Program-made: the position numbers and the translations under genes
In this document: piece after piece, positions 1-64,000 of the stretch
Layout of the letters: each line of letters begins with the position of its first letter
How positions within the stretch are numbered: position 1 is the first letter of the stretch
DNA from: Pisaster brevispinus
Taxonomy: Eukaryota; Echinodermata; Asteroidea; Forcipulatida; Asteriidae
Length of the DNA stretch: 64,000 bases
Assembly (NCBI GenBank): GCA_023634235.1
Contig: JAMKCF010000018.1
Span: 5,237,474-5,301,473 of the forward strand
Direction of reading: 5' to 3'
The notes under the pieces: model-generated
What the model was told of the DNA's origin: nothing
Databases searched by the model: none
Seen by the model: the letters and a program-made list of their open reading frames with translations, nothing else

Positions 1-475
1 CTCGTCTTTGCTGTCAAAGAGACAATAATGAGGTGAGATTGAGAATAACTCTCGTTCTAGGGGGGCTAGAGAGATGATTTTTTTACCTGACTCTGCCTTA
101 GGTATCCCTGCATCCGTAAATTAGACTTTCACGGCCGATGAGGGCAGGTTTCACACCGGAAAAGACCAGCAAGCGGGGACGCTACAACCCCCCCGCAAAA
201 CACCTTCAACTCGTTTTTGCTGTCAAAGAGACAAAGACAAAATAAGGATGGTCATTTCACCCCCAAGGCATCATCGGATCTGCACAAGTTTTATACCACT
301 GGAAAGCCCGTCTCAAGGGCTATCTCTGCCATGAATTTGGGGTCGCTGACGATTATGTAGGCGAGGCGAGCGGCCTGGATGCTAGGCCTACCCCTAAGAG
401 ATATTAAAAAAAATTCCAGGGGCCGGCTGCGAAGCAAGGTCTCGCCGGCCGGGGTAATGGCCCAAAATAAATTTG

Positions 476-684
476 AGGTGAAATTGGGAATAACTCCCGT
501 TCTAGGGAGGCTAGAGAGATGAATTTTTGACCTGACTCTGCCTTAGGTATCCCTGCATCCGAAAATTAGAGTTCTGCGGCCGATGAGGGCAGGTTTCACA
601 CCGGAAAAGACCAGCAAGCGGGCACGCTACAAACCCCCCGCAAAACACCTTCAACTCGTCTTTGCTGTCAAAGAGACAATAATG
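476..684 (+). repeat. Example of satellite module A (209 bp)
   Basis: Module A runs from AGGTGAAATTGGG to just before AGGTGAGATTGGG. Marks that separate it from B are CTCCCGTTCTAGGGAGG, ATGAATTTTTGACC, CCGAAAATTAGAGTTCTGC, GCGGGCACGC and CTCGTCTTTGC followed by CAATAATG. Confidence 0.9.
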
Positions 685-893
685 AGGTGAGATTGGGAAT
701 AACTCTCGTTCTAGGGGGGCTAGAGAGATGGTTTTTTACCTGACTCTGCCTAAGGTATCCCTGCATCCGTAAATTAGACTTTCACGGCCGATGAGGGCAG
801 GTTTCACACCGGAAAAGACCAGCAAGCGGGGACGCTACAACCCCCCCGCAAAACACCTTCAACTCGTTTTTGCTGTCAAAGAGACAAAGACAA
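685..893 (+). repeat. Example of satellite module B (diverged copy of A)
   Basis: Module B aligns to A along its whole length and differs at fixed sites: CTCTCGTTCTAGGGGGG, the ATGATTTTTTTACC type (a shortened T run here), CCGTAAATTAGACTTTCAC, GCGGGGACGC and CTCGTTTTTGC followed by CAAAGACAAAATAAGG. The fixed differences recur in nearly every unit, so the A/B duplication predates spread of the 653-bp unit. Confidence 0.9.
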
Positions 894-1127
894 AATAAGG
901 ATGGTCATTTCACCCCCAAGGCATCATCGGATCTGCACAAGTTTTATACCACTGGAAAGCCCGTCTCAAGGGCTATCTCTGCCATGAATTTGGGGTCGCT
1001 GACGATTCTGTAGGCGAGGCGAGCGGCCTGGATGCTAGGCCTACCCCTAAGAGATATTAAAAACATTCCAGGGGCCGGCTGCGAAGCAAGGTCTCGCCGG
1101 CCGGGGTAATGGCCCAAAATAAATTTG
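894..1127 (+). repeat. Example of satellite module C with three short hairpins
   Basis: Module C starts near GGATGGTCATTTCACC and ends before the next A. It holds three short inverted repeats: AGCCC/GGGCT with a 7-nt loop, GGCCT/AGGCC with a 7-nt loop, and GGCCGGC/GCCGGCC with a 16-nt loop. It is present once in every unit whatever the A/B count. Confidence 0.85.
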
Positions 1128-2378
1128 AGGTGAAACTGGGAATAACTCCCGTTCTAGGGAGGCTAGAGAGATGAATTTTTGACCTGACTCTGCCTTAGGT
1201 ATCCCTGCATCCGAAAATTAGAGTTCTGCGGCCGATGAGGGCAGGTTTCACACCGGAAAAGACCAGCAAGCGGGCACGCTACAAACCCCCCGCAAAACAC
1301 CTTCAACTCGTCTTTGCTGTCAAAGAGACAATAATGAGGTGAGATTGAGAATAACTCTCGTTCTAGGGGGGCTAGAGAGATGATTTTTTTACCTGACTCT
1401 GCCTTAGGTATCCCTGCATCCGTAAATTAGACTTTCACGGCCGATGAGGGCAGGTTTCACACCGGAAAAGACCAGCAAGCGGGGACGCTACAACCCCCCC
1501 GCAAAACACCTTCAACTCGTTTTTGCTGTCAAAGAGACAAAGACAAAATAAGGATGGTCATTTCACCCCCAAGGCATCATCGGATCTGCACAAGTTTTAT
1601 ACCACTGGAAAGCCCGTCTCAAGGGCTATCTCTGTCATGAATTTGGGGTCGCTGACGATTATGTAGGCGAGGCGAGCGGCCTGGATGCTAGGCCTACCCC
1701 TAAGAGATATTAAAAAAAATTCCAGGGGCCGGCTGCGAAGCAAGGTCTCGCCGGCCGGGGTAATGGCCCAAAATAAATTTGAGGTGAAATTGGGAATAAC
1801 TCCCGTTCTAGGGAGGCTAGAGAGATGAATTTTTGACCTGACTCTGCCTTAGGTATCCCTGCATCCGAAAATTAGAGTTCTGCGGCCGATGAGGGCAGGT
1901 TTCACACCGGAAAAGACCAGCAAGCGGGCACGCTACAAACCCCCCGCAAAACACCTTCAACTCGTCTTTGCTGTCAAAGAGACAATAATGAGGTGAGATT
2001 GGGAATAACTCTCGTTCTAGGGGGGCTAGAGAGATGGTTTTTTACCTGACTCTGCCTAAGGTATCCCTGCATCCGTAAATTAGACTTTCACGGCCGATGA
2101 GGGCAGGTTTCACACCGGAAAAGACCAGCAAGCGGGGACGCTACAACCCCCCCGCAAAACACCTTCAACTCGTTTTTGCTGTCAAAGAGACAAAGACAAA
2201 ATAAGGATGGTCATTTCACCCCCAAGGCATCATCGGATCTGCACAAGTTTTATACCACTGGAAAGCCCGTCTCAAGGGCTATCTCTGCCATGAATTTGGG
2301 GTCGCTGACGATTCTGTAGGCGAGGCGAGCGGCCTGGATGCTAGGCCTACCTCTAAGAGATATTAAAAAAATTCCAGC

Positions 2379-5300
2379 GGCCGGCTGCGAAGCAAGGTCT
2401 CGCCGGCCGGGGTAATGGCCCAAAATAAATTTGAGGTGAAATTGGGAATAACTCCCGTTCTAGGGAGGCTAGAGAGATGATTTTTTTACCTGACTCTGCC
2501 TTAGGTATCCCTGCATCCGTAAATTAGACTTTCACGGCCGATGAGGGCAGGTTTCACACCGGAAAAGACCAGCAAGCGGGCACGCTACAAACCCCCCGCA
2601 AAACACCTTCAACTCGTCTTTGCTGTCAAAGAGACAATAATGAGGTGAGATTGGGAATAACTCTCGTTCTAGGGGGGCTAGAGAGATGATTTTTTTACCT
2701 GACTCTGCCTTAGGTATCCCTGCATCCGTAAATTAGACTTTCACGGCCGATGAGGGCAGGTTTCACACCGGAAAAGACCAGCAAGCGGGGACGCTACAAC
2801 CCCCCCGCAAAACACCTTCAACTCGTTTTTGCTGTCAAAGAGACAAAGACAAAATAAGGATGGTCATTTCACCCCCAAGGCATCATCGGATCTGCACAAG
2901 TGTTATACCACTGGAAAGCCCGTCTCAAGGGCTATCTCTGCCATGAATTTGGGGTCGCTGACGATTCTGTAGGCGAGGCGAGCGGCCTGGATGCTAGGCC
3001 TACCCCTAAGAGATATTAAAAAAATTCCAGGGGCCGGCTGCGAAGCAAGGTCTCGCCGGCCGGGGTAATGGCCCAAAATAAATTTGAGGTGAAATTGGGA
3101 ATAACTCCCGTTCTAGGGAGGCTAGAGAGATGAATTTATGACCTGACTCTGCCTTAGGTATCCCTGCATCCGAAAATTAGAGTTCTGCGGCCGATGAGGG
3201 CAGGTTTCACACCGGAAAAGACCAGCAAGCGGGCACGCTACAAACCCCCCGCAAAACACCTTCAACTCGTCTTTGCTGTCAAAGAGACAATAATGAGGTG
3301 AGATTGGGAATAACTCTCGTTCTAGGGGGGCTAGAGAGATGATTTTTTTACCTGACTCTGCCTTAGGTATCCCTGCATCCGTAAATTAGACTTTCACGGC
3401 CGATGAGGGCAGGTTTCACACCGGAAAAGACCAGCAAGCGGGGACGCTACAACCCCCCCGCAAAACACCTTCAACTCGTTTTTGCTGTCAAAGAGACAAA
3501 GACAAAATAAGGATGGTCATTTCACCCCCAAGGCATCATCGGATCTGCACACGTTTTATACCACTGGAAAGCCCGTCTCAAGGGCTATCTCTGCCATGAA
3601 TTTGGGGTCGCTGACGATTCTGTAGGCGAGGCGAGCGGCCTGGATGCTAGGCCTACCCCTAAGAGATATTAAAAAAATTCCAGGGGCCGGCTGCGAAGCA
3701 AGGTCTCGCCGGCCGGGGTAATGGCCCAAAATAAATTTGAGGTGAAATTGGGAATAACTCCCGTTCTAGGGAGGCTAGAGAGATGAATTTTTGACCTGAC
3801 TCTGCCTTAGGTATCCCTGCATCCGAAAATTAGAGTTCTGCGGCCGATGAGGGCAGGTTTCACACCGGAAAAGACCAGCAAGCGGGCACGCTACAAACCC
3901 CCCGCAAAACACCTTCAACTCGTCTTTGCTGTCAAAGAGACAATAATGAGGTGAGATTGGGAATAACTCTCGTTCTAGGGGGCTAGAGAGATGATTTTTT
4001 TACCTGACTCTGCCTTAGGTATCCCTGCATCCGTAAATTAGACTTTCACGGCCGATGAGGGCAGGTTTCACACCGGAAAAGACCAGCAAGCGGGGACGCT
4101 ACAACCCCCCCGCAAAACACCTTCAACTCGTTTTTGCTGTCAAAGAGACAAAGACAAAATAAGGATGGTCATTTCACCCCCAAGGCATCATCGGATCTGC
4201 ACAAGTTTTATACCACTGGAAAGCCCGTCTCAAGGGCTATCTCTGCCATGAATTTGGGGTCGCTGACGATTCTGTAGGCGAGGCGAGCGGCCTGGATGCT
4301 AGGCCTACCCCTAAGAGATATTAAAAAAATTCCAGGGGCCGGCTGCGAAGCAAGGTCTCGCCGGCCGGGGTAATGGCCCAAAATAAATTTGAGGTGAAAT
4401 TGGGAATAACTCCCGTTCTAGGGAGGCTAGAGAGATGAATTTTTGACCTGACTCTGCCTTAGGTATCCCTGCATCCGAAAATTAGAGTTCTGCGGCCGAT
4501 GAGGGCAGGTTTCACACCGGAAAAGACCAGCAAGCGGGCACGCTACAAACCCCCCGCAAAACACCTTCAACTCGTCTTTGCTGTCAAAGAGACAATAATG
4601 AGGTGAGATTGGGAATAACTCTCGTTCTAGGGGGGCTAGAGAGATGATTTTTTTACCTGACTCTGCCTTAGGTATCCCTGCATCCGTAAATTAGACTTTC
4701 ACGGCCGATGAGGGCAGGTTTCACACCGGAAAAGACCAGCAAGCGGGGACGCTACAACCCCCCGCAAAACACCTTCAACTCGTTTTTGCTGTCAAAGAGA
4801 CAAAGACAAAATAAGGATGGTCATTTCACCCCCAAGGCATCATCGGATCTGCACAAGTTTTATACCACTGGAAAGCCCGTCTCAAGGGCTATCTCTGCCA
4901 TGAATTTGGGGTCGCTGACGATTCTGTAGGCGAGGCGAGCGGCCTGGATGCTAGGCCTACCCCTAAGAGATATTAAAAAAATTCCAGGGGCCGGCTGCGA
5001 AGCAAGGTCTCGCCGGCCGGGGTAATGGCCCAAAATAAATTTGAGGTGAAATTGGGAATAACTCCCGTTCTAGGGAGGCTAGAGAGATGATTTTTTTACC
5101 TGACTCTGCCTTAGGTATCCCTGCATCCGTAAATTAGACTTTCACGGCCGATGAGGGCAGGTTTCACACCGGAAAAGACCAGCAAGCGGGCACGCTACAA
5201 ACCCCCCGCAAAACACCTTCAACTCGTCTTTGCTGTCAAAGAGACAATAATGAGGTGAGATTGGGAATAACTCTCGTTCTAGGGGGGCTAGAGAGATGAT

Positions 5301-7602
5301 TTTTTTACCTGACTCTGCCTTAGGTATCCCTGCATCCGTAAATTAGACTTTCACGGCCGATGAGGGCAGGTTTCACACCGGAAAAGACCAGCAAGCGGGG
5401 ACGCTACAACCCCCCCGCAAAACACCTTCAACTCGTTTTTGCTGTCAAAGAGACAAAGACAAAATAAGGATGGTCATTTCACCCCCAAGGCATCATCGGA
5501 TCTGCACAAGTGTTATACCACTGGAAAGCCCGTCTCGAGGGCTATCTCTGCCATGAATTTGGGGTCGCTGACGATTCTGTAGGCGAGGCGAGCGGCCTGG
5601 ATGCTAGGCCTACCCCTAAGAGATATTAAAAAAATTCCAGGGGCCGGCTGCGAAGCAAGGTCTCGCCGGCCGGGGTAATGGCCCAAAATAAATTTGAGGT
5701 GAAATTGGGAATAACTCCCGTTCTAGGGAGGCTAGAGAGATGAATTTATGACCTGACTCTGCCTTAGGTATCCCTGCATCCGAAAATTAGAGTTCTGCGG
5801 CCGATGAGGGCAGGTTTCACACCGGAAAAGACCAGCAAGCGGGCACGCTACAAACCCCCCGCAAAACACCTTCAACTCGTCTTTGCTGTCAAAGAGACAA
5901 TAATGAGGTGAGATTGGGAATAACTCTCGTTCTAGGGGGGCTAGAGAGATGATTTTTTTACCTGACTCTGCCTTAGGTATCCCTGCATCCGTAAATTAGA
6001 CTTTCACGGCCGATGAGGGCAGGTTTCACACCGGAAAAGACCAGCAAGCGGGGACGCTACAACCCCCCCGCAAAACACCTTCAACTCGTTTTTGCTGTCA
6101 AAGAGACAAAGACAAAATAAGGATGGTCATTTCACCCCCAAGGCATCATCGGATCTGCACAAGTTTTATACCACTGGAAAGCCCGTCTCAAGGGCTATCT
6201 CTGCCATGAATTTGGGGTCGCTGACGATTCTGTAGGCGAGGCGAGCGGCCTGGATGCTAGGCCTACCCCTAAGAGATATTAAAAAAATTCCAGGGGCCGG
6301 CTGCGAAGCAAGGTCTCGCCGGCCGGGGTAATGGCCCAAAATAAATTTGAGGTGAAATTGGGAATAACTCCCGTTCTAGGGAGGCTAGAGAGATGAATTT
6401 TTGACCTGACTCTGCCTTAGGTATCCCTGCATCCGAAAATTAGAGTTCTGCGGCCGATGAGGGCAGGTTTCACACCGGAAAAGACCAGCAAGCGGGCACG
6501 CTACAAACCCCCCGCAAAACACCTTCAACTCGTCTTTGCTGTCAAAGAGACAATAATGAGGTGAGATTGGGAATAACTCTCGTTCTAGGGGGCTAGAGAG
6601 ATGATTTTTTTACCTGACTCTGCCTTAGGTATCCCTGCATCCGTAAATTAGACTTTCACGGCCGATGAGGGCAGGTTTCACATCGGAAAAGACCAGCAAG
6701 CGGGGACGCTACAACCCCCCCGCAAAACACCTTCAACTCGTTTTTGCTGTCAAAGAGACAAAGACAAAATAAGGATGGTCATTTCACCCCCAAGGCATCA
6801 TCGGATCTGCACAAGTTTTATACCACTGGAAAGCCCGTCTCAAGGGCTATCTCTGCCATGAATTTGGGGTCGCTGACGATTCTGTAGGCGAGGCGAGCGG
6901 CCTGGATGCTAGGCCTACCCCTAAGAGATATTAAAAAAATTCCAGGGGCCGGCTGCGAAGCAAGGTCTCGCCGGCCGGGGTAATGGCCCAAAATAAATTT
7001 GAGGTGAAATTGGGAATAACTCCCGTTCTAGGGAGGCTAGAGAGATGAATTTTTGACCTGACTCTGCCTTAGGTATCCCTGCATCCGAAAATTAGAGTTC
7101 TGCGGCCGATGAGGGCAGGTTTCACACCGGAAAAGACCAGCAAGCGGGCACGCTACAAACCCCCCGCAAAACACCTTCAACTCGTCTTTGCTGTCAAAGA
7201 GACAATAATGAGGTGAGATTGGGAATAACTCTCGTTCTAGGGGGGCTAGAGAGATGATTTTTTTACCTGACTCTGCCTTAGGTATCCCTGCATCCGTAAA
7301 TTAGACTTTCACGGCCGATGAGGGCAGGTTTCACACCGGAAAAGACCAGCAAGCGGGGACGCTACAACCCCCCCCCCGCAAAACACCTTCAACTCGTTTT
7401 TGCTGTCAAAGAGACAAAGACAAAATAAGGATGGTCATTTCACCCCCAAGGCATCATCGGATCTGCACAAGTTTTATACCACTGGAAAGCCCGTCTCAAG
7501 GGCTATCTCTGCCATGAATTTGGGGTCGCTGACGATTCTGTAGGCGAGGCGAGTGGCCTGGATGCTAGGCCTACCCCTAAGAGATATTAAAAAAATTCCA
7601 GG
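2379..7602. repeat. Four-unit higher-order repeat, period 2,610 bp
   Basis: Private variants recur exactly 2,610 bp apart: CACAAGTGTTATACC near 2,898 and 5,508, GAATTTATGACC near 3,132 and 5,742, a shortened G run in TTCTAGGGGGCTAG near 3,972 and 6,582, and an A module carrying the B-type ATGATTTTTTTACC near 2,478 and 5,088. The C-module marks 2379, 3032, 3685 and 4337 map to 4989, 5642, 6295 and 6947. Two tandem copies of a four-unit block are therefore present. Confidence 0.85.
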
Positions 7603-10600
7603 GGCCGGCTGCGAAGCAAGGTCTCGCCGGCCGGGGTAATGGCCCAAAATAAATTTGAGGTGAAATTGGGAATAACTCCCGTTCTAGGGAGGCTAGAGAG
7701 ATGAATTTTTGACCTGACTCTGCCTTAGGTATCCCTGCATCCGAAAATTAGAGTTCTGCGGCCGATGAGGGCAGGTTTCACACCGGAAAAGACCAGCAAG
7801 CGGGCACGCTACAAACCCCCCGCAAAACACCTTCAACTCGTCTTTGCTGTCAAAGAGACAATAATGAGGTGAGATTGGGAATAACTCTCGTTCTAGGGGG
7901 GCTAGAGAGATGATTTTTTTACCTGACTCTGCCTTAGGTATCCCTGCATCCGTAAATTAGACTTTCACGGCCGATGAGGGCAGGTTTCACACCGGAAAAG
8001 ACCAGCAAGCGGGGACGCTACAACCCCCCCGCAAAACACCTTCAACTCGTTTTTGCTGTCAAAGAGACAAAGACAAAATAAGGATGGTCATTTCACCCCC
8101 AAGGCATCATCGGATCTGCACAAGTTTTATACCACTGGAAAGCCCGTCTCAAGGGCTATCTCTGCCATGAATTTGGGGTCGCTGACGATTCTGTAGGCGA
8201 GGCGAGCGGCCTGGATGCTAGGCCTACCCCTAAGAGATATTTAAAAAATTCCAGGGGCCGGCTGCGAAGCAAGGTCTCGCCGGCCGGGGTAATGGCCCAA
8301 AATAAATTTGAGGTGAAATTGGGAATAACTCCCGTTCTAGGGAGGCTAGAGAGATGAATTTTTGACCTGACTCTGCCTTAGGTATCCCTGCATCCGAAAA
8401 TTAGAGTTCTGCGGCCGATGAGGGCAGGTTTCACACCGGAAAAGACCAGCAAGCGGGCACGCTACAAACCCCCCGCAAAACACCTTCAACTCGTCTTTGC
8501 TGTCAAAGAGACAATAATGAGGTGAGATTGGGAATAACTCTCGTTCTAGGGGGGCTAGAGAGATGATTTTTTTACCTGACTCTGCCTTAGGTATCCCTGC
8601 ATCCGTAAATTAGACTTTCACGGCCGATGAGGGCAGGTTTCACACCGGAAAAGACCAGCAAGCGGGGACGCTACAACCCCCCCGCAAAACACCTTCAACT
8701 CGTTTTTGCTGTCAAAGAGACAAAGACAAAATAAGGATGGTCATTTCACCCCCAAGGCATCATCGGATCTGCACAAGTTTTATACCACTGGAAAGCCCGT
8801 CTCATGGGCTATCTCTGCCATGAATTTGGGGTTGCTGACGATTCTGTAGGCGAGGCGAGCGGCCTGGATGCTAGGCCTACCCCTAAGAGATATTTAAAAA
8901 ATTCCAGGGGCCGGCTGCGAAGCAAGGTCTCGCCGGCCGGGGTAATGGCCCAAAATAAATTTGAGGTGAAATTGGGAATAACTCCCGTTCTAGGGAGGCT
9001 AGAGAGATGAATTTTTGACCTGACTCTGCCTTAGGTATCCCTGCATCCGAAAATTAGAGTTCTGCGGCCGATGAGGGCAGGTTTCACACCGGAAAAGACC
9101 AGCAAGCGGGCACGCTACAAACCCCCCGCAAAACACCTTCAACTCGTCTTTGCTGTCAAAGAGACAATAATGAGGTGAGATTGGGAATAACTCTCGTTCT
9201 AGGGGGGCTAGAGAGATGATTTTTTTACCTGACTCTGCCTTAGGTATCCCTGCATCCGTAAATTAGACTTTCACGGCCGATGAGGGCAGGTTTCACACCG
9301 GAAAAGACCAGCAAGCGGGGACGCTACAACCCCCCCGCAAAACACCTTCAACTCGTTTTTGCTGTCAAAGAGACAAAGACAAAATAAGGATGGTCATTTC
9401 ACCCCCAAGGCATCATCGGATCTGCACAAGTTTTATACCACTGGAAAGCCCGTCTCAAGGGCTATCTCTGCCATGAATTTGGGGTCGCTGACGATTCTGT
9501 AGGCGAGGCGAGCGGCCTGGATGCTAGGCCTTCCCCTAAGAGATATTAAACAAATTCCAGGGGCCGGCTGCGAAGCAAGGTCTCGCCGGCCGGGGTAATG
9601 GCCCAAAATAAATTTGAGGTGAAATTGGGAATAACTCCCGTTCTAGGGAGGCTAGAGAGATGAATTTTTGACCTGACTCTGCCTTAGGTATCCCTGCATC
9701 CGAAAATTAGAGTTCTGCGGCCGATGAGGGCAGGTTTCACACCGGAAAAGACCAGCAAGCGGGCACGCTACAAACCCCCCGCAAAACACCTTCAACTCGT
9801 CTTTGCTGTCAAAGAGACAATAATGAGGTGAGATTGGGAATAACTCTCGTTCTAGGGGGGCTAGAGAGATGATTTTTTTACCTGACTCTGCCTTAGGTAT
9901 CCCTGCATCCGTAAATTAGACTTTCACGGCCGATGAGGGCAGGTTTCACACCGGAAAAGACCAGCAAGCGGGGACGCTACAACCCCCCCCGCAAAACACC
10001 TTCAACTCGTTTTTGCTGTCAAAGAGACAAAGACAAAATAAGGATGGTCATTTCACCCCAAGGCATCATCGGATCTGCACAAGTTTTATACCACTGGAAA
10101 GCCCGTCTCAAGGGCTATCTCTGCCATGAATTTGGGGTCGCTGACGATTCTGTAGGCGAGGCGAGCGGCCTGGATGCTAGGCCTACCCCTAAGAGATATT
10201 AAAAAAATTCCAGGGGCCGGCTGCGAAGCAAGGTCTCGCCGGCCGGGGTAATGGCCCAAAATAAATTTGAGGTGAAATTGGGAATAACTCCCGTTCTAGG
10301 GAGGCTAGAGAGATGAATTTTTGACCTGACTCTGCCTTAGGTATCCCTGCATCCGAAAATTAGAGTTCTGCGGCCGATGAGGGCAGGTTTCACACCGGAA
10401 AAGACCAGCAAGCGGGCACGCTACAAACCCCCCGCAAAACACCTTCAACTCGTCTTTGCTGTCAAAGAGACAATAATGAGGTGAGATTGGGAATAACTCT
10501 CGTTCTAGGGGGGCTAGAGAGATGATTTTTTTACCTGACTCTGCCTTAGGTATCCCTGCATCCGTAAATTAGACTTTCACGGCCGATGAGGGCAGGTTTC

Positions 10601-13600
10601 ACACCGGAAAAGACCAGCAAGCGGGGACGCTACAACCCCCCCGCAAAACACCTTCAACTCGTTTTTGCTGTCAAAGAGACAAAGACAAAATAAGGATGGT
10701 CATTTCACCCCCAAGACATCATCGGATCTGCACAAGTTTTATACCACTGGAAAGCCCGTCTCAAGGGCTATCTCTGCCATGAATTTGGGATTGCTGACGA
10801 TTCTGTAGGCGAGGCGAGCGGCCTGGATGCTAGGCCTACCCCTAAGAGATATTTAAAAAATTCCAGGGGCCGGCTGCGAAGCAAGGTCTCGCCGGCCGGG
10901 GTAATGGCCCAAAATAAATTTGAGGTGAAATTGGGAATAACTCCCGTTCTAGGGAGGCTAGAGAGATGAATTTTTGACCTGACTCTGCCTTAGGTATCCC
11001 TGCATCCGAAAATTAGAGTTCTGCGGCCGATGAGGGCAGGTTTTACAACGGAAAAGACCAGCAAGCGGGCACGCTACAAACCCCCCGCAAAACACCTTCA
11101 ACTCGTCTTTGCTGTCAAAGAGACAATAATGAGGTGAGATTGGGAATAACTCTCGTTCTAGGGGGGCTAGAGAGATGATTTTTTTACCTGACTCTGCCTT
11201 AGGTATCCCTGCATCCGTAAATTAGACTTTCACGGCCGATGAGGGCAGGTTTCACACCGGAAAAGACCAGCAAGCGGGGACGCTACAACCCCCCCGCAAA
11301 ACACCTTCAACTCGTTTTTGCTGTCAAAGAGACAAAGACAAAATAAGGATGGTCATTTCATCCCCAAGGCATCATCGGATCTGCACAAGTTTTATACCAC
11401 TGGAAAGCCCGTCTCAAGGGCTATCTCTGCCATGAATTTGGGGTCGCTGACGATTCTCTAGGCGAGGCGAGCGGCCTGGATGCTAGGCCTACCCCTAAGA
11501 GATATTAAAAACATTCCAGGGGCCGGCTGCGAAGCAAGGTCTCGCCGGCCGGGGTAATGGCCCAAAATAAATTTGAGGTGAAATTGGGAATAACTCCCGT
11601 TCTAGGGAGGCTAGAGAGATGAATTTTTGACCTGACTCTGCCTTAGGTATCCCTGCATCCGAAAATTAGAGTTCTGCGGCCGATGAGGGCAGGTTTCACA
11701 CCGGAAAAGACCAGCAAGCGGGCACGCTACAAACCCCCCGCAAAACACCTTCAACTCGTCTTTGCTGTCAAAGAGACAATAATGAGGTGAGATTGGGAAT
11801 AAGTCTCGTTCTAGGGGGGCTAGAGAGATGATTTTTTTACCTGACTCTGCCTTAGGTATCCCTGCATCCGTAAATTAGACTTTCACGGCCGATGAGGGCA
11901 GGTTTCACACCGGAAAAGACCAGCAAGCAGGGACGCTACAACCCCCCCCCCGCAAAACACCTTCAACTCGTTTTTGCAGTCAAAGAGACAAAGACAAAAT
12001 AAGGATGGTCATTTCACCCCCAAGGCATCATCGGATCTACACAAGTTTTATACCACTGGAAAGCCCGTCTCAAGGGCTATCTCTGCCATGCATTTGGGGT
12101 CGCTGACGATTCTGTAGGCGAGGCGAGCGGCCTGGATGCTAGGCCTACCCCTAAGAGATATTACAAAAATTCCAGGGGCCGGCTGCGAAGCAAGGTCTCG
12201 CCGGCCGGGGTAATGGCCCAAAATAAATTTGAGGTGAAATTGGGAATAACTCCCGTTCTAGGGAGGCTAGAGAGATGAATTTTTGACCTGACTCTGCCTT
12301 AGGTATCCCTGCATCCGAAAATTAGAGTTCTGCGGCCGATGAGGGCAGGTTTCACACCGGAAAAGACCAGCAAGCGGGCACGCTACAAACCCCCCGCAAA
12401 ACACCTTCAACTCGTCTTTGCTGTCAAAGAGACAATAATGAGGTGAGATTGGGAATAACTCTCGTTCAAGGGGGGCTAGAGAGATGATTTTTTTACCTGA
12501 CTCTGCCTTAGGTATCCCTGCATCCGTAAATTAGACTTTCACGGCCGATGAGGGCAGGTTTCACACCGGAAAAGACCAGCAAGCGGGCACGCTACAACCC
12601 CCCCGCAAAACACCTTCAACTCGTTTTTGCTGTCAAAGAGACAAAGACAAAATAAGGATGGTCATTTCACCCCCAAGGCATCATCGGATCTGCACAAGTT
12701 TTATACCACTGGAAAGCCCGTCTCAAGGGCTATCTCTGCCATGAATTTGGGGTCGCTGACGATTCTGTAGGCGAGGCGAGCGGCCTGGATGCTAGGCCTA
12801 CCCCTAAGAGATATTAAAAAAATTCCAGGGGCCGGCTGCGAAGCAAGGTCTCGCCGGCCGGGGTAACGGCCCAAAATAAATTTGAGGTGAAATTGGGAAT
12901 AACTCCCGTTCTAGGGAGGCTAGAGAGATGAATTTTTGACCTGACTCTGCCTTAGGTATCCCTGCATCCGAAAATTAGAGTTCTGCGGCCGATGAGGGCA
13001 GGTTTCACACCGGAAAAGACCAGCAAGCGGGCACGCTACAAACCCCCCGCAAAACACCTTCAACTCGTCTTTGCTGTCAAAGAGACAATAATGAGGTGAG
13101 ATTGGGAATAACTCTCGTTCTAGGGGGGCTAGAGAGATGATTTTTTTACCTGACTCTGCCTTAGGTATCCCTGCATCCGTAAATTAGACTTTCACGGCCG
13201 ATGAGGGCAGGTTTCACACCGGAAAAGACCAGCAAGCGGGGACGCTACAACCCCCCCGCAAAACACCTTCAACTCGTTTTTGCTGTCAAAGAGACAAAGA
13301 CAAAATAAGGATGGTCATTTCACCCCCAAGGCATCATCGGATCTGCACAAGTTTTATACCACTGGAAAGCCCGTCTCAAGGGCTATCTCTGCCATGAATT
13401 TGGGGTTGCTGACGATTCTGTAGGCGAGGCGAGCGGCCTGGATGCTAGGCCTACCCCTAAGAGATATTAAAAAAAATCCACGGGCCGGCTGCGAAGCAAG
13501 GTCTCGCCGGCCGGGGTAATGGCCCAAAATAAATTTGAGGTGAAATTGGGAATAACTCCCGTTCTAGGGAGGCTAGAGAGATGAATTTTTGACCTGACTC

Positions 13601-14787
13601 TGCCTTAGGTATCCCTGCATCCGAAAATTAGAGTTCTGCGGCCGATGAGGGCAGGTTTCACACCGGAAAAGACCAGCAAGCGGGCACGCTACAAACCCCC
13701 CGCAAAACACCTTCAACTCGTCTTTGCTGTCAAAGAGACAATAATGAGGTGAGATTGGGAATAACTCTCGTTCTAGGGGGGCTAGAGAGATGATTTTTTT
13801 ACCTGACTCTGCCTTAGGTATCCCTGCATCCGTAAATTAGACTTTCACGGCCGATGAGGGCAGGTTTCACACTGGAAAAGACCAGCAAGCGGGGACGCTA
13901 CAACCCCCCGCAAAACACCTTCAACTCGTTTTTGCTGTCAAAGAGACAAAGACAAAATAAGGATGGTCATTTCACCCCCAAGGCATCATCGGATCTGCAC
14001 AAGTTTTATACCACTGGAAAGCCCGTCTCAAGGGCTATCTCTGCCATGAATTTGGGGTCGCTGACGATTCTGTAGGCGAGGCGAGCGGCCTGGATGCTAG
14101 GCCTACCCCTAAGAGATATTAAAAAAATTCCAGGGGCCGGCTGCGAAGCAAGGTCTCGCCGGCCGGGGTAATGGCCCAAAATAAATTTGAGGTGAAATTG
14201 GGAATAACTCCCGTTCTAGGGAGGCTAGAGAGATGAATTTTTGACCTGACTCTGCCTTAGGTATCCCTGCATCCGAAAATTAGAGTTCTGCGGCCGATGA
14301 GGGCAGGTTTCACACCGGAAAAGACCAGCAAGCGGGCACGCTACAAACCCCCCGCAAAACACCTTCAACTCGTCTTTGCTGTCAAAGAGACAATAATGAG
14401 GTGAGATTGGGAATAACTCTCGTTCTAGGGGGGCTAGAGAGATGATTTTTTTACCTGACTCTGCCTTAGGTATCCCTGCATCCGTAAATTAGACTTTCAC
14501 GGCCGATGAGGGCAGGTTTCACACCGGAAAAGACCAGCAAGCGGGGACGCTACAACCCCCCCGCAAAATACCTTCAACTCGTTTTTGCTGTCAAAGAGAC
14601 AAAGACAAAATAAGGATGGTCATTTCACCCCCAAGGCATCATCGGATCTGCACAAGTTTTATACCACTGGAAAGCCCGTCTCAAGGGCTATCTCTGCCAT
14701 GAATTTGGGGTCGCTGACTATTCTGTAGGCGAGGCGAGCGGCCTGGATGCTAGGCCTACCCCTAAGAGATATTAAAAAAATTCCAGG

Positions 14788-15231
14788 GGCCGGCTGCGAA
14801 GCAAGGTCTCGCCGGCCGGGGTAATGGCCCAAAATAAATTTGAGGTGAAATTGGGAATAACTCCCGTTCTAGGGAGGCTAGAGAGATGAATTTTTGACCT
14901 GACTCTGCCTTAGGTATCCCTGCATCCGAAAATTAGAGTTCTGCGGCCGATGAGGGCAGGTTTCACACCGGAAAAGACCAGCAAGCGGGCACGCTACAAA
15001 CCCCCCGCAAAACACCTTCAACTCGTTTTTGCTGTCAAAGAGACAAAGACAAAATAAGGATGGTCATTTCACCCACAAGGCATCATCGGATCTGCACAAG
15101 TTTTATACCACTGGAAAGCCCGTCTCAAGGGCTATCTCTGCCATGAATTTGGGATTGCTGACGAGTCTGTAGGCGAGGCGAGCGGCCTGGATGCTAGGCC
15201 TACCCCTAAGAGATATTAAAAAAATTCCAGG
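14788..15231. repeat. Short satellite unit, 444 bp (single A/B hybrid module + C)
   Basis: Only one A/B module separates two C modules. It is A-type at its start and B-type at its end, switching near CAACTCGTTTTTGC at about 15,020, as expected of a crossover between A and B. Confidence 0.9.
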
Positions 15232-16536
15232 GGCCGGCTGCGAAGCAAGGTCTCGCCGGCCGGGGTAATGGCCCAAAATAAATTTGAGGTGAAATTGGGA
15301 ATAACTCCCGTTCTAGGGAGGCTAGAGAGATGAATTTTTGACCTGACTCTGCCTTAGGTATCCCTGCATCCGAAAATTAGAGTTCTGCGGCCGATGAGGG
15401 CAGGTTTCACACCGGAAAAGACCAGCAAGCGGGCACGCTACAAACCCCCGCAAAACACCTTCAACTCGTCTTTGCTGTCAAAGAGACAATAATGAGGTGA
15501 GATTGGGAATAACTCTCGTTCTAGGGGGGCTAGAGAGATGATTTTTTTACCTGACTCTGCCTTAGGTATCCCTGCATCCGTAAATTAGACTTTCACGGCC
15601 GATGAGGGCAGGTTTCACACCGGAAAAGACCAGCAAGCGGGGACGCTACAACCCCCCCGCAAAACACCTTCAACTCGTTTTTGCTGTCAAAGAGACAAAG
15701 ACAAAATAAGGATGGTCATTTCACCCCCAAGGCACCATCGGATCTGCACAAGTTTTATACCACTGGAAAGCCCGTCTCAAGGGCTATCTCTGCCATGAAT
15801 TTGGGGTTGCTGACGATTCTGTAGGCGAGGCGAGCGGCCTGGATGCTAGGCCTACCCCTAAGAGATATTTAAAAAATTCCAGGGGCCGGCTGCGAAGCAA
15901 GGTCTCGCCGGCCGGGGTAATGGCCCAAAATAAATTTGAGGTGAAATTGGGAATAACTCCCGTTCTAGGGAGGCTAGAGAGATGAATTTTTGACTTGACT
16001 CTGCCTTAGGTATCCCTGCATCCGAAAATTAGAGTTCTGCGGCCGATGAGGGCAGGTTTCACACCGGAAAAGACCAGCAAGCGGGCACGCTACAAACCCC
16101 CCGCAAAACACCTTCAACTCATCTTTGCTGTCAAAGAGACAATAATGAGGTGAGATTGGGAATAACTCTCGTTCTAGGGGGGCTAGAGAGATGATTTTTT
16201 TACCTGACTCTGCCTTAGGTATCCCTGAATCCGTAAATTAGTTTTTCACGGCCGATAAGGGCAGGTTTCACACCGGAAAAGACCAGCAAGCGGGGACGCT
16301 ACAACCCCCTCGCAAAACACCTTCAACTCGTTTTTGCTGTCAAAGAGACAAAGACAAAATAAGGATGGTCATTTCACCCCCAAGGCATCATCGGATCTGC
16401 ACAAGTTTTATACCACTGGAAAGCCCGTCTCAAGGGCTATCTCTGCCATGAATTTGGGGTCGCTGACGATTCTGTAGGCGAGGTGAGCGGCCTGGATGCT
16501 AGGCCTACCCCTAAGAGATATTAAAAAAATTCCAGG

Positions 16537-17399
16537 GGCCGGCTGCGAAGCAAGGTCTCGCCGGCCGGGGTAATGGCCCAAAATAAACTTGAGGTGAAAT
16601 TGGGAATAACTCCCGTTCTAGGGAGGCTAGAGAGATGAATTTTTGACCTGACTCTGCCATAGGTATCCCTGCATCCGAAAATTAGAGTTCTGCGGCCGAT
16701 GAGGGCAGGTTTCACACCGGAAAAGACCAGCAAGCGGGCACGCTACAAATCCCCCGCAAAACACCTTCAACTCGTCTTTGCTGTCAAAGAGACAATAATG
16801 AGGTGAAATTGGGAATAACTCCCGTTCTAGGGAGGCTAGAGAGATGAATTTTTGACCTGACTCTGCCTTAGGTATCCCTGCATCCGAAAATTAGAGTTCT
16901 GCGGCCGATGAGGGCAGGTTTCACACCGGAAAAGACCAGCAAGCGGGCACGCTACAAACCCCCCGCAAAACACCTTCAACTCGTCTTTGCTGTCAAAGAG
17001 ACAATAATGAGGTGAGATTGGGAATAACTCTCGTTCTAGGGGGGCTAGAGAGATGATTTTTTTACCTGACTCTGCCTTAGGTATCCCTGCATCCGTAAAT
17101 TAGACTTTCACGGCCGATGAGGGCAGGTTTCACACCGGAAAAGACCAGCAAGCGGGGACGCTACAACCCCCCCGCAAAACACCTTCAACTCGTTTTTGCT
17201 GTCAAAGAGACAAAGACAAAATAAGGATGGTCATTTCACCCCCAAGGCATCATCGGATCTGCACAAGTTTTATACCACTGGAAAGCCCGTCTCAAGGGCT
17301 ATCTCTGCCATGAATTTGGGATTGCTGACGATTCTGTAGGCGAGGCGAGCGGCCTGGATGCTAGGCCTACCCCTAAGAGATATTTTAAAAAATGCCAGG
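16537..17399. repeat. Long satellite unit, 863 bp (A-A-B + C)
   Basis: An extra A follows the first A at about 16,800 (CAATAATGAGGTGAAATTGG instead of the B-type start), giving A-A-B-C. The length is 653 plus about 209, the reciprocal product of the 444-bp unit. Confidence 0.9.
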
Positions 17400-18052
17400 G
17401 GCCGGCTGCGAAGCAAGGTCTCGCCGGCCGGGGTAATGGCCCAAAATAAATTTGAGGTGAAATTGGGAATAACTCCCGTTCTAGGGAGGCTAGAGAGATG
17501 AATTTTTGACCTGACTCTGCCTTAGGTATCCCTGCATCCGAAAATTAGAGTTCTGCGGCCGATGAGGGCAGGTTTCACACCGGAAAAGACCAGCAAGCGG
17601 GCACGCTACAAACCCCCCGCAAAACACCTTCAACTCGTCTTTGCTGTCAAAGAGACAATAATGAGGTGAGATTGGGAATAACTCTCGTTCTAGGGGGGCT
17701 AGAGAGATGATTTTCTTACCTGACTCTGCCTTAGGTATCCCTGCATCCGTAAATTAGACTTTCACGGCCGATGAGGGCAGGTTTCACACCGGAAAAGACC
17801 AGCAAGCGGGGACGCTACAACCCCCCCGCAAAACACCTTCAACTCGTTTTTGCTGTCAAAGAGACAAAGACAAAATAAGGATGGTCATTTCACCCCTAAG
17901 GCATCATCGGATCTGCACAAGTTTTATACCACTGGAAAGCCCGTCTCAAGGGCTATCTCTGCCATGAATTTGGGGTCGCTGACGATTCTGTAAGCGAGGC
18001 GAGCGGCCTGGATGCTAGGCCTACCCCTAAGAGATATTTAAAAAATTCCAGG

Positions 18053-18496
18053 GGCCGGCTGCGAAGCAAGGTCTCGCCGGCCGGGGTAATGGCCCAAAAT
18101 AAATTTGAGGTGAAATTGGGAATAACTCCCGTTCTAGGGAGGCTAGAGAGATGAATTTTTGACCTGACTCTGCCTTAGGTATCACTGCATCCGAAAATTA
18201 GAGTTCTGCGGCCGATGAGGGCAGGTTTCACACCGGAAAAGACCAGCAAGCGGGCACGCTACAAACCCCCCGCAAAACACCTTCAACTCGTCTTTGCTGT
18301 CAAAGAGACAAAGACAAAATAAGGATGGTCATTTCACCCCCAAGGCATCATCGGATCTGCACAAGTTTTATACCACTGGAAAGCCCGTCTCAAGGGCTAT
18401 CTCTGCCATGAATTTGGGGTCGCTGACGATTCTGTAGGCGAGGCGAGCGGCCTGGATGCTAGGCCTACCCCTAAGAGATATTAAAAAAATTCCAGG
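18053..18496. repeat. Short satellite unit, 444 bp
   Basis: Single A/B hybrid module; an A-type module with the TATCACTGC variant runs directly into the B-type CAAAGACAAAATAAGG end near 18,310. Confidence 0.88.
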
Positions 18497-21400
18497 GGCC
18501 GGCTGCGAAGCAAGGTCTCGCCGGCCGGGGTAATGGCCCAAAATAAATTTGAGGTGAAATTGGGAATAACTCCCGTTCTAGGGAGGCTAGAGAGATGAAT
18601 TTTTGACCTGACTCTGCCTTAGGTATCCCTGCATCCGAAAATTAGAGTTCTGCGGCCGATGAGGGCAGGTTTCACACCGGAAAAGACCAGCAAGCGGGCA
18701 CGCTACAAACCCCCCGCAAAACACCTTCAACTCGTCTTTGCTGTCAAAGAGACAATAATGAGGTGAGATTGGGAATAACTCTCGTTCTAGGGGGGCTAGA
18801 GAGATGATTTTCTTACCTGACTCTGCCTTAGGTATCCCTGCATCCGTAAATTAGACTTTCACGGCCGATGAGGGCAGGTTTCACACCGGAAAAGACCAGC
18901 AAGCGGGGACGCTACAACCCTCCCGCAAAACACCTTCAACTCGTTTTTGCTGTCAAAGAGACAAAGACAAAATAAGGATGGTCATTTCACCCCCAAGGCA
19001 TCATCGGATCTGCACAAGTTTTATACCACTGGAAAGCCCGTCTCAAGGGCTATCTCTGCCATGAATTTGGGGTCGCTGACGATTCTGTAAGCGAGGCGAG
19101 CGGCCTGGATGCTAGGCCTACCCCTAAGAGATATTTAAAAAATTCCAGGGGCCGGCTGCGAAGCAAGGTCTCGCCGGCCGGGGTAATGGCCCAAAATAAA
19201 TTTGAGGTGAAATTGGGAATAACTCCCGTTCTAGGGAGGCTAGAGAGATGAATTTTTGACCTGACTCTGCCTTAGGTATCACTGCATCCGAAAATTAGAG
19301 TTCTGCGGCCGATGAGGGCAGGTTTCACACCGGAAAAGACCAGCAAGCGGGCACGCTACAAACCCCCCGCAAAACACCTTCAACTCGTCTTTGCTGTCAA
19401 AGAGACTATAATGATGTGAGATTGGGAATAACTCTCGTTCTAGGGGGGCTAGAGAGATGATTTTTTTACCTGACTCTGCCTTAGGTATCCCTGCATCCGT
19501 AAATTAGACTTTCACGGCCGATGAGGGCAGGTTTCACACCGGAAAAGACCAGCAAGCGGGGACGCTACAACCCCCCCGCAAAACACCTTCAACTCGTTTT
19601 TGCTGTCAAAGAGACAAAGACAAAATAAGGATGGTCATTTCACCTCCAAGGCATTATCGGATCTGCACAAGTTTTATACCACTGGAAAGCCCGTCTCAAG
19701 GGCTATCTCTGCCATGAATTTGGGGTCGCTGACGATTCTGTAGGCGAGGCGAGCGGCCTGGATGCTAGGCCTACCCCTAAGAGATATTTTAAAAAATTCC
19801 AGGGGCCGGCTGCGAAGCAAGGTCTCGCCGGCAGGGGTAATGGCCCAAAATAAATTTGAGGTGAAATTGGGAATAACTCCCGTTTTAGGGAGGCTAGAGA
19901 GATGAATTTTTGACCTGACTCTGCCTTAGGTATCCCTGCATCCGAAAATTAGAGTTCTGCGGCCGATGAGGGCAGGTTTCACACCGGAAAAGACCAGCAA
20001 GCGGGCACGCTACAAACCCCCCGCAAAACACCTTCAACTCGTCTTTGCTGTCAAAGAGACAATAATGAGGTGAGATTGGGAATAACTCTCGTTCTAGGGG
20101 GGCTAGAGAGATGATTTTTTTACCTGACTCTGCCTTAGGTATCCCTGCATCCGTAAATTAGACTTTCACGGCCGATGAGGGCAGGTTTCACACCGGAAAA
20201 GACCAGCAAGCGGGGACGCTACAACCCCCCCGCAAAACACCTTCAACTCGTTTTTGCTGTCAAAGAGACAAAGACAAAATAAGGATGGTCATTTCACCCC
20301 CAAGGCATCATCGGATCTGCACAAGTTTTATACCACTGGAAAGCCCGTCTCAAGGGCTATCTCTGCCATGAATTTGGGATTGCTGACGATTCTGTAGGCG
20401 AGGCGAGCGGCCTGGATGCTAGGCCTACCCCTAAGAGATATTTTAAAAAATTCCAGGGGCCGGCTGCGAAGCAAGGTCTCGCCGGCCGGGGTAATGGCCC
20501 AAAATAAATTTGAGGTGAAATTGGGAATAACTCCCGTTCTAGGGAGGCTAGAGAGATGAATTTTTGACCTGACTCTGCCTTAGGTATCCCTGCATCCGAA
20601 AATTAGAGTTCTGCGGCCGATGAGGGCAGGTTTCACACCGGAAAAGACCAGCAAGCGGGCACGCTTCAAACCCCCCGCAAAACACCTTCAACTCGTCTTT
20701 GCTGTCAAAGAGACAATAATGAGGTGAGATTGGGAATAACTCTCGTTCTAGGGGGGCTAGAGAGATGATTTTTTTACCTGACTCTGCCTTAGGTATCCCT
20801 GCATCCGTAAATTAGACTTTCACGGCCGATGAGGGCAGGTTTCACACCGGAAAAGACCAGCAAGCGGGGACGCTACAACCCCCCCGCAAAACACCTTCAA
20901 CTCGTTTTTGCTGTCAAAGAGACAAAGACAAAATAAGGATGGTCATTTCACCCCCAAGGCATCATCGGATCTGCACAAGTTTTATACCACTGGAAAGCCC
21001 GTCTCAAGGGCTATCTCTGCCATGAATTTGGGATTGCTGACGATTCTGTAGGCGAGGCGAGCGGCCTGGATGCTAGGCCTACCCCTAAGAGATATTTTAA
21101 AAAATGCCAGGGGCCGGCTGCGAAGCAAGGTCTCGCCGGCCGGGGTAATGGCCCAAAATAAATTTGAGGTGAAATTGGGAATAACTCCCGTTCTAGGGAG
21201 GCTAGAGAGATGAATTTTTGACCTGACTCTGCCTTAGGTATCCCTGCATCCGAAAATTAGAGTTCTGCGGCCGATGAGGGCAGGTTTCACACCGGAAAAG
21301 ACCAGCAAGCGGGCACGCTACAAACCCCCCGCAAAACACCTTCAACTCGTCTTTGCTGTCAAAGAGACAATAATGAGGTGAGATTGGGAATAACTCTCGT

Positions 21401-21764
21401 TCTAGGGGGGCTAGAGAGATGATTTTCTTACCTGACTCTGCCTTAGGTATCCCTGCATCCGTAAATTAGACTTTCACGGCCGATGAGGGCAGGTTTCACA
21501 CCGGAAAAGACCAGCAAGCGGGGACGCTACAACCCCCCCGCAAAACACCTTCAACTCGTTTTTGCTGTCAAAGAGACAAAGACAAAATAAGGATGGTCAT
21601 TTCACCCCCAAGGCATCATCGGATCTGCACAAGTTTTATACCACTGGAAAGCCCGTCTCAAGGGCTATCTCTGCCATGAATTTGGGGTCGCTGACGATTC
21701 TGTAAGCGAGGCGAGCGGCCTGGATGCTAGGCCTACCCCTAAGAGATATTTAAAAAATTCCAGG

Positions 21765-22208
21765 GGCCGGCTGCGAAGCAAGGTCTCGCCGGCCGGGGTA
21801 ATGGCCCAAAATAAATTTGAGGTGAAATTGGGAATAACTCCCGTTCTAGGGAGGCTAGAGAGATGAATTTTTGACCTGACTCTGCCTTAGGTATCACTGC
21901 ATCCGAAAATTAGAGTTCTGCGGCCGATGAGGGCAGGTTTCAAACCGGAAAAGACCAGCAAGCGGGCACGCTACAAACCCCCCGCAAAACACCTTCAACT
22001 CGTCTTTGCTGTCAAAGAGACAAAGACAAAATAAGGATGGTCATTTCACCCCCAAGGCATCATCGGATCTGCACAAGTTTTATACCACTGGAAAGCCCGT
22101 CTCAAGGGCTATCTCTGCCATGAATTTGGGGTCGCTGACGATTCTGTAGGCGAGGCGAGCGGCCTGGATGCTAGGCCTACCCCTAAGAGATATTAAAAAA
22201 ATTCCAGG
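21765..22208. repeat. Short satellite unit, 444 bp
   Basis: Same structure and same A-to-B switch as the short unit at 18,053, including the TATCACTGC variant, so the two probably descend from one event. Confidence 0.88.
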
Positions 22209-23071
22209 GGCCGGCTGCGAAGCAAGGTCTCGCCGGCCGGGGTAATGGCCCAAAATAAACTTGAGGTGAAATTGGGAATAACTCCCGTTCTAGGGAGGCT
22301 AGAGAGATGAATTTTTGACCTGACTCTGCCATAGGTATCCCTGCATCCGAAAATTAGAGTTCTGCGGCCGATGAGGGCAGGTTTCACACCGGAAAAGACC
22401 AGCAAGCGGGCACGCTACAAATCCCCCGCAAAACACCTTCAACTCGTCTTTGCTGTCAAAGAGACAATAATGAGGTGAAATTGGGAATAACTCCCGTTCT
22501 AGGGAGGCTAGAGAGATGAATTTTTGACCTGACTCTGCCTTAGGTATCCCTGCATCCGAAAATTAGAGTTCTGCGGCCGATGAGGGCAGGTTTCACACCG
22601 GAAAAGACCAGCAAGCGGGCACGCTACAAACCCCCCGCAAAACACCTTCAACTCGTCTTTGCTGTCAAAGAGACAATAATGAGGTGAGATTGGGAATAAC
22701 TCTCGTTCTAGGGGGGCTAGAGAGATGATTTTTTTACCTGACTCTGCCTTAGGTATCCCTGCATCCGTAAATTAGACTTTCACGGCCGATGAGGGCAGGT
22801 TTCACACCGGAAAAGACCAGCAAGCGGGGACGCTACAACCCCCCCGCAAAACACCTTCAACTCGTTTTTGCTGTCAAAGAGACAAAGACAAAATAAGGAT
22901 GGTCATTTCACCCCCAAGGCATCATCGGATCTGCACAAGTTTTATACCACTGGAAAGCCCGTCTCAAGGGCTATCTCTGCCATGAATTTGGGATTGCTGA
23001 CGATTCTGTAGGCGAGGCGAGCGGCCTGGATGCTAGGCCTACCCCTAAGAGATATTTTAAAAAATTCCAGG
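22209..23071. repeat. Long satellite unit, 863 bp (A-A-B + C), copy of the 16,537 unit
   Basis: Shares the private variants AATAAACTTGAGG, GCCATAGGTATCC and ACAAATCCCCCGC with the unit at 16,537, at a constant offset of 5,672 bp. The shared block continues through the C marks at 17400/23072 and 18053/23725. Confidence 0.9.
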
Positions 23072-26000
23072 GGCCGGCTGCGAAGCAAGGTCTCACCGGC
23101 CGGGGTAATGGCCCAAAATAAATTTGAGGTGAAATTGGGAATAACTCCCGTTCTAGGGAGGCTAGAGAGATGAATTTTTGACCTGACTCTGCCTTAGGTA
23201 TCCCTGCATCCGAAAATTAGAGTTCTGCGGCCGATGAGGGCAGGTTTCACACCGGAAAAGACCAGCAAGCGGGCACGCTACAAACCCCCCGCAAAACACC
23301 TTCAACTCGTCTTTGCTGTCAAAGAGACAATAATGAGGTGAGATTGGGAATAACTCTCGTTCTAGGGGGGCTAGAGAGATGATTTTCTTACCTGACTCTG
23401 CCTTAGGTATCCCTGCATCCGTAAATTAGACTTTCACGGCCGATGAGGGCAGGTTTCACACCGGAAAAGACCAGCAAGCGGGGACGCTACAACCCCCCCG
23501 CAAAACACCTTCAACTCGTTTTTGCTGTCAAAGAGACAAAGACAAAATAAGGATGGTCATTTCACCCCCAAGGCATCATCGGATCTGCACAAGTTTTATA
23601 CCACTGGAAAGCCCGTCTCAAGGGCTATCTCTGCCATGAATTTGGGGTCGCTGACGATTCTGTAAGCGAGGTGAGCGGCCTGGATGCTAGGCCTACCCCT
23701 AAGAGATATTTAAAAAATTCCAGGGGCCGGCTGCGAAGCAAGGTCTCGCCGGCCGGGGTAATGGCCCAAAATAAATTTGAGGTGAAATTGGGAATAACTC
23801 CCGTTCTAGGGAGGCTAGAGAGATGAATTTTTGACCTGACTCTGCCTTAGGTATCACTGCATCCGAAAATTAGAGTTCTGCGGCCGATGAGGGCAGGTTT
23901 CACACCGGAAAAGACCAGCAAGCGGGCACGCTACAAACCCCCCGCAAAACACCTTCAACTCGTCTTTGCTGTCAAAGAGACTATAATGAGGTGAGATTGG
24001 GAATAACTCTCGTTCTAGGGGGGCTAGAGAGATGATTTTTTTACCTGACTCTGCCTTAGGTATCCCTGCATCCGTAAATTAGACTTTCACGGCCGATGAG
24101 GGCAGGTTTCACACCGGAAAAGACCAGCAAGCGGGGACGCTAAAACCCCCCCGCAAAACACCTTCAACTCGTTTTTGCTGTCAAAGAGACAAAGACAAAA
24201 TAAGGATGGTCATTTCACCTCCAAGGCATTATCGGATCTGCACAAGTTTTATACCACTGGAAAGCCCGTCTCAAGGGCTATCTCTGCCATGAATTTGGGG
24301 TCGCTGACGATTCTGTAGGCGAGGCGAGCGGCCTGGATGCTAGGCCTACCCCTAAGAGATATTTTAAAAAATTCCAGGGGCCGGCTGCGAAGCAAGGTCT
24401 CGCCGGCCGGGGTAATGGCCCAAAATAAATTTGAGGTGAAATTGGGAATAACTCCCGTTTTAGGGAGGCTAGAGAGATGAATTTTTGACCTGACTCTGCC
24501 TTAGGTATCCCTGCATCCGAAAATTAGAGTTCTGCGGCCGATGAGGGCAGGTTTCACACCGGAAAAGACCAGCAAGCGGGCACGCTACAAACCCCCCGCA
24601 AAACACCTTCAACTCGTCTTTGCTGTCAAAGAGACAATAATGAGGTGAGATTGGGAATAACTCTCGTTCTAGGGGGGCTAGAGAGATGATTTTTTTACCT
24701 GACTCTGCCTTAGGTATCCCTGCATCCGTAAATTAGACTTTCACGGCCGATGAGGGCAGGTTTCACACCGGAAAAGACCAGCAAGCGGGGACGCTACAAC
24801 CCCCCCGCAAAACACCTTCAACTCGTTTTTGCTGTCAAAGAGACAAAGACAAAATAAGGATGGTCATTTCACCCCCAAGGCATCATCGGATCTGCACAAG
24901 TTTTATACCACTGGAAAGCCCGTCTCAAGGGCTATCTCTGCCATGAATTTGGGATTGCTGACGATTCTGTAGGCGAGGCGAGCGGCCTGGATGCTAGGCC
25001 TACCCCTAAGAGATATTTTAAAAAATTCCAGGGGCCGGCTGCGAAGCAAGGTCTCGCCGGCCGGGGTAATGGCCCAAAATAAATTTGAGGTGAAATTGGG
25101 AATAACTCCCGTTCTAGGGAGGCTAGAGAGATGAATTTTTGACCTGACTCTGCCTTAGGTATCCCTGCATCCGAAAATTAGAGTTCTGCGGCCGATGAGG
25201 GCAGGTTTCACACCGGAAAAGACCAGCAAGCGGGCACGCTACAAACCCCCCGCAAAACACCTTCAACTCGTCTTTGCTGTCAAAGAGACAATAATGAGGT
25301 GAGATTGGGAATAACTCTCGTTCTAGGGGGGCTAGAGAGATGATTTTCTTACCTGACTCTGCCTTAGGTATCCCTGCATCCGTAAATTAGACTTTCACGG
25401 CCGATGAGGGCAGGTTTCACACCGGAAAAGACCAGCAAGCGGGGACGCTACAACCCCCCCGCAAAACACCTTCAACTCGTTTTTGCTGTCAAAGAGACAA
25501 AGACAAAATAAGGATGGTCATTTCACCCCCAAGGCATCATCGGATCTGCACAAGTTTTATACCACTGGAAAGCCCGTCTCAAGGGCTATCTCTGCCATGA
25601 ATTTGGGGTCGCTGACGATTCTGTAAGCGAGGCGAGCGGCCTGGATGCTAGGCCTACCCCTAAGAGATATTTAAAAAATTCCAGGGGCCGGCTGCGAAGC
25701 AAGGTCTCGCCGGCCGGGGTAATGGCCCAAAATAAATTTGAGGTGAAATTGGGAATAACTCCCGTTCTAGGGAGGCTAGAGAGATGAATTTTTGACCTGA
25801 CTCTGCCTTAGGTATCACTGCATCCGAAAATTAGAGTTCTGCGGCCGATGAGGGCAGGTTTCACACCGGAAAAGACCAGCAAGCGGGCACGCTACAAACC
25901 CCCCGCAAAACACCTTCAACTCGTCTTTGCTGTCAAAGAGACAATAATGAGGTGAGATTGGGAATAACTCTCGTTCTAGGGGGGCTAGAGAGATGATTTT

Positions 26001-28965
26001 CTTACCTGACTCTGCCTTAGGTATCCCTGCATCCGTAAATTAGACTTTCACGGCCGATGAGGGCAGGTTTCACACCGGAAAAGACCAGCAAGCGGGGACG
26101 CTACAACCCCCCCGCAAAACACCTTCAACTCGTTTTTGCTGTCAAAGAGACAAAGACAAAATAAGGATGGTCATTTCACCCCCAAGGCATCATCGGATCT
26201 GCACAAGTTTTATACCACTGGAAAGCCCGTCTCAAGGGCTATCTCTGCCATGAATTTGGGGTCGCTGACGATTCTGTAAGCGAGGCGAGCGGCCTGGATG
26301 CTAGGCCTACCCCTAAGAGATATTTAAAAAATTCCAGGGGCCGGCTGCGAAGCAAGGTCTCGCCGGCCGGGGTAATGGCCCAAAATAAATTTGAGGTGAA
26401 ATTGGGAATAACTCCCGTTCTAGGGAGGCTAGAGAGATGAATTTTTGACCTGACTCTGCCTTAGGTATCACTGCATCCGAAAATTAGAGTTCTGCGGCCG
26501 ATGAGGGCAGGTTTCACACCGGAAAAGACCAGCAAGCGGGCACGCTACAAACCCCCCGCAAAACACCTTCAACTCGTCTTTGCTGTCAAAGAGACTATAA
26601 TGAGGTGAGATTGGGAATAACTCTCGTTCTAGGGGGGCTAGAGAGATGATTTTTTTACCTGACTCTGCCTTAGGTATCCCTGCATCCGTAAATTAGACTT
26701 TCACGGCCGATGAGGGCAGGTTTCACACCGGAAAAGACCACCAAGCGGGGACGCTACAACCCCCCCGCAAAACATCTACAACTCGTTTTTGCTGTCAAAG
26801 AGACAAAGACAAAATAAGGATGGTCATTTCACCTCCAAGGCATTATCGGATCTGCACAAGTTTTATACCACTGGAAAGCCCGTCTCAAGGGCTATCTCTG
26901 CCATGAATTTGGGGTCGCTGACGATTCTGTAGGCGAGGCGAGCGGCCTGGATGCTAGGCCTACCCCTAAGAGATATTTTAAAAAATTCCAGGGGCCGGCT
27001 GCGAAGCAAGGTCTCGCCGGCCGGGGTAATGGCCCAAAATAAATTTGAGGTGAAATTGGGAATAACTCCCGTTTTAGGGAGGCTAGAGAGATGAATTTTT
27101 GACCTGACTCTGCCTTAGGTATCCCTGCATCCGAAAATTAGAGTTCTGCGGCCGATGAGGGCAGGTTTCACACCGGAAAAGACCAGCAAGCGGGCACGCT
27201 ACAAACCCCCCGCAAAACACCTTCAACTCGTCTTTGCTGTCAAAGAGACAATAATGAGGTGAGATTGGGAATAACTCTCGTTCTAGGGGGGCTAGAGAGA
27301 TGATTTTTTTACCTGACTCTGCCTTAGGTATCCCTGCATCCGTAAATTAGACTTTCACGGCCGATGAGGGCAGGTTTCACACCGGAAAAGACCAGCAAGC
27401 GGGGACGCTACAACCCCCCCCCCCGCAAAACACCTTCAACTCGTTTTTGCTGTCAAAGAGACAAAGACAAAATAAGGATGGTCATTTCACCCCCAAAGCT
27501 ATATCGGATCTGCACAAGTTTTATACCACTGGAAAGCCCGTCTCAAGGGCTATCTCTGCCATGAATTTGGGGTTGCTGACGATTCTGTAGGCGAGGCGAG
27601 CGGCCTGGATGCTAGGCCTACCCCTAAGAGATATTTAAAAAATTCCAGGGGCCGGCTGCGAAGCAAGGTCTCGCCGGCCGGGGTAATGGCCCAAAATAAA
27701 TTTGAGGTGAAATTGGGAATAACTCTCGTTCTAGGGAGGCTAGAGAGATGAATTTTTGACCTGACTCTGCCTTAGGTATCCCTGCATCCGAAAATTAGAG
27801 TTCTGCGGCCGATGAGGGCAGGTTTCACACCGGAAAAGACCAGCAAGCGGGCACGCTACAAACCCCCCGCAAAACACCTTCAACTCGTCGTTGCTGTCAA
27901 AGAGACAATAATGAGGTGAGATTGGGAATAACTCTCGTTCTAGGGGGGCTAGAGAGATGATTTTTTTACCTGACTCTGCCTTAGGTATCCCTGCATCCGT
28001 AAATTAGACTTTCACGGCCGATGAGGGCAGGTTTCACACCGGAAAAGACCAGCAAGCGGGGACGCTACAACCCCCCCCCCCCCGCAAAACACCTTCAACT
28101 CGTTTTTGCTGTCAAAGAGACAAAGACAAAATAAGGATGGTCATTTCACCCCCAAAGCTTCATCGGATCTGCACAAGTTTTATACCACTGGAAAGCCCGT
28201 CTCAAGGGCTATCTCTGCCATGAATTTGGGGTTGCTGACGATTCTGTAGGCGAGGCGAGCGGCCTGGATGCTAGGCCTACCCCTAAGAGATATTTAAAAA
28301 ATTCCAGGGGCCGGCTGCGAAGCAAGGTCTCGCCGGCCGGGGTAATGGCCCAAAATAAATTTGAGGTGAAATTGGGAATAACTCCCGTTCTAGGGAGGCT
28401 AGAGAGATGAATTTTTGACCTGACTCTGCCTTAGGTATCCCTGCATCCGAAAATTAGAGTTCTGCGGCCGATGAGGGCAGGTTTCACACCGGAAAAGACC
28501 AGCAAGCGGGCACGCTACAAACCCCCCGCAAAACACCTTCAACTCGTCTTTGCTGTCAAAGAGACAATAATGAGGTGAGATTGGGAATAACTCTCGTTCT
28601 AGGGGGGCTAGAGAGATGATTTTTTTACCTGACTCTGCCTTAGGTATCCCTGCATCCGTAAATTAGACTTTCACGGCCGATGAGGGCAGGTTTCACACCG
28701 GAAAAGACCAGCAAGCGGGGACGCTACAACCCCCCCCCCGCAAAACACCTTCAACTCGTTTTTGCTGTCAAAGAGACAAAGACAAAATAAGGATGGTCAT
28801 TTCACCCCCAAAGCTTCATCGGATCTGCACAAGTTTTATACCACTGGAAAGCCCGTCTCAAGGGCTATCTCTGCCACGAATTTGGGGTTGCTGACGATTC
28901 TGTAGGCGAGGCGAGCGGCCTGGATGCTAGGCCTACCCCTAAGAGATCTTAAAAAAAATTCCAGG

Positions 28966-31900
28966 GGCCGGCTGCGAAGCAAGGTCTCGCCGGCCGGGGT
29001 AATGGCCCAAAATAAATTTGAGGTGAAATTGGGAATAACTCCCGTTCTAGGGAGGCTAGAGAGATGAATTTTTGACCTGACTCTGCCTTAGGTATCCCTG
29101 CATCCGAAAATTAGAGTTTTGCGGCCGATGAGGGCAGGTTTCACACCGGAAAAGAGACAATAATGAGGTGAGATTGGGAATAACTCTCGTTCTAGGGGGG
29201 CTAGAGAGATGATTTTTTTACCTGACTCTGCCTTAGGTATCCCTGCATCCGTAAATTAGACTTTCACGGCCGATGAGGGCAGGTTTCACACCGGAAAAGA
29301 CTAGCAAGCGGGGACGCTACAAACCCCCCGCAAAACACCTTCAACTCGTTTTTGCTGTCAAGAGACAAAGACAAATTAAGGATGGTCATTTCACCCCCAA
29401 GGCATCATCGGATCTGCACAAGTTTTATACCAATGGAAAGCCCGTCTCAAGGGCTATCTCTGCCATGAATTTGGGATTGCTGACGATTCTGTAGGCGAGG
29501 CGAGTGGCCTGGATGCTAGGCCTACCCCTAAGAGATATTAAAAAAATTCCAGGGGCAGGCTGCGAAGCAAGGTCTCGCCGGCCGGGGTAATGGCCCAAAA
29601 TAAATTTGAGGTGAAATTGGGAATAACTCCCGTTCTAGGGAGGCTAGAGAGATGAATTTTTGACCTGACTCTGCCTTAGGTATCCCTGCATCCGAAAATT
29701 AGAGTTCTGCGGCCGATGAGGGCAGGTTTCACACCGGAAAAGACCAGCAAGCGGGCACGCTACAAACCCCCCGCAAAACACCTTCAACTCGTCTTTGCTG
29801 TCAAAGAGACTATAATGAGGTGAGATTGGGAATAACTCTCGTTCTAGGGGGGCTAGAGAGATGATTTTTTTACCTGACTCTGCCTTAGGTATCCCTGCAT
29901 CCGTAAATTAGACTTTCACGGCCGATGAGGGCAGGTTTCACACCGGAAAAGACCACCAAGCGGGGACGCTACAACCCCCCCGCAAAACACCTTCAACTCG
30001 TTTTTGCTGTCAAAGAGACAAAGACAAAATAAGGATGGTCATTTCACCTCCAAGGCATTATCGGATCTGCACAAGTTTTATACCACTGGAAAGCCCGTCT
30101 CAAGGGCTATCTCTGCCATGAATTTGGGGTCGCTGACGATTCTGTAGGCGAGGCGAGCGGCCTGGATGCTAGGCCTACCCCTAAGAGATATTTTAAAAAA
30201 TTCCAGGGGCCGGCTGCGAAGCAAGGTCTCGCCGGCCGGGGTAATGGCCCAAAATAAATTTGAGGTGAAATTGGGAATAACTCCCGTTTTAGGGAGGCTA
30301 GAGAGATGAATTTTTGACCTGACTCTGCCTTAGGTATCCCTGCATCCGAAAATTAGAGTTCTGCGGCCGATGAGGGCAGGTTTCACACCGGAAAAGACCA
30401 GCAAGCGGGCACGCTACAAACCCCCCGCAAAACACCTTCAACTCGTCTTTGCTGTCAAAGAGACAATAATGAGGTGAGATTGGGAATAACTCTCGTTCTA
30501 GGGGGGCTAGAGAGATGATTTTTTTACCTGACTCTGCCTTAGGTATCCCTGCATCCGTAAATTAGACTTTCACGGCCGATGAGGGCAGGTTTCACACCGG
30601 AAAAGACCAGCAAGCGGGGACGCTACAACCCCCCCCCCCCCGCAAAACACCTTCAACTCGTTTTTGCTGTCAAAGAGACAAAGACAAAATAAGGATGGTC
30701 ATTTCACCCCCAAAGCTATATCAGATCTGCACAAGTTTTATACCACTGGAAAGCCCGTCTCAAGGGCTATCTCTGCCATGAATTTGGGGTTGCTGACGAT
30801 TCTGTAGGCGAGGCGAGCGGCCTGGATGCTAGGCCTACCCCTAAGAGATATTTAAAAAATTCCAGGGGCCGGCTGCGAAGCAAGGTCTCGCCGGCCGGGG
30901 TAATGGCCCAAAATAAATTTGAGGTGAAATTGGGAATAACTCCCGTTCTAGGGAGGCTAGAGAGATGAATTTTTGACCTGACTCTGCCTTAGGTATCCCT
31001 GCATCCGAAAATTAGAGTTCTGCGGCCGATGAGGGCAGGTTTCACACCGGAAAAGAGACAATAATGAGGTGAGATTGGGAATAACTCTCGTTCTAGGGGG
31101 GCTAGAGAGATGATTTTTTTACCTGACTCTGCCTTAGGTATCCCTGCATCCGTAAATTAGACTTTCACGGCCGATGAGGGCAGGTTTCACACCGGAAAAG
31201 ACTAGCAAGCGGGGACGCTACAAACCCCCCGCAAAACACCTTCAACTCGTTTTTGCTGTCAAGAGACAAAGACAAATTAAGGATGGTCATTTCACCCCCA
31301 AGGCATCATCGGATCTGCACAAGTTTTATACCAATGGAAAGCCCGTCTCAAGGGCTATCTCTGCCATGAATTTGGGATTGCTGACGATTCTGTAGGCGAG
31401 GCGAGTGGCCTGGATGCTAGGCCTACCCCTAAGAGATATTAAAAAAATTCCAGGGGCAGGCTGCGAAGCAAGGTCTCGCCGGCCGGGGTAATGGCCCAAA
31501 ATAAATTTGAGGTGAAATTGGGAATAACTCCCGTTCTAGGGAGGCTAGAGAGATGAATTTTTGACCTGACTCTGCCTTAGGTAACCCTGCATCCGTAAAT
31601 TAGACTTTCACGGCCGATGAGGGCAGGTTTCACACCGGAAAAGACTAGCAAGCGGGGACGCTACAAACCCCCCGCAAAACACCTTCAACTCGTTTTTGCT
31701 GTCAAAGAGACAAAGACAAAATAAGGATGGTCATTTCACCCCCAAGGCCTCATCGGATCTGCACAAGTTTTATACCAATGGAAAGCCCGTCTCAAGGGCT
31801 ATCTCTGCCATGAATTTGGGATTGCTGACGATCCTGTAGGCGAGGCGAGCGGCCTGGATGCTAGGCCTACCCCTAAGAGATATTAAAAAAAATTCCAGGG

Positions 31901-32488
31901 GCCGGCTGCGAAGCAAGGTCTCGCCGGCCGGGGTAATGGCCCAAAATAAATTTGAGGTGAAATTGGGAATAACTCCCGTTCTAGGGAGGCTAGAGAGATG
32001 AATTTTTGACCTGACTCTGCCTTAGGTATCCCTGCATCCGAAAATTAGAGTTTTGCGGCCGATGAGGGCAGGTTTCACACCGGAAAAGAGACAATAATGA
32101 GGTGAGATTGGGAATAACTCTCGTTCTAGGGGGGCTAGAGAGATGATTTTGTTACCTGACTCTGCCTTAGGTATCCCTGCATCCGTAAATTAGACTTTCA
32201 CGGCCGATGAGGGCAGGTTTCACACCGGAAAAGACCAGCAAGCGGGCACGCTACAAACCCCCCGCAAAACACCTTCAACTCGTTTTTGCTGTCAAAGAGA
32301 CAAAGACAAAATAAGGATGGTCATTTCACCCCCAAGGCATTATTGGATCTGCACAAGTTTTATACCACTGGAAAGCCCGTCTCAAGGGCTATCTCTGCCA
32401 TGAATTTCGGGTCGCTAACTATTCTGTAGGCGAGGCGAGCGGCCTGGATGCTAGGCCTACCCCTAAGAGATATTTAAAAAATTCCAGG
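28966..32488. repeat. Satellite deletion variants, 588-589 bp, three copies, plus a 445-bp hybrid unit
   Basis: At about 29,153, 31,056 and 32,087 module A jumps from ACCGGAAAAGA straight to GACAATAATGAGG. This removes about 65 bp between two short AAGAGA-like matches. The first two copies also share GGGCAGGCTGC and a lost A in TGTCAAGAGAC, and are nearly identical at an offset of 1,901 bp. The unit ending at 31,900 is a 445-bp A/B hybrid. Confidence 0.88.
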
Positions 32489-35400
32489 GGCCGGCTGCGA
32501 AGCAAGGTCTCGCCGGCCGGGGTAATGGCCCAAAATAAATTTGAGGTAAAATTGGGAATAACTCCCGTTCTAGAGAGGTTAGAGAGATGAATTTTTGACC
32601 TAACTCTGCCTTAGGTATCCCTGCATCCGAAAATTAGAGTTTTGCGGCCGATGAGGGCAGGTTTCACACCGGAAAAGACCAGCAAGCGGGCACGCTACAA
32701 ACCCCCCGCAAAACACCTTCAACTCGTCTTTGCTGTCAAAGAGACAATAATGAGGTGAGATTGGGAATAACTCTCGTTCTAGGGGGGCTAGAGAGATGAT
32801 TTTTTTACCTGACTCTGCCTTAGGTATCCGTCTCAAGGGCTATCTCTGCCATGAATTTGGGGTCGCTGACGATTCTGTAGGCGAGGCGAGCGGCCTGGAT
32901 GCTAGGCCTACCCCTAAGAGATATTTAAAAAATTCCAGGGGCCGGCTGCGAAGCAAGGTCTCGCCGGCCGGGGTAATGGCCCAAAATAAATTTGAGGTGA
33001 AATTAGGAATAACTCCCGTTCTAGGGAGGCTAGAGAGATGAATTTTTGACCTGACTCTGCCTTAGGTATCCCTGCATCCGAAAATTAGAGTTCTGCGGCC
33101 GATGAGGGCAGGTTTCACACCGGAAAAGACCAGCAAGCGGGCACGCTACAAACCCCCCGCAAAACACCTTCAACTCGTCTTTGCTGTCAAAGAGACAATA
33201 ATGAGGTGAGATTGGGAATAACTCTCGTTCTAGGGGGGCTAGAGAGATGATTTTTTTACCTGACTCTGCCTTAGGTATCCCTGCATCCGTAAATTAGACT
33301 TTCACGGCCGATGAGGGCAGGTTTCACACCGGAAAAGACCAGCAAGCGGGGACGCTACAAACCCCCCGCAAAACACCTTCAACTCGTTTTTGCTGTCAAA
33401 GAGACAAAGACAAAATAAGGATGGTCATTTCACCCCCAAGGCATCATCGGATCTGCACAAGTTTTATACCACTGGAAAGCCCGTCTCAAGGGCTATCTCT
33501 GCCATGAAATTGGGGTCGCTGACGATTCTGTAGGCGAGGCGAGCGGCCTGGATGCTAGGCCTACCCCTAAGAGATATTAAAACAATTCCAGGGGCCGGCT
33601 GCGAAGCAAGGTCTCGCCGGCCGGGGTAATGGCCCAAAAAAAATTTGAGGTGAAATTGGGAATAACTCCCGTTCTAGGGAGGCTAGAGAGATGAATTTTT
33701 GACTCTGCCTTAGGTATCCCTGCATCCGTAAATTAGACTTTCACGGCCGATGAGGGCAGGTTTCACACCGGAAAAGACCAGCAAGCGGGGACGCTACAAA
33801 CCCCCCGCAAAACACCTTCAACTCGTTTTTGCTGTCAAAGAGACAAAGACAAAATAAGGATGGTCATTTCACCCCCAAGGCATCATCGGATCTGCATAAG
33901 TTTTATACCACTGGAAAGCCCGTCTCAAGGGCTATCTCTGCCATGAATTTGGGGTCGCTGACGATTCTGTAGGCGAGGCGAGCGGCCTGGATGCTAGGCC
34001 TACCCCTAAGAGATATTAAAAAAATTCCAGGGGCCGGCTGCGAAGCAAGGTCTCGCCGACCGGGGTAATGGCCCAAAATAAATTTGAGGTGAAATTGGGA
34101 ATAACTCCCGTTCTAGGGAGGCTAGAGAGATGAATTTTTGACCTGACTCTGCCTTAGGTATCCCTGCATCCGAAAAGTAGAGTTTTCCGGCCGATGAGGG
34201 CAGGTTTCACACCGGAAACCCCCCGCAAAACACCTTCAACTCGTCTTTGCTGTCAAAGAGACAATAATGAGGTGAGATTGGGAATAACTCTCGTTCTAGG
34301 GAGGCTAGAGAGATGATTTTTTTACCTGACTCTGCCTTAGGTATCCCTGCATCCGTAAATTAGACTTTCACGGCCGATGAGGGCAGGTTTCACACCGGAA
34401 AAGACCAGTAAGCGGGGACGCTACAAGCCCCCCGCAAAACACCTTCAACTCGTTTTTGCTGTCAAAGAGACAAAGACAAAATAAGGATGGTCATTTCACC
34501 CCCAAGGCATCATCGGATCTGCACAAGTTTTATACCACTGGAAAGCCCGTCTCAAGGGCTATCTCTGCCATGAATTAAGGGTCGCTGACTATTCTGTAGG
34601 CGAGGTGAGCGGCCTGGATGCTAGGCCTACCCCTAAGAGATATTAAAAAAATTCCAGGGGCCGGCTGCGAAGCAAGGTCTCGCCGGCCGGGGTAATGGCC
34701 CAAAATAAATTTGAGGTGAAATTGGGAATAACTCCCGTTCTAGGGGGGCTAGAGAGATGAATTTTTGACCTGACTCTGCCTTAGGTATCCCTGCATCCGA
34801 AAATTAGAGTTTTGCGGCCGATGAGGGCAGGTTTCACACCGGAAAAGACCAGCAACCGGGCACGCTACAAACCCCCCGCAAAACACCTTCAACTCGTTTT
34901 TGCTGTCAAAGAGACAATAATGCTGGTGAGATTGGGAATAACTCTCGTTCTAGGGGGTGCTAGAGAGATGATTTTTTTACTTGACTCTGCCTTAGGTATC
35001 CCTGCATCCGAAAATTTGAGTTTTGCGGCCGATGAGGGCAGGTTTCACACCGGAAAAGACCAGCAAGCGGCGAGCTACAAACCCCCCGCAAAACACCTTC
35101 AACTCGTCTTTGCTGTCAAAGAGACAATAATGAGGTGAGATTTGGAATAACTCTCGTTCTAGGGGGGCTAGAGAGATGATTTTTTTACTTGACTCTGCCT
35201 TAGGTATCCCTTCATGCGTAAATTAGACTTTCACGGCCGGAAAAGACCAGCAAGCGGGGACGCTACAACCCCCCCCCCCCGCAAAACACCTTCAACTCGT
35301 TTTTGCTGTCAAAGAGACAAAGACAAAATAAGGATGGTCATTTTACCCCCAAGGCATCATCGGATCTGCACAAGTTTTATACCACTGGAAAGCCCGTCTC

Positions 35401-35504
35401 AAGGGCTATCTCTGCCATGAATTTGGGGTAGCTGACGATTCTGCAGTTGAGGCGAGCGGCCTGGATGTTAGGCCTACCCCTAAGAGATATTAAAAAATTC
35501 CAGG
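32489..35504. repeat. Irregular units near the array's right edge
   Basis: Unit lengths become uneven here: 451 bp (a deletion joins GGTATCC to GTCTCAAGGGC near 32,829), 653, 439, 637 (a deletion near 34,217 after CACACCGGAAA) and 836 bp (three A/B modules). Point differences are more frequent than in the array body. Confidence 0.85.
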
Positions 35505-36183
35505 GGCCGGCTGCGAAGCAGGTTTCACACCGGAAAAGACCAGGAAACGTGTACGCTAAAGGCACTGCAAAACAAATCAGCTTCAACTTGAATTTGCTGT
35601 AAAAGAGACAAACACAAAATAAGGAAGGTCAAATGACCCCCAAGGCAATATCGGATCTGCACAAGTTTAACACCAATGTAAAGCCCGTCTCAAGGGCTCT
35701 CTCTACCGTGAATTTGGGGTTGCTGACGACTCTGTAGGCGAGGCGATTGGCCTGGATGTTAGCCCTACCCCTAACAGAAATTGAAACAAAACGGCTGCAA
35801 GGCAAGGTCGTGCGGACCGGGGTAATGGCCCAATTTAACTGTGCGATGAATTTGGGAATAACTCCTGATTTAGACGTGCTAGAGAGATGAATTTTTAACC
35901 TGAATCTTCCTTTAGGTATCCTTGCATCCTGAAATTTGACTTTTACGGCCGCTGTGGGCAGGCTTCACATCGGAAAAGACCAGCAAACGGGGACGCTACA
36001 AAGGCCTCGCAAAACAGCTTCAACTCGAATTTGCTGTGAAAGAGACAAACGGAAAAGACCAGCAAGCCAGGACGTTACCAAAAACATATTCAAAGCGATT
36101 TTGCTGTAAAAGAGACAAATACAAAATAAAAAAGGGTCAAATCACCCTCACGGCAATATCGGATCTGCACAAGTTTAACTCAA
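35505..36183. repeat. Decayed edge of the satellite array
   Basis: From 35,521 a deletion joins the C hairpin (GCTGCGAAGCA) to an A fragment. After that, diverged C (about 35,625-35,820), A (about 35,825-36,047) and a partial A plus the start of C (about 36,050-36,180) are recognisable. Similarity drops sharply compared with the array. Modules here alternate one A-type with one C, without the A/B duplication. Recognisable satellite stops near GCACAAGTTTAACTC. Confidence 0.85.
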
Positions 36184-37246
36184 AATAAAATTATGTTGCA
36201 ATTATTGAATATTTTTTTAAAAACGTAAGGTGTTTTATCCCAACCAGTTTTTTGGTTACTAGGGTAACAACGTGATCGTTTGAGTTGGTTTTACCAGCCG
36301 TGTAAAAGTTAATTATGTAGCAAATTTTACTTTTTTTTGTGATTGGTCATGATTATTTGACAATTTCGATTGCATTTGATGTTTTCATTCTTTTGGAATT
36401 TCCTTCAAAAAATTATTACGAGTGATAGTTTTAGAGAAACGAAGTAATATTTCAATTAATTTCCGAAGCCAAAGAAAAGATTTCTTGAGCACAAACTATT
36501 TTTCTTAAAATAATTATTTTGAGTGATCGAAATCTTATTGCGTACTCGAATTAAACAAATTTGAATTGATGATTTTGACCTCACAATTTTTTTTTCTAGC
36601 GCTCAAAATCGTTTTGTATCAAATAGGAACGCAACTATTTCATTAATTTGCCAACATAATAGCCCGTGATTCGTCGCAACGACCGTCGGGGAGGGAGGGT
36701 TTTAAGATCACATTCCATTCCAACTACATTTAGCTTTGCTTTTGTACTGCTAGTAGAACTACCGTATGTACACGTCTTTCGCCTTTGTATGTACCATACT
36801 TTTTGTACGCTTTGCTTGTTGTTCTACCGTATTTTGGATTTGTTTCTTTTATGATTTACTTTGGATGTCGACGGAACCTAGATTGAACTGATGACGTGTG
36901 TATTGTGTGTCGATTGTTTTTAAAACTCTTTGTTTATACACGCCAGTATTTGCTGGATGCATATGCAGACTGGATCGTCGTACCTCGCCATAGTTATAAC
37001 ATTTACATAAACAGAGCACCAGTCTACTTGCAGCATTGGGCAGCAATATCCCGTAGTTTTGACACTTGGTAAATTTGACGGCTGGTAAAACGTATACGCC
37101 GACCTTTGACCGTTTTGTGGTTGCTTTTTTTATCATTCCTCGTCAATTACGTGACATTTTGAGGAACTTTATAAAGTTTATTATAACCTATATAACTAAA
37201 TTACGTTAGCGGTAAACTAGTGTGTCCGTACATACGTTGTTTTTTG
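36184..37246. other. AT-rich intergenic DNA, no feature seen
   Basis: No exon, RNA gene or clear repeat was recognised. Short open frames on both strands show no protein-like composition. Confidence 0.6.
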
Positions 37247-37314
37247 TTTTTTAGGTGTTCGTGCAATATGTGCACCTACACCTCTTGTTTTAGTTCTGTC
37301 AGTGTTTTTTTTTT

Positions 37315-37341
37315 AGGTGTTCGGCAAACAGCCGAAAACCT
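37315..37341. repeat. Inverted repeat, AGGTGTTCGGC/GCCGAAAACCT
   Basis: Eleven-base arms with one mismatch around a 5-base loop (AAACA). A related TTTTTAGGTGTTCG stretch lies at about 37,249, so this may be the end of a dispersed element. Confidence 0.6.
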
Positions 37342-37413
37342 ATTGTTCTTGTTCTGGTTTTTAAAAAATATTTTTTAGGTGAATTATACAAATCACATTC
37401 AAATAAAACCTTT

Positions 37414-37760
37414 ACTTCCGGTTGAAACCGGAAGTTGAAATTTCAGAATTATTTTTGAGTTTGTTAAAAAATACACACAATCGTTCTCCTCAGACTTTGA
37501 CATTTTCCCCAAGCTCGTACGGTCATAAAACTTGGCAACAATTTTACACCAGATGAATATATTAAACAGAAGTTGTGACAACATAATGATGTCACAAAAG
37601 AGTTTATTGGGTAATTGACCTTGAGTTCCGGTTCAAACCGGATGATCAAGTTCAATATTTGAAAATTTTAACCTAACTTTTGGTTCAAACCAGAAGTTGA
37701 AGATTTATATTGGAACAAAACCTTACTCCTGAACCACAAATCTGGTTGATAAAATAAAAT
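37414..37760. repeat. Degenerate palindrome-bearing repeat units
   Basis: Contains a palindrome with ACTTCCGGTT/AACCGGAAGT arms at 37,414-37,435, then weaker copies near 37,626 and 37,677. It belongs to the same family as the 38.7-39.9 kb units. Confidence 0.65.
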
Positions 37761-37869
37761 ATCATTAAATCATAATTTGATGACATCGATCACGAACACC
37801 TTGTTTTTGTAGTAAACAAAAACTGAATGTCTAGTTTCTTCTCCACCTTCTTCCGGAGAACTCTTCTCT

Positions 37870-38700
37870 GCAAAATAACTCAAGACTGAAACTGAATTGA
37901 ACCTTGAAACTCATCAGACAATTGAAACTTAATATAAAAACAACACACTTGTCATGACGTCATGATGACGTCATCGGGTGTCGAATTACAAGGCTTTTAA
38001 TTGAAAATTACCGTTTTCTATTTGCTGTATCTTCGTGATTTTGAAAGCTATGAAACTCATAATTGGGCATCTGATACATCAAGATTAAGGCAACATTTGA
38101 AAAGTTAACGCAAAAATCGTATGACCTTTACTTCCGGTTTTAACGGAAACTCAAAGTCTGCCTTTGTGTTTTTTCGTTTAAAAAAATCACATTTTTGTCA
38201 TAACTCAAAATAATTGAAGTTGATTGGAACCTTTAAACTCATCAGACAATCGAACCTTAATAGGAAGACGGCACAGACTTGATGACGCCATGATGATGTC
38301 ATAGGGTGTCGAATTAAAAGGTTTTACATTTTTAAAAATGACCATTTTCTATTTGCTGTATTTCATGGAACTTAAAAGCTATGATGTTCAAAGTTTGGCA
38401 TCTGATAGATCAAAGACTGGAGCAACATTTGAAAAGTTAACAAAAAAATCGTATGACCTTTACTTCCGGGTCGTAACCCTAGGTCGAAGTTTATCTTCGA
38501 AATTTGTCCTTCAAAAAGTCATGTTTTGTGATTTTCTACAGCATAACTGAAAATTGAAATTGAATTGACGGTTGAAACTCATCAGACAAAAGAAACCTCA
38601 GTACCAAGACGACACAAACCTGGTGATGTCATGATGACGTCATCGGGTATTGAATTACATTAAATCAAAGTTTAATATTTGTAAAAAATCATAACTCAAA
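37870..38700. repeat. Degenerate tandem repeat, about 335-bp unit, three copies
   Basis: Copies start near 37,878, 38,200 and 38,541, each with a variant of GAAACTCATCAGACAA. Each then has a TGATGACGTCAT-like CRE palindrome cluster (near 37,955, 38,280 and 38,625) followed by GGGTGTCGAATTA-like sequence. Copies 1 and 2 also share CATCTGATA...AACATTTGAAAAGTTAA and a CCTTTACTTCCGG segment. Confidence 0.75.
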
Positions 38701-39965
38701 AACCACACGTTAGAATTTTACAATCTACACATCATCGGATAGATCGTTAAAAGTTGACCCCCATTTGACCCCATTTTACCCTGACTACCGGTTCAAACCG
38801 GAAGTTTAAAGTTTGAAAAGTTCATATCTAAAAAACTACGTAATATTTTAACATGAATTTTGCATGAGGTTATAGATGAGTTATCCTGCCGAAACTTTTT
38901 GCACAGATTTTATAGCATTTTAATCTTTGCATCTGGTAAAAACCGGGCGTCAAAGCGCACGTTTCTGTTGACTTTCATTGTATGACAACGCACGATTGTG
39001 TAGGCCAACACAAACATACGCCAACACTGTACACAGCCACGCACGTGTACAATGCACATGTAGTTTTAGCTGACATGAACTACATGTTCTGTATTGAATA
39101 CTTTAAATCTACATGTGCGAATAGATTTGGTGTCGCTCGCTATTTCATTGTATATTGCACACCAAAATAATGATAGTCCGTGTAATATTTGAAAAATTCA
39201 TAACTCCTTAACCACACATTGGATAGTTACAATCAATACGTCGTCTAAACGGCCTTGATAAATTAAACACGCGCTACACAAAATGTGACCCGCGTGACCT
39301 TAACTTCCGGTTCAACTGGAAGTTGAAATTTAATATTTCAAAAAATCATAACTTCTGAACCAAACATTGGATTTTTATAATCTATGCATCTTTGGGAAGG
39401 TGTGTAACAAGTTAAGCAACGATACACAGAGTGTTATGCCATTTGACCTTGACTTCCGGTTCAAACCGAAAGATAAAATTAATAATTAAAAAAATAATAG
39501 CTCCCCAACCACTTATTGTATTTTCATAATGTATACGAAAGAGCTCAGAATCAGCTCCTAAAACTTAACGAATGATACACAATGTGACCTCATTTTACCC
39601 TGACTTCCGGTTCAAACCGGAAGTTTAAAATTAATGCTTTAAAACAAAATAACTTCAGTCTAAAGCGCACATTGTTTTTATAAATAATCTTTACATCATT
39701 GGGAAAGTATTTATTAACTTAAGAAATGACACACAGAATGCAACCCAATTTGACCTCAACTTCCGATTCGAAATTTAATATTTGATAAAATCATAACCCC
39801 TGAACCACACATTGGATTTTAATTAACTACGCGGCATTACAAAGGGACTTACCTAGGACTTCCCTCGCGCTACACAGTATGACCTCATTTGACCTACGTT
39901 TTGGTTCAAACCGGAAGTTGAAGATATATATTGGAACGAAATCTCACTCCTGAACCACAAATCGG
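38700..39965. repeat. Degenerate tandem repeat, about 150-bp unit with ETS-like palindromes
   Basis: Successive units share TTTGACC, the ACTTCCGGTTCAAACCGGAAGT-type palindrome, an AATATTTGAAAAAATCATAACTC-like stretch, an ACCACACATTGGATTTT-like stretch and ACACAGAATGTGACC-like sequence. Palindromes are seen near 38,784, 39,303, 39,453, 39,603 and 39,898. Spacing and similarity are irregular, so it is an old array. It is interrupted around 38,960-39,170 by unrelated sequence. Confidence 0.75.
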
Positions 39966-40814
39966 GTTGATAAAACGAAAAAATTGTTCAATCATAAATT
40001 GATGACATCGATCACGAACACCTTGTTTTTGCAGTAAACAAAAACTGAATGTCTAGTTTGTTTGTTTGTTTGTTAGTTTTTGTTTTGGGTTTTTTTTTTT
40101 TTTTTGCGTCAAAGCCATTTCCCTCCCGAGAGATTTAATCATGTATTACTATAGACTAGTGTTTAAAACGTTTTATTTTTTTAAAACTTGGCAATTTGTT
40201 TTCAGACGAAGAGCATGCAAGAATATGCATGACATTGGAAAAAAAATTCTTGCAACTTTCTAAAGATATTTGTCACATATTTGTATCAGTCGTCCACTGA
40301 CGTTAAAAAGTGCCTCCGGCCTCCGGAAGTTAAATCATAAACACATGACACCAATTTCGTATGTTATTACCGGTAAATATAACAATTTTCTTGCAACTTC
40401 CCGAATATAGGCACTGACGTTAATTAATCCACTGGCTAAAAAATATAGAAAATGCGTCAATTTCTAAATTCTAATGAAATTAAAATAAATTGAAGAACAA
40501 CTTCCTAAATGTAATTGGTTGAGGAAATGTTTTGTATCAGAGTGACTGACGTTAACCATTCCACCGGCATTGGAGGTTGGATACAAGAGCTCAATTTCCT
40601 GATCGTTCCGAGTTTCCATAGCAGGAGCAGGCACGGTTGCTATTGAGATATGAGATAGTGATGCTAATGAAGCTTTCCGTATGATAATAGCTTGATAAAC
40701 TCACTCAACGAGCAGACCTGAGAAATAAAGACAACTGAATTCTTGTGAGAGTTTAAAGAAACTTCTATGACATAAAATATTCAAACTAAAGACACACGCC
40801 ATAAACAAACCACC
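39966..40814. other. Intergenic DNA with short simple repeats
   Basis: A copy of the TTTTTG(T/C)AGTAAACAAAAACTGAATGTCTAGTTT segment also found near 37,805 ends in a TTTG run and a T run at 40,060-40,105. Between 40,290 and 40,570 the motif CACTGACGTTAA recurs with CCTCCGG palindromic pieces. No gene seen. Confidence 0.5.
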
Positions 40815-41516
40815 ATGGATCAATTAGAGAGTCTTGGCACGACTTTGCCAACAATTATCGAAGGAATGAGGAGTAATGAGGATGTTGCAATGGGAGACAG
40901 CCATACTTGCACTAAATTCATCTTAACTCTCTACTGCTTAATCTGCGTTGTTTGTATCACTGGTAACTTAAAACTCGTTGCCATCATACTCCTCCGTGTG
41001 CCGCCCATGATGTCTAATACCAGTGATTTCTTAGTGCATCTGTCCATTGTAGATGTCATGGTTTGTGTTCTGGTCATCCCCTTTTATTTACTGCCAAGAC
41101 CCAAACCCGCTCCGAACCCCGGGTTCTTCGGTGAGTTTTGATGACGAGTGTACACTTCCCCCCTTTTTTCCTTGGTTCTTTGCGATAACGTCAGTCTTGG
41201 GTTTGACCGCGGTAAATTTGGAGCGCTGTATGTAGCCATCGTCTACTCACACAAATACAAGAAACAAGCACATCAAGATCGCTGGGTGTTGGGTTTTTGC
41301 CGCAGTTTCAAAATCTGTATACTTCTTTACGTATGAAGAAGATGAAGTAAGGTGTCAATTTATAGGCTGGTCTAACCGAGGAGCTCAGGCAGCAATTGGT
41401 TTGTACAGTTTCACTGTCAACTTCTTCGCTCCATTCATTGGGATGATTTTTGCGCAACTGAAAGTTATCTCATTGCTCAACAGACAAGTGAAAATGTTAA
41501 CTGCTCAAATAGGTTA
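40815..41516 (+). pseudogene. Rhodopsin-family GPCR pseudogene, TM1-TM5
   Basis: Starts at a good initiation context (CACCATGGAT). Residues 35-60 form TM1 with the family's Gly-Asn (ITGNLKLVAII), and residues about 69-92 form TM2 (FLVHLSIVDVMVCVLVIPF, with Asp at the usual LxxxD place). After a frameshift near 41,135-41,145 the frame continues with a TM3 candidate ending LTAVNLERC, an ERC in place of DRY. A second shift near 41,235 gives YVAIVYSHKYKK, the usual intracellular loop 2 form. A third, near 41,265, gives TM4, a loop-2 cysteine (VRCQF) and TM5 (FTVNFFAPFIGMIF). The frame ends at 41,516 beside a plausible donor (ATAG/GTTAGT). TM6 and TM7 were not found. Three frameshifts argue for a dead gene, although sequencing error is possible. 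The ligand class is not identifiable. Confidence 0.75.
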
Positions 41517-43448
41517 GTTATAAAGATGTGTTTGCGGTCGTCCTCAAAATAGTCGTACAAACATGAATAAAATGTGTTTGTCAGTGGAGGGTATTAACTT
41601 GAGTAAGTGTGAAGTTGTATGGGTAAGTTAAAATTATGAACTTTGGCAAGTGATTACTTTTGTGATAACTGTCCGAAACTTAGTATGCCAATAATTGTTG
41701 AGATATTCATCAAATAGTTTTTATAACGAAACGCACGCATTGGCTAGATGTCAAATTCTTAGTACGTTGAAAAAATGAAGATAAATCTTTGCATCGGAAG
41801 TTTAATGCATCAGTCACACTATTTAGTAAGAACAGAGTGTTCTTGAACATGTGATGGCATTTCCGAGCTGCAAAGACGCCGGTAATGAGTGTTTTTTTTT
41901 TCTCTCCTTCTTTTCTCTTTGTTTTTGTTTGTTTGTTTGTTTTGTTTGTTTTTTTTTTTTTTGGGGGGGGGGGGTTTGGGTTAGATAAAAAGTGGAATAA
42001 TTTCCAAATTTCAAACCGACAGCTCACCAATTATACAGTTCAAACTGCCAGGTCTTGGAAAAATGTCAGACATTTGTTAAACCGAATCAAACTTTTGCAA
42101 AAAAAACGACCCCAGTCATTTTAAAACCAGGCTAACAGGGAGGCAGTAATCATACTTTTGTTAGAACAGTTTATGTTTGTTAAATCTATATTGTAAAGTT
42201 AATGCATCTTTGGATTTCGAAACGTTCACATTCTCGTATTTTCACCGATTGCATTTATACAAAAAACACTTCGTGAAACGTTCACCTCATTCTTGGTGTT
42301 AGTGGACAACAGAAACAATGTCGTTTTTGTCAAGGATTTCGTGCACATTTTGGTTGCAGCACTTAAAATCATTTGTAATGGCGTGGTAATAATGCGTTAT
42401 ATAAATCACTCTTATAAGTGGGCTACTCCTCTACACATTCTACCACGTTTACGTTATTGTGTTCCATGTTAGTATGTGTATATCAAGTCGCAAATTATCT
42501 CCGTTTTCGCATATCTTTTCGACTTTGATTCTATAAAATACTGGAACTCACCTCTCAATTTAATAGAAATCGATGGATAAAATGAAGTCGCTCTCTCTTT
42601 TTTTCAAGAAATTCGCCAGAAACACACCACTGTGTCTGGCAGAGGGATGTTGGCAATTCGTGTGAGAAAAAGAAAGAAAACAAGTTTGTTCATCAAACTT
42701 TCGATTTGTTATTTAAAGGTTGGGTCGTAGATTGCTAAACACTCACACAAATTCATGACCAAAAAAAATTACTTGGTGAGAAGCACTGCAGCTGAACGTA
42801 ACGCAAAATCTGTGGAATAATAGTGCCTGCCTACATAGTGGCACAAGAGTGTAGCTTTGGTTTGTCTAGATATACTTGACTGATTAGTTACCATGAAACT
42901 ATCTCAACTTTAGCGTCGTCGTCATCGACGAAGATGATTTTAACTTAATAAGAAATTACACATTTTCTCTGTAACGTTACAGTTTCTTTTTTTGTTAAAT
43001 TAGTAGTACATTAATGACAATTTAAAATAGCTTTCTTACTGTATTTTTTTTAATGGGATAATAATATAGATGAGGTCATTTTCAGATAGTTACATTTAAT
43101 ATACAACTTACAATGGCCGGGGGAAATAACGAGTTTCGCATAAATATTAATCTTCATTATCACTGACATGCACAAAGTAAAATTCAAACAAGTCAAGTTT
43201 CATATTCTAAAGATGAAACATGTATTTAGAAATGTTGTGATTAACTAAACAAAATTCCAGTAAGGCACGCAGGATATAAACTTTTCTCGTGATGCACTGT
43301 GAAAATAAGGTCTTTCCGAACGCTTGCTGCCGTGTTGTAAAATGGTCCCTACTTGATGTTTAATTATAATAATACGCATGCCTGTAATAAAACCAATACA
43401 ACTGTAAAGTAATTGATAAGTATATGTCTACAAATTTCTGTTTAATGG
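41517..43448. other. Intergenic DNA without recognised gene
   Basis: AT-rich, with a T run and G run at 41,889-41,975. No further exon of the receptor pseudogene and no other coding signal was recognised. Confidence 0.5.
41889..41975. repeat. Simple repeat: T-rich, TTTG units, then G run
   Basis: T and TTTG/TTTGT runs followed by ten consecutive G. Open frames across it on both strands are artefacts of low complexity. Confidence 0.9.
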
Positions 43449-43739
43449 CCTGACGCTTCGAACCTAGCATAGTCTTTCTCGAAGGCTAAATAATTATCAC
43501 AATACAACACAAAACACACATTCTAATTGTTGCATCCCTGAGGAGACATATTTAGTTCTTTCCTTTGTCCCTGTAGTTAAGAACCTCCCATCGACTTTGT
43601 ACACAAAGTTCCTTGTGGAGCACCACAGTCTTTAAAATTCCTCTATTGGAGACCCTTTGTGTTCCCTTCTCTGTTTTGTTCTCGGTCTCCATAAGATAGT
43701 GACAATGAAAATAATCAAGTTATGGGTCGAAACGTCAGG
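43449..43739. mobile_element. Inverted-repeat-ended element, about 290 bp
   Basis: The left end CCTGACGCTTCGAACC and the right end GGGTCGAAACGTCAGG are inverted copies with two mismatches. No coding capacity. Class is uncertain: it could be a MITE or the terminal piece of a larger element. Confidence 0.6.
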
Positions 43740-45108
43740 CTATAAACCATTTTTTTTGCTTTTATACCATAGGTCCTTTTGATTGGTAACCAGTTTACAA
43801 ATTAAAGCTAAATTCTATTTTCTCAAATATATCTACTGTGAAGAGCAAGTTGGAGAGTTTTTACATCAGCATTACGGAGTCTCGTCTGGAGAACAGATCA
43901 CAGTTATCATGAAACCGGTTCAAAATACAAATCTATTCACGTCACTGTAACAAACGTGAACGCAATAATTTTTAGCCCTTCGAATCACGATTTTTTTTTC
44001 ATGGGAAGTCACATTTCAATGTTAAGCTAACGAGGATGGCATAAACAGCCGGGTTTTTTTTTTTTTTTTTTTTTCAAGAAGAGGTTGGGGCATCAACATA
44101 AATAGTGGGTCTTTTTAATGTACATGTACAACAAATGCAGGGTTTTTTGCTGTTTAAGTAGCATGGCAACGTTATTTTGGTTTGACGAAGTTTTGCATGT
44201 TAACGAACGTCATACCTACTGTTAATAAACAAAACGCCGTTTAATAACACGTTTTAAAAATCGCCCTGTAAATTTAAGTCGAAGGCTGTTTTTTTCCAGA
44301 ATTATTCCCGTCAAATCACAGGTTTCCGTGTACCACGGTGAAATAAACCTGTAAAATGCAATCATTGGGGTATGAAAACTACAACGAAGTGGGTGGTAAC
44401 TAAACGCCGTATTTAAACAATATAAACAGTTTATTAACATGATATTGAGATAACTGAAGGACCTAAACCTTATTGATGGCCTATGTTGGTTTAACGAACT
44501 TGAGCCACCAATTACTATTTTATTTTTATTTTTAATTTTTGTTGTCGTTCAGATGGGGTGTATATTTGTTTTTGTTGCAGTTTTTGGTGTGATTACTATT
44601 CTTGTGTTGGTTACTATATTATATCTACTTTAGTTTCCTTGTCAAGGTGAGGTTTTCAAAATCAATTTTTCCAATAGAATCCTGTAAATATGTACATTGG
44701 CTTGTGTGCACTGATCATAGAGATCAGTGCTTGTGTGTAAGCGGAACGTGGCAACTGGTACCCTGATTTTACATTTCGATATACACCACATGCCTTTTGA
44801 TAACCAGTGATTGTTTAGGAACCAGTCTGTCCTCGCTGTACTGTAAAAAACATAAGCTGTAGTTTTGGGAGCCAGACAACAAGGAACACATGCGCGCGCA
44901 ACCTCGTCCCCATGGTTTTACTTTATTTCCAACCATGTTTGTAAATAGTAAACCCTGGGATGGAAACTCCTCACTTGGACCCTGATTGGACAACAACATT
45001 ACATTAGCACATGTACATGTTTCCTATACATACAAGCTACTAAATCTGGTACCGGACCACGAGAATATGGCGAAGATGTGAATTTCGATATGCAGCCAGA
45101 CTATTCTA
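43740..45108. other. Intergenic DNA without recognised gene
   Basis: Contains a T run at 44,053-44,074 and a 9-bp-stem hairpin (GCACTGATC/GATCAGTGC) at 44,708-44,730. Nothing coding was recognised. Confidence 0.5.
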
Positions 45109-45145
45109 ATTTGCATACGTATCCAAAATTTTTGGATATGCAAAT
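45109..45145. repeat. 37-bp inverted repeat with two octamer motifs
   Basis: ATTTGCAT at one end and ATGCAAAT at the other, with ATCCAAAA/TTTTGGAT inside. Both outer arms match the POU-domain octamer. Whether it is bound by anything is unknown. Confidence 0.6.
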
Positions 45146-45694
45146 GTTCCAATACCAGGGTGAGAGAGCAGTCAACCTCGTACTGCTCGACACACCCTGG
45201 GGAATAGGTTGGTGCGCGCGTGGTTTGGACCTGGTTTGGTTACACGCTGCATGCTGAACCCAGCTGCTGTATAAACGTTGCTATACTGCATGTGTTGGTT
45301 CTCTCGTCTTCTTTCGCCTCACATGTGACTGAGCTGTCAACCGAGGTTCTACTTTTTGTGGTTTGAAGATGTTGGGCAGGTGCTAAATAAAAAGAAATGG
45401 CATTCTAATACTGATGTGTAGTGGAAAAGTTTTTTGTTGTTCAACGAGGGAGCAATATTTAACTACTGAGTGACTGAAACATACTCAAATAAATGCCTCT
45501 TCCGTATAACAACTAAGAGCGTACCTTTAAAGAATACTATAGATTGTAAATTTACATAGAAGTTTGCATTAAATAACGCTAATGGGGCCTTAATCGAATA
45601 CAATGGTAACATGATAACGGAAATTCCTATGTTAACTGAAATGTTTCTGCTGTTAAACTGCCGTGTAAATTAACATAACACGACATTATAGTGG

Positions 45695-46027
45695 GACCGT
45701 GATTTTACTGGGATAATTTCGTAAATTTTTTCTTAAACGTGGTTTTACAAGCAACATTATGTAAAATCACTGCGGGCATACCTACATTTAACAAGGCCCT
45801 CTTGGTAAAATTACAGTAGCGGGGCATTTATGTGGCAATTCCGGTCTGTGGTTTAACAGTGTGTCATGAAAATTAGCTGAACCTCCAACGTTAAGATACA
45901 TTCGTATGGCCGTGATTTTACCGCAGTAAAAAGCAGTGAAAAGCTGTAGTTTTACGAGAAGAATTATGTTAAAAAACTGTGGGCTATCTTAGCTTCACAA
46001 GACCCTTCTTGTAAAATCACAGCAGCT
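45695..46027. repeat. Two diverged tandem copies of a segment of about 130 bp
   Basis: Copy 1 (about 45,695-45,826) and copy 2 (about 45,907-46,027) share, in order, CCGTGATTTTAC, a GTTTTAC-(A/G)AG segment, ATTATGT, a CTGNGGGC-AT segment and CTTGTAAAATCACAG-like ends. The copies are strongly diverged and lie about 212 bp apart. Confidence 0.5.
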
Positions 46028-46181
46028 AAACTATGATTTAATAGCGTGCCAGTACATTTACGGTTTACCGTTTTGTTACGGGAGAGTACTGGCGTCCAAA
46101 ACTGCCAGGAAAATCCCGTAAAAAGCGAAGTTTTTTTTACAATGTATCGAACCATTCATTTGTATATTTTGTCGATCTTAT

Positions 46182-46246
46182 TGGGGTGGGGCAAGGGGAC
46201 GTGGGGGTGTGGGAGTGAGAGAGTGGGGGAGTGGGGGGGGGGGGGG
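46182..46246. repeat. G-rich tract
   Basis: Many runs of three or more G with short spacers, ending in a long G run. G-quadruplex formation is plausible on the plus strand. Confidence 0.75.
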
Positions 46247-47221
46247 TCACTTACTTGCCAGACTCCTTTTGAACGCTTTGCGGTGCATGGTTGACTCTGC
46301 ACGTGTAGGTTAGTTGTATACCCTAGATGCCATCATGGATGTTGCGAATGCCTTTTTCGTTGCTGGTCCACCCAGTCCTACTGGAGGAAAGGTTTTGGAC
46401 TCAATGTTGATCAAGTTTGCCTCACCTGAGTCTAGCATACAGTGATCCACACAATGTGTTTGTGGTTAGTGTATGGTCCACACATAGAGCAAAAGTCACT
46501 AACACATAAAGGACAGTACATGAGAGGGTCCAGGAAGGTTCATTTCAAGTCATTCAGGATACAAAACTTCCTTAGCTGTACATAAATTACAAGCACACAC
46601 ACACACGGGATCTATTTTGCCTGCTATAATTTAATTCCAAAGACAAGCTCTTTGTAGCAAACCATTGAAGAAACCCACAACAAACCAAAGTATTTGATAC
46701 AAAAGAAACACATTCTCCCAATGAGTGCATACCAACATTCCTTAACAGCTAGGTAAAATCAAGCTTGGAAGGACATTTAAATGTAGTAAAATGGCCTATG
46801 TAATATATATTTTGGTAGAAAGATCACGATTTTAGACTCAATACGAAAACATGGTTAGAAAAGTTGGAGGGCAAGCAAAATTCCCCCCACCCCCCTCAAG
46901 CCCTCCCCTTCCGGCCCCTTTTTCTTTTTTTATTGCTTCTCCCCATCAGTTAACACCCTCTTGTAGATTATTTAAATAATTAGTAAGGTTTTTAGAATTC
47001 CATTATAAAAAGGGTCATGCAAATAACCTTTTGAGGGAGGATTTGGATATAACTTCCGACATGTCCTTAGAGTGTGTCGTGCAGGTTTTTCTTCTCACAT
47101 TGCTTGGGGAAGGGTGGTGAAGGGGTGGGCGGGACGTGGGCGGGGCACGTTGCAAAATGCCATTCCAGACACTTTACGGCTGTTGTGGATGGGAACAATT
47201 GGACTAGAGTTAAGACTGTAA

Positions 47222-47395
47222 GCTAGGGTTTGGGCTGGTGGCTAGGGGTTTGGGCTGGTGGCTAGGGGTTTGGGGTGGGGCTGGGTGTTAGGGTTAGGGC
47301 CGATGGCTAGGGTGTGGGGTGGGGTATAGGGTTTGGGCTTCGGGCTAAGGTTTGGGATAGGGGCTAGGGTTTGGAATGGGGGCTAGGGTTTAAAC
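47222..47395. repeat. Degenerate telomere-like minisatellite
   Basis: Repeats of about 20 bp built on GGCTAGGGTTTGGGCTGG and TTAGGG-like words. It resembles interstitial telomere-type or G-rich minisatellite DNA. Confidence 0.75.
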
Positions 47396-47489
47396 AGATG
47401 GCTAGAGAACATGGGACATGATGCACAGAACTACAATCTGATGTAAACATTGTGATGAAATGATCAGTAGTTTTTTTTGAATTTTTAAT

Positions 47490-47650
47490 ATATTCAACTT
47501 CCGGTTTGAACCGTAAGTCAAGGTCAAATGAGGTCGCGTTCAGTGTAGCGTTTTTAGAGTTATACCAGGCCTATCCGATGATGCATAGATTGTAAAAATC
47601 CATTGTGTATGTTTTGAGTTATGATTTGTTAAAATATTAAACTTTGATTT
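47490..47650 (-). repeat. Inverted solitary copy of the 38.7-39.9 kb repeat family
   Basis: Read on the minus strand this shows the same order of words: GATTTAAT, AACATAC-like, TTTTTACAATCTATGCATCATCGGATAGG, GACCTCATTTGACCTTGACTT and an ACTTACGGTTCAAACCGGAAGT palindrome (47,497-47,518). It lies 8 kb from the array and in the opposite orientation. Confidence 0.75.
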
Positions 47651-47660
47651 AACGTAACGT

Positions 47661-47735
47661 AAGAAGAAGAGGAAGAGAAAGAGGAAGAGGAAGAGGAAGA
47701 GGAGGAGGATGAGGAGGGAGGAGGAGGAGAAGAAT
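47661..47735. repeat. Purine-rich (GAGGAA)n simple repeat
   Basis: GAAGAGGAAGAGGAGG units. Open frames here rich in Ser or Glu are products of low complexity. Confidence 0.9.
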
Positions 47736-48699
47736 GATAATCAGCTTGGCGCATGGACTTTGGTGTGGTGCACCCAGCTGGGCGGGTTGTCGTCGACAGG
47801 GAATTCCGGGGACCCCTCTTCTGTTCCGTTGACGTCATACATTGTACGTTTCCACATCGAAAGAAAATTTCGAAAGAGGAAAGCATTTGATTTGCTGACC
47901 CCACAAATCACTGCTTATTTCGCTTGCAGATTTATTTATTAAGGGCCTAGTTTTATTATTATTAACGTATCACGTATGTGAACATGCACAAAATTAATTT
48001 TCTTCCAAAGCCATCGATGTAACATACATCAAAGATAAAGGGCTCGAAATGTCGATAGTTTCAGCCTTGTGATGCACTAATTTTCCAACAGTTCGAGTCC
48101 TTATGAAAAATGGGACAAATAACAAGTCTCTCATAATCTCGCGTTAAAAATGAACCGGTGTAAAATGACATTGTATCGAATACCCTTCCAGTGCTATACT
48201 TATATCCTCAACAATCCAATGACATCACATTTCAACTATTATTGGTCTGTATATTTTTGTACCAGAAAGTTTTATAAAGGGACGAAACAACACTAGTTTG
48301 ATGTACACTCAAAAACTTTATTTTAACACTCGTAACATGTTACGAGAAACAGTATTACACTCACACAAAATAAAAATATGGTGGGATGCACATTTACATA
48401 AAGGACAACATAATAGTCATGCAGAAGGTACCCTGGTGGACTTAAGACTTTCTTCAATGCCTTCGATTAGACAACTGTGTAGCCGTGCGTGCATGTTTTC
48501 TTCCCTTCCTGAGGCTTTGTGGCTACAAAGTTGTGTCTAAGCCTCGACGAAAAGGCCTCGACGGAAAGCTACGACGGACTACGCCACAGCTGAAATCAGA
48601 CAAAAAGGAGCGCACATGTACGCAAACAAACAGGTGCCGTCTAAATCAGGGGAAAGGTTTCAATTGAGACTTGAGAGAAGAAGAAAGTTACAGTGATAA
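47736..48699. other. Intergenic DNA without recognised gene
   Basis: Contains the perfect 18-bp palindrome CTCGTAACATGTTACGAG near 48,329-48,346. No coding signal was recognised. Confidence 0.45.
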
Positions 48700-48990
48700 A
48701 ATGACTTACACCTCATAACTATGACTCGGTACAAGTCATATGACTTATATAGCTCATAAATACGATTTGATTTGGACAAGTCATAGGCTTAATAAAATAA
48801 AGATTTATGTTAAATCAAAATTATGAGATACGACTCATTATGAGATATAACTCATAATAATTATTACATTTTATGCCAACTCATAATTCTGACTTACATT
48901 TCATACACGTGCCGCTTACATCATACGGTTTATGACTTTTTGTATGGTAACTCATAATTATGAGATGAAAGTAACAATTATGACTTCCTA
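48700..48990. repeat. Cluster of inverted CTCATAATTATGAG-type motifs
   Basis: TATGACTT, AACTCATAAT and ATTATGAGAT recur in both orientations about every 20-40 bp. ACTCATAATTATGAG near 48,950 is a near-perfect palindrome. It looks like a degenerate low-complexity or hairpin element. Confidence 0.6.
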
Positions 48991-49036
48991 CTGTTTTGTC
49001 CCTATAACCCTTCCGTAAAATCTATTGTCCAGCACT

Positions 49037-49348
49037 TATAGACCTTTCCATTGTTGATAAACAAACCGCGCTGGTTGGCATGGACCGCCGAATGTTAGTA
49101 AAACAGTCAATCGTGTTAGCAGATGTTTTAACCAAATTCAACATTTTCGGCAAACTTGTAATTAAATAAAAAACATCCCATGATCGGTTGCTTTGTTTCC
49201 AATAAATTCAACACTATTTTTGAATACTTGTGTAACATTGTTACAAACTCTAGCTATCTGTTTTTGTTTTGCATTAATGGCTTTCCATAGTTTTCCAACC
49301 TGGGTTGGCAAAAATTTGGGCTGTGACGTTGCAAAAGAAAGGTCTATA
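49037..49348 (+). mobile_element. MITE-like element, 312 bp, intact copy
   Basis: The ends TATAGACCTTTC and GAAAGGTCTATA are inverted copies. A second, oppositely oriented copy starts at 51,944 and is split by a Penelope-like element. Non-coding. Confidence 0.75.
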
Positions 49349-49498
49349 TCTTTTTAAAAAACTGACAGAACTGGATGACACGTTGTGCGATGATTTGCAA
49401 AACTGCTCATTAACTGTAGTTATATGGACTAGATTTCAATTGTCATGCCCTGCACTAAACTTAGGACAACTACTGGCCAAAACATCTAGATTTATTCT

Positions 49499-49643
49499 AT
49501 AGACCGTGCAAGTCTCGCGCGTATTCGAACATTTTTGGGACCACTGTGGTCCCACGTACATTGCTTTAACGCGTTAAAAAACAAACTCACGCGCTTTAAC
49601 GGATCCCAATGTTCGAATACGCGCGAGACTTGCACAGTCTATT
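49499..49643. mobile_element. Short foldback element, 145 bp, with about 33-bp inverted ends
   Basis: The left arm (ATAGACCGTGCAAGTCTCGC followed by GCGTATTCGAACAT) and the right arm are inverted copies with one mismatch. The centre contains a second perfect palindrome, GGGACCAC-T-GTGGTCCC. Most of the element is hairpin stem. Confidence 0.8.
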
Positions 49644-49931
49644 ATGACAATTGTTGTACCAACTAATGTCAATTTGCATCGGTGATTACAGCAACTACAC
49701 GATAATCACAAATAAATGCTCATAGTTTATACGAAAAAGGAACCTCAGGTAAATTTACAGTTATCCACAAAGTTAATGAGTAAGTTTCAATCTTAAAAGC
49801 TCACTGATTATAAAGTTTATTAGCGACCCAATCCTCCACAGAAAATGTTCTGTCTGAGAAAAAGTCTTGATCCATTTGAAGTCCCCAAGTCACTATTGGT
49901 TTTTTTTATCTCTCTTCTTCAAATTTTTGAG

Positions 49932-50050
49932 CGCTAGGTGGAACGTGGCAGCAGACTTACCAGGTAAATTTCCATTGTTTACGTAGTTCTGAGCATGCGC
50001 ACATCACCGAGAACGATGGAATTACCTGGTAAGTCTGCTGCCACCTAGCG
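49932..50050. mobile_element. Short foldback element, 119 bp, with about 29-bp inverted ends
   Basis: The left end CGCTAGGTGG, interrupted by 4 extra bases, then TGGCAGCAGACTTACCAG, and the inverse copy ending CCACCTAGCG. Outside the 4-base insertion the arms look identical. Different family from the 49.5 kb element. Confidence 0.8.
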
Positions 50051-50269
50051 TCCCAAAAGTCCCCTTGAAAAAAAACATACGAAGGAATATTAAAAACGTA
50101 CACAAAATCTCTGCCGAAAACACTTTCATGGAGCTGCTCAGCACAGGAAGTAGGAAAGCAAAACAAAATTATGCTTACCAGAATAAAGTTATAAAACTAG
50201 GCAAAAAATCATGCAACATGTACGTTTTTAACTGGTGTCTTACTCATTTTTTGCTCATCAGAAATATGT

Positions 50270-50560
50270 TAAGCAGGATTTTCTGCTTAAACAGCTCTAT
50301 TAAATTGAGCAGGGTCATGACACTTGTGCCCTTGAGCATGGCACTTAACCATAATTGCTTTGTAAAAAGTTGCAAAGGTAGTGCATTCTGTTCTACCAGC
50401 TAGGCTCCTAGTGGATGATACCCATGCCCACATCTTTACGGACTGTGAAGGGGGTAACCCCGTTTCAGCCCCAGGAGTAGGTGGCATTGTAACCCCTGGT
50501 GACAACAAGGAATTTTGTGTCTGAGGGGGATTGTTAACTACAGAGACAAAAGGAAACAAC
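50270..50560. repeat. SINE-like dispersed repeat
   Basis: Contains TGCCCTTGAGCATGGCACTT, a word typical of SINE bodies in several animals, and GGGGGTAACCCC-type palindromic pieces. No A and B box pair was seen, so it is probably a tail fragment. It lies just 3' of the phosphatase gene. Confidence 0.4.
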
Positions 50561-50613
50561 AAAAGATGTCTCCACAGGGATGTAAAAAATAGAGTTTGCA
50601 GTTGTGTAGTGTG

Positions 50614-50619
50614 TTTATT
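50614..50619 (-). promoter_or_regulatory. Polyadenylation signal AATAAA of the phosphatase gene
   Basis: AATAAA on the minus strand, about 94 bp past the TAA stop of the last exon. It lies in a small inverted repeat (TAGTGT.TTTA/TAAA.ACACTA). Confidence 0.5.
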
Positions 50620-50712
50620 ATTAAACACTAGAGGCGATGAATGATTTTTGTTTCCCCAAAACCACTGATGAACAATCCCATCATGGCCAAGATCTTCTTT
50701 TTACCTACAACT

Positions 50713-50950
50713 TTACGACTTTAGTTTACTTATCAGATCCCCAAGCTCTTTAATGGAAGGCAGGTAGAAATCTGGGACGCGCTTTTGGTCTTCAACGGAG
50801 TTGCTAGCCTGGTTGTGTCTGACCTCCTCAAGGGTTGAGATTCCAGACAAGACAAAGAGCGTCTTCATCCCGCAATTCCTTCCCAGGAGGATATCTGTTC
50901 CGAGGGAGTCGCCCACGATGAGGGCACGTTCGGGGACCACATCTTTATGT
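50713..50950 (-). CDS. Phosphatase exon 8 (HAD motif IV, stop)
   Basis: 238 nt including TAA. It completes Arg233 and encodes HKDVVPERALIVGDSLGTD, with the two motif IV aspartates, then GMKTLFVLSGISTLEEV and the C-terminal VPDFYLPSIKEL, the standard PGP ending. Acceptor CATCAG/AC. Confidence 0.95.
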
Positions 50951-53900
50951 CTGATGGATGGGTATGAAAGGTCAAATAAACAGTCGTTAGAGATATTTTG
51001 TTTAGTTTATGGGTGGTGGGGGAGGGGAAGGGGGGTTTGGTTGTTCAAGGTAGCAGGGATGTGATAGGCTGTTGAAAAAACAAACTGAACAGTGAGCGTA
51101 AAGAGCGAAAGCTTGCGAGCGAGGGCAAAGCTTGCGAGCGAGGGCAAAGCTTGCGAGCTCGAAGCCTACAACTTTTGTTATAAAAGCCCTAATCTGCACT
51201 CTGGGGCATTCTTTTGGGTTTTTTTGTTTTGTTTTTTATGGTCTTAAAAATAAATAAAAATAAAATAAAATAAATAACAACTATCTAAAATTGTATTTTA
51301 CTTTACTTATGGTTGGTACCCGCTGTAGTCACCTCGCTAATAGTGGGCGGAGTCGACATTCATGTAAAAATACTGTGACAGGTTTTTTTTGCTGTTTGAT
51401 CAGCAAGTAGACACTGTAGTAAGCTGAAACTTTCAACGGTGACATTTAACGTAGCTTTCTTGATAATTTTGCCTATACATCAGCATTACCTTGACAAAAA
51501 CCCATCTATGACCCTACCTTTTAGAGAGGGAGTGTGCAATACCCTACGTACCTTTGCTGGATACATTCAAAGAGATATTTGTTGGGTTTACCAACTAGAA
51601 TAGGTTCTCTGAGAGCTGCCGTCTTCACTGCGTTAATTATACATCCAGTTCCTGTAAATACAAAGGGAGTACACCAACTGAGCCTACGTGTACATTGCAT
51701 AATCATGCAAGCTTAATGTAAAATAACACTACGCATCTAAACTGAATCTTTTTCGCCAACATTCATAAGGAAAATGCGCTGTTTGCACCAATCACTTCCC
51801 CCTTTTTTTTTCATCTACTAGAAGTTATTTTCTCTTTTAAAGAGTCTGTAGATATCAATCATTAAAAATAACAATTTTATCAAGACATAAATACTCAAAA
51901 AATACCTCATCTCAGGAGGCACCTGGATTAAAAAAAAACCCAGTATAGACCTTTCTATTCCAACGTCACAGTCCGAGTTTTTGCCAACCAAGGATGGACA
52001 ACTATTGGAAGCCATAAATGCAAAGCAGAAACAGATAGCCACAGTTAGTAACAATGGTACACAAATATTAACAAATAGTGTTGAATTTGTTGGAAACAAA
52101 GCAACCGATCATGGTGTGTATTTCTCTTTCATTGAAAGTTTGCAGAAATGTTGAATTTGGTCACAACATCCGTTAACATCCGGATCTCCTTTATCCCCGG
52201 TCCTGGCGGATTTGTTCATGGAAGAGTTTGAACTAGACACCATTGAAAATGCTGATCTTTGCCCCAACCTCTGGCTCCGCTACGTTGATGACACCTTTGT
52301 AGTTTGGCCCCACAGCAAGACAGCACTTGACCAGTTCCTACAACACCTCAACAACCAGCATCCACTCATCAAGTTCACCATGGAGCAAGAAGAGAACAAC
52401 ACCATCTCCTTCCTAGATGTCCAAGTCACCAGAAGAGCAGATGGGACCCTCGCTCACACCGTACACCGCAAGCCCACACACACCGACCGATATCTACACA
52501 ACTCTTCATTCCATCATCCACGCTTCAAGTCTGCTGTCCGCAACACCTTGGTTCGCCGTGTCTTCAACACCTGTGACCAAGACAGCTTTAAGCAGGAACT
52601 TCACCACATCAAGACATCGCTGCAACTCAACGGGTACAAGACATTCAACTTCAGCCAGCCCAAGCCAAGCCTCCCACCTGAAGACAGATCACAGTTTAAG
52701 GCAACCATCACCCTCCCGTACATCGACCACGCATCACACAAGCGCCAACGTATCTTCAGCCAAGTTCAAGTCAAGACCTTCCACACAGCACCAAACAAGA
52801 TTCAAGCATCTAATCACACACACAAGGACAAGCAAGACACTCAAGCCAAGGCCGGTGTTTACTGCATTCCCTGCAAATGTGGTAAAGTATACATCGGAGA
52901 GACCGGCCGCGACATATCTACCAGGATCAAGGAACATCAAGCACACGGCAGACTAGGACACCTGGACAAATCCACCATCATCAAACATTCACACAAACAA
53001 GCCAAGCTCATCGCACCTGTCAAGTTCTGGCATCAACACAGAGTCAGGGAGGCAATCGAGATAAAGGCACACAACACAGTTCCACAAGACATCGGATTCT
53101 TCATCAACGACATCTGGTCACCACTTCTCAAGCCAACCTTCCCAGCAGCAGCTCACCACAACACTGACACACTCCAGTGCACACACATCCAGCCAGCAAC
53201 CAACTCCCACACTTCACCGACCAAGAACAGCTTGGATACTTCCCGCCCTAATGTGCATCCCTCAAGCGCTACATAAGCAGCATCACCACCGGCAGTCCAG
53301 CATTCTCCTGAAGACGAGCAGAGTAAACTGTTCGAAACTTCGAGACCACACCCGCTCTTTTCAGAGCCAACACACCCTCAAAAGAGGTTTTATACATGGT
53401 TGTACCCGCAAGTTTACTATTTAGTATTTATAGTTACTTCTTATCTGTTAACACGATTGAAAGTTTTGCTAACATTCGGCCGTCCATGCCAACCAGCAGG
53501 GTTTGTTTATCAACAATAGAAAGGTCTTTACAACCCCAGAGATAATGTAAACAAACGCTGTGGGGTAAAGTATTTACACAGCTGCACAGGATGAGGCACA
53601 TTCTTCCTGTTTGTTGGCGTTGATATGAGGATAGATTGTACAAAAAATTTTGCTATTAAATAAAAAAAAAATAATCAGGTATTGCTAACTAATTAGTGAG
53701 CTTATTTTTCATATATTTTGATTATTTACAACAGTCTATGTAGAAGGTGGCCCATTCAGCAAAGCTGATAATTATTTAGCCTTCATTTTACAAAAATACA
53801 TCAACTTGTACAAGAAAATTCATTGACATGACATTAACAAAAGAATGTTCACAAAAAAACAAAACAAAAGGAAGCATGAAACACATGCCTACAAATATAC

Positions 53901-55499
53901 ACCCCCCCCCCCGACTTAAAGTGTTTGATTGGGTGAAGTATAGCACTGATCACCATGGCATCTGGTTTGACAAACGGATAGGTATTGTTTACCTGGTAAA
54001 ACGATACCTGTATCAGCATGCGGTGGGAACTGACAGTCTGCGTTTGTTCCGATGAACGGAACGTTGGGTTTATTCAAGTAACTCACTGCCCTCAGGACCT
54101 TCATGTAGGTGAATTCTCGATCGAAACCGACACAAACAGCGTTTACCTTTTGACAAAGACGGGGAAAAAAGCAGAAAAAAAACAAAAAACTTTGTTTCAT
54201 TGCAAATTAATGATGTCCTCTTACCAGGTTTGACAATGTTTGTCCCTGGGTAATGATTACGGCCGTCCATTTCTGTCGCGATGAAAGGAAATGTTGGATT
54301 GCTAAGGTAACTTGCAGCCTTGAAGATTTTGACATAGCTGATGTGAACGTCGTAACTGACTATGACTGCTCTTACCTATGGAGGGGGGAAAGTAAAAAAA
54401 AAAACAACAACACACAGCACAACAGAGTGTTAAAAACCTTGGCTGTAAAACCTACGTGTCAATTTGTGTAATAAATGTTTTATACAGGACTGGTAGAGCT
54501 GACAAAACATTTGCTGACAGTGTTCATGTTTTATGTGATCAACCATAGACATTAAAAATAAACCTGCGGAAATTTGGGCTTAATCTGTTGTGTGAGTCAG
54601 GAGAAAAAACAGTGAAAACCCATGCACACGTTTCAGCAGAGTTGTCCTTGAACCTGAAACAGTTTTCTCAAATGTGACTTTAGGTTTTAGTATGAACTTT
54701 AAAATTAGGAAACTTTAAGACAAAAATTATACATTGACGTTTTTTTTCATCCTCACCAATCCTGTATAATACCTTCGACCAGAGTGGGCAGTGCATGAGA
54801 GTGAAAGTGTACAACAAGCAGTGGGCAAAGTGCCACATATCCATATTAAGTAATCTGTTAAAAATTAATAAGCGACAGAAACGAATAAACATAGATTTTG
54901 GACCACATACACAGTGCGCTGTGTGTTAGGCCATGTTGGAACTGGTGGCTGTGGCTAAGGCCAGTGCTAAGGGTGTTGCTATGGGCATTCTATACTTAAA
55001 CATATGGTCGTGTGACAATCAAGCTGCAGCCGTAGCCAGAGCTAGTAATTTGGACATGGGCAATGGGCTTGAAAAAAAAAAAATGGACAACCCTCTCAGG
55101 GGACCCTGGTTCAAATCCCATTGGGGGCACTACATGGCTTGGGTTTTCAGTTCCTATGTGTTTGAGTGGGTTTTCCCTGAAATATTTCCCTGGGGTTTTT
55201 CTCCCACACGTAACGTTGAAACTTCTTTCATTGTCTTCTCTTCGTGGTTCTTGGCTAGTAGAGTGATTAAGTTCGCTTTTCTGAGAGTCCTTGGCTTCAC
55301 AACCAGAATAAATAAATGGAATTATAAACTTTCAACCAGTTACTGCATGCGCCCACACTTTCTACAGATGATACGGAGGGAGAGCACCCAAGAGCAGTAA
55401 CTAGGTGAGAGCTTAAAACTCCATGTACAGCCACTGGCCTGCTTTTATCATGATGACCTACCCTCTGAAATCCAGGGCTCAATTTGTATTTATTTATTT

Positions 55500-55530
<31 letters not shown>

Positions 55531-58500
55531 TATTTATCTTTGTTTGTTTGTTTGTTTGTTTGTTTTTTTTGTTTTTTTTTTGGGGGGGGGGGGGGGAAAT
55601 CGGGGTCGATAGCTCAAAAGTTTTACTGGACTAAATTTTAGTTTTTACAAGGCCCGAACCAAAATGAGAGATTTATCTCATTTGTCTTGTGGGTGATTTT
55701 ACACTTTGATACTTAACAGAACTGAAAGGTATTTATTTGTCAGACTCAAAAGTCAAAATTTCAAAATCGTTCTTTTTTTATTTAAAGATATTAAAGAGAG
55801 AAAACACACAACTCCTGGACTTGCCCAATCATAAGTTTACTGCCCCAACACTGAAATCACAGGCCTCAAGTCTGCGGTCTAGTGTCAATTTAAATTTAGC
55901 TTTGCATTATAGCAACCTTATTTACCATCGTTGGAAAGATCTGATCTTTCTCTTTCCAACCATTATAAACTTGAAAATGGAGGGTGAACATGGACACATT
56001 ACAGGAAAGCTCACTTAAAGAAAGAGGCTCAAATGAAACATCCTTTTCATCTGACAGCTCAAACCTGTTATCTCCCTGTAATTCCTTTTCCAAACAGTGA
56101 ACATAATTGGATCATGCACAAACCAGTAGGGTTGCTGACTGCCCCAGGCAGATTAACTGCTCATCCATTAAGTTTTATGACACAAGTAATTCAATGTAAA
56201 CACACCTAATTAGTGAAAAGGTTTTTTGGGGAAACTCGGAAACTCTTTAATCGAGCTTTCCCGTAATGCATAACTACGGCTTTATAACAAATGACCTTCA
56301 TGCTCAGGGTTGAGTTCTAATTTGTGTGTTAGTTTGGGAAACAAAAGTCGCCCATGGAAAAGATGAGGGGGTATGAGAGTGCAGTCGTCAAAAGTCACTC
56401 ATGGTAAGTAAAGAGTTAAAGGTATTACACAGGAAAGGATAAACACAACAAAAAATTGTTAAATTTTAGTCTGAAAGCTTATTGATTATGAATATGAAAT
56501 TCTTACTAGAACCATTTTATCCGTGAAATATTTCACTCAAAAATGAGAAAACTGTATCTGAAAACCTAAAAAAAATGCAGCAGCTAATTTCGGTTGCACA
56601 ATTTTCATCTTGTAAACACATAATGACAAATAAGGACAATGTGGTTACAAGCTGAAAATTGTGCATGGTTTCTCACTATTTTCTCCTGACTCAAACAACC
56701 AATTAAGCCCAAATTTTCACAGGTTTGTTATTTCAGAAAAACATGGTTCTCACTCAAAACATGAACACTGTGACTATTTTGTCAGCTCTACCAATCCTGT
56801 GTAATATCTTTCATATTGGACCCGGTTCAAGTCGGGTCAAGGTTGATAACAGAAAGATTTCATTTACCTCAGGATCCAGGGGTATCTGCAGCCAGTCTGT
56901 CTGAGTCCCCACAACCGGGTCAGGCTGCATCAGTGAAAATATTTAAATAGTAGACATTTTTAAATATATAGGGTGATTGCGGCTTGGCACTGGGGGTCCA
57001 CTCCAAACCTTGTGAGTTGCAATAGAATACTCTAAGGAGTTTGGAGTATGAATGGCCTGTAATTTGTCAGGTTTAGCTCACCCCTGGTTCTATGTAGCTA
57101 TTGTTGTGAAGATTGAGCTCTCCCAGACTGGTTTTCTTCAGGTGGTAGTGCCCTTACATACGCCAACTAATTTTGACAAGGTCCCTCAGGGTTATAATAT
57201 GACAGGCCTGTAAATGGTCAGGTTTAGCTCACTCCGGAGTTCTTCAGGACTGGCCTTCTTCAGGTATTTAGTAGGTACACCTCACTATGTTTAATACATG
57301 TTTGGATCAAAGGACCCTAGTAAATCTCTCTAGTGTGTTAGCATTTTGACAGGCCTGTACATTATCTGTTTTAGCTCACCCCTGGACCAGTGTAGCTGAT
57401 GTTGTGAAGTTTGAGCTCTTCCTCCAGACCCGACTCTCCGATGAGATACACCTTACCCTGGAACTTCAGCGTCTCCTTCAAGTACTGAGCAGCAGCATAG
57501 GCTGTGCAGAATATATCATCCTGAATATTAACAAAAAACATTACGGGAAAGCTCCGTTAAAGAAAGAGTAAAACATCATTTTCATCTGACAATTAACACC
57601 TGTTATCTCCATGTAGTTCCTTTTCCAAACAATGGACTTAATTGAATCATACACCTGTACACAAACCAGTAGTGCTGCTGACTGCCCAGGCAGATTAAGT
57701 GCTCATCCATTAAGTTTCATGACCCAAGTAACTCACCCAAGTAAACACACCCACTCTGTGAAAAGGATGTATAGTTTCCAAGTTTTTGTGGGGAAACTCG
57801 GAAAATCTTTAATGGAGCTTTCCCCGGGAAATCAAACCCCAAAATTTGACACAAGTCAATAGTTATGGTGTTTTCAATATTTCTGAGGTCCAGGGCAAGT
57901 TTTGAGACACTGGACCTGTGTTCTAACAGAAATTTTCCTGAATTTCGAACCTTAGGAAATGTAAACACGTATAGTCTCATGCATACATACCACAGAAACT
58001 TTGCCGAGACCAAAGTCAGTGAACCGCTTTGCGTACTGTATTCTTGACTTTGTGCTGTTGTTGGTGATAAAAAATATCCGCTTTCCCTGAGGAAGGAAAC
58101 ATAATAATGACTGGGCAGTATTAAGTCACAGTCTTCTAATGTTTCAAGTAATTTCAACGCATGAAACGGTGTTCTTGCTAGGAAAATTTGCAAAAATTTC
58201 GGAATGTAAAAACTTTGCCCTTTATATTTTTTACCTACGGTTTCCTTAACTTTAAGAATCAAAGACAGACACTCCCTAATTTTTTACCAATTCTCACAAA
58301 AAATTAATTTTTGCTCTTTTTCAGCATTGTAACGATTATAATAAAAGTCTTTATGTGCATAATTTTGAATGGTCAGACCGTAGGATAGTAAATAACTGTA
58401 TTAAAAATACAAACTCTCACCAATTCTTTCAGCTTCCTCAGTGTCTCTTGCGCTCCTGGGATTGCAGACTTGGCCGTCCAAATCACACCTGGTGCAAAAT

Positions 58501-60309
58501 TATACTATTATGCCTTGACTGGGGTTCTGATCTGGAGTCTCAATCCAGTGGTGTAACTAAGGGAGCATGGTGGGATGGGGGGGGGGGCACACACGTGATG
58601 TCCTGAACACTGTCACTGTCACTGAAACTGTCTTCCTTTTTTATGGACACAAGTACTACGACCAGGAACATGAGGAGTCAGGACTCAATTTCAAACCCAC
58701 ACTCTGCTGATCAGAAACACCAGAGCTTGAGTCCGGTGCTCTTGTCTTAGCCACTCGGCTGGGTCATGCAACTGACGTTTGAGCTACTGGGACAGACTGA
58801 GAAGACTTGAGGATTACTTACATTAAATTATCACAAAAAAGGAAAACAAAATTGACCGACTAACTAAAACTATAAAAAAAGAGGCAAATTTTCCGCTGCT
58901 CGCCACCAATTTATCTCCCTAAGTTCTGGTTAAATTTCACTAAATTATATTCTTACCTATCAAGGAGGGTTTACCGAACATACAGCCAGAAAACAAGCAG
59001 AATTTAACAATTCTAAAGGCTTAAAAAGGTGTCCCAAAATCGCAAGGCTTCGTCTTGCAGTGAGATGAAAACAAACGCCATGTTGTTTTGTTTTCCTGCT
59101 GTGTGTGTCTGTGTAAGTTGTGCAATACTCCAATCAGTCGGTCATCGTTCATGCGCATTGGACAATTCGCTAGGACTTTTTGATTTGTGAAATGGGTAAT
59201 AATCGAAGATGATATTTAGGAGGGAATTTAGAACAACCCACAAAGTACACGTTGAACTTACCTAGGACTCGTACTAATGGAATAATCCAAAATGAAGTTA
59301 CATGTATGAATATTCAGTTTATGCAAGCCTTGGACAAAGCCAGCTTATTTTAATATTCATAAAAATTACATATTCATTAATATGACCTTTGGTGAACCAG
59401 GTATTGGGAGAAAAATGTACGACAAACAAACCGTTCTGAGTGTCAATGCCTCAGAGCCGTGTGGTACAGGCTATGCTCTCTGTTCTCTCTCTTGTTACAG
59501 GTTCGAATCTCCGTAATTACATTGCATTATTTGATTGCTTGCTAGCGTTCATTCCTTCCAGCAAACAAGATACAGGTAGAAACATGGAGGGACAACATGG
59601 AGACTGGGTGAGTGAGGAGACAGGAGAGAAGAAGACAGTGTGGGAAAAAGCGGGGGGTGGGGGGGTTTTCGCCCAAATTTGAGGATTTAACCAAATATCC
59701 CTAGTTTTTAAACCGATCCTCTATGAAAACTATTTATTTTACGTTTTCAAGATTCACCCAATCGATAGAACACATCCTCAGGTATGAACTGGAAAAAACA
59801 AGTTGAAAAAACCTTTTTAAAAACGTCAATAAGGTGGCTGACTGCGGAAATTTTTCCAAAAAAGAAACTATATTTGACTAAACACAGAACACACTACCTA
59901 ACAAACATAAACTACAGCCATGACATCAGTACACTCTGACTCAGTCGGGCATTCATTAACAAAAACATTAAAATCCCTTTAGAAAGTCATGAAAGTGGCA
60001 GTCGGATCTGGAACTGGGATATGGCAATTCATTAGTTCACCACCACCAGGCACTACCGCCCCCCCCCCCTTCACCCCCGATCGAGATTCTTTTCCTCGTT
60101 TGTATACAATTTACAATTCTTAAGTTTTAGTTTATACTATTCTATCACAGCCTGCCCTTGTCATGTTTTTACAAAGTCAAGTGGACCCACACTCTCTCCC
60201 TACATTGTCATGCAATCCTACACTTACCATCGCAATCAAACAAAACCGTGTCAAATGAATCAAAAAACTTTTGGGCACGATCGTCTGTCAGCTCCATGCA
60301 GGCTGCCAT
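50713..60309 (-). CDS. HAD phosphatase of the PGP/PDXP group, complete, with alternative exon 6
   Basis: Exons, 5' to 3' on the minus strand: 60309-60228, 58488-58421, 58086-57991, 57520-57380, 56924-56868, then 54375-54225 (6b) or 54146-53993 (6a), then 51651-51552 and 50950-50713. All junctions are AG/GT and in phase, giving 311 residues with 6a or 310 with 6b (human PGP has 321). HAD motif I is DCDG with nucleophile Asp25 and general acid Asp27. Motif II is TNNST (Thr58). Motif III is GKP (Lys221). Motif IV is GDSLGTD (Asp247, Asp252). Residues from about 83 to 200 form the C2-type cap. Family members are soluble Mg-dependent phosphatases acting on glycerol 3-phosphate, 2-phosphoglycolate or pyridoxal 5'-phosphate. 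The exon 6a form matches PGP best at VGFD and GTNxD. Substrate is inferred. I leave the symbol blank because the PGP/PDXP split may not apply here. Confidence 0.93.
51108..51162. repeat. Minisatellite, about 20-bp unit, 2.5 copies
   Basis: GCGAGGGCAAAGCTTGCGA units inside the intron between exons 7 and 8. Confidence 0.8.
51552..51651 (-). CDS. Phosphatase exon 7 (HAD motif III)
   Basis: 100 nt, entering in phase 1 (completes Gly200) and leaving in phase 2. It encodes TGCIINAVKTAALREPILVG then KPNKYLFECIQQ, with the motif III lysine in GKP. Acceptor TTACAG/GA, donor AAAG/GTACGT. Confidence 0.93.
52179..53276 (+). CDS. Penelope-like reverse transcriptase/GIY-YIG endonuclease, C-terminal part
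   Basis: Partial open frame of 365 codons with no start of its own. It opens with SGSPLSPVLADLFMEEFE, the conserved fingers-palm motif, followed by the catalytic RYVDDTFVVW and ISFLDVQVTR. After a linker come the GIY-YIG nuclease motifs GVYCIPC, CGKVYIGETGRDISTR and KEHQ. The frame ends at a TAA at 53,274-53,276. The N-terminal two thirds of the reverse transcriptase is missing, so it cannot move by itself. The frame is uninterrupted, which suggests a recent insertion. It lies antisense within intron 6 of the phosphatase gene. Confidence 0.93.
   Translation, partial: SGSPLSPVLADLFMEEFELDTIENADLCPNLWLRYVDDTFVVWPHSKTALDQFLQHLNNQHPLIKFTMEQEENNTISFLDVQVTRRADGTLAHTVHRKPTHTDRYLHNSSFHHPRFKSAVRNTLVRRVFNTCDQDSFKQELHHIKTSLQLNGYKTFNFSQPKPSLPPEDRSQFKATITLPYIDHASHKRQRIFSQVQVKTFHTAPNKIQASNHTHKDKQDTQAKAGVYCIPCKCGKVYIGETGRDISTRIKEHQAHGRLGHLDKSTIIKHSHKQAKLIAPVKFWHQHRVREAIEIKAHNTVPQDIGFFINDIWSPLLKPTFPAAAHHNTDTLQCTHIQPATNSHTSPTKNSLDTSRPNVHPSSAT
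52179..53442 (+). mobile_element. 5'-truncated Penelope-like retroelement
   Basis: About 1.26 kb between the two target-site copies. It holds the 3' part of the open frame and a 3' tail of about 165 bp with GTTCGAAACTTCGAG, a feature often seen at Penelope-type ends. It begins exactly in frame after the left target-site copy, so truncation happened at insertion. Confidence 0.85.
53532..53992. other. Intron 6 sequence next to exon 6a, no other feature
   Basis: AT-rich intronic DNA with a C run of about 11 at 53,903-53,913. No further exon was recognised. Confidence 0.5.
53993..54146 (-). CDS. Phosphatase alternative exon 6a
   Basis: 154 nt, entering in phase 0 and leaving in phase 1. It encodes VNAVCVGFDREFTYMK, then IGTNADCQFPPHADTG, closely matching PGP's VRAVVVGFD and VGTNMD stretches. 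Acceptor AAAAG/GTAAAC with a pyrimidine-rich tract, donor CCAG/GTAAAC. It lies 78 nt downstream of 6b. Confidence 0.9.
54225..54375 (-). CDS. Phosphatase alternative exon 6b
   Basis: 151 nt, entering in phase 0 and leaving in phase 1, open throughout. It encodes a cap segment starting VRAVIVSYDVHISYVK and containing ATEMDGRNHYPG. It aligns along its whole length with exon 6a at about 45% identity by eye. Acceptor CCATAG/GTAAGA, donor CCTG/GTAAGA. VSYD replaces VGFD and ATEMD replaces GTNAD. Because the frame and both splice sites are intact, it is likely functional and not a relic. Confidence 0.85.
54477..54776 (-). mobile_element. MITE-like element of the TATTACACAGGA family, copy 1
   Basis: The ends TTTATACAGGACTGG and CCAATCCTGTATAATACC are inverted copies. 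The inner part, TAGAGCTGACAAAA to GTCAGGAGAAAA, is the inverse of 56,680-56,800. Located in the intron between exons 5 and 6b. Confidence 0.65.
54777..55488. other. Intronic DNA with a SINE-like segment
   Basis: At 55,106-55,116 GGTTCAAATCC is a perfect tRNA-type B box, followed by TTTTCCCTG-rich sequence up to about 55,310. The expected A box 50 bp upstream is replaced by an A run at 55,071-55,082. It is probably a SINE fragment, orientation plus. No exon was seen. Confidence 0.4.
55489..55596. repeat. Compound microsatellite (TTTA)n(TTGA)n(TTTG)n, T run, G run
   Basis: Successive four-base repeats followed by T runs and about 14 G, within the intron between exons 5 and 6b. Confidence 0.95.
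55997..56268 (+). mobile_element. MITE-like element of the CATTACGGGAAAGCTC family, copy 1
   Basis: 272 bp. The left end CATTACAGGAAAGCTC and the right end GAGCTTTCCCGTAATG are inverted. A second copy at 57,539 shares the interior (CCTTTTCCAAACA, CAGGCAGATTAA, GCTCATCCATTAAGTTT). Located in the intron between exons 5 and 6b. Confidence 0.8.
56418..56812 (+). mobile_element. MITE-like element of the TATTACACAGGA family, copy 2
   Basis: 395 bp with ends AAAGGTATTACACAGGA and TCCTGTGTAATATCTTT, inverted. It ends 56 bp before the 3' end of exon 5 in genomic order, so it occupies the start of the intron after exon 5. Confidence 0.75.
56868..56924 (-). CDS. Phosphatase exon 5
   Basis: 57 nt, 19 codons, phase 0 at both ends, encoding PDPVVGTQTDWLQIPLDPE. 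The DWL..PL.P pattern precedes VRAVVVGFD in PGP, so its position is as expected. Acceptor ATGCAG/CC, donor GAG/GTAAAT. Confidence 0.9.
57052..57400 (-). repeat. Three tandem copies (about 148 bp) of the exon 4 end, donor and proximal intron
   Basis: The segment CAGGCCTGTA...TTTAGCTCAC recurs near 57,052, 57,200 and 57,349. The last contains the real exon 4 donor. The copy at 57,082-57,133 still carries exon-like sequence readable as LGELNLHNNSYIEPG next to a GTGAGC donor. The middle copy has lost the exon part but keeps the donor-like GTGAGC. Confidence 0.75.
57380..57520 (-). CDS. Phosphatase exon 4 (start of cap domain)
   Basis: 141 nt, 47 codons, phase 0 at both ends. It begins DDIFCTAYAAAQYL, matching the FGTAY stretch of PGP, and ends HNISYTGPG. 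Acceptor ATTCAG/GAT lies only 18 bases from the end of a MITE-like element. Donor GGG/GTGAGC. Partial copies of its 3' end lie downstream in the intron. Confidence 0.92.
57539..57826 (+). mobile_element. MITE-like element of the CATTACGGGAAAGCTC family, copy 2
   Basis: About 288 bp. The left end CATTACGGGAAAGCTC lies 18 bp from the exon 4 acceptor; the right end is GGAGCTTTCCCC. The interior matches copy 1 at 55,997. It must contain the branch point or pyrimidine tract used by exon 4, unless these are unusually close to the acceptor. Confidence 0.8.
57991..58086 (-). CDS. Phosphatase exon 3 (HAD motif II)
   Basis: 96 nt, 32 codons, phase 0 at both ends. It encodes GKRIFFITNNSTKSR with motif II threonine and continues to FGLGKVSV. 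Acceptor CCTCAG/GG, donor GTG/GTATGT. Confidence 0.93.
58421..58488 (-). CDS. Phosphatase exon 2
   Basis: 68 nt. It completes Gly28 and encodes VIWTAKSAIPGAQETLRKLKEL, the stretch after motif I that matches the GVLW...AVPGA...AL pattern of PGP. Acceptor CACCAG/GT, donor TTG/GTGAGA, ending in phase 0. Confidence 0.92.
58490..58766 (-). mobile_element. tRNA-Leu-derived SINE
   Basis: The head at 58,766-58,675 reads on the minus strand as TGACCCAGCCGAGTGGCTAA, then an anticodon-arm-like CCGGACTCAAGCTCTGG (anticodon CAA), then GTGTGGGTTTGAAATTGAGT and CCTGAC. This is tRNA-Leu(CAA) order with a long variable-arm region and a damaged T arm. The body contains ACTTGTGTCC and runs toward exon 2. The 3' end is uncertain. 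Located in intron 1 of the phosphatase gene, same orientation as the gene. Confidence 0.65.
58767..60227. other. Intron 1 remainder
   Basis: No exon recognised. A tRNA-like stretch at about 59,447-59,520 ends in GGTTCGAATCTCC (B box) and may be another SINE head, plus strand. A G run lies at 59,651-59,665 and a C run at 60,058-60,070. Confidence 0.4.
60228..60309 (-). CDS. Phosphatase exon 1 (start, HAD motif I)
   Basis: 82 nt coding, residues 1-27 plus one base. It starts with MAACMELTDD and ends with VLFDCD at the catalytic loop. The donor is G/GTAAGT, splitting the Gly28 codon. This ATG was chosen because it is the only one in frame before the motif with a strong context (CAAGATGG). The length before the nucleophile suits the family. 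Confidence 0.92.
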
Positions 60310-60313
60310 CTTG
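60302..60313 (-). promoter_or_regulatory. TISU-like initiator around the start codon
   Basis: CAAGATGGCAGC differs at one base from the TISU consensus SAASATGGCGGC, which in animals directs both transcription and cap-proximal translation of short-leader housekeeping mRNAs. It also resembles a YY1 site. Confidence 0.4.
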
Positions 60314-61385
60314 TTTTGTTTTTGGAGAGTGCGCCCTCTACGTTGGAGAGTCTTGGCTGAAGAGGTGGGCAAAACATAATGGTACAAACGCCAGCTCAGT
60401 TATGCGAAGTACTTTATCATCATTGAGAATTATTCGAAATTATTTCCATATTGCACATACTGCAGGTGTACATATAAATATTTAGAAAATGTTCATAAAT
60501 GTACGTAAGTTAATAAATTGATACATTTAACTTATACAATCTGAGTTCGATAAAAACAATGGATCGAAGAGTAAACATTTTTGAGAACTGCAACAAAGTA
60601 TCAATTTAAAAATTTATATATTTAACCAAATGTTGGACCATTCATAAATATGGGGTGGTAAATCAGCAGGGGTGATAGCCAACCATCATTTAACATTTCA
60701 CAGTGTATTTGTTTTGTACTAGAAAAGGGAAGTTGGTTCTCAGATAAATTTAGAGATCAATCGCTCTCCTGAAATTGAAAAGTTGTAGTGGTAATAAAAA
60801 CAAACTTTACAAATTCAAACAGCTCTCCACGTTTTGTTGCCCCCCCCCCCCCAAAAGCCATACAATGACTGAGACTTTTAACCAATGGTAGCACTCGTTC
60901 TTACAAACCAATGTTAGCCAATCACAGTGTGCATACCGCGTCACGCGTACACACTGGCCGCTGTGTGTGTGTGTGAGAGAGGTTAATAAGTATTTTACCT
61001 TTGAGTGCGGCTCGTTGTCCCCAAAAAGCAAGAAATGCTACGCGAGGAAATCAATTTTATTCTTAGTTTGAAAGACGGACAAAAACTACCTCCATCGTCC
61101 GGAAAGCCAATTTAATGATTATAAGGGATTTCCTACTTGTTGTGGTAAGTGAAAACGAACACTGTTTGCTTTTCGTTCGTCGCATGAGGAAGGTTTCTCA
61201 GTGCTTTATTTTGTTCAAGATTGATTTATGATAGGTTGCATGGATGGGCTCAACCACGGGGCTATGATTGAACCACACAGCACGGGTCTATCTACGGGGG
61301 GCCCGGGGAGCACCAGCCACCAGTGCCGTGGTGGTGTCCATGGTACTAAAGCAGAGCTGTCAAGTCTTCCCTCCCTCCATCTCCA
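60310..61385. other. Upstream region of the phosphatase gene, no other gene seen
   Basis: Expected to hold the promoter on the minus strand. No TATA box close to the start was evident, in keeping with a TISU-like start. A C run lies at 60,840-60,852. A (TGG)/(CATCTC)-like short repeat lies near 61,370-61,392. Confidence 0.4.
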
Positions 61386-62500
61386 TCTCCATTGATTAAG
61401 TCAGCAAAATATCCTGCCGGATACATCAACGCTAACTTGCGCACTGCGTGTGGAAATAGACTACTGGTGGATATTAATTACTGATATGTCCCTTGAATTC
61501 TGCTAGTGTTGCGCTGTTCACAGCAGCTGAGGAGAGTGAGTTCCAGTGTTTAACAGTTGATACGAAGAATGAATCTTTGAAGGCCCTAGCTTTGTGACTG
61601 ACTTGAATGAATTTTTGGTTGTTTCCCCTTGTATCTCTGGTATTAGGCTGAACATAGTTGTGAAGTGGAATGTCGACCAACCCATTTTTCATCTTGTAGA
61701 GCATACATAATTTCTTTTGATTTCTTCTGTTCTGTAGTGTGTCCCATCCCAAGTCATCCAGAAGTTTAGTAACAGTTCCCGCATCCCTTTGGTAGTTTCC
61801 TGTGCAAAATCTAGCTGCTTGACGTTGGACTCTTTCAAGTGAATTAATGATCTGCTTTGTTGAGGGGTCCCATGCAGATGCAGCATATTCTAAGAGTGGT
61901 CTCACTAAGCTCAAATAGGCAGTTGCTTTCACTTCACTGTTACAGCTCCACAAATTCCTGCGGATAACATTCTGTACTCTTTGAGCTTTCTTGATGGACT
62001 CCTGAACATGGATGTTCCAGCTGAGGGTATTAGATATGTGAACACCAAGGTATTTTTGAGATGAGACGCTGTCCAAAACTTGATTGCAAAACTTGTATTC
62101 ATGCTGAGGTGGGTTTCTCTTGCCTATGGTCATGGTGCAGCACTTGCTTGGATTAAAGTTCATTAGCCAAGTGTCTTGCCAGTTTTCCAGGAGCTTCAGG
62201 TCCTTCTGCAAAGTGCTAGTGTCCCCGTTGGTAGGAATTGGGGCGTAAAGCAAGCAGTCATCTGCAAAAAGCCTGATCTGGGAGGTGATGTTGTTTGGCA
62301 GGTCGTTGATGTACAACAAAAACAAAAGTGGACCAGTGACAGTGCCTTGTGGTACACCAGATGTGACGGCTGCTGGGAGTGATGTATGCCCATTATTTAC
62401 GACTTGTTGGGTACGCCCTGTCAGGAAATCCTGAACCCATGTTGATTCTGCAGAGAGTTCCCTGAAAATTTGACAACAGAGTCGCCAATTTTTATTTTAT
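61386..62500 (-). mobile_element. 5'-truncated non-LTR retrotransposon, jockey-superfamily-like
   Basis: It holds the 3' half of a reverse transcriptase frame followed by a short 3' tail with GGAGATGGAGATGGAGGGAGG near 61,362-61,392. No upstream endonuclease domain is present. The 5' limit is uncertain by about 50 bp. Confidence 0.75.
61474..62470 (-). CDS. Non-LTR reverse transcriptase, C-terminal half
   Basis: Open from about 62,470 to a TAA at 61,474. It begins LSAESTWVQDFLTGRTQQV, then SGVPQGTVTGPLLFLLYINDLP, the classic non-LTR motif, then the catalytic LFADDC, the NPSKCCTMTIG and KYLGVHI motifs, the thumb region (RPLLEYAASAWDP) and VQRQAARFC. The C terminus (VKHWNSLS...FKGHISN) is typical of jockey/CR1-type elements. 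The frame is intact where present, but the catalytic N-terminal part and endonuclease are missing. No host gene function is suggested. Confidence 0.92.
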
Positions 62501-63470
62501 TTTCAAAACTAAATGTCAGCTAACACTAACAACAGGATAAAATTACAATTCCAAACCCAGCATTCCAGGCAGTTGAGTACATGTGAATGATTATGAAGTA
62601 GGCCTACGGCTATATGGGCATGATGATGGGCGAGTGAAAAAGCTGACGAACTGAACTATTAAAATGACATGCGCTGCTAACTTTCCATAATCTTTTTCAC
62701 GTAGACAAGGAAATAATGATTATATTTTACTGATATGTTATTAGTGCTCTCGTGACTGTATTTATGGTTTGGTACAATACAATGGAGTAGGCAAGATTGA
62801 TACAAATACAATGAATATGGTTGTGAAAAAAGCATCAAAAATCCTAGGGATAGACAACTGATGATAGACATAGACTTGGATGAAAGGGTTCTATCTAAAC
62901 AAATTTGTCATAGATCACCATACATACTACTGGAGAGGTAGGATATGGAAGTCACTTTGAATTTGATGCAAAACAAACAGATGCACTTCAACTCCTTGAT
63001 ACCATATGCTGTCTGTCTCCTCAATAATCAGCCCAGACGTTAATTACTTTTTTCTGTTGAGTATCAATATATAATAACCCATAAGAAAACTGAGAAAAAT
63101 GTTCTCATGCTTGTCCAAATAAAAACAATTTACATGTTAAACTCTGTAGAAAGCTGGTCTTGTGGAGTAAATCTTGTCAGGTAAATATTTTGAGCTACAA
63201 GCCCTGACAAGGTACATGTAGCTAGTAATATACATAATTAAAGAAACAAAGCTAATCAAAGAGGTCAATTTGACAGTCTATTTACTCAGTCAAAGTCTGT
63301 AAACCAACCATTGAATTTTATCCCATGCCCAATTTAAATATTGTAGCTCTTGCCATGGGAGGGAAGAGGTATGTGATATTCTTAGAAATGTAAAGTTTTC
63401 TAACTGCAGTGCCTTTAACCAAAGAGAAATCGACTTGGTGCCCTTAACCCTATCAAAAAAAGAAGCATCA
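62501..63470. other. Intergenic DNA without recognised gene
   Basis: AT-rich. No exon, RNA gene or clear repeat was recognised. Confidence 0.5.
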
Positions 63471-63658
63471 GGGCCCAATTTAATAAAACCTGTAAGCACA
63501 ATAACTTGCTAAGCACGGAAAAATATTGCTTAGCAGAAACTGGTTTCCATAATTAAAGTTTACATTGTTGTGACTGGTGCCCCACTCAGTTTTTGCTAAG
63601 CATAGAAAATTGCTTTAGAAGCATTTTTTTTTGCTTAATGGCTTTATGAAATTTGGCC
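63471..63658. mobile_element. MITE-like element, 188 bp, TTGCTTAGC family
   Basis: The left end GGGCCCAATTTAATAAAACC and the right end GGCTTTATGAAATTTGGCC are inverted with a few mismatches. The interior is rich in TTGCTAAGCA/TGCTTAGCA in both orientations. I associate this family with echinoderm genomes, from memory only. Confidence 0.7.
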
Positions 63659-64000
63659 ATGGCCTGAAGGATAAGTGTTATAAATCACAAACTGTTCCTT
63701 TTCTAAATACAGATCATTGTTTTTTCTTCAGCAAAATGCCCTTCGTCAAAAACGCTTTTTCAGATACTTCTCTTTCATCGCCGCTTCTTGCTCCGACAAC
63801 TGATATATCCTTTTATTCACCACTGAGGGAGCCCTTCAGGTGGTCCCATAAAAAATTCAACCGCCACCAACAAAGAGCTACGTGTAGTGCCCCCTGTCAA
63901 CAGGTTTCAAGGCCACTGTGTGCAGCCGAGCCAGCCAAAACCCGGGGGCCGTCGTTGATTCTCCGGCCCACTGAAGTTTCTCCAGGGAAGGAGGAGAAAA
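63659..64000. other. Right end of window, nothing recognised
   Basis: More GC-rich than what precedes it, but no frame with protein-like features or splice sites could be supported. Confidence 0.4.

What the first reader, a model, noticed from the sequence alone, without database searches (positions are those of the whole stretch)
53993..54375. Tandem duplicated exons 6b/6a in a PGP-type phosphatase, where splice phase demands exactly one
Seen: two adjacent homologous exons, 151 and 154 nt, both open, both with AG/GT borders, both entering in phase 0 and leaving in phase 1. Exon 5 ends in phase 0 and exon 7 needs one extra base. Including both exons adds 305 nt, and skipping both adds none. 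Either way the frame breaks before HAD motifs III and IV. Inference: they are mutually exclusive exons, giving two enzymes of 311 and 310 residues that differ only in about 50 residues of the cap domain. I know of no report of this in this phosphatase family.
Basis: partly seen in the sequence, partly recalled or inferred. Interest (0 to 1): 0.88.

Follow-up and report, generated by a model that had tools for sequence, protein, structure and literature searches.

The report
Swappable cap exon in starfish phosphatase
A starfish gene for a small-molecule phosphatase carries two alternative copies of the exon that builds its substrate-recognition loop, and the same pair is found in other starfish, so one gene probably makes two enzymes that differ in what they act on.

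Summary
On the minus strand an eight-exon PGP-type phosphatase gene (60309 to 50713) has two adjacent homologous exons, 6a (54375-54225, 151 nt) and 6b (54146-53993, 154 nt). Only one at a time gives a full protein (310 or 311 aa); both or neither gives an early stop. Protein records of Patiria miniata and Acanthaster planci hold isoforms X1 (6b type) and X2 (6a type), identical outside this exon. 6a and 6b are separate clades, and 6a is as conserved as the constant part. Exon 6 matches mouse PGP residues 165-214, nearly all of the substrate specificity loop 202-215. The three 6a rows have Glu where 140 of 141 other rows have Asn and one a gap. The 6a-6b intron is 78 nt, its only yTnAy branch-site match 18 nt from the donor, which fits tropomyosin-like steric exclusion. 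Mutually exclusive exons are a known kind; my paper searches found none reported for this enzyme family. Not seen: RNA reads, DNA of relatives, enzyme data, a 6b structure model.

The parts
60228..60309 (-). coding part of exon 1 (start codon; first HAD motif DCDG begins)
   Evidence: gene model with GT-AG borders; no transcript seen
58421..58488 (-). exon 2
57991..58086 (-). exon 3 (FITNNSTK, motif II region)
57380..57520 (-). exon 4
56868..56924 (-). exon 5, ends in phase 0
54225..54375 (-). exon 6a, 151 nt, alternative cap exon with Glu in the loop motif (TEMDGR.HYPGT)
   Evidence: Patiria and Acanthaster isoforms X2 carry the same type
54147..54224 (-). 78-nt intron between 6a and 6b; only yTnAy match has its A 18 nt from the donor and 60 nt from the acceptor; last 43 nt free of other AG
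53993..54146 (-). exon 6b, 154 nt, alternative cap exon of family-typical type (TN.D, FPPH)
   Evidence: Asterias amurensis, Patiria and Acanthaster isoforms X1 carry the same type
51552..51651 (-). exon 7, needs phase 1 (GKP, motif III region)
50713..50950 (-). coding part of exon 8 (GDSLGTD, motif IV region; stop codon)
54365..54375 (-). start of exon 6a (GTAAGAGC), which joined to exon 5 would rebuild a donor-like site GAG|GTAAGAGC (proposed recursive site)
   Evidence: U1 duplex -9.6 kcal/mol, second only to donor 1 (-11.0) among eight native donors; use not tested

Best explanation
Exons 6a and 6b are an old tandem exon duplicate in one starfish gene for a PGP-type, C2-capped HAD phosphatase, spliced mutually exclusively. 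Each fills the same slot: about 50 residues of the cap with the substrate specificity loop. One gene thus makes two proteins with an identical catalytic core and different cap sides of the pocket. Shown: the anatomy and frame constraint in the window, and at protein level both exon types in the window species, Patiria and Acanthaster, with exact isoform pairs in the latter two. Inferred: (i) 6a and 6b are not joined because the 78-nt intron places the branch site too near the 6a donor; products with both or neither are frameshifted and presumably lost to nonsense-mediated decay; (ii) 6b is the family-typical enzyme and 6a, with its altered loop, has a different substrate range.
For: Only single inclusion keeps the frame. 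Isoform pairs in Patiria and Acanthaster, identical outside exon 6, listed with equal contig lengths within each species. 6a and 6b are separate clades; 6a is as conserved as the constant part. Exon 6 matches mouse PGP 165-214, nearly all of the specificity loop 202-215 (PMC9652372, passages), and the cap-side pocket residues of human PDXP (PMC11164532, passages). Glu in 3 of 3 6a rows where 140 of 141 other rows have Asn and one a gap. Patiria 6a isoform modelled at mean pLDDT 95.2, pTM 0.91, TM 0.92 to mouse PGP 7po7. Short intron with distant branch-site candidate and AG-free pyrimidine-rich end, the layout linked with mutually exclusive exons (PMC2991248 and PMC5740500, passages).
Against: No RNA reads seen; that NCBI 'isoform X' models rest on transcripts is recalled, not checked. 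No DNA of relatives, so the short intron and branch site are known in one species only, and the branch site is a consensus match, not mapped. For Asterias amurensis only the 6b form was seen. No substrate data. The 6b structure model was not obtained, so the two loops were not compared in structure.
Confidence: 0.78

Rival explanations
1. The exons are mutually exclusive, but 6a gives a poorly active or regulatory isoform, for instance a dimer partner (the mammalian enzymes dimerise through the cap), rather than an enzyme with another substrate.
For: 6a changes positions that are otherwise nearly fixed in the relatives held (Asn to Glu, loss of the loop Pro). Mouse PGP and PDXP dimerise through their caps (PMC9652372 and PMC11164532, passages).
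Against: The catalytic residues lie outside exon 6 and are shared. 6a is conserved in its own right and is modelled with high confidence, though neither shows activity.
Confidence: 0.25
2. Exclusion is set mainly by recursive splicing: exon 5 joins 6a first, the junction rebuilds a strong donor, and if the exon junction complex does not block it, 6a is removed and exon 5 joins 6b.
For: Rebuilt 5/6a donor -9.6 kcal/mol, against -6.9 for native donor 5 and -8.0 for donor 6a; 5/6b -6.9; six other junctions -0.2 to -4.5. Annotated RS-exons are prevalent in deuterostomes and their fate depends on competition with the downstream donor (PMC6224609, passages).
Against: GT is a common exon start, and the Val-Arg start is also constrained by the protein; conservation at DNA level in other starfish not testable here; a simple base-pairing energy, no splice-site model, was used.
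Confidence: 0.15
3. Both exons are used by unregulated choice, and exclusivity comes only from loss of the frameshifted products.
For: Lengths 151 and 154 make both double inclusion and double skipping non-coding; [quoted passage not shown]
Against: The short intron and distant branch-site candidate suggest a block before translation.
Confidence: 0.2
4. One of the two exons is a dying duplicate without function, or the two forms are separate genes or annotation errors.
For: Within the window species the two exons share only 41% of residues, and 6a departs from near-fixed family positions.
Against: 6a keeps an open frame, splice sites in the window, and 75% identity to two other genera, equal to the constant part. 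The isoforms are identical at 259 of 259 other positions in two species.
Confidence: 0.03

Closest known systems
Mammalian phosphoglycolate/glycerol-3-phosphate phosphatase (PGP) and pyridoxal phosphatase (PDXP, chronophin)
   Same: Same family by PGP_euk cut-off, same fold by model (6a form), same cap position for the specificity loop.
   Different: In mammals the two cap types sit in separate genes (recalled). Here two loops come from one gene by exon choice. 6a has Glu where the relatives held have Asn and human PDXP has Asp.
Engineered PDXP core / PGP cap hybrid (4bkm)
   Same: Exchange of specificity-determining cap on a constant core (PMC9652372, passages).
   Different: That is an artificial whole-cap fusion; here about 50 residues are exchanged by splicing.
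NALCN channel with alternative selectivity-filter exons
   Same: An exon pair swaps the selectivity-determining element, with a charged residue changed, and echinoderms have it (PMC3557258, passages).
   Different: Ion channel, not an enzyme; far older and wider spread than is shown here.
Tropomyosin mutually exclusive exons with distant branch point
   Same: Branch site close to the upstream donor and a long pyrimidine tract (general statement and cited titles in PMC2991248, passages; candidate site here).
   Different: The branch point is mapped there; here it is a consensus match.
PKM and ketohexokinase mutually exclusive exons
   Same: One metabolic gene, two enzyme forms by exon exchange (recalled; search listing only).
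   Different: Different enzymes; recalled as changing regulation or affinity rather than a phosphatase specificity loop.

Membership tests
Mutually exclusive exon cluster | neighbouring exons with compatible splice sites, same phase and similar length | tested here: met
Mutually exclusive exon cluster | exclusive presence in protein isoforms | tested here: met
   met in annotated protein isoforms of Patiria and Acanthaster; not seen for the window species
Mutually exclusive exon cluster | exclusive junctions in RNA | not testable with these tools
   no reads available
Steric-interference subclass | donor to branch point under 50 nt (criterion in PMC5740500, passages) | tested here: inconclusive
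   only yTnAy match 18 nt from donor, a TGA at 28 nt, but one TCA lies 4 nt from the acceptor; no mapped branch point
PGP_euk, HAD-IIA phosphatase | curated profile cut-off | tested here: met
   280.9 and 277.5 bits against 201.95
PGP_euk, HAD-IIA phosphatase | catalytic Asp, Asp, Thr, Lys, Asp, Asp (motif assignment recalled) | tested here: met
   D25, D27, T58, K220, D246, D251 invariant in 17 rows
PGP_euk, HAD-IIA phosphatase | phosphatase activity and substrate | not testable with these tools
   needs purified protein
Chronophin-type specificity for 6a | closer to PDXP than 6b is | tested here: inconclusive
   human PDXP 8s8a 4 bits better with 6a; mouse 8qfw 1.4 to 2.1 bits better with 6b
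RS-exon (recursive splicing) | rebuilt donor at the upstream junction at least as strong as native donors | tested here: met
   5/6a -9.6 kcal/mol, 7 of 8 native donors weaker; by U1 pairing energy only
RS-exon (recursive splicing) | use of the rebuilt donor | not testable with these tools
   needs lariat reads or minigene

The most novel reading that the evidence does not exclude
Starfish evolved a splice-controlled substrate switch in a metabolite-repair phosphatase: the 6a loop, with a conserved Glu at a position where the other relatives held have Asn, gives the same core a new physiological substrate, and the choice between loops is set at the 5/6a junction by a recursive donor together with a steric block in the 78-nt intron.
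Probability: 0.15. Interest if true: 0.78.

Novelty: new member of a known kind. Interest (0 to 1): 0.55.

Why it matters
How the cap of HAD phosphatases dictates substrate has been studied with artificial cap hybrids. Here nature offers a clean pair: two loops on one identical core, kept in at least three starfish genera. That makes the effect of the specificity loop alone directly testable and suggests control by splicing of an enzyme that clears side-products of glycolysis.

Tried and rejected
Chronophin-like reading of 6a: suggested by Tyr at the position of human PDXP Tyr150 (Y in window and Patiria, F in Acanthaster) and a His in the loop. Scores are split: human 8s8a 189.2 against 185.3 (window) and 208.3 against 204.3 (Patiria) in favour of 6a, mouse 8qfw 177.9 against 180.0 and 200.3 against 201.7 in favour of 6b. 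Dropped.

Separate genes instead of isoforms: disfavoured, since the constant parts are identical and contig lengths equal within a species.

Age of the duplication beyond starfish: the tree weakly places 6a beside crinoid and holothurian exons, but one clade of 6a and 6b is not rejected (p-AU 0.30, 51 columns). Left open.

Intron pairing: intron 5 has an inverted repeat that could bring exon 5 near 6a. It looks like a mobile-element remnant (inference) and was not pursued. Rfam gave no match in the window. The 6b structure model was never run because the machine was busy.

Full report
The gene. On the minus strand, 60309 to 50713, an eight-exon coding model with GT-AG borders throughout encodes a phosphatase of the eukaryotic phosphoglycolate/pyridoxal phosphate family. 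No transcript was seen. Both isoforms pass the curated PGP_euk cut-off (280.9 and 277.5 bits against 201.95), and their best solved relative is 7po7, mouse PGP. D25, D27, T58, K220, D246 and D251, which I take from recall as the HAD catalytic residues, are invariant in 17 rows (15 relatives and both isoforms), and none lies in exon 6 (residues 149 to 198 or 199).

The observation. Exon 6a is 54375-54225 (151 nt) and 6b 54146-53993 (154 nt). Both enter in phase 0 and leave in phase 1. One of them gives 310 or 311 residues. Both give a stop inside 6b; neither gives a stop four codons into exon 7. Their likeness is above shuffles (score 94, maximum 52 of 2000), and their differences lean to third codon positions (18, 17, 33; P 0.007).

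Relatives. A search with the 6a part alone found one protein, Patiria miniata isoform X2, 80% identical over 56 residues. A search with the whole 6b isoform listed Asterias amurensis X1 (93%), Patiria X1 and X2, and Acanthaster planci X1 and X2 (120 of 452 hits listed). In Patiria and in Acanthaster the two isoforms are identical at 259 of 259 positions outside exon 6 and part from each other at the borders predicted in the window. For Asterias amurensis only the 6b form was seen; its cluster has two members, of which one is shown.

Conservation. Window 6a is identical to Patiria and to Acanthaster 6a in 38 of 51 columns each (75%); that alignment misplaces one gap, and the tree alignment gives 78% to Acanthaster. 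Window 6b is 73% and 65% identical to their 6b; the constant part is 72% and 73%. Within a species, 6a and 6b share 41 to 49%. In a tree of 27 exon 6 segments, 6a (3 rows, 100/99) and 6b (4 rows, 98/99 as drawn) are each one clade. Grouping by species is rejected for the window with Asterias (p-AU 1.9e-71) and for Patiria (4e-4); the Acanthaster pair was not tested. So the duplication is older than the split of these genera. Whether it is older than starfish is unresolved (p-AU 0.30 for one joint clade). Among the 142 relatives held, only Patiria X2 and Acanthaster X2 have the Glu. Other classes may still hold an unannotated second exon: no brittle star was in the listed rows, the lists were capped, and no genomic DNA of relatives could be read.

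What the exon encodes. By alignment, exon 6 matches mouse PGP residues 165 to about 214. The substrate specificity loop of mouse PGP is 202-215 and its cap 100-237 (PMC9652372, passages). In human PDXP the cap-side residues of the inhibitor pocket, Tyr150, Glu152, His182, Pro183 and Leu184, fall in this stretch, while the core-side residues Asp27, Asn60, Ser61 and Arg62 do not (PMC11164532, passages). The swap therefore changes most of the cap side of the pocket. At the TN.D motif, 3 of 3 6a rows have Glu; of 141 other rows, 140 have Asn and 1 a gap. At the next loop Pro, 140 of 141 others have Pro and 1 a gap, and no 6a row has it in that column (6a has a Pro two or three residues on). The rows are the nearest relatives, not the whole superfamily; human PDXP, outside this set, has Asp at the first position. 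The Patiria 6a isoform is modelled at mean pLDDT 95.2 and pTM 0.91, with residues 181-200 at 88 to 89, and matches mouse PGP 7po7 at TM 0.92. The 6b form was not modelled.

How exclusion may work. The intron between 6a and 6b is 78 nt; the seven others are 334 to 2492 nt. Its only yTnAy match puts the branch A 18 nt from the donor and 60 nt from the acceptor. Weaker TNA triplets lie at 4, 14, 17 and 28 nt and one 4 nt from the acceptor. The last 43 nt have no AG but the acceptor and are rich in pyrimidines. Distant branch points with long pyrimidine tracts have been linked with mutually exclusive exons (PMC2991248, passages). [quoted passage not shown] Both safeguards appear here, the first as a candidate only. 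A further option is recursive splicing: exon 5 joined to 6a rebuilds a donor-like site of -9.6 kcal/mol by U1 pairing, against -6.9 for native donor 5 and -8.0 for donor 6a; 5/6b gives -6.9, 6a/6b -5.3, and six other junctions -0.2 to -4.5. Annotated RS-exons are prevalent in deuterostomes (PMC6224609, passages). This stays a proposal.

Known or new. Mutually exclusive exons are a well known kind. Searches for this enzyme or the superfamily with mutually exclusive exons (none), for PGP with isoforms and alternative splicing (one review listed, not read), for sea star with such exons (none) and for echinoderm exon duplication (six listed, none titled on this enzyme, one opened for passages) gave no report. 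Only open-licence papers were searched. The isoform pairs themselves are in public protein records. It is a new, conserved and functionally suggestive member of a known kind.

Noticed in passing
window 1 to about 36000: Long satellite array with G+C near 0.50 and repeat periods of about 209 and 444 bases, perhaps a 653-base higher unit.
   Followed up: no
52155-53276 (+), inside intron 6b-7: 373-aa open frame with weak reverse transcriptase (below the Pfam cut-off) and GIY-YIG matches, like a Penelope-type element remnant (the type is recalled).
   Followed up: partly
54473-54637 and 56651-56811, inside intron 5: Several inverted-repeat arms, 76 to 91% complementary, between the ends of intron 5; folding could bring exon 5 near exon 6a.
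   Followed up: no
61474-62496 (-): 340-aa open frame that looks by eye like part of a non-LTR reverse transcriptase.
   Followed up: no
40776-41517 (+): Open frames with stretches that look by eye like a G-protein-coupled receptor, perhaps exons of a neighbouring gene.
   Followed up: no
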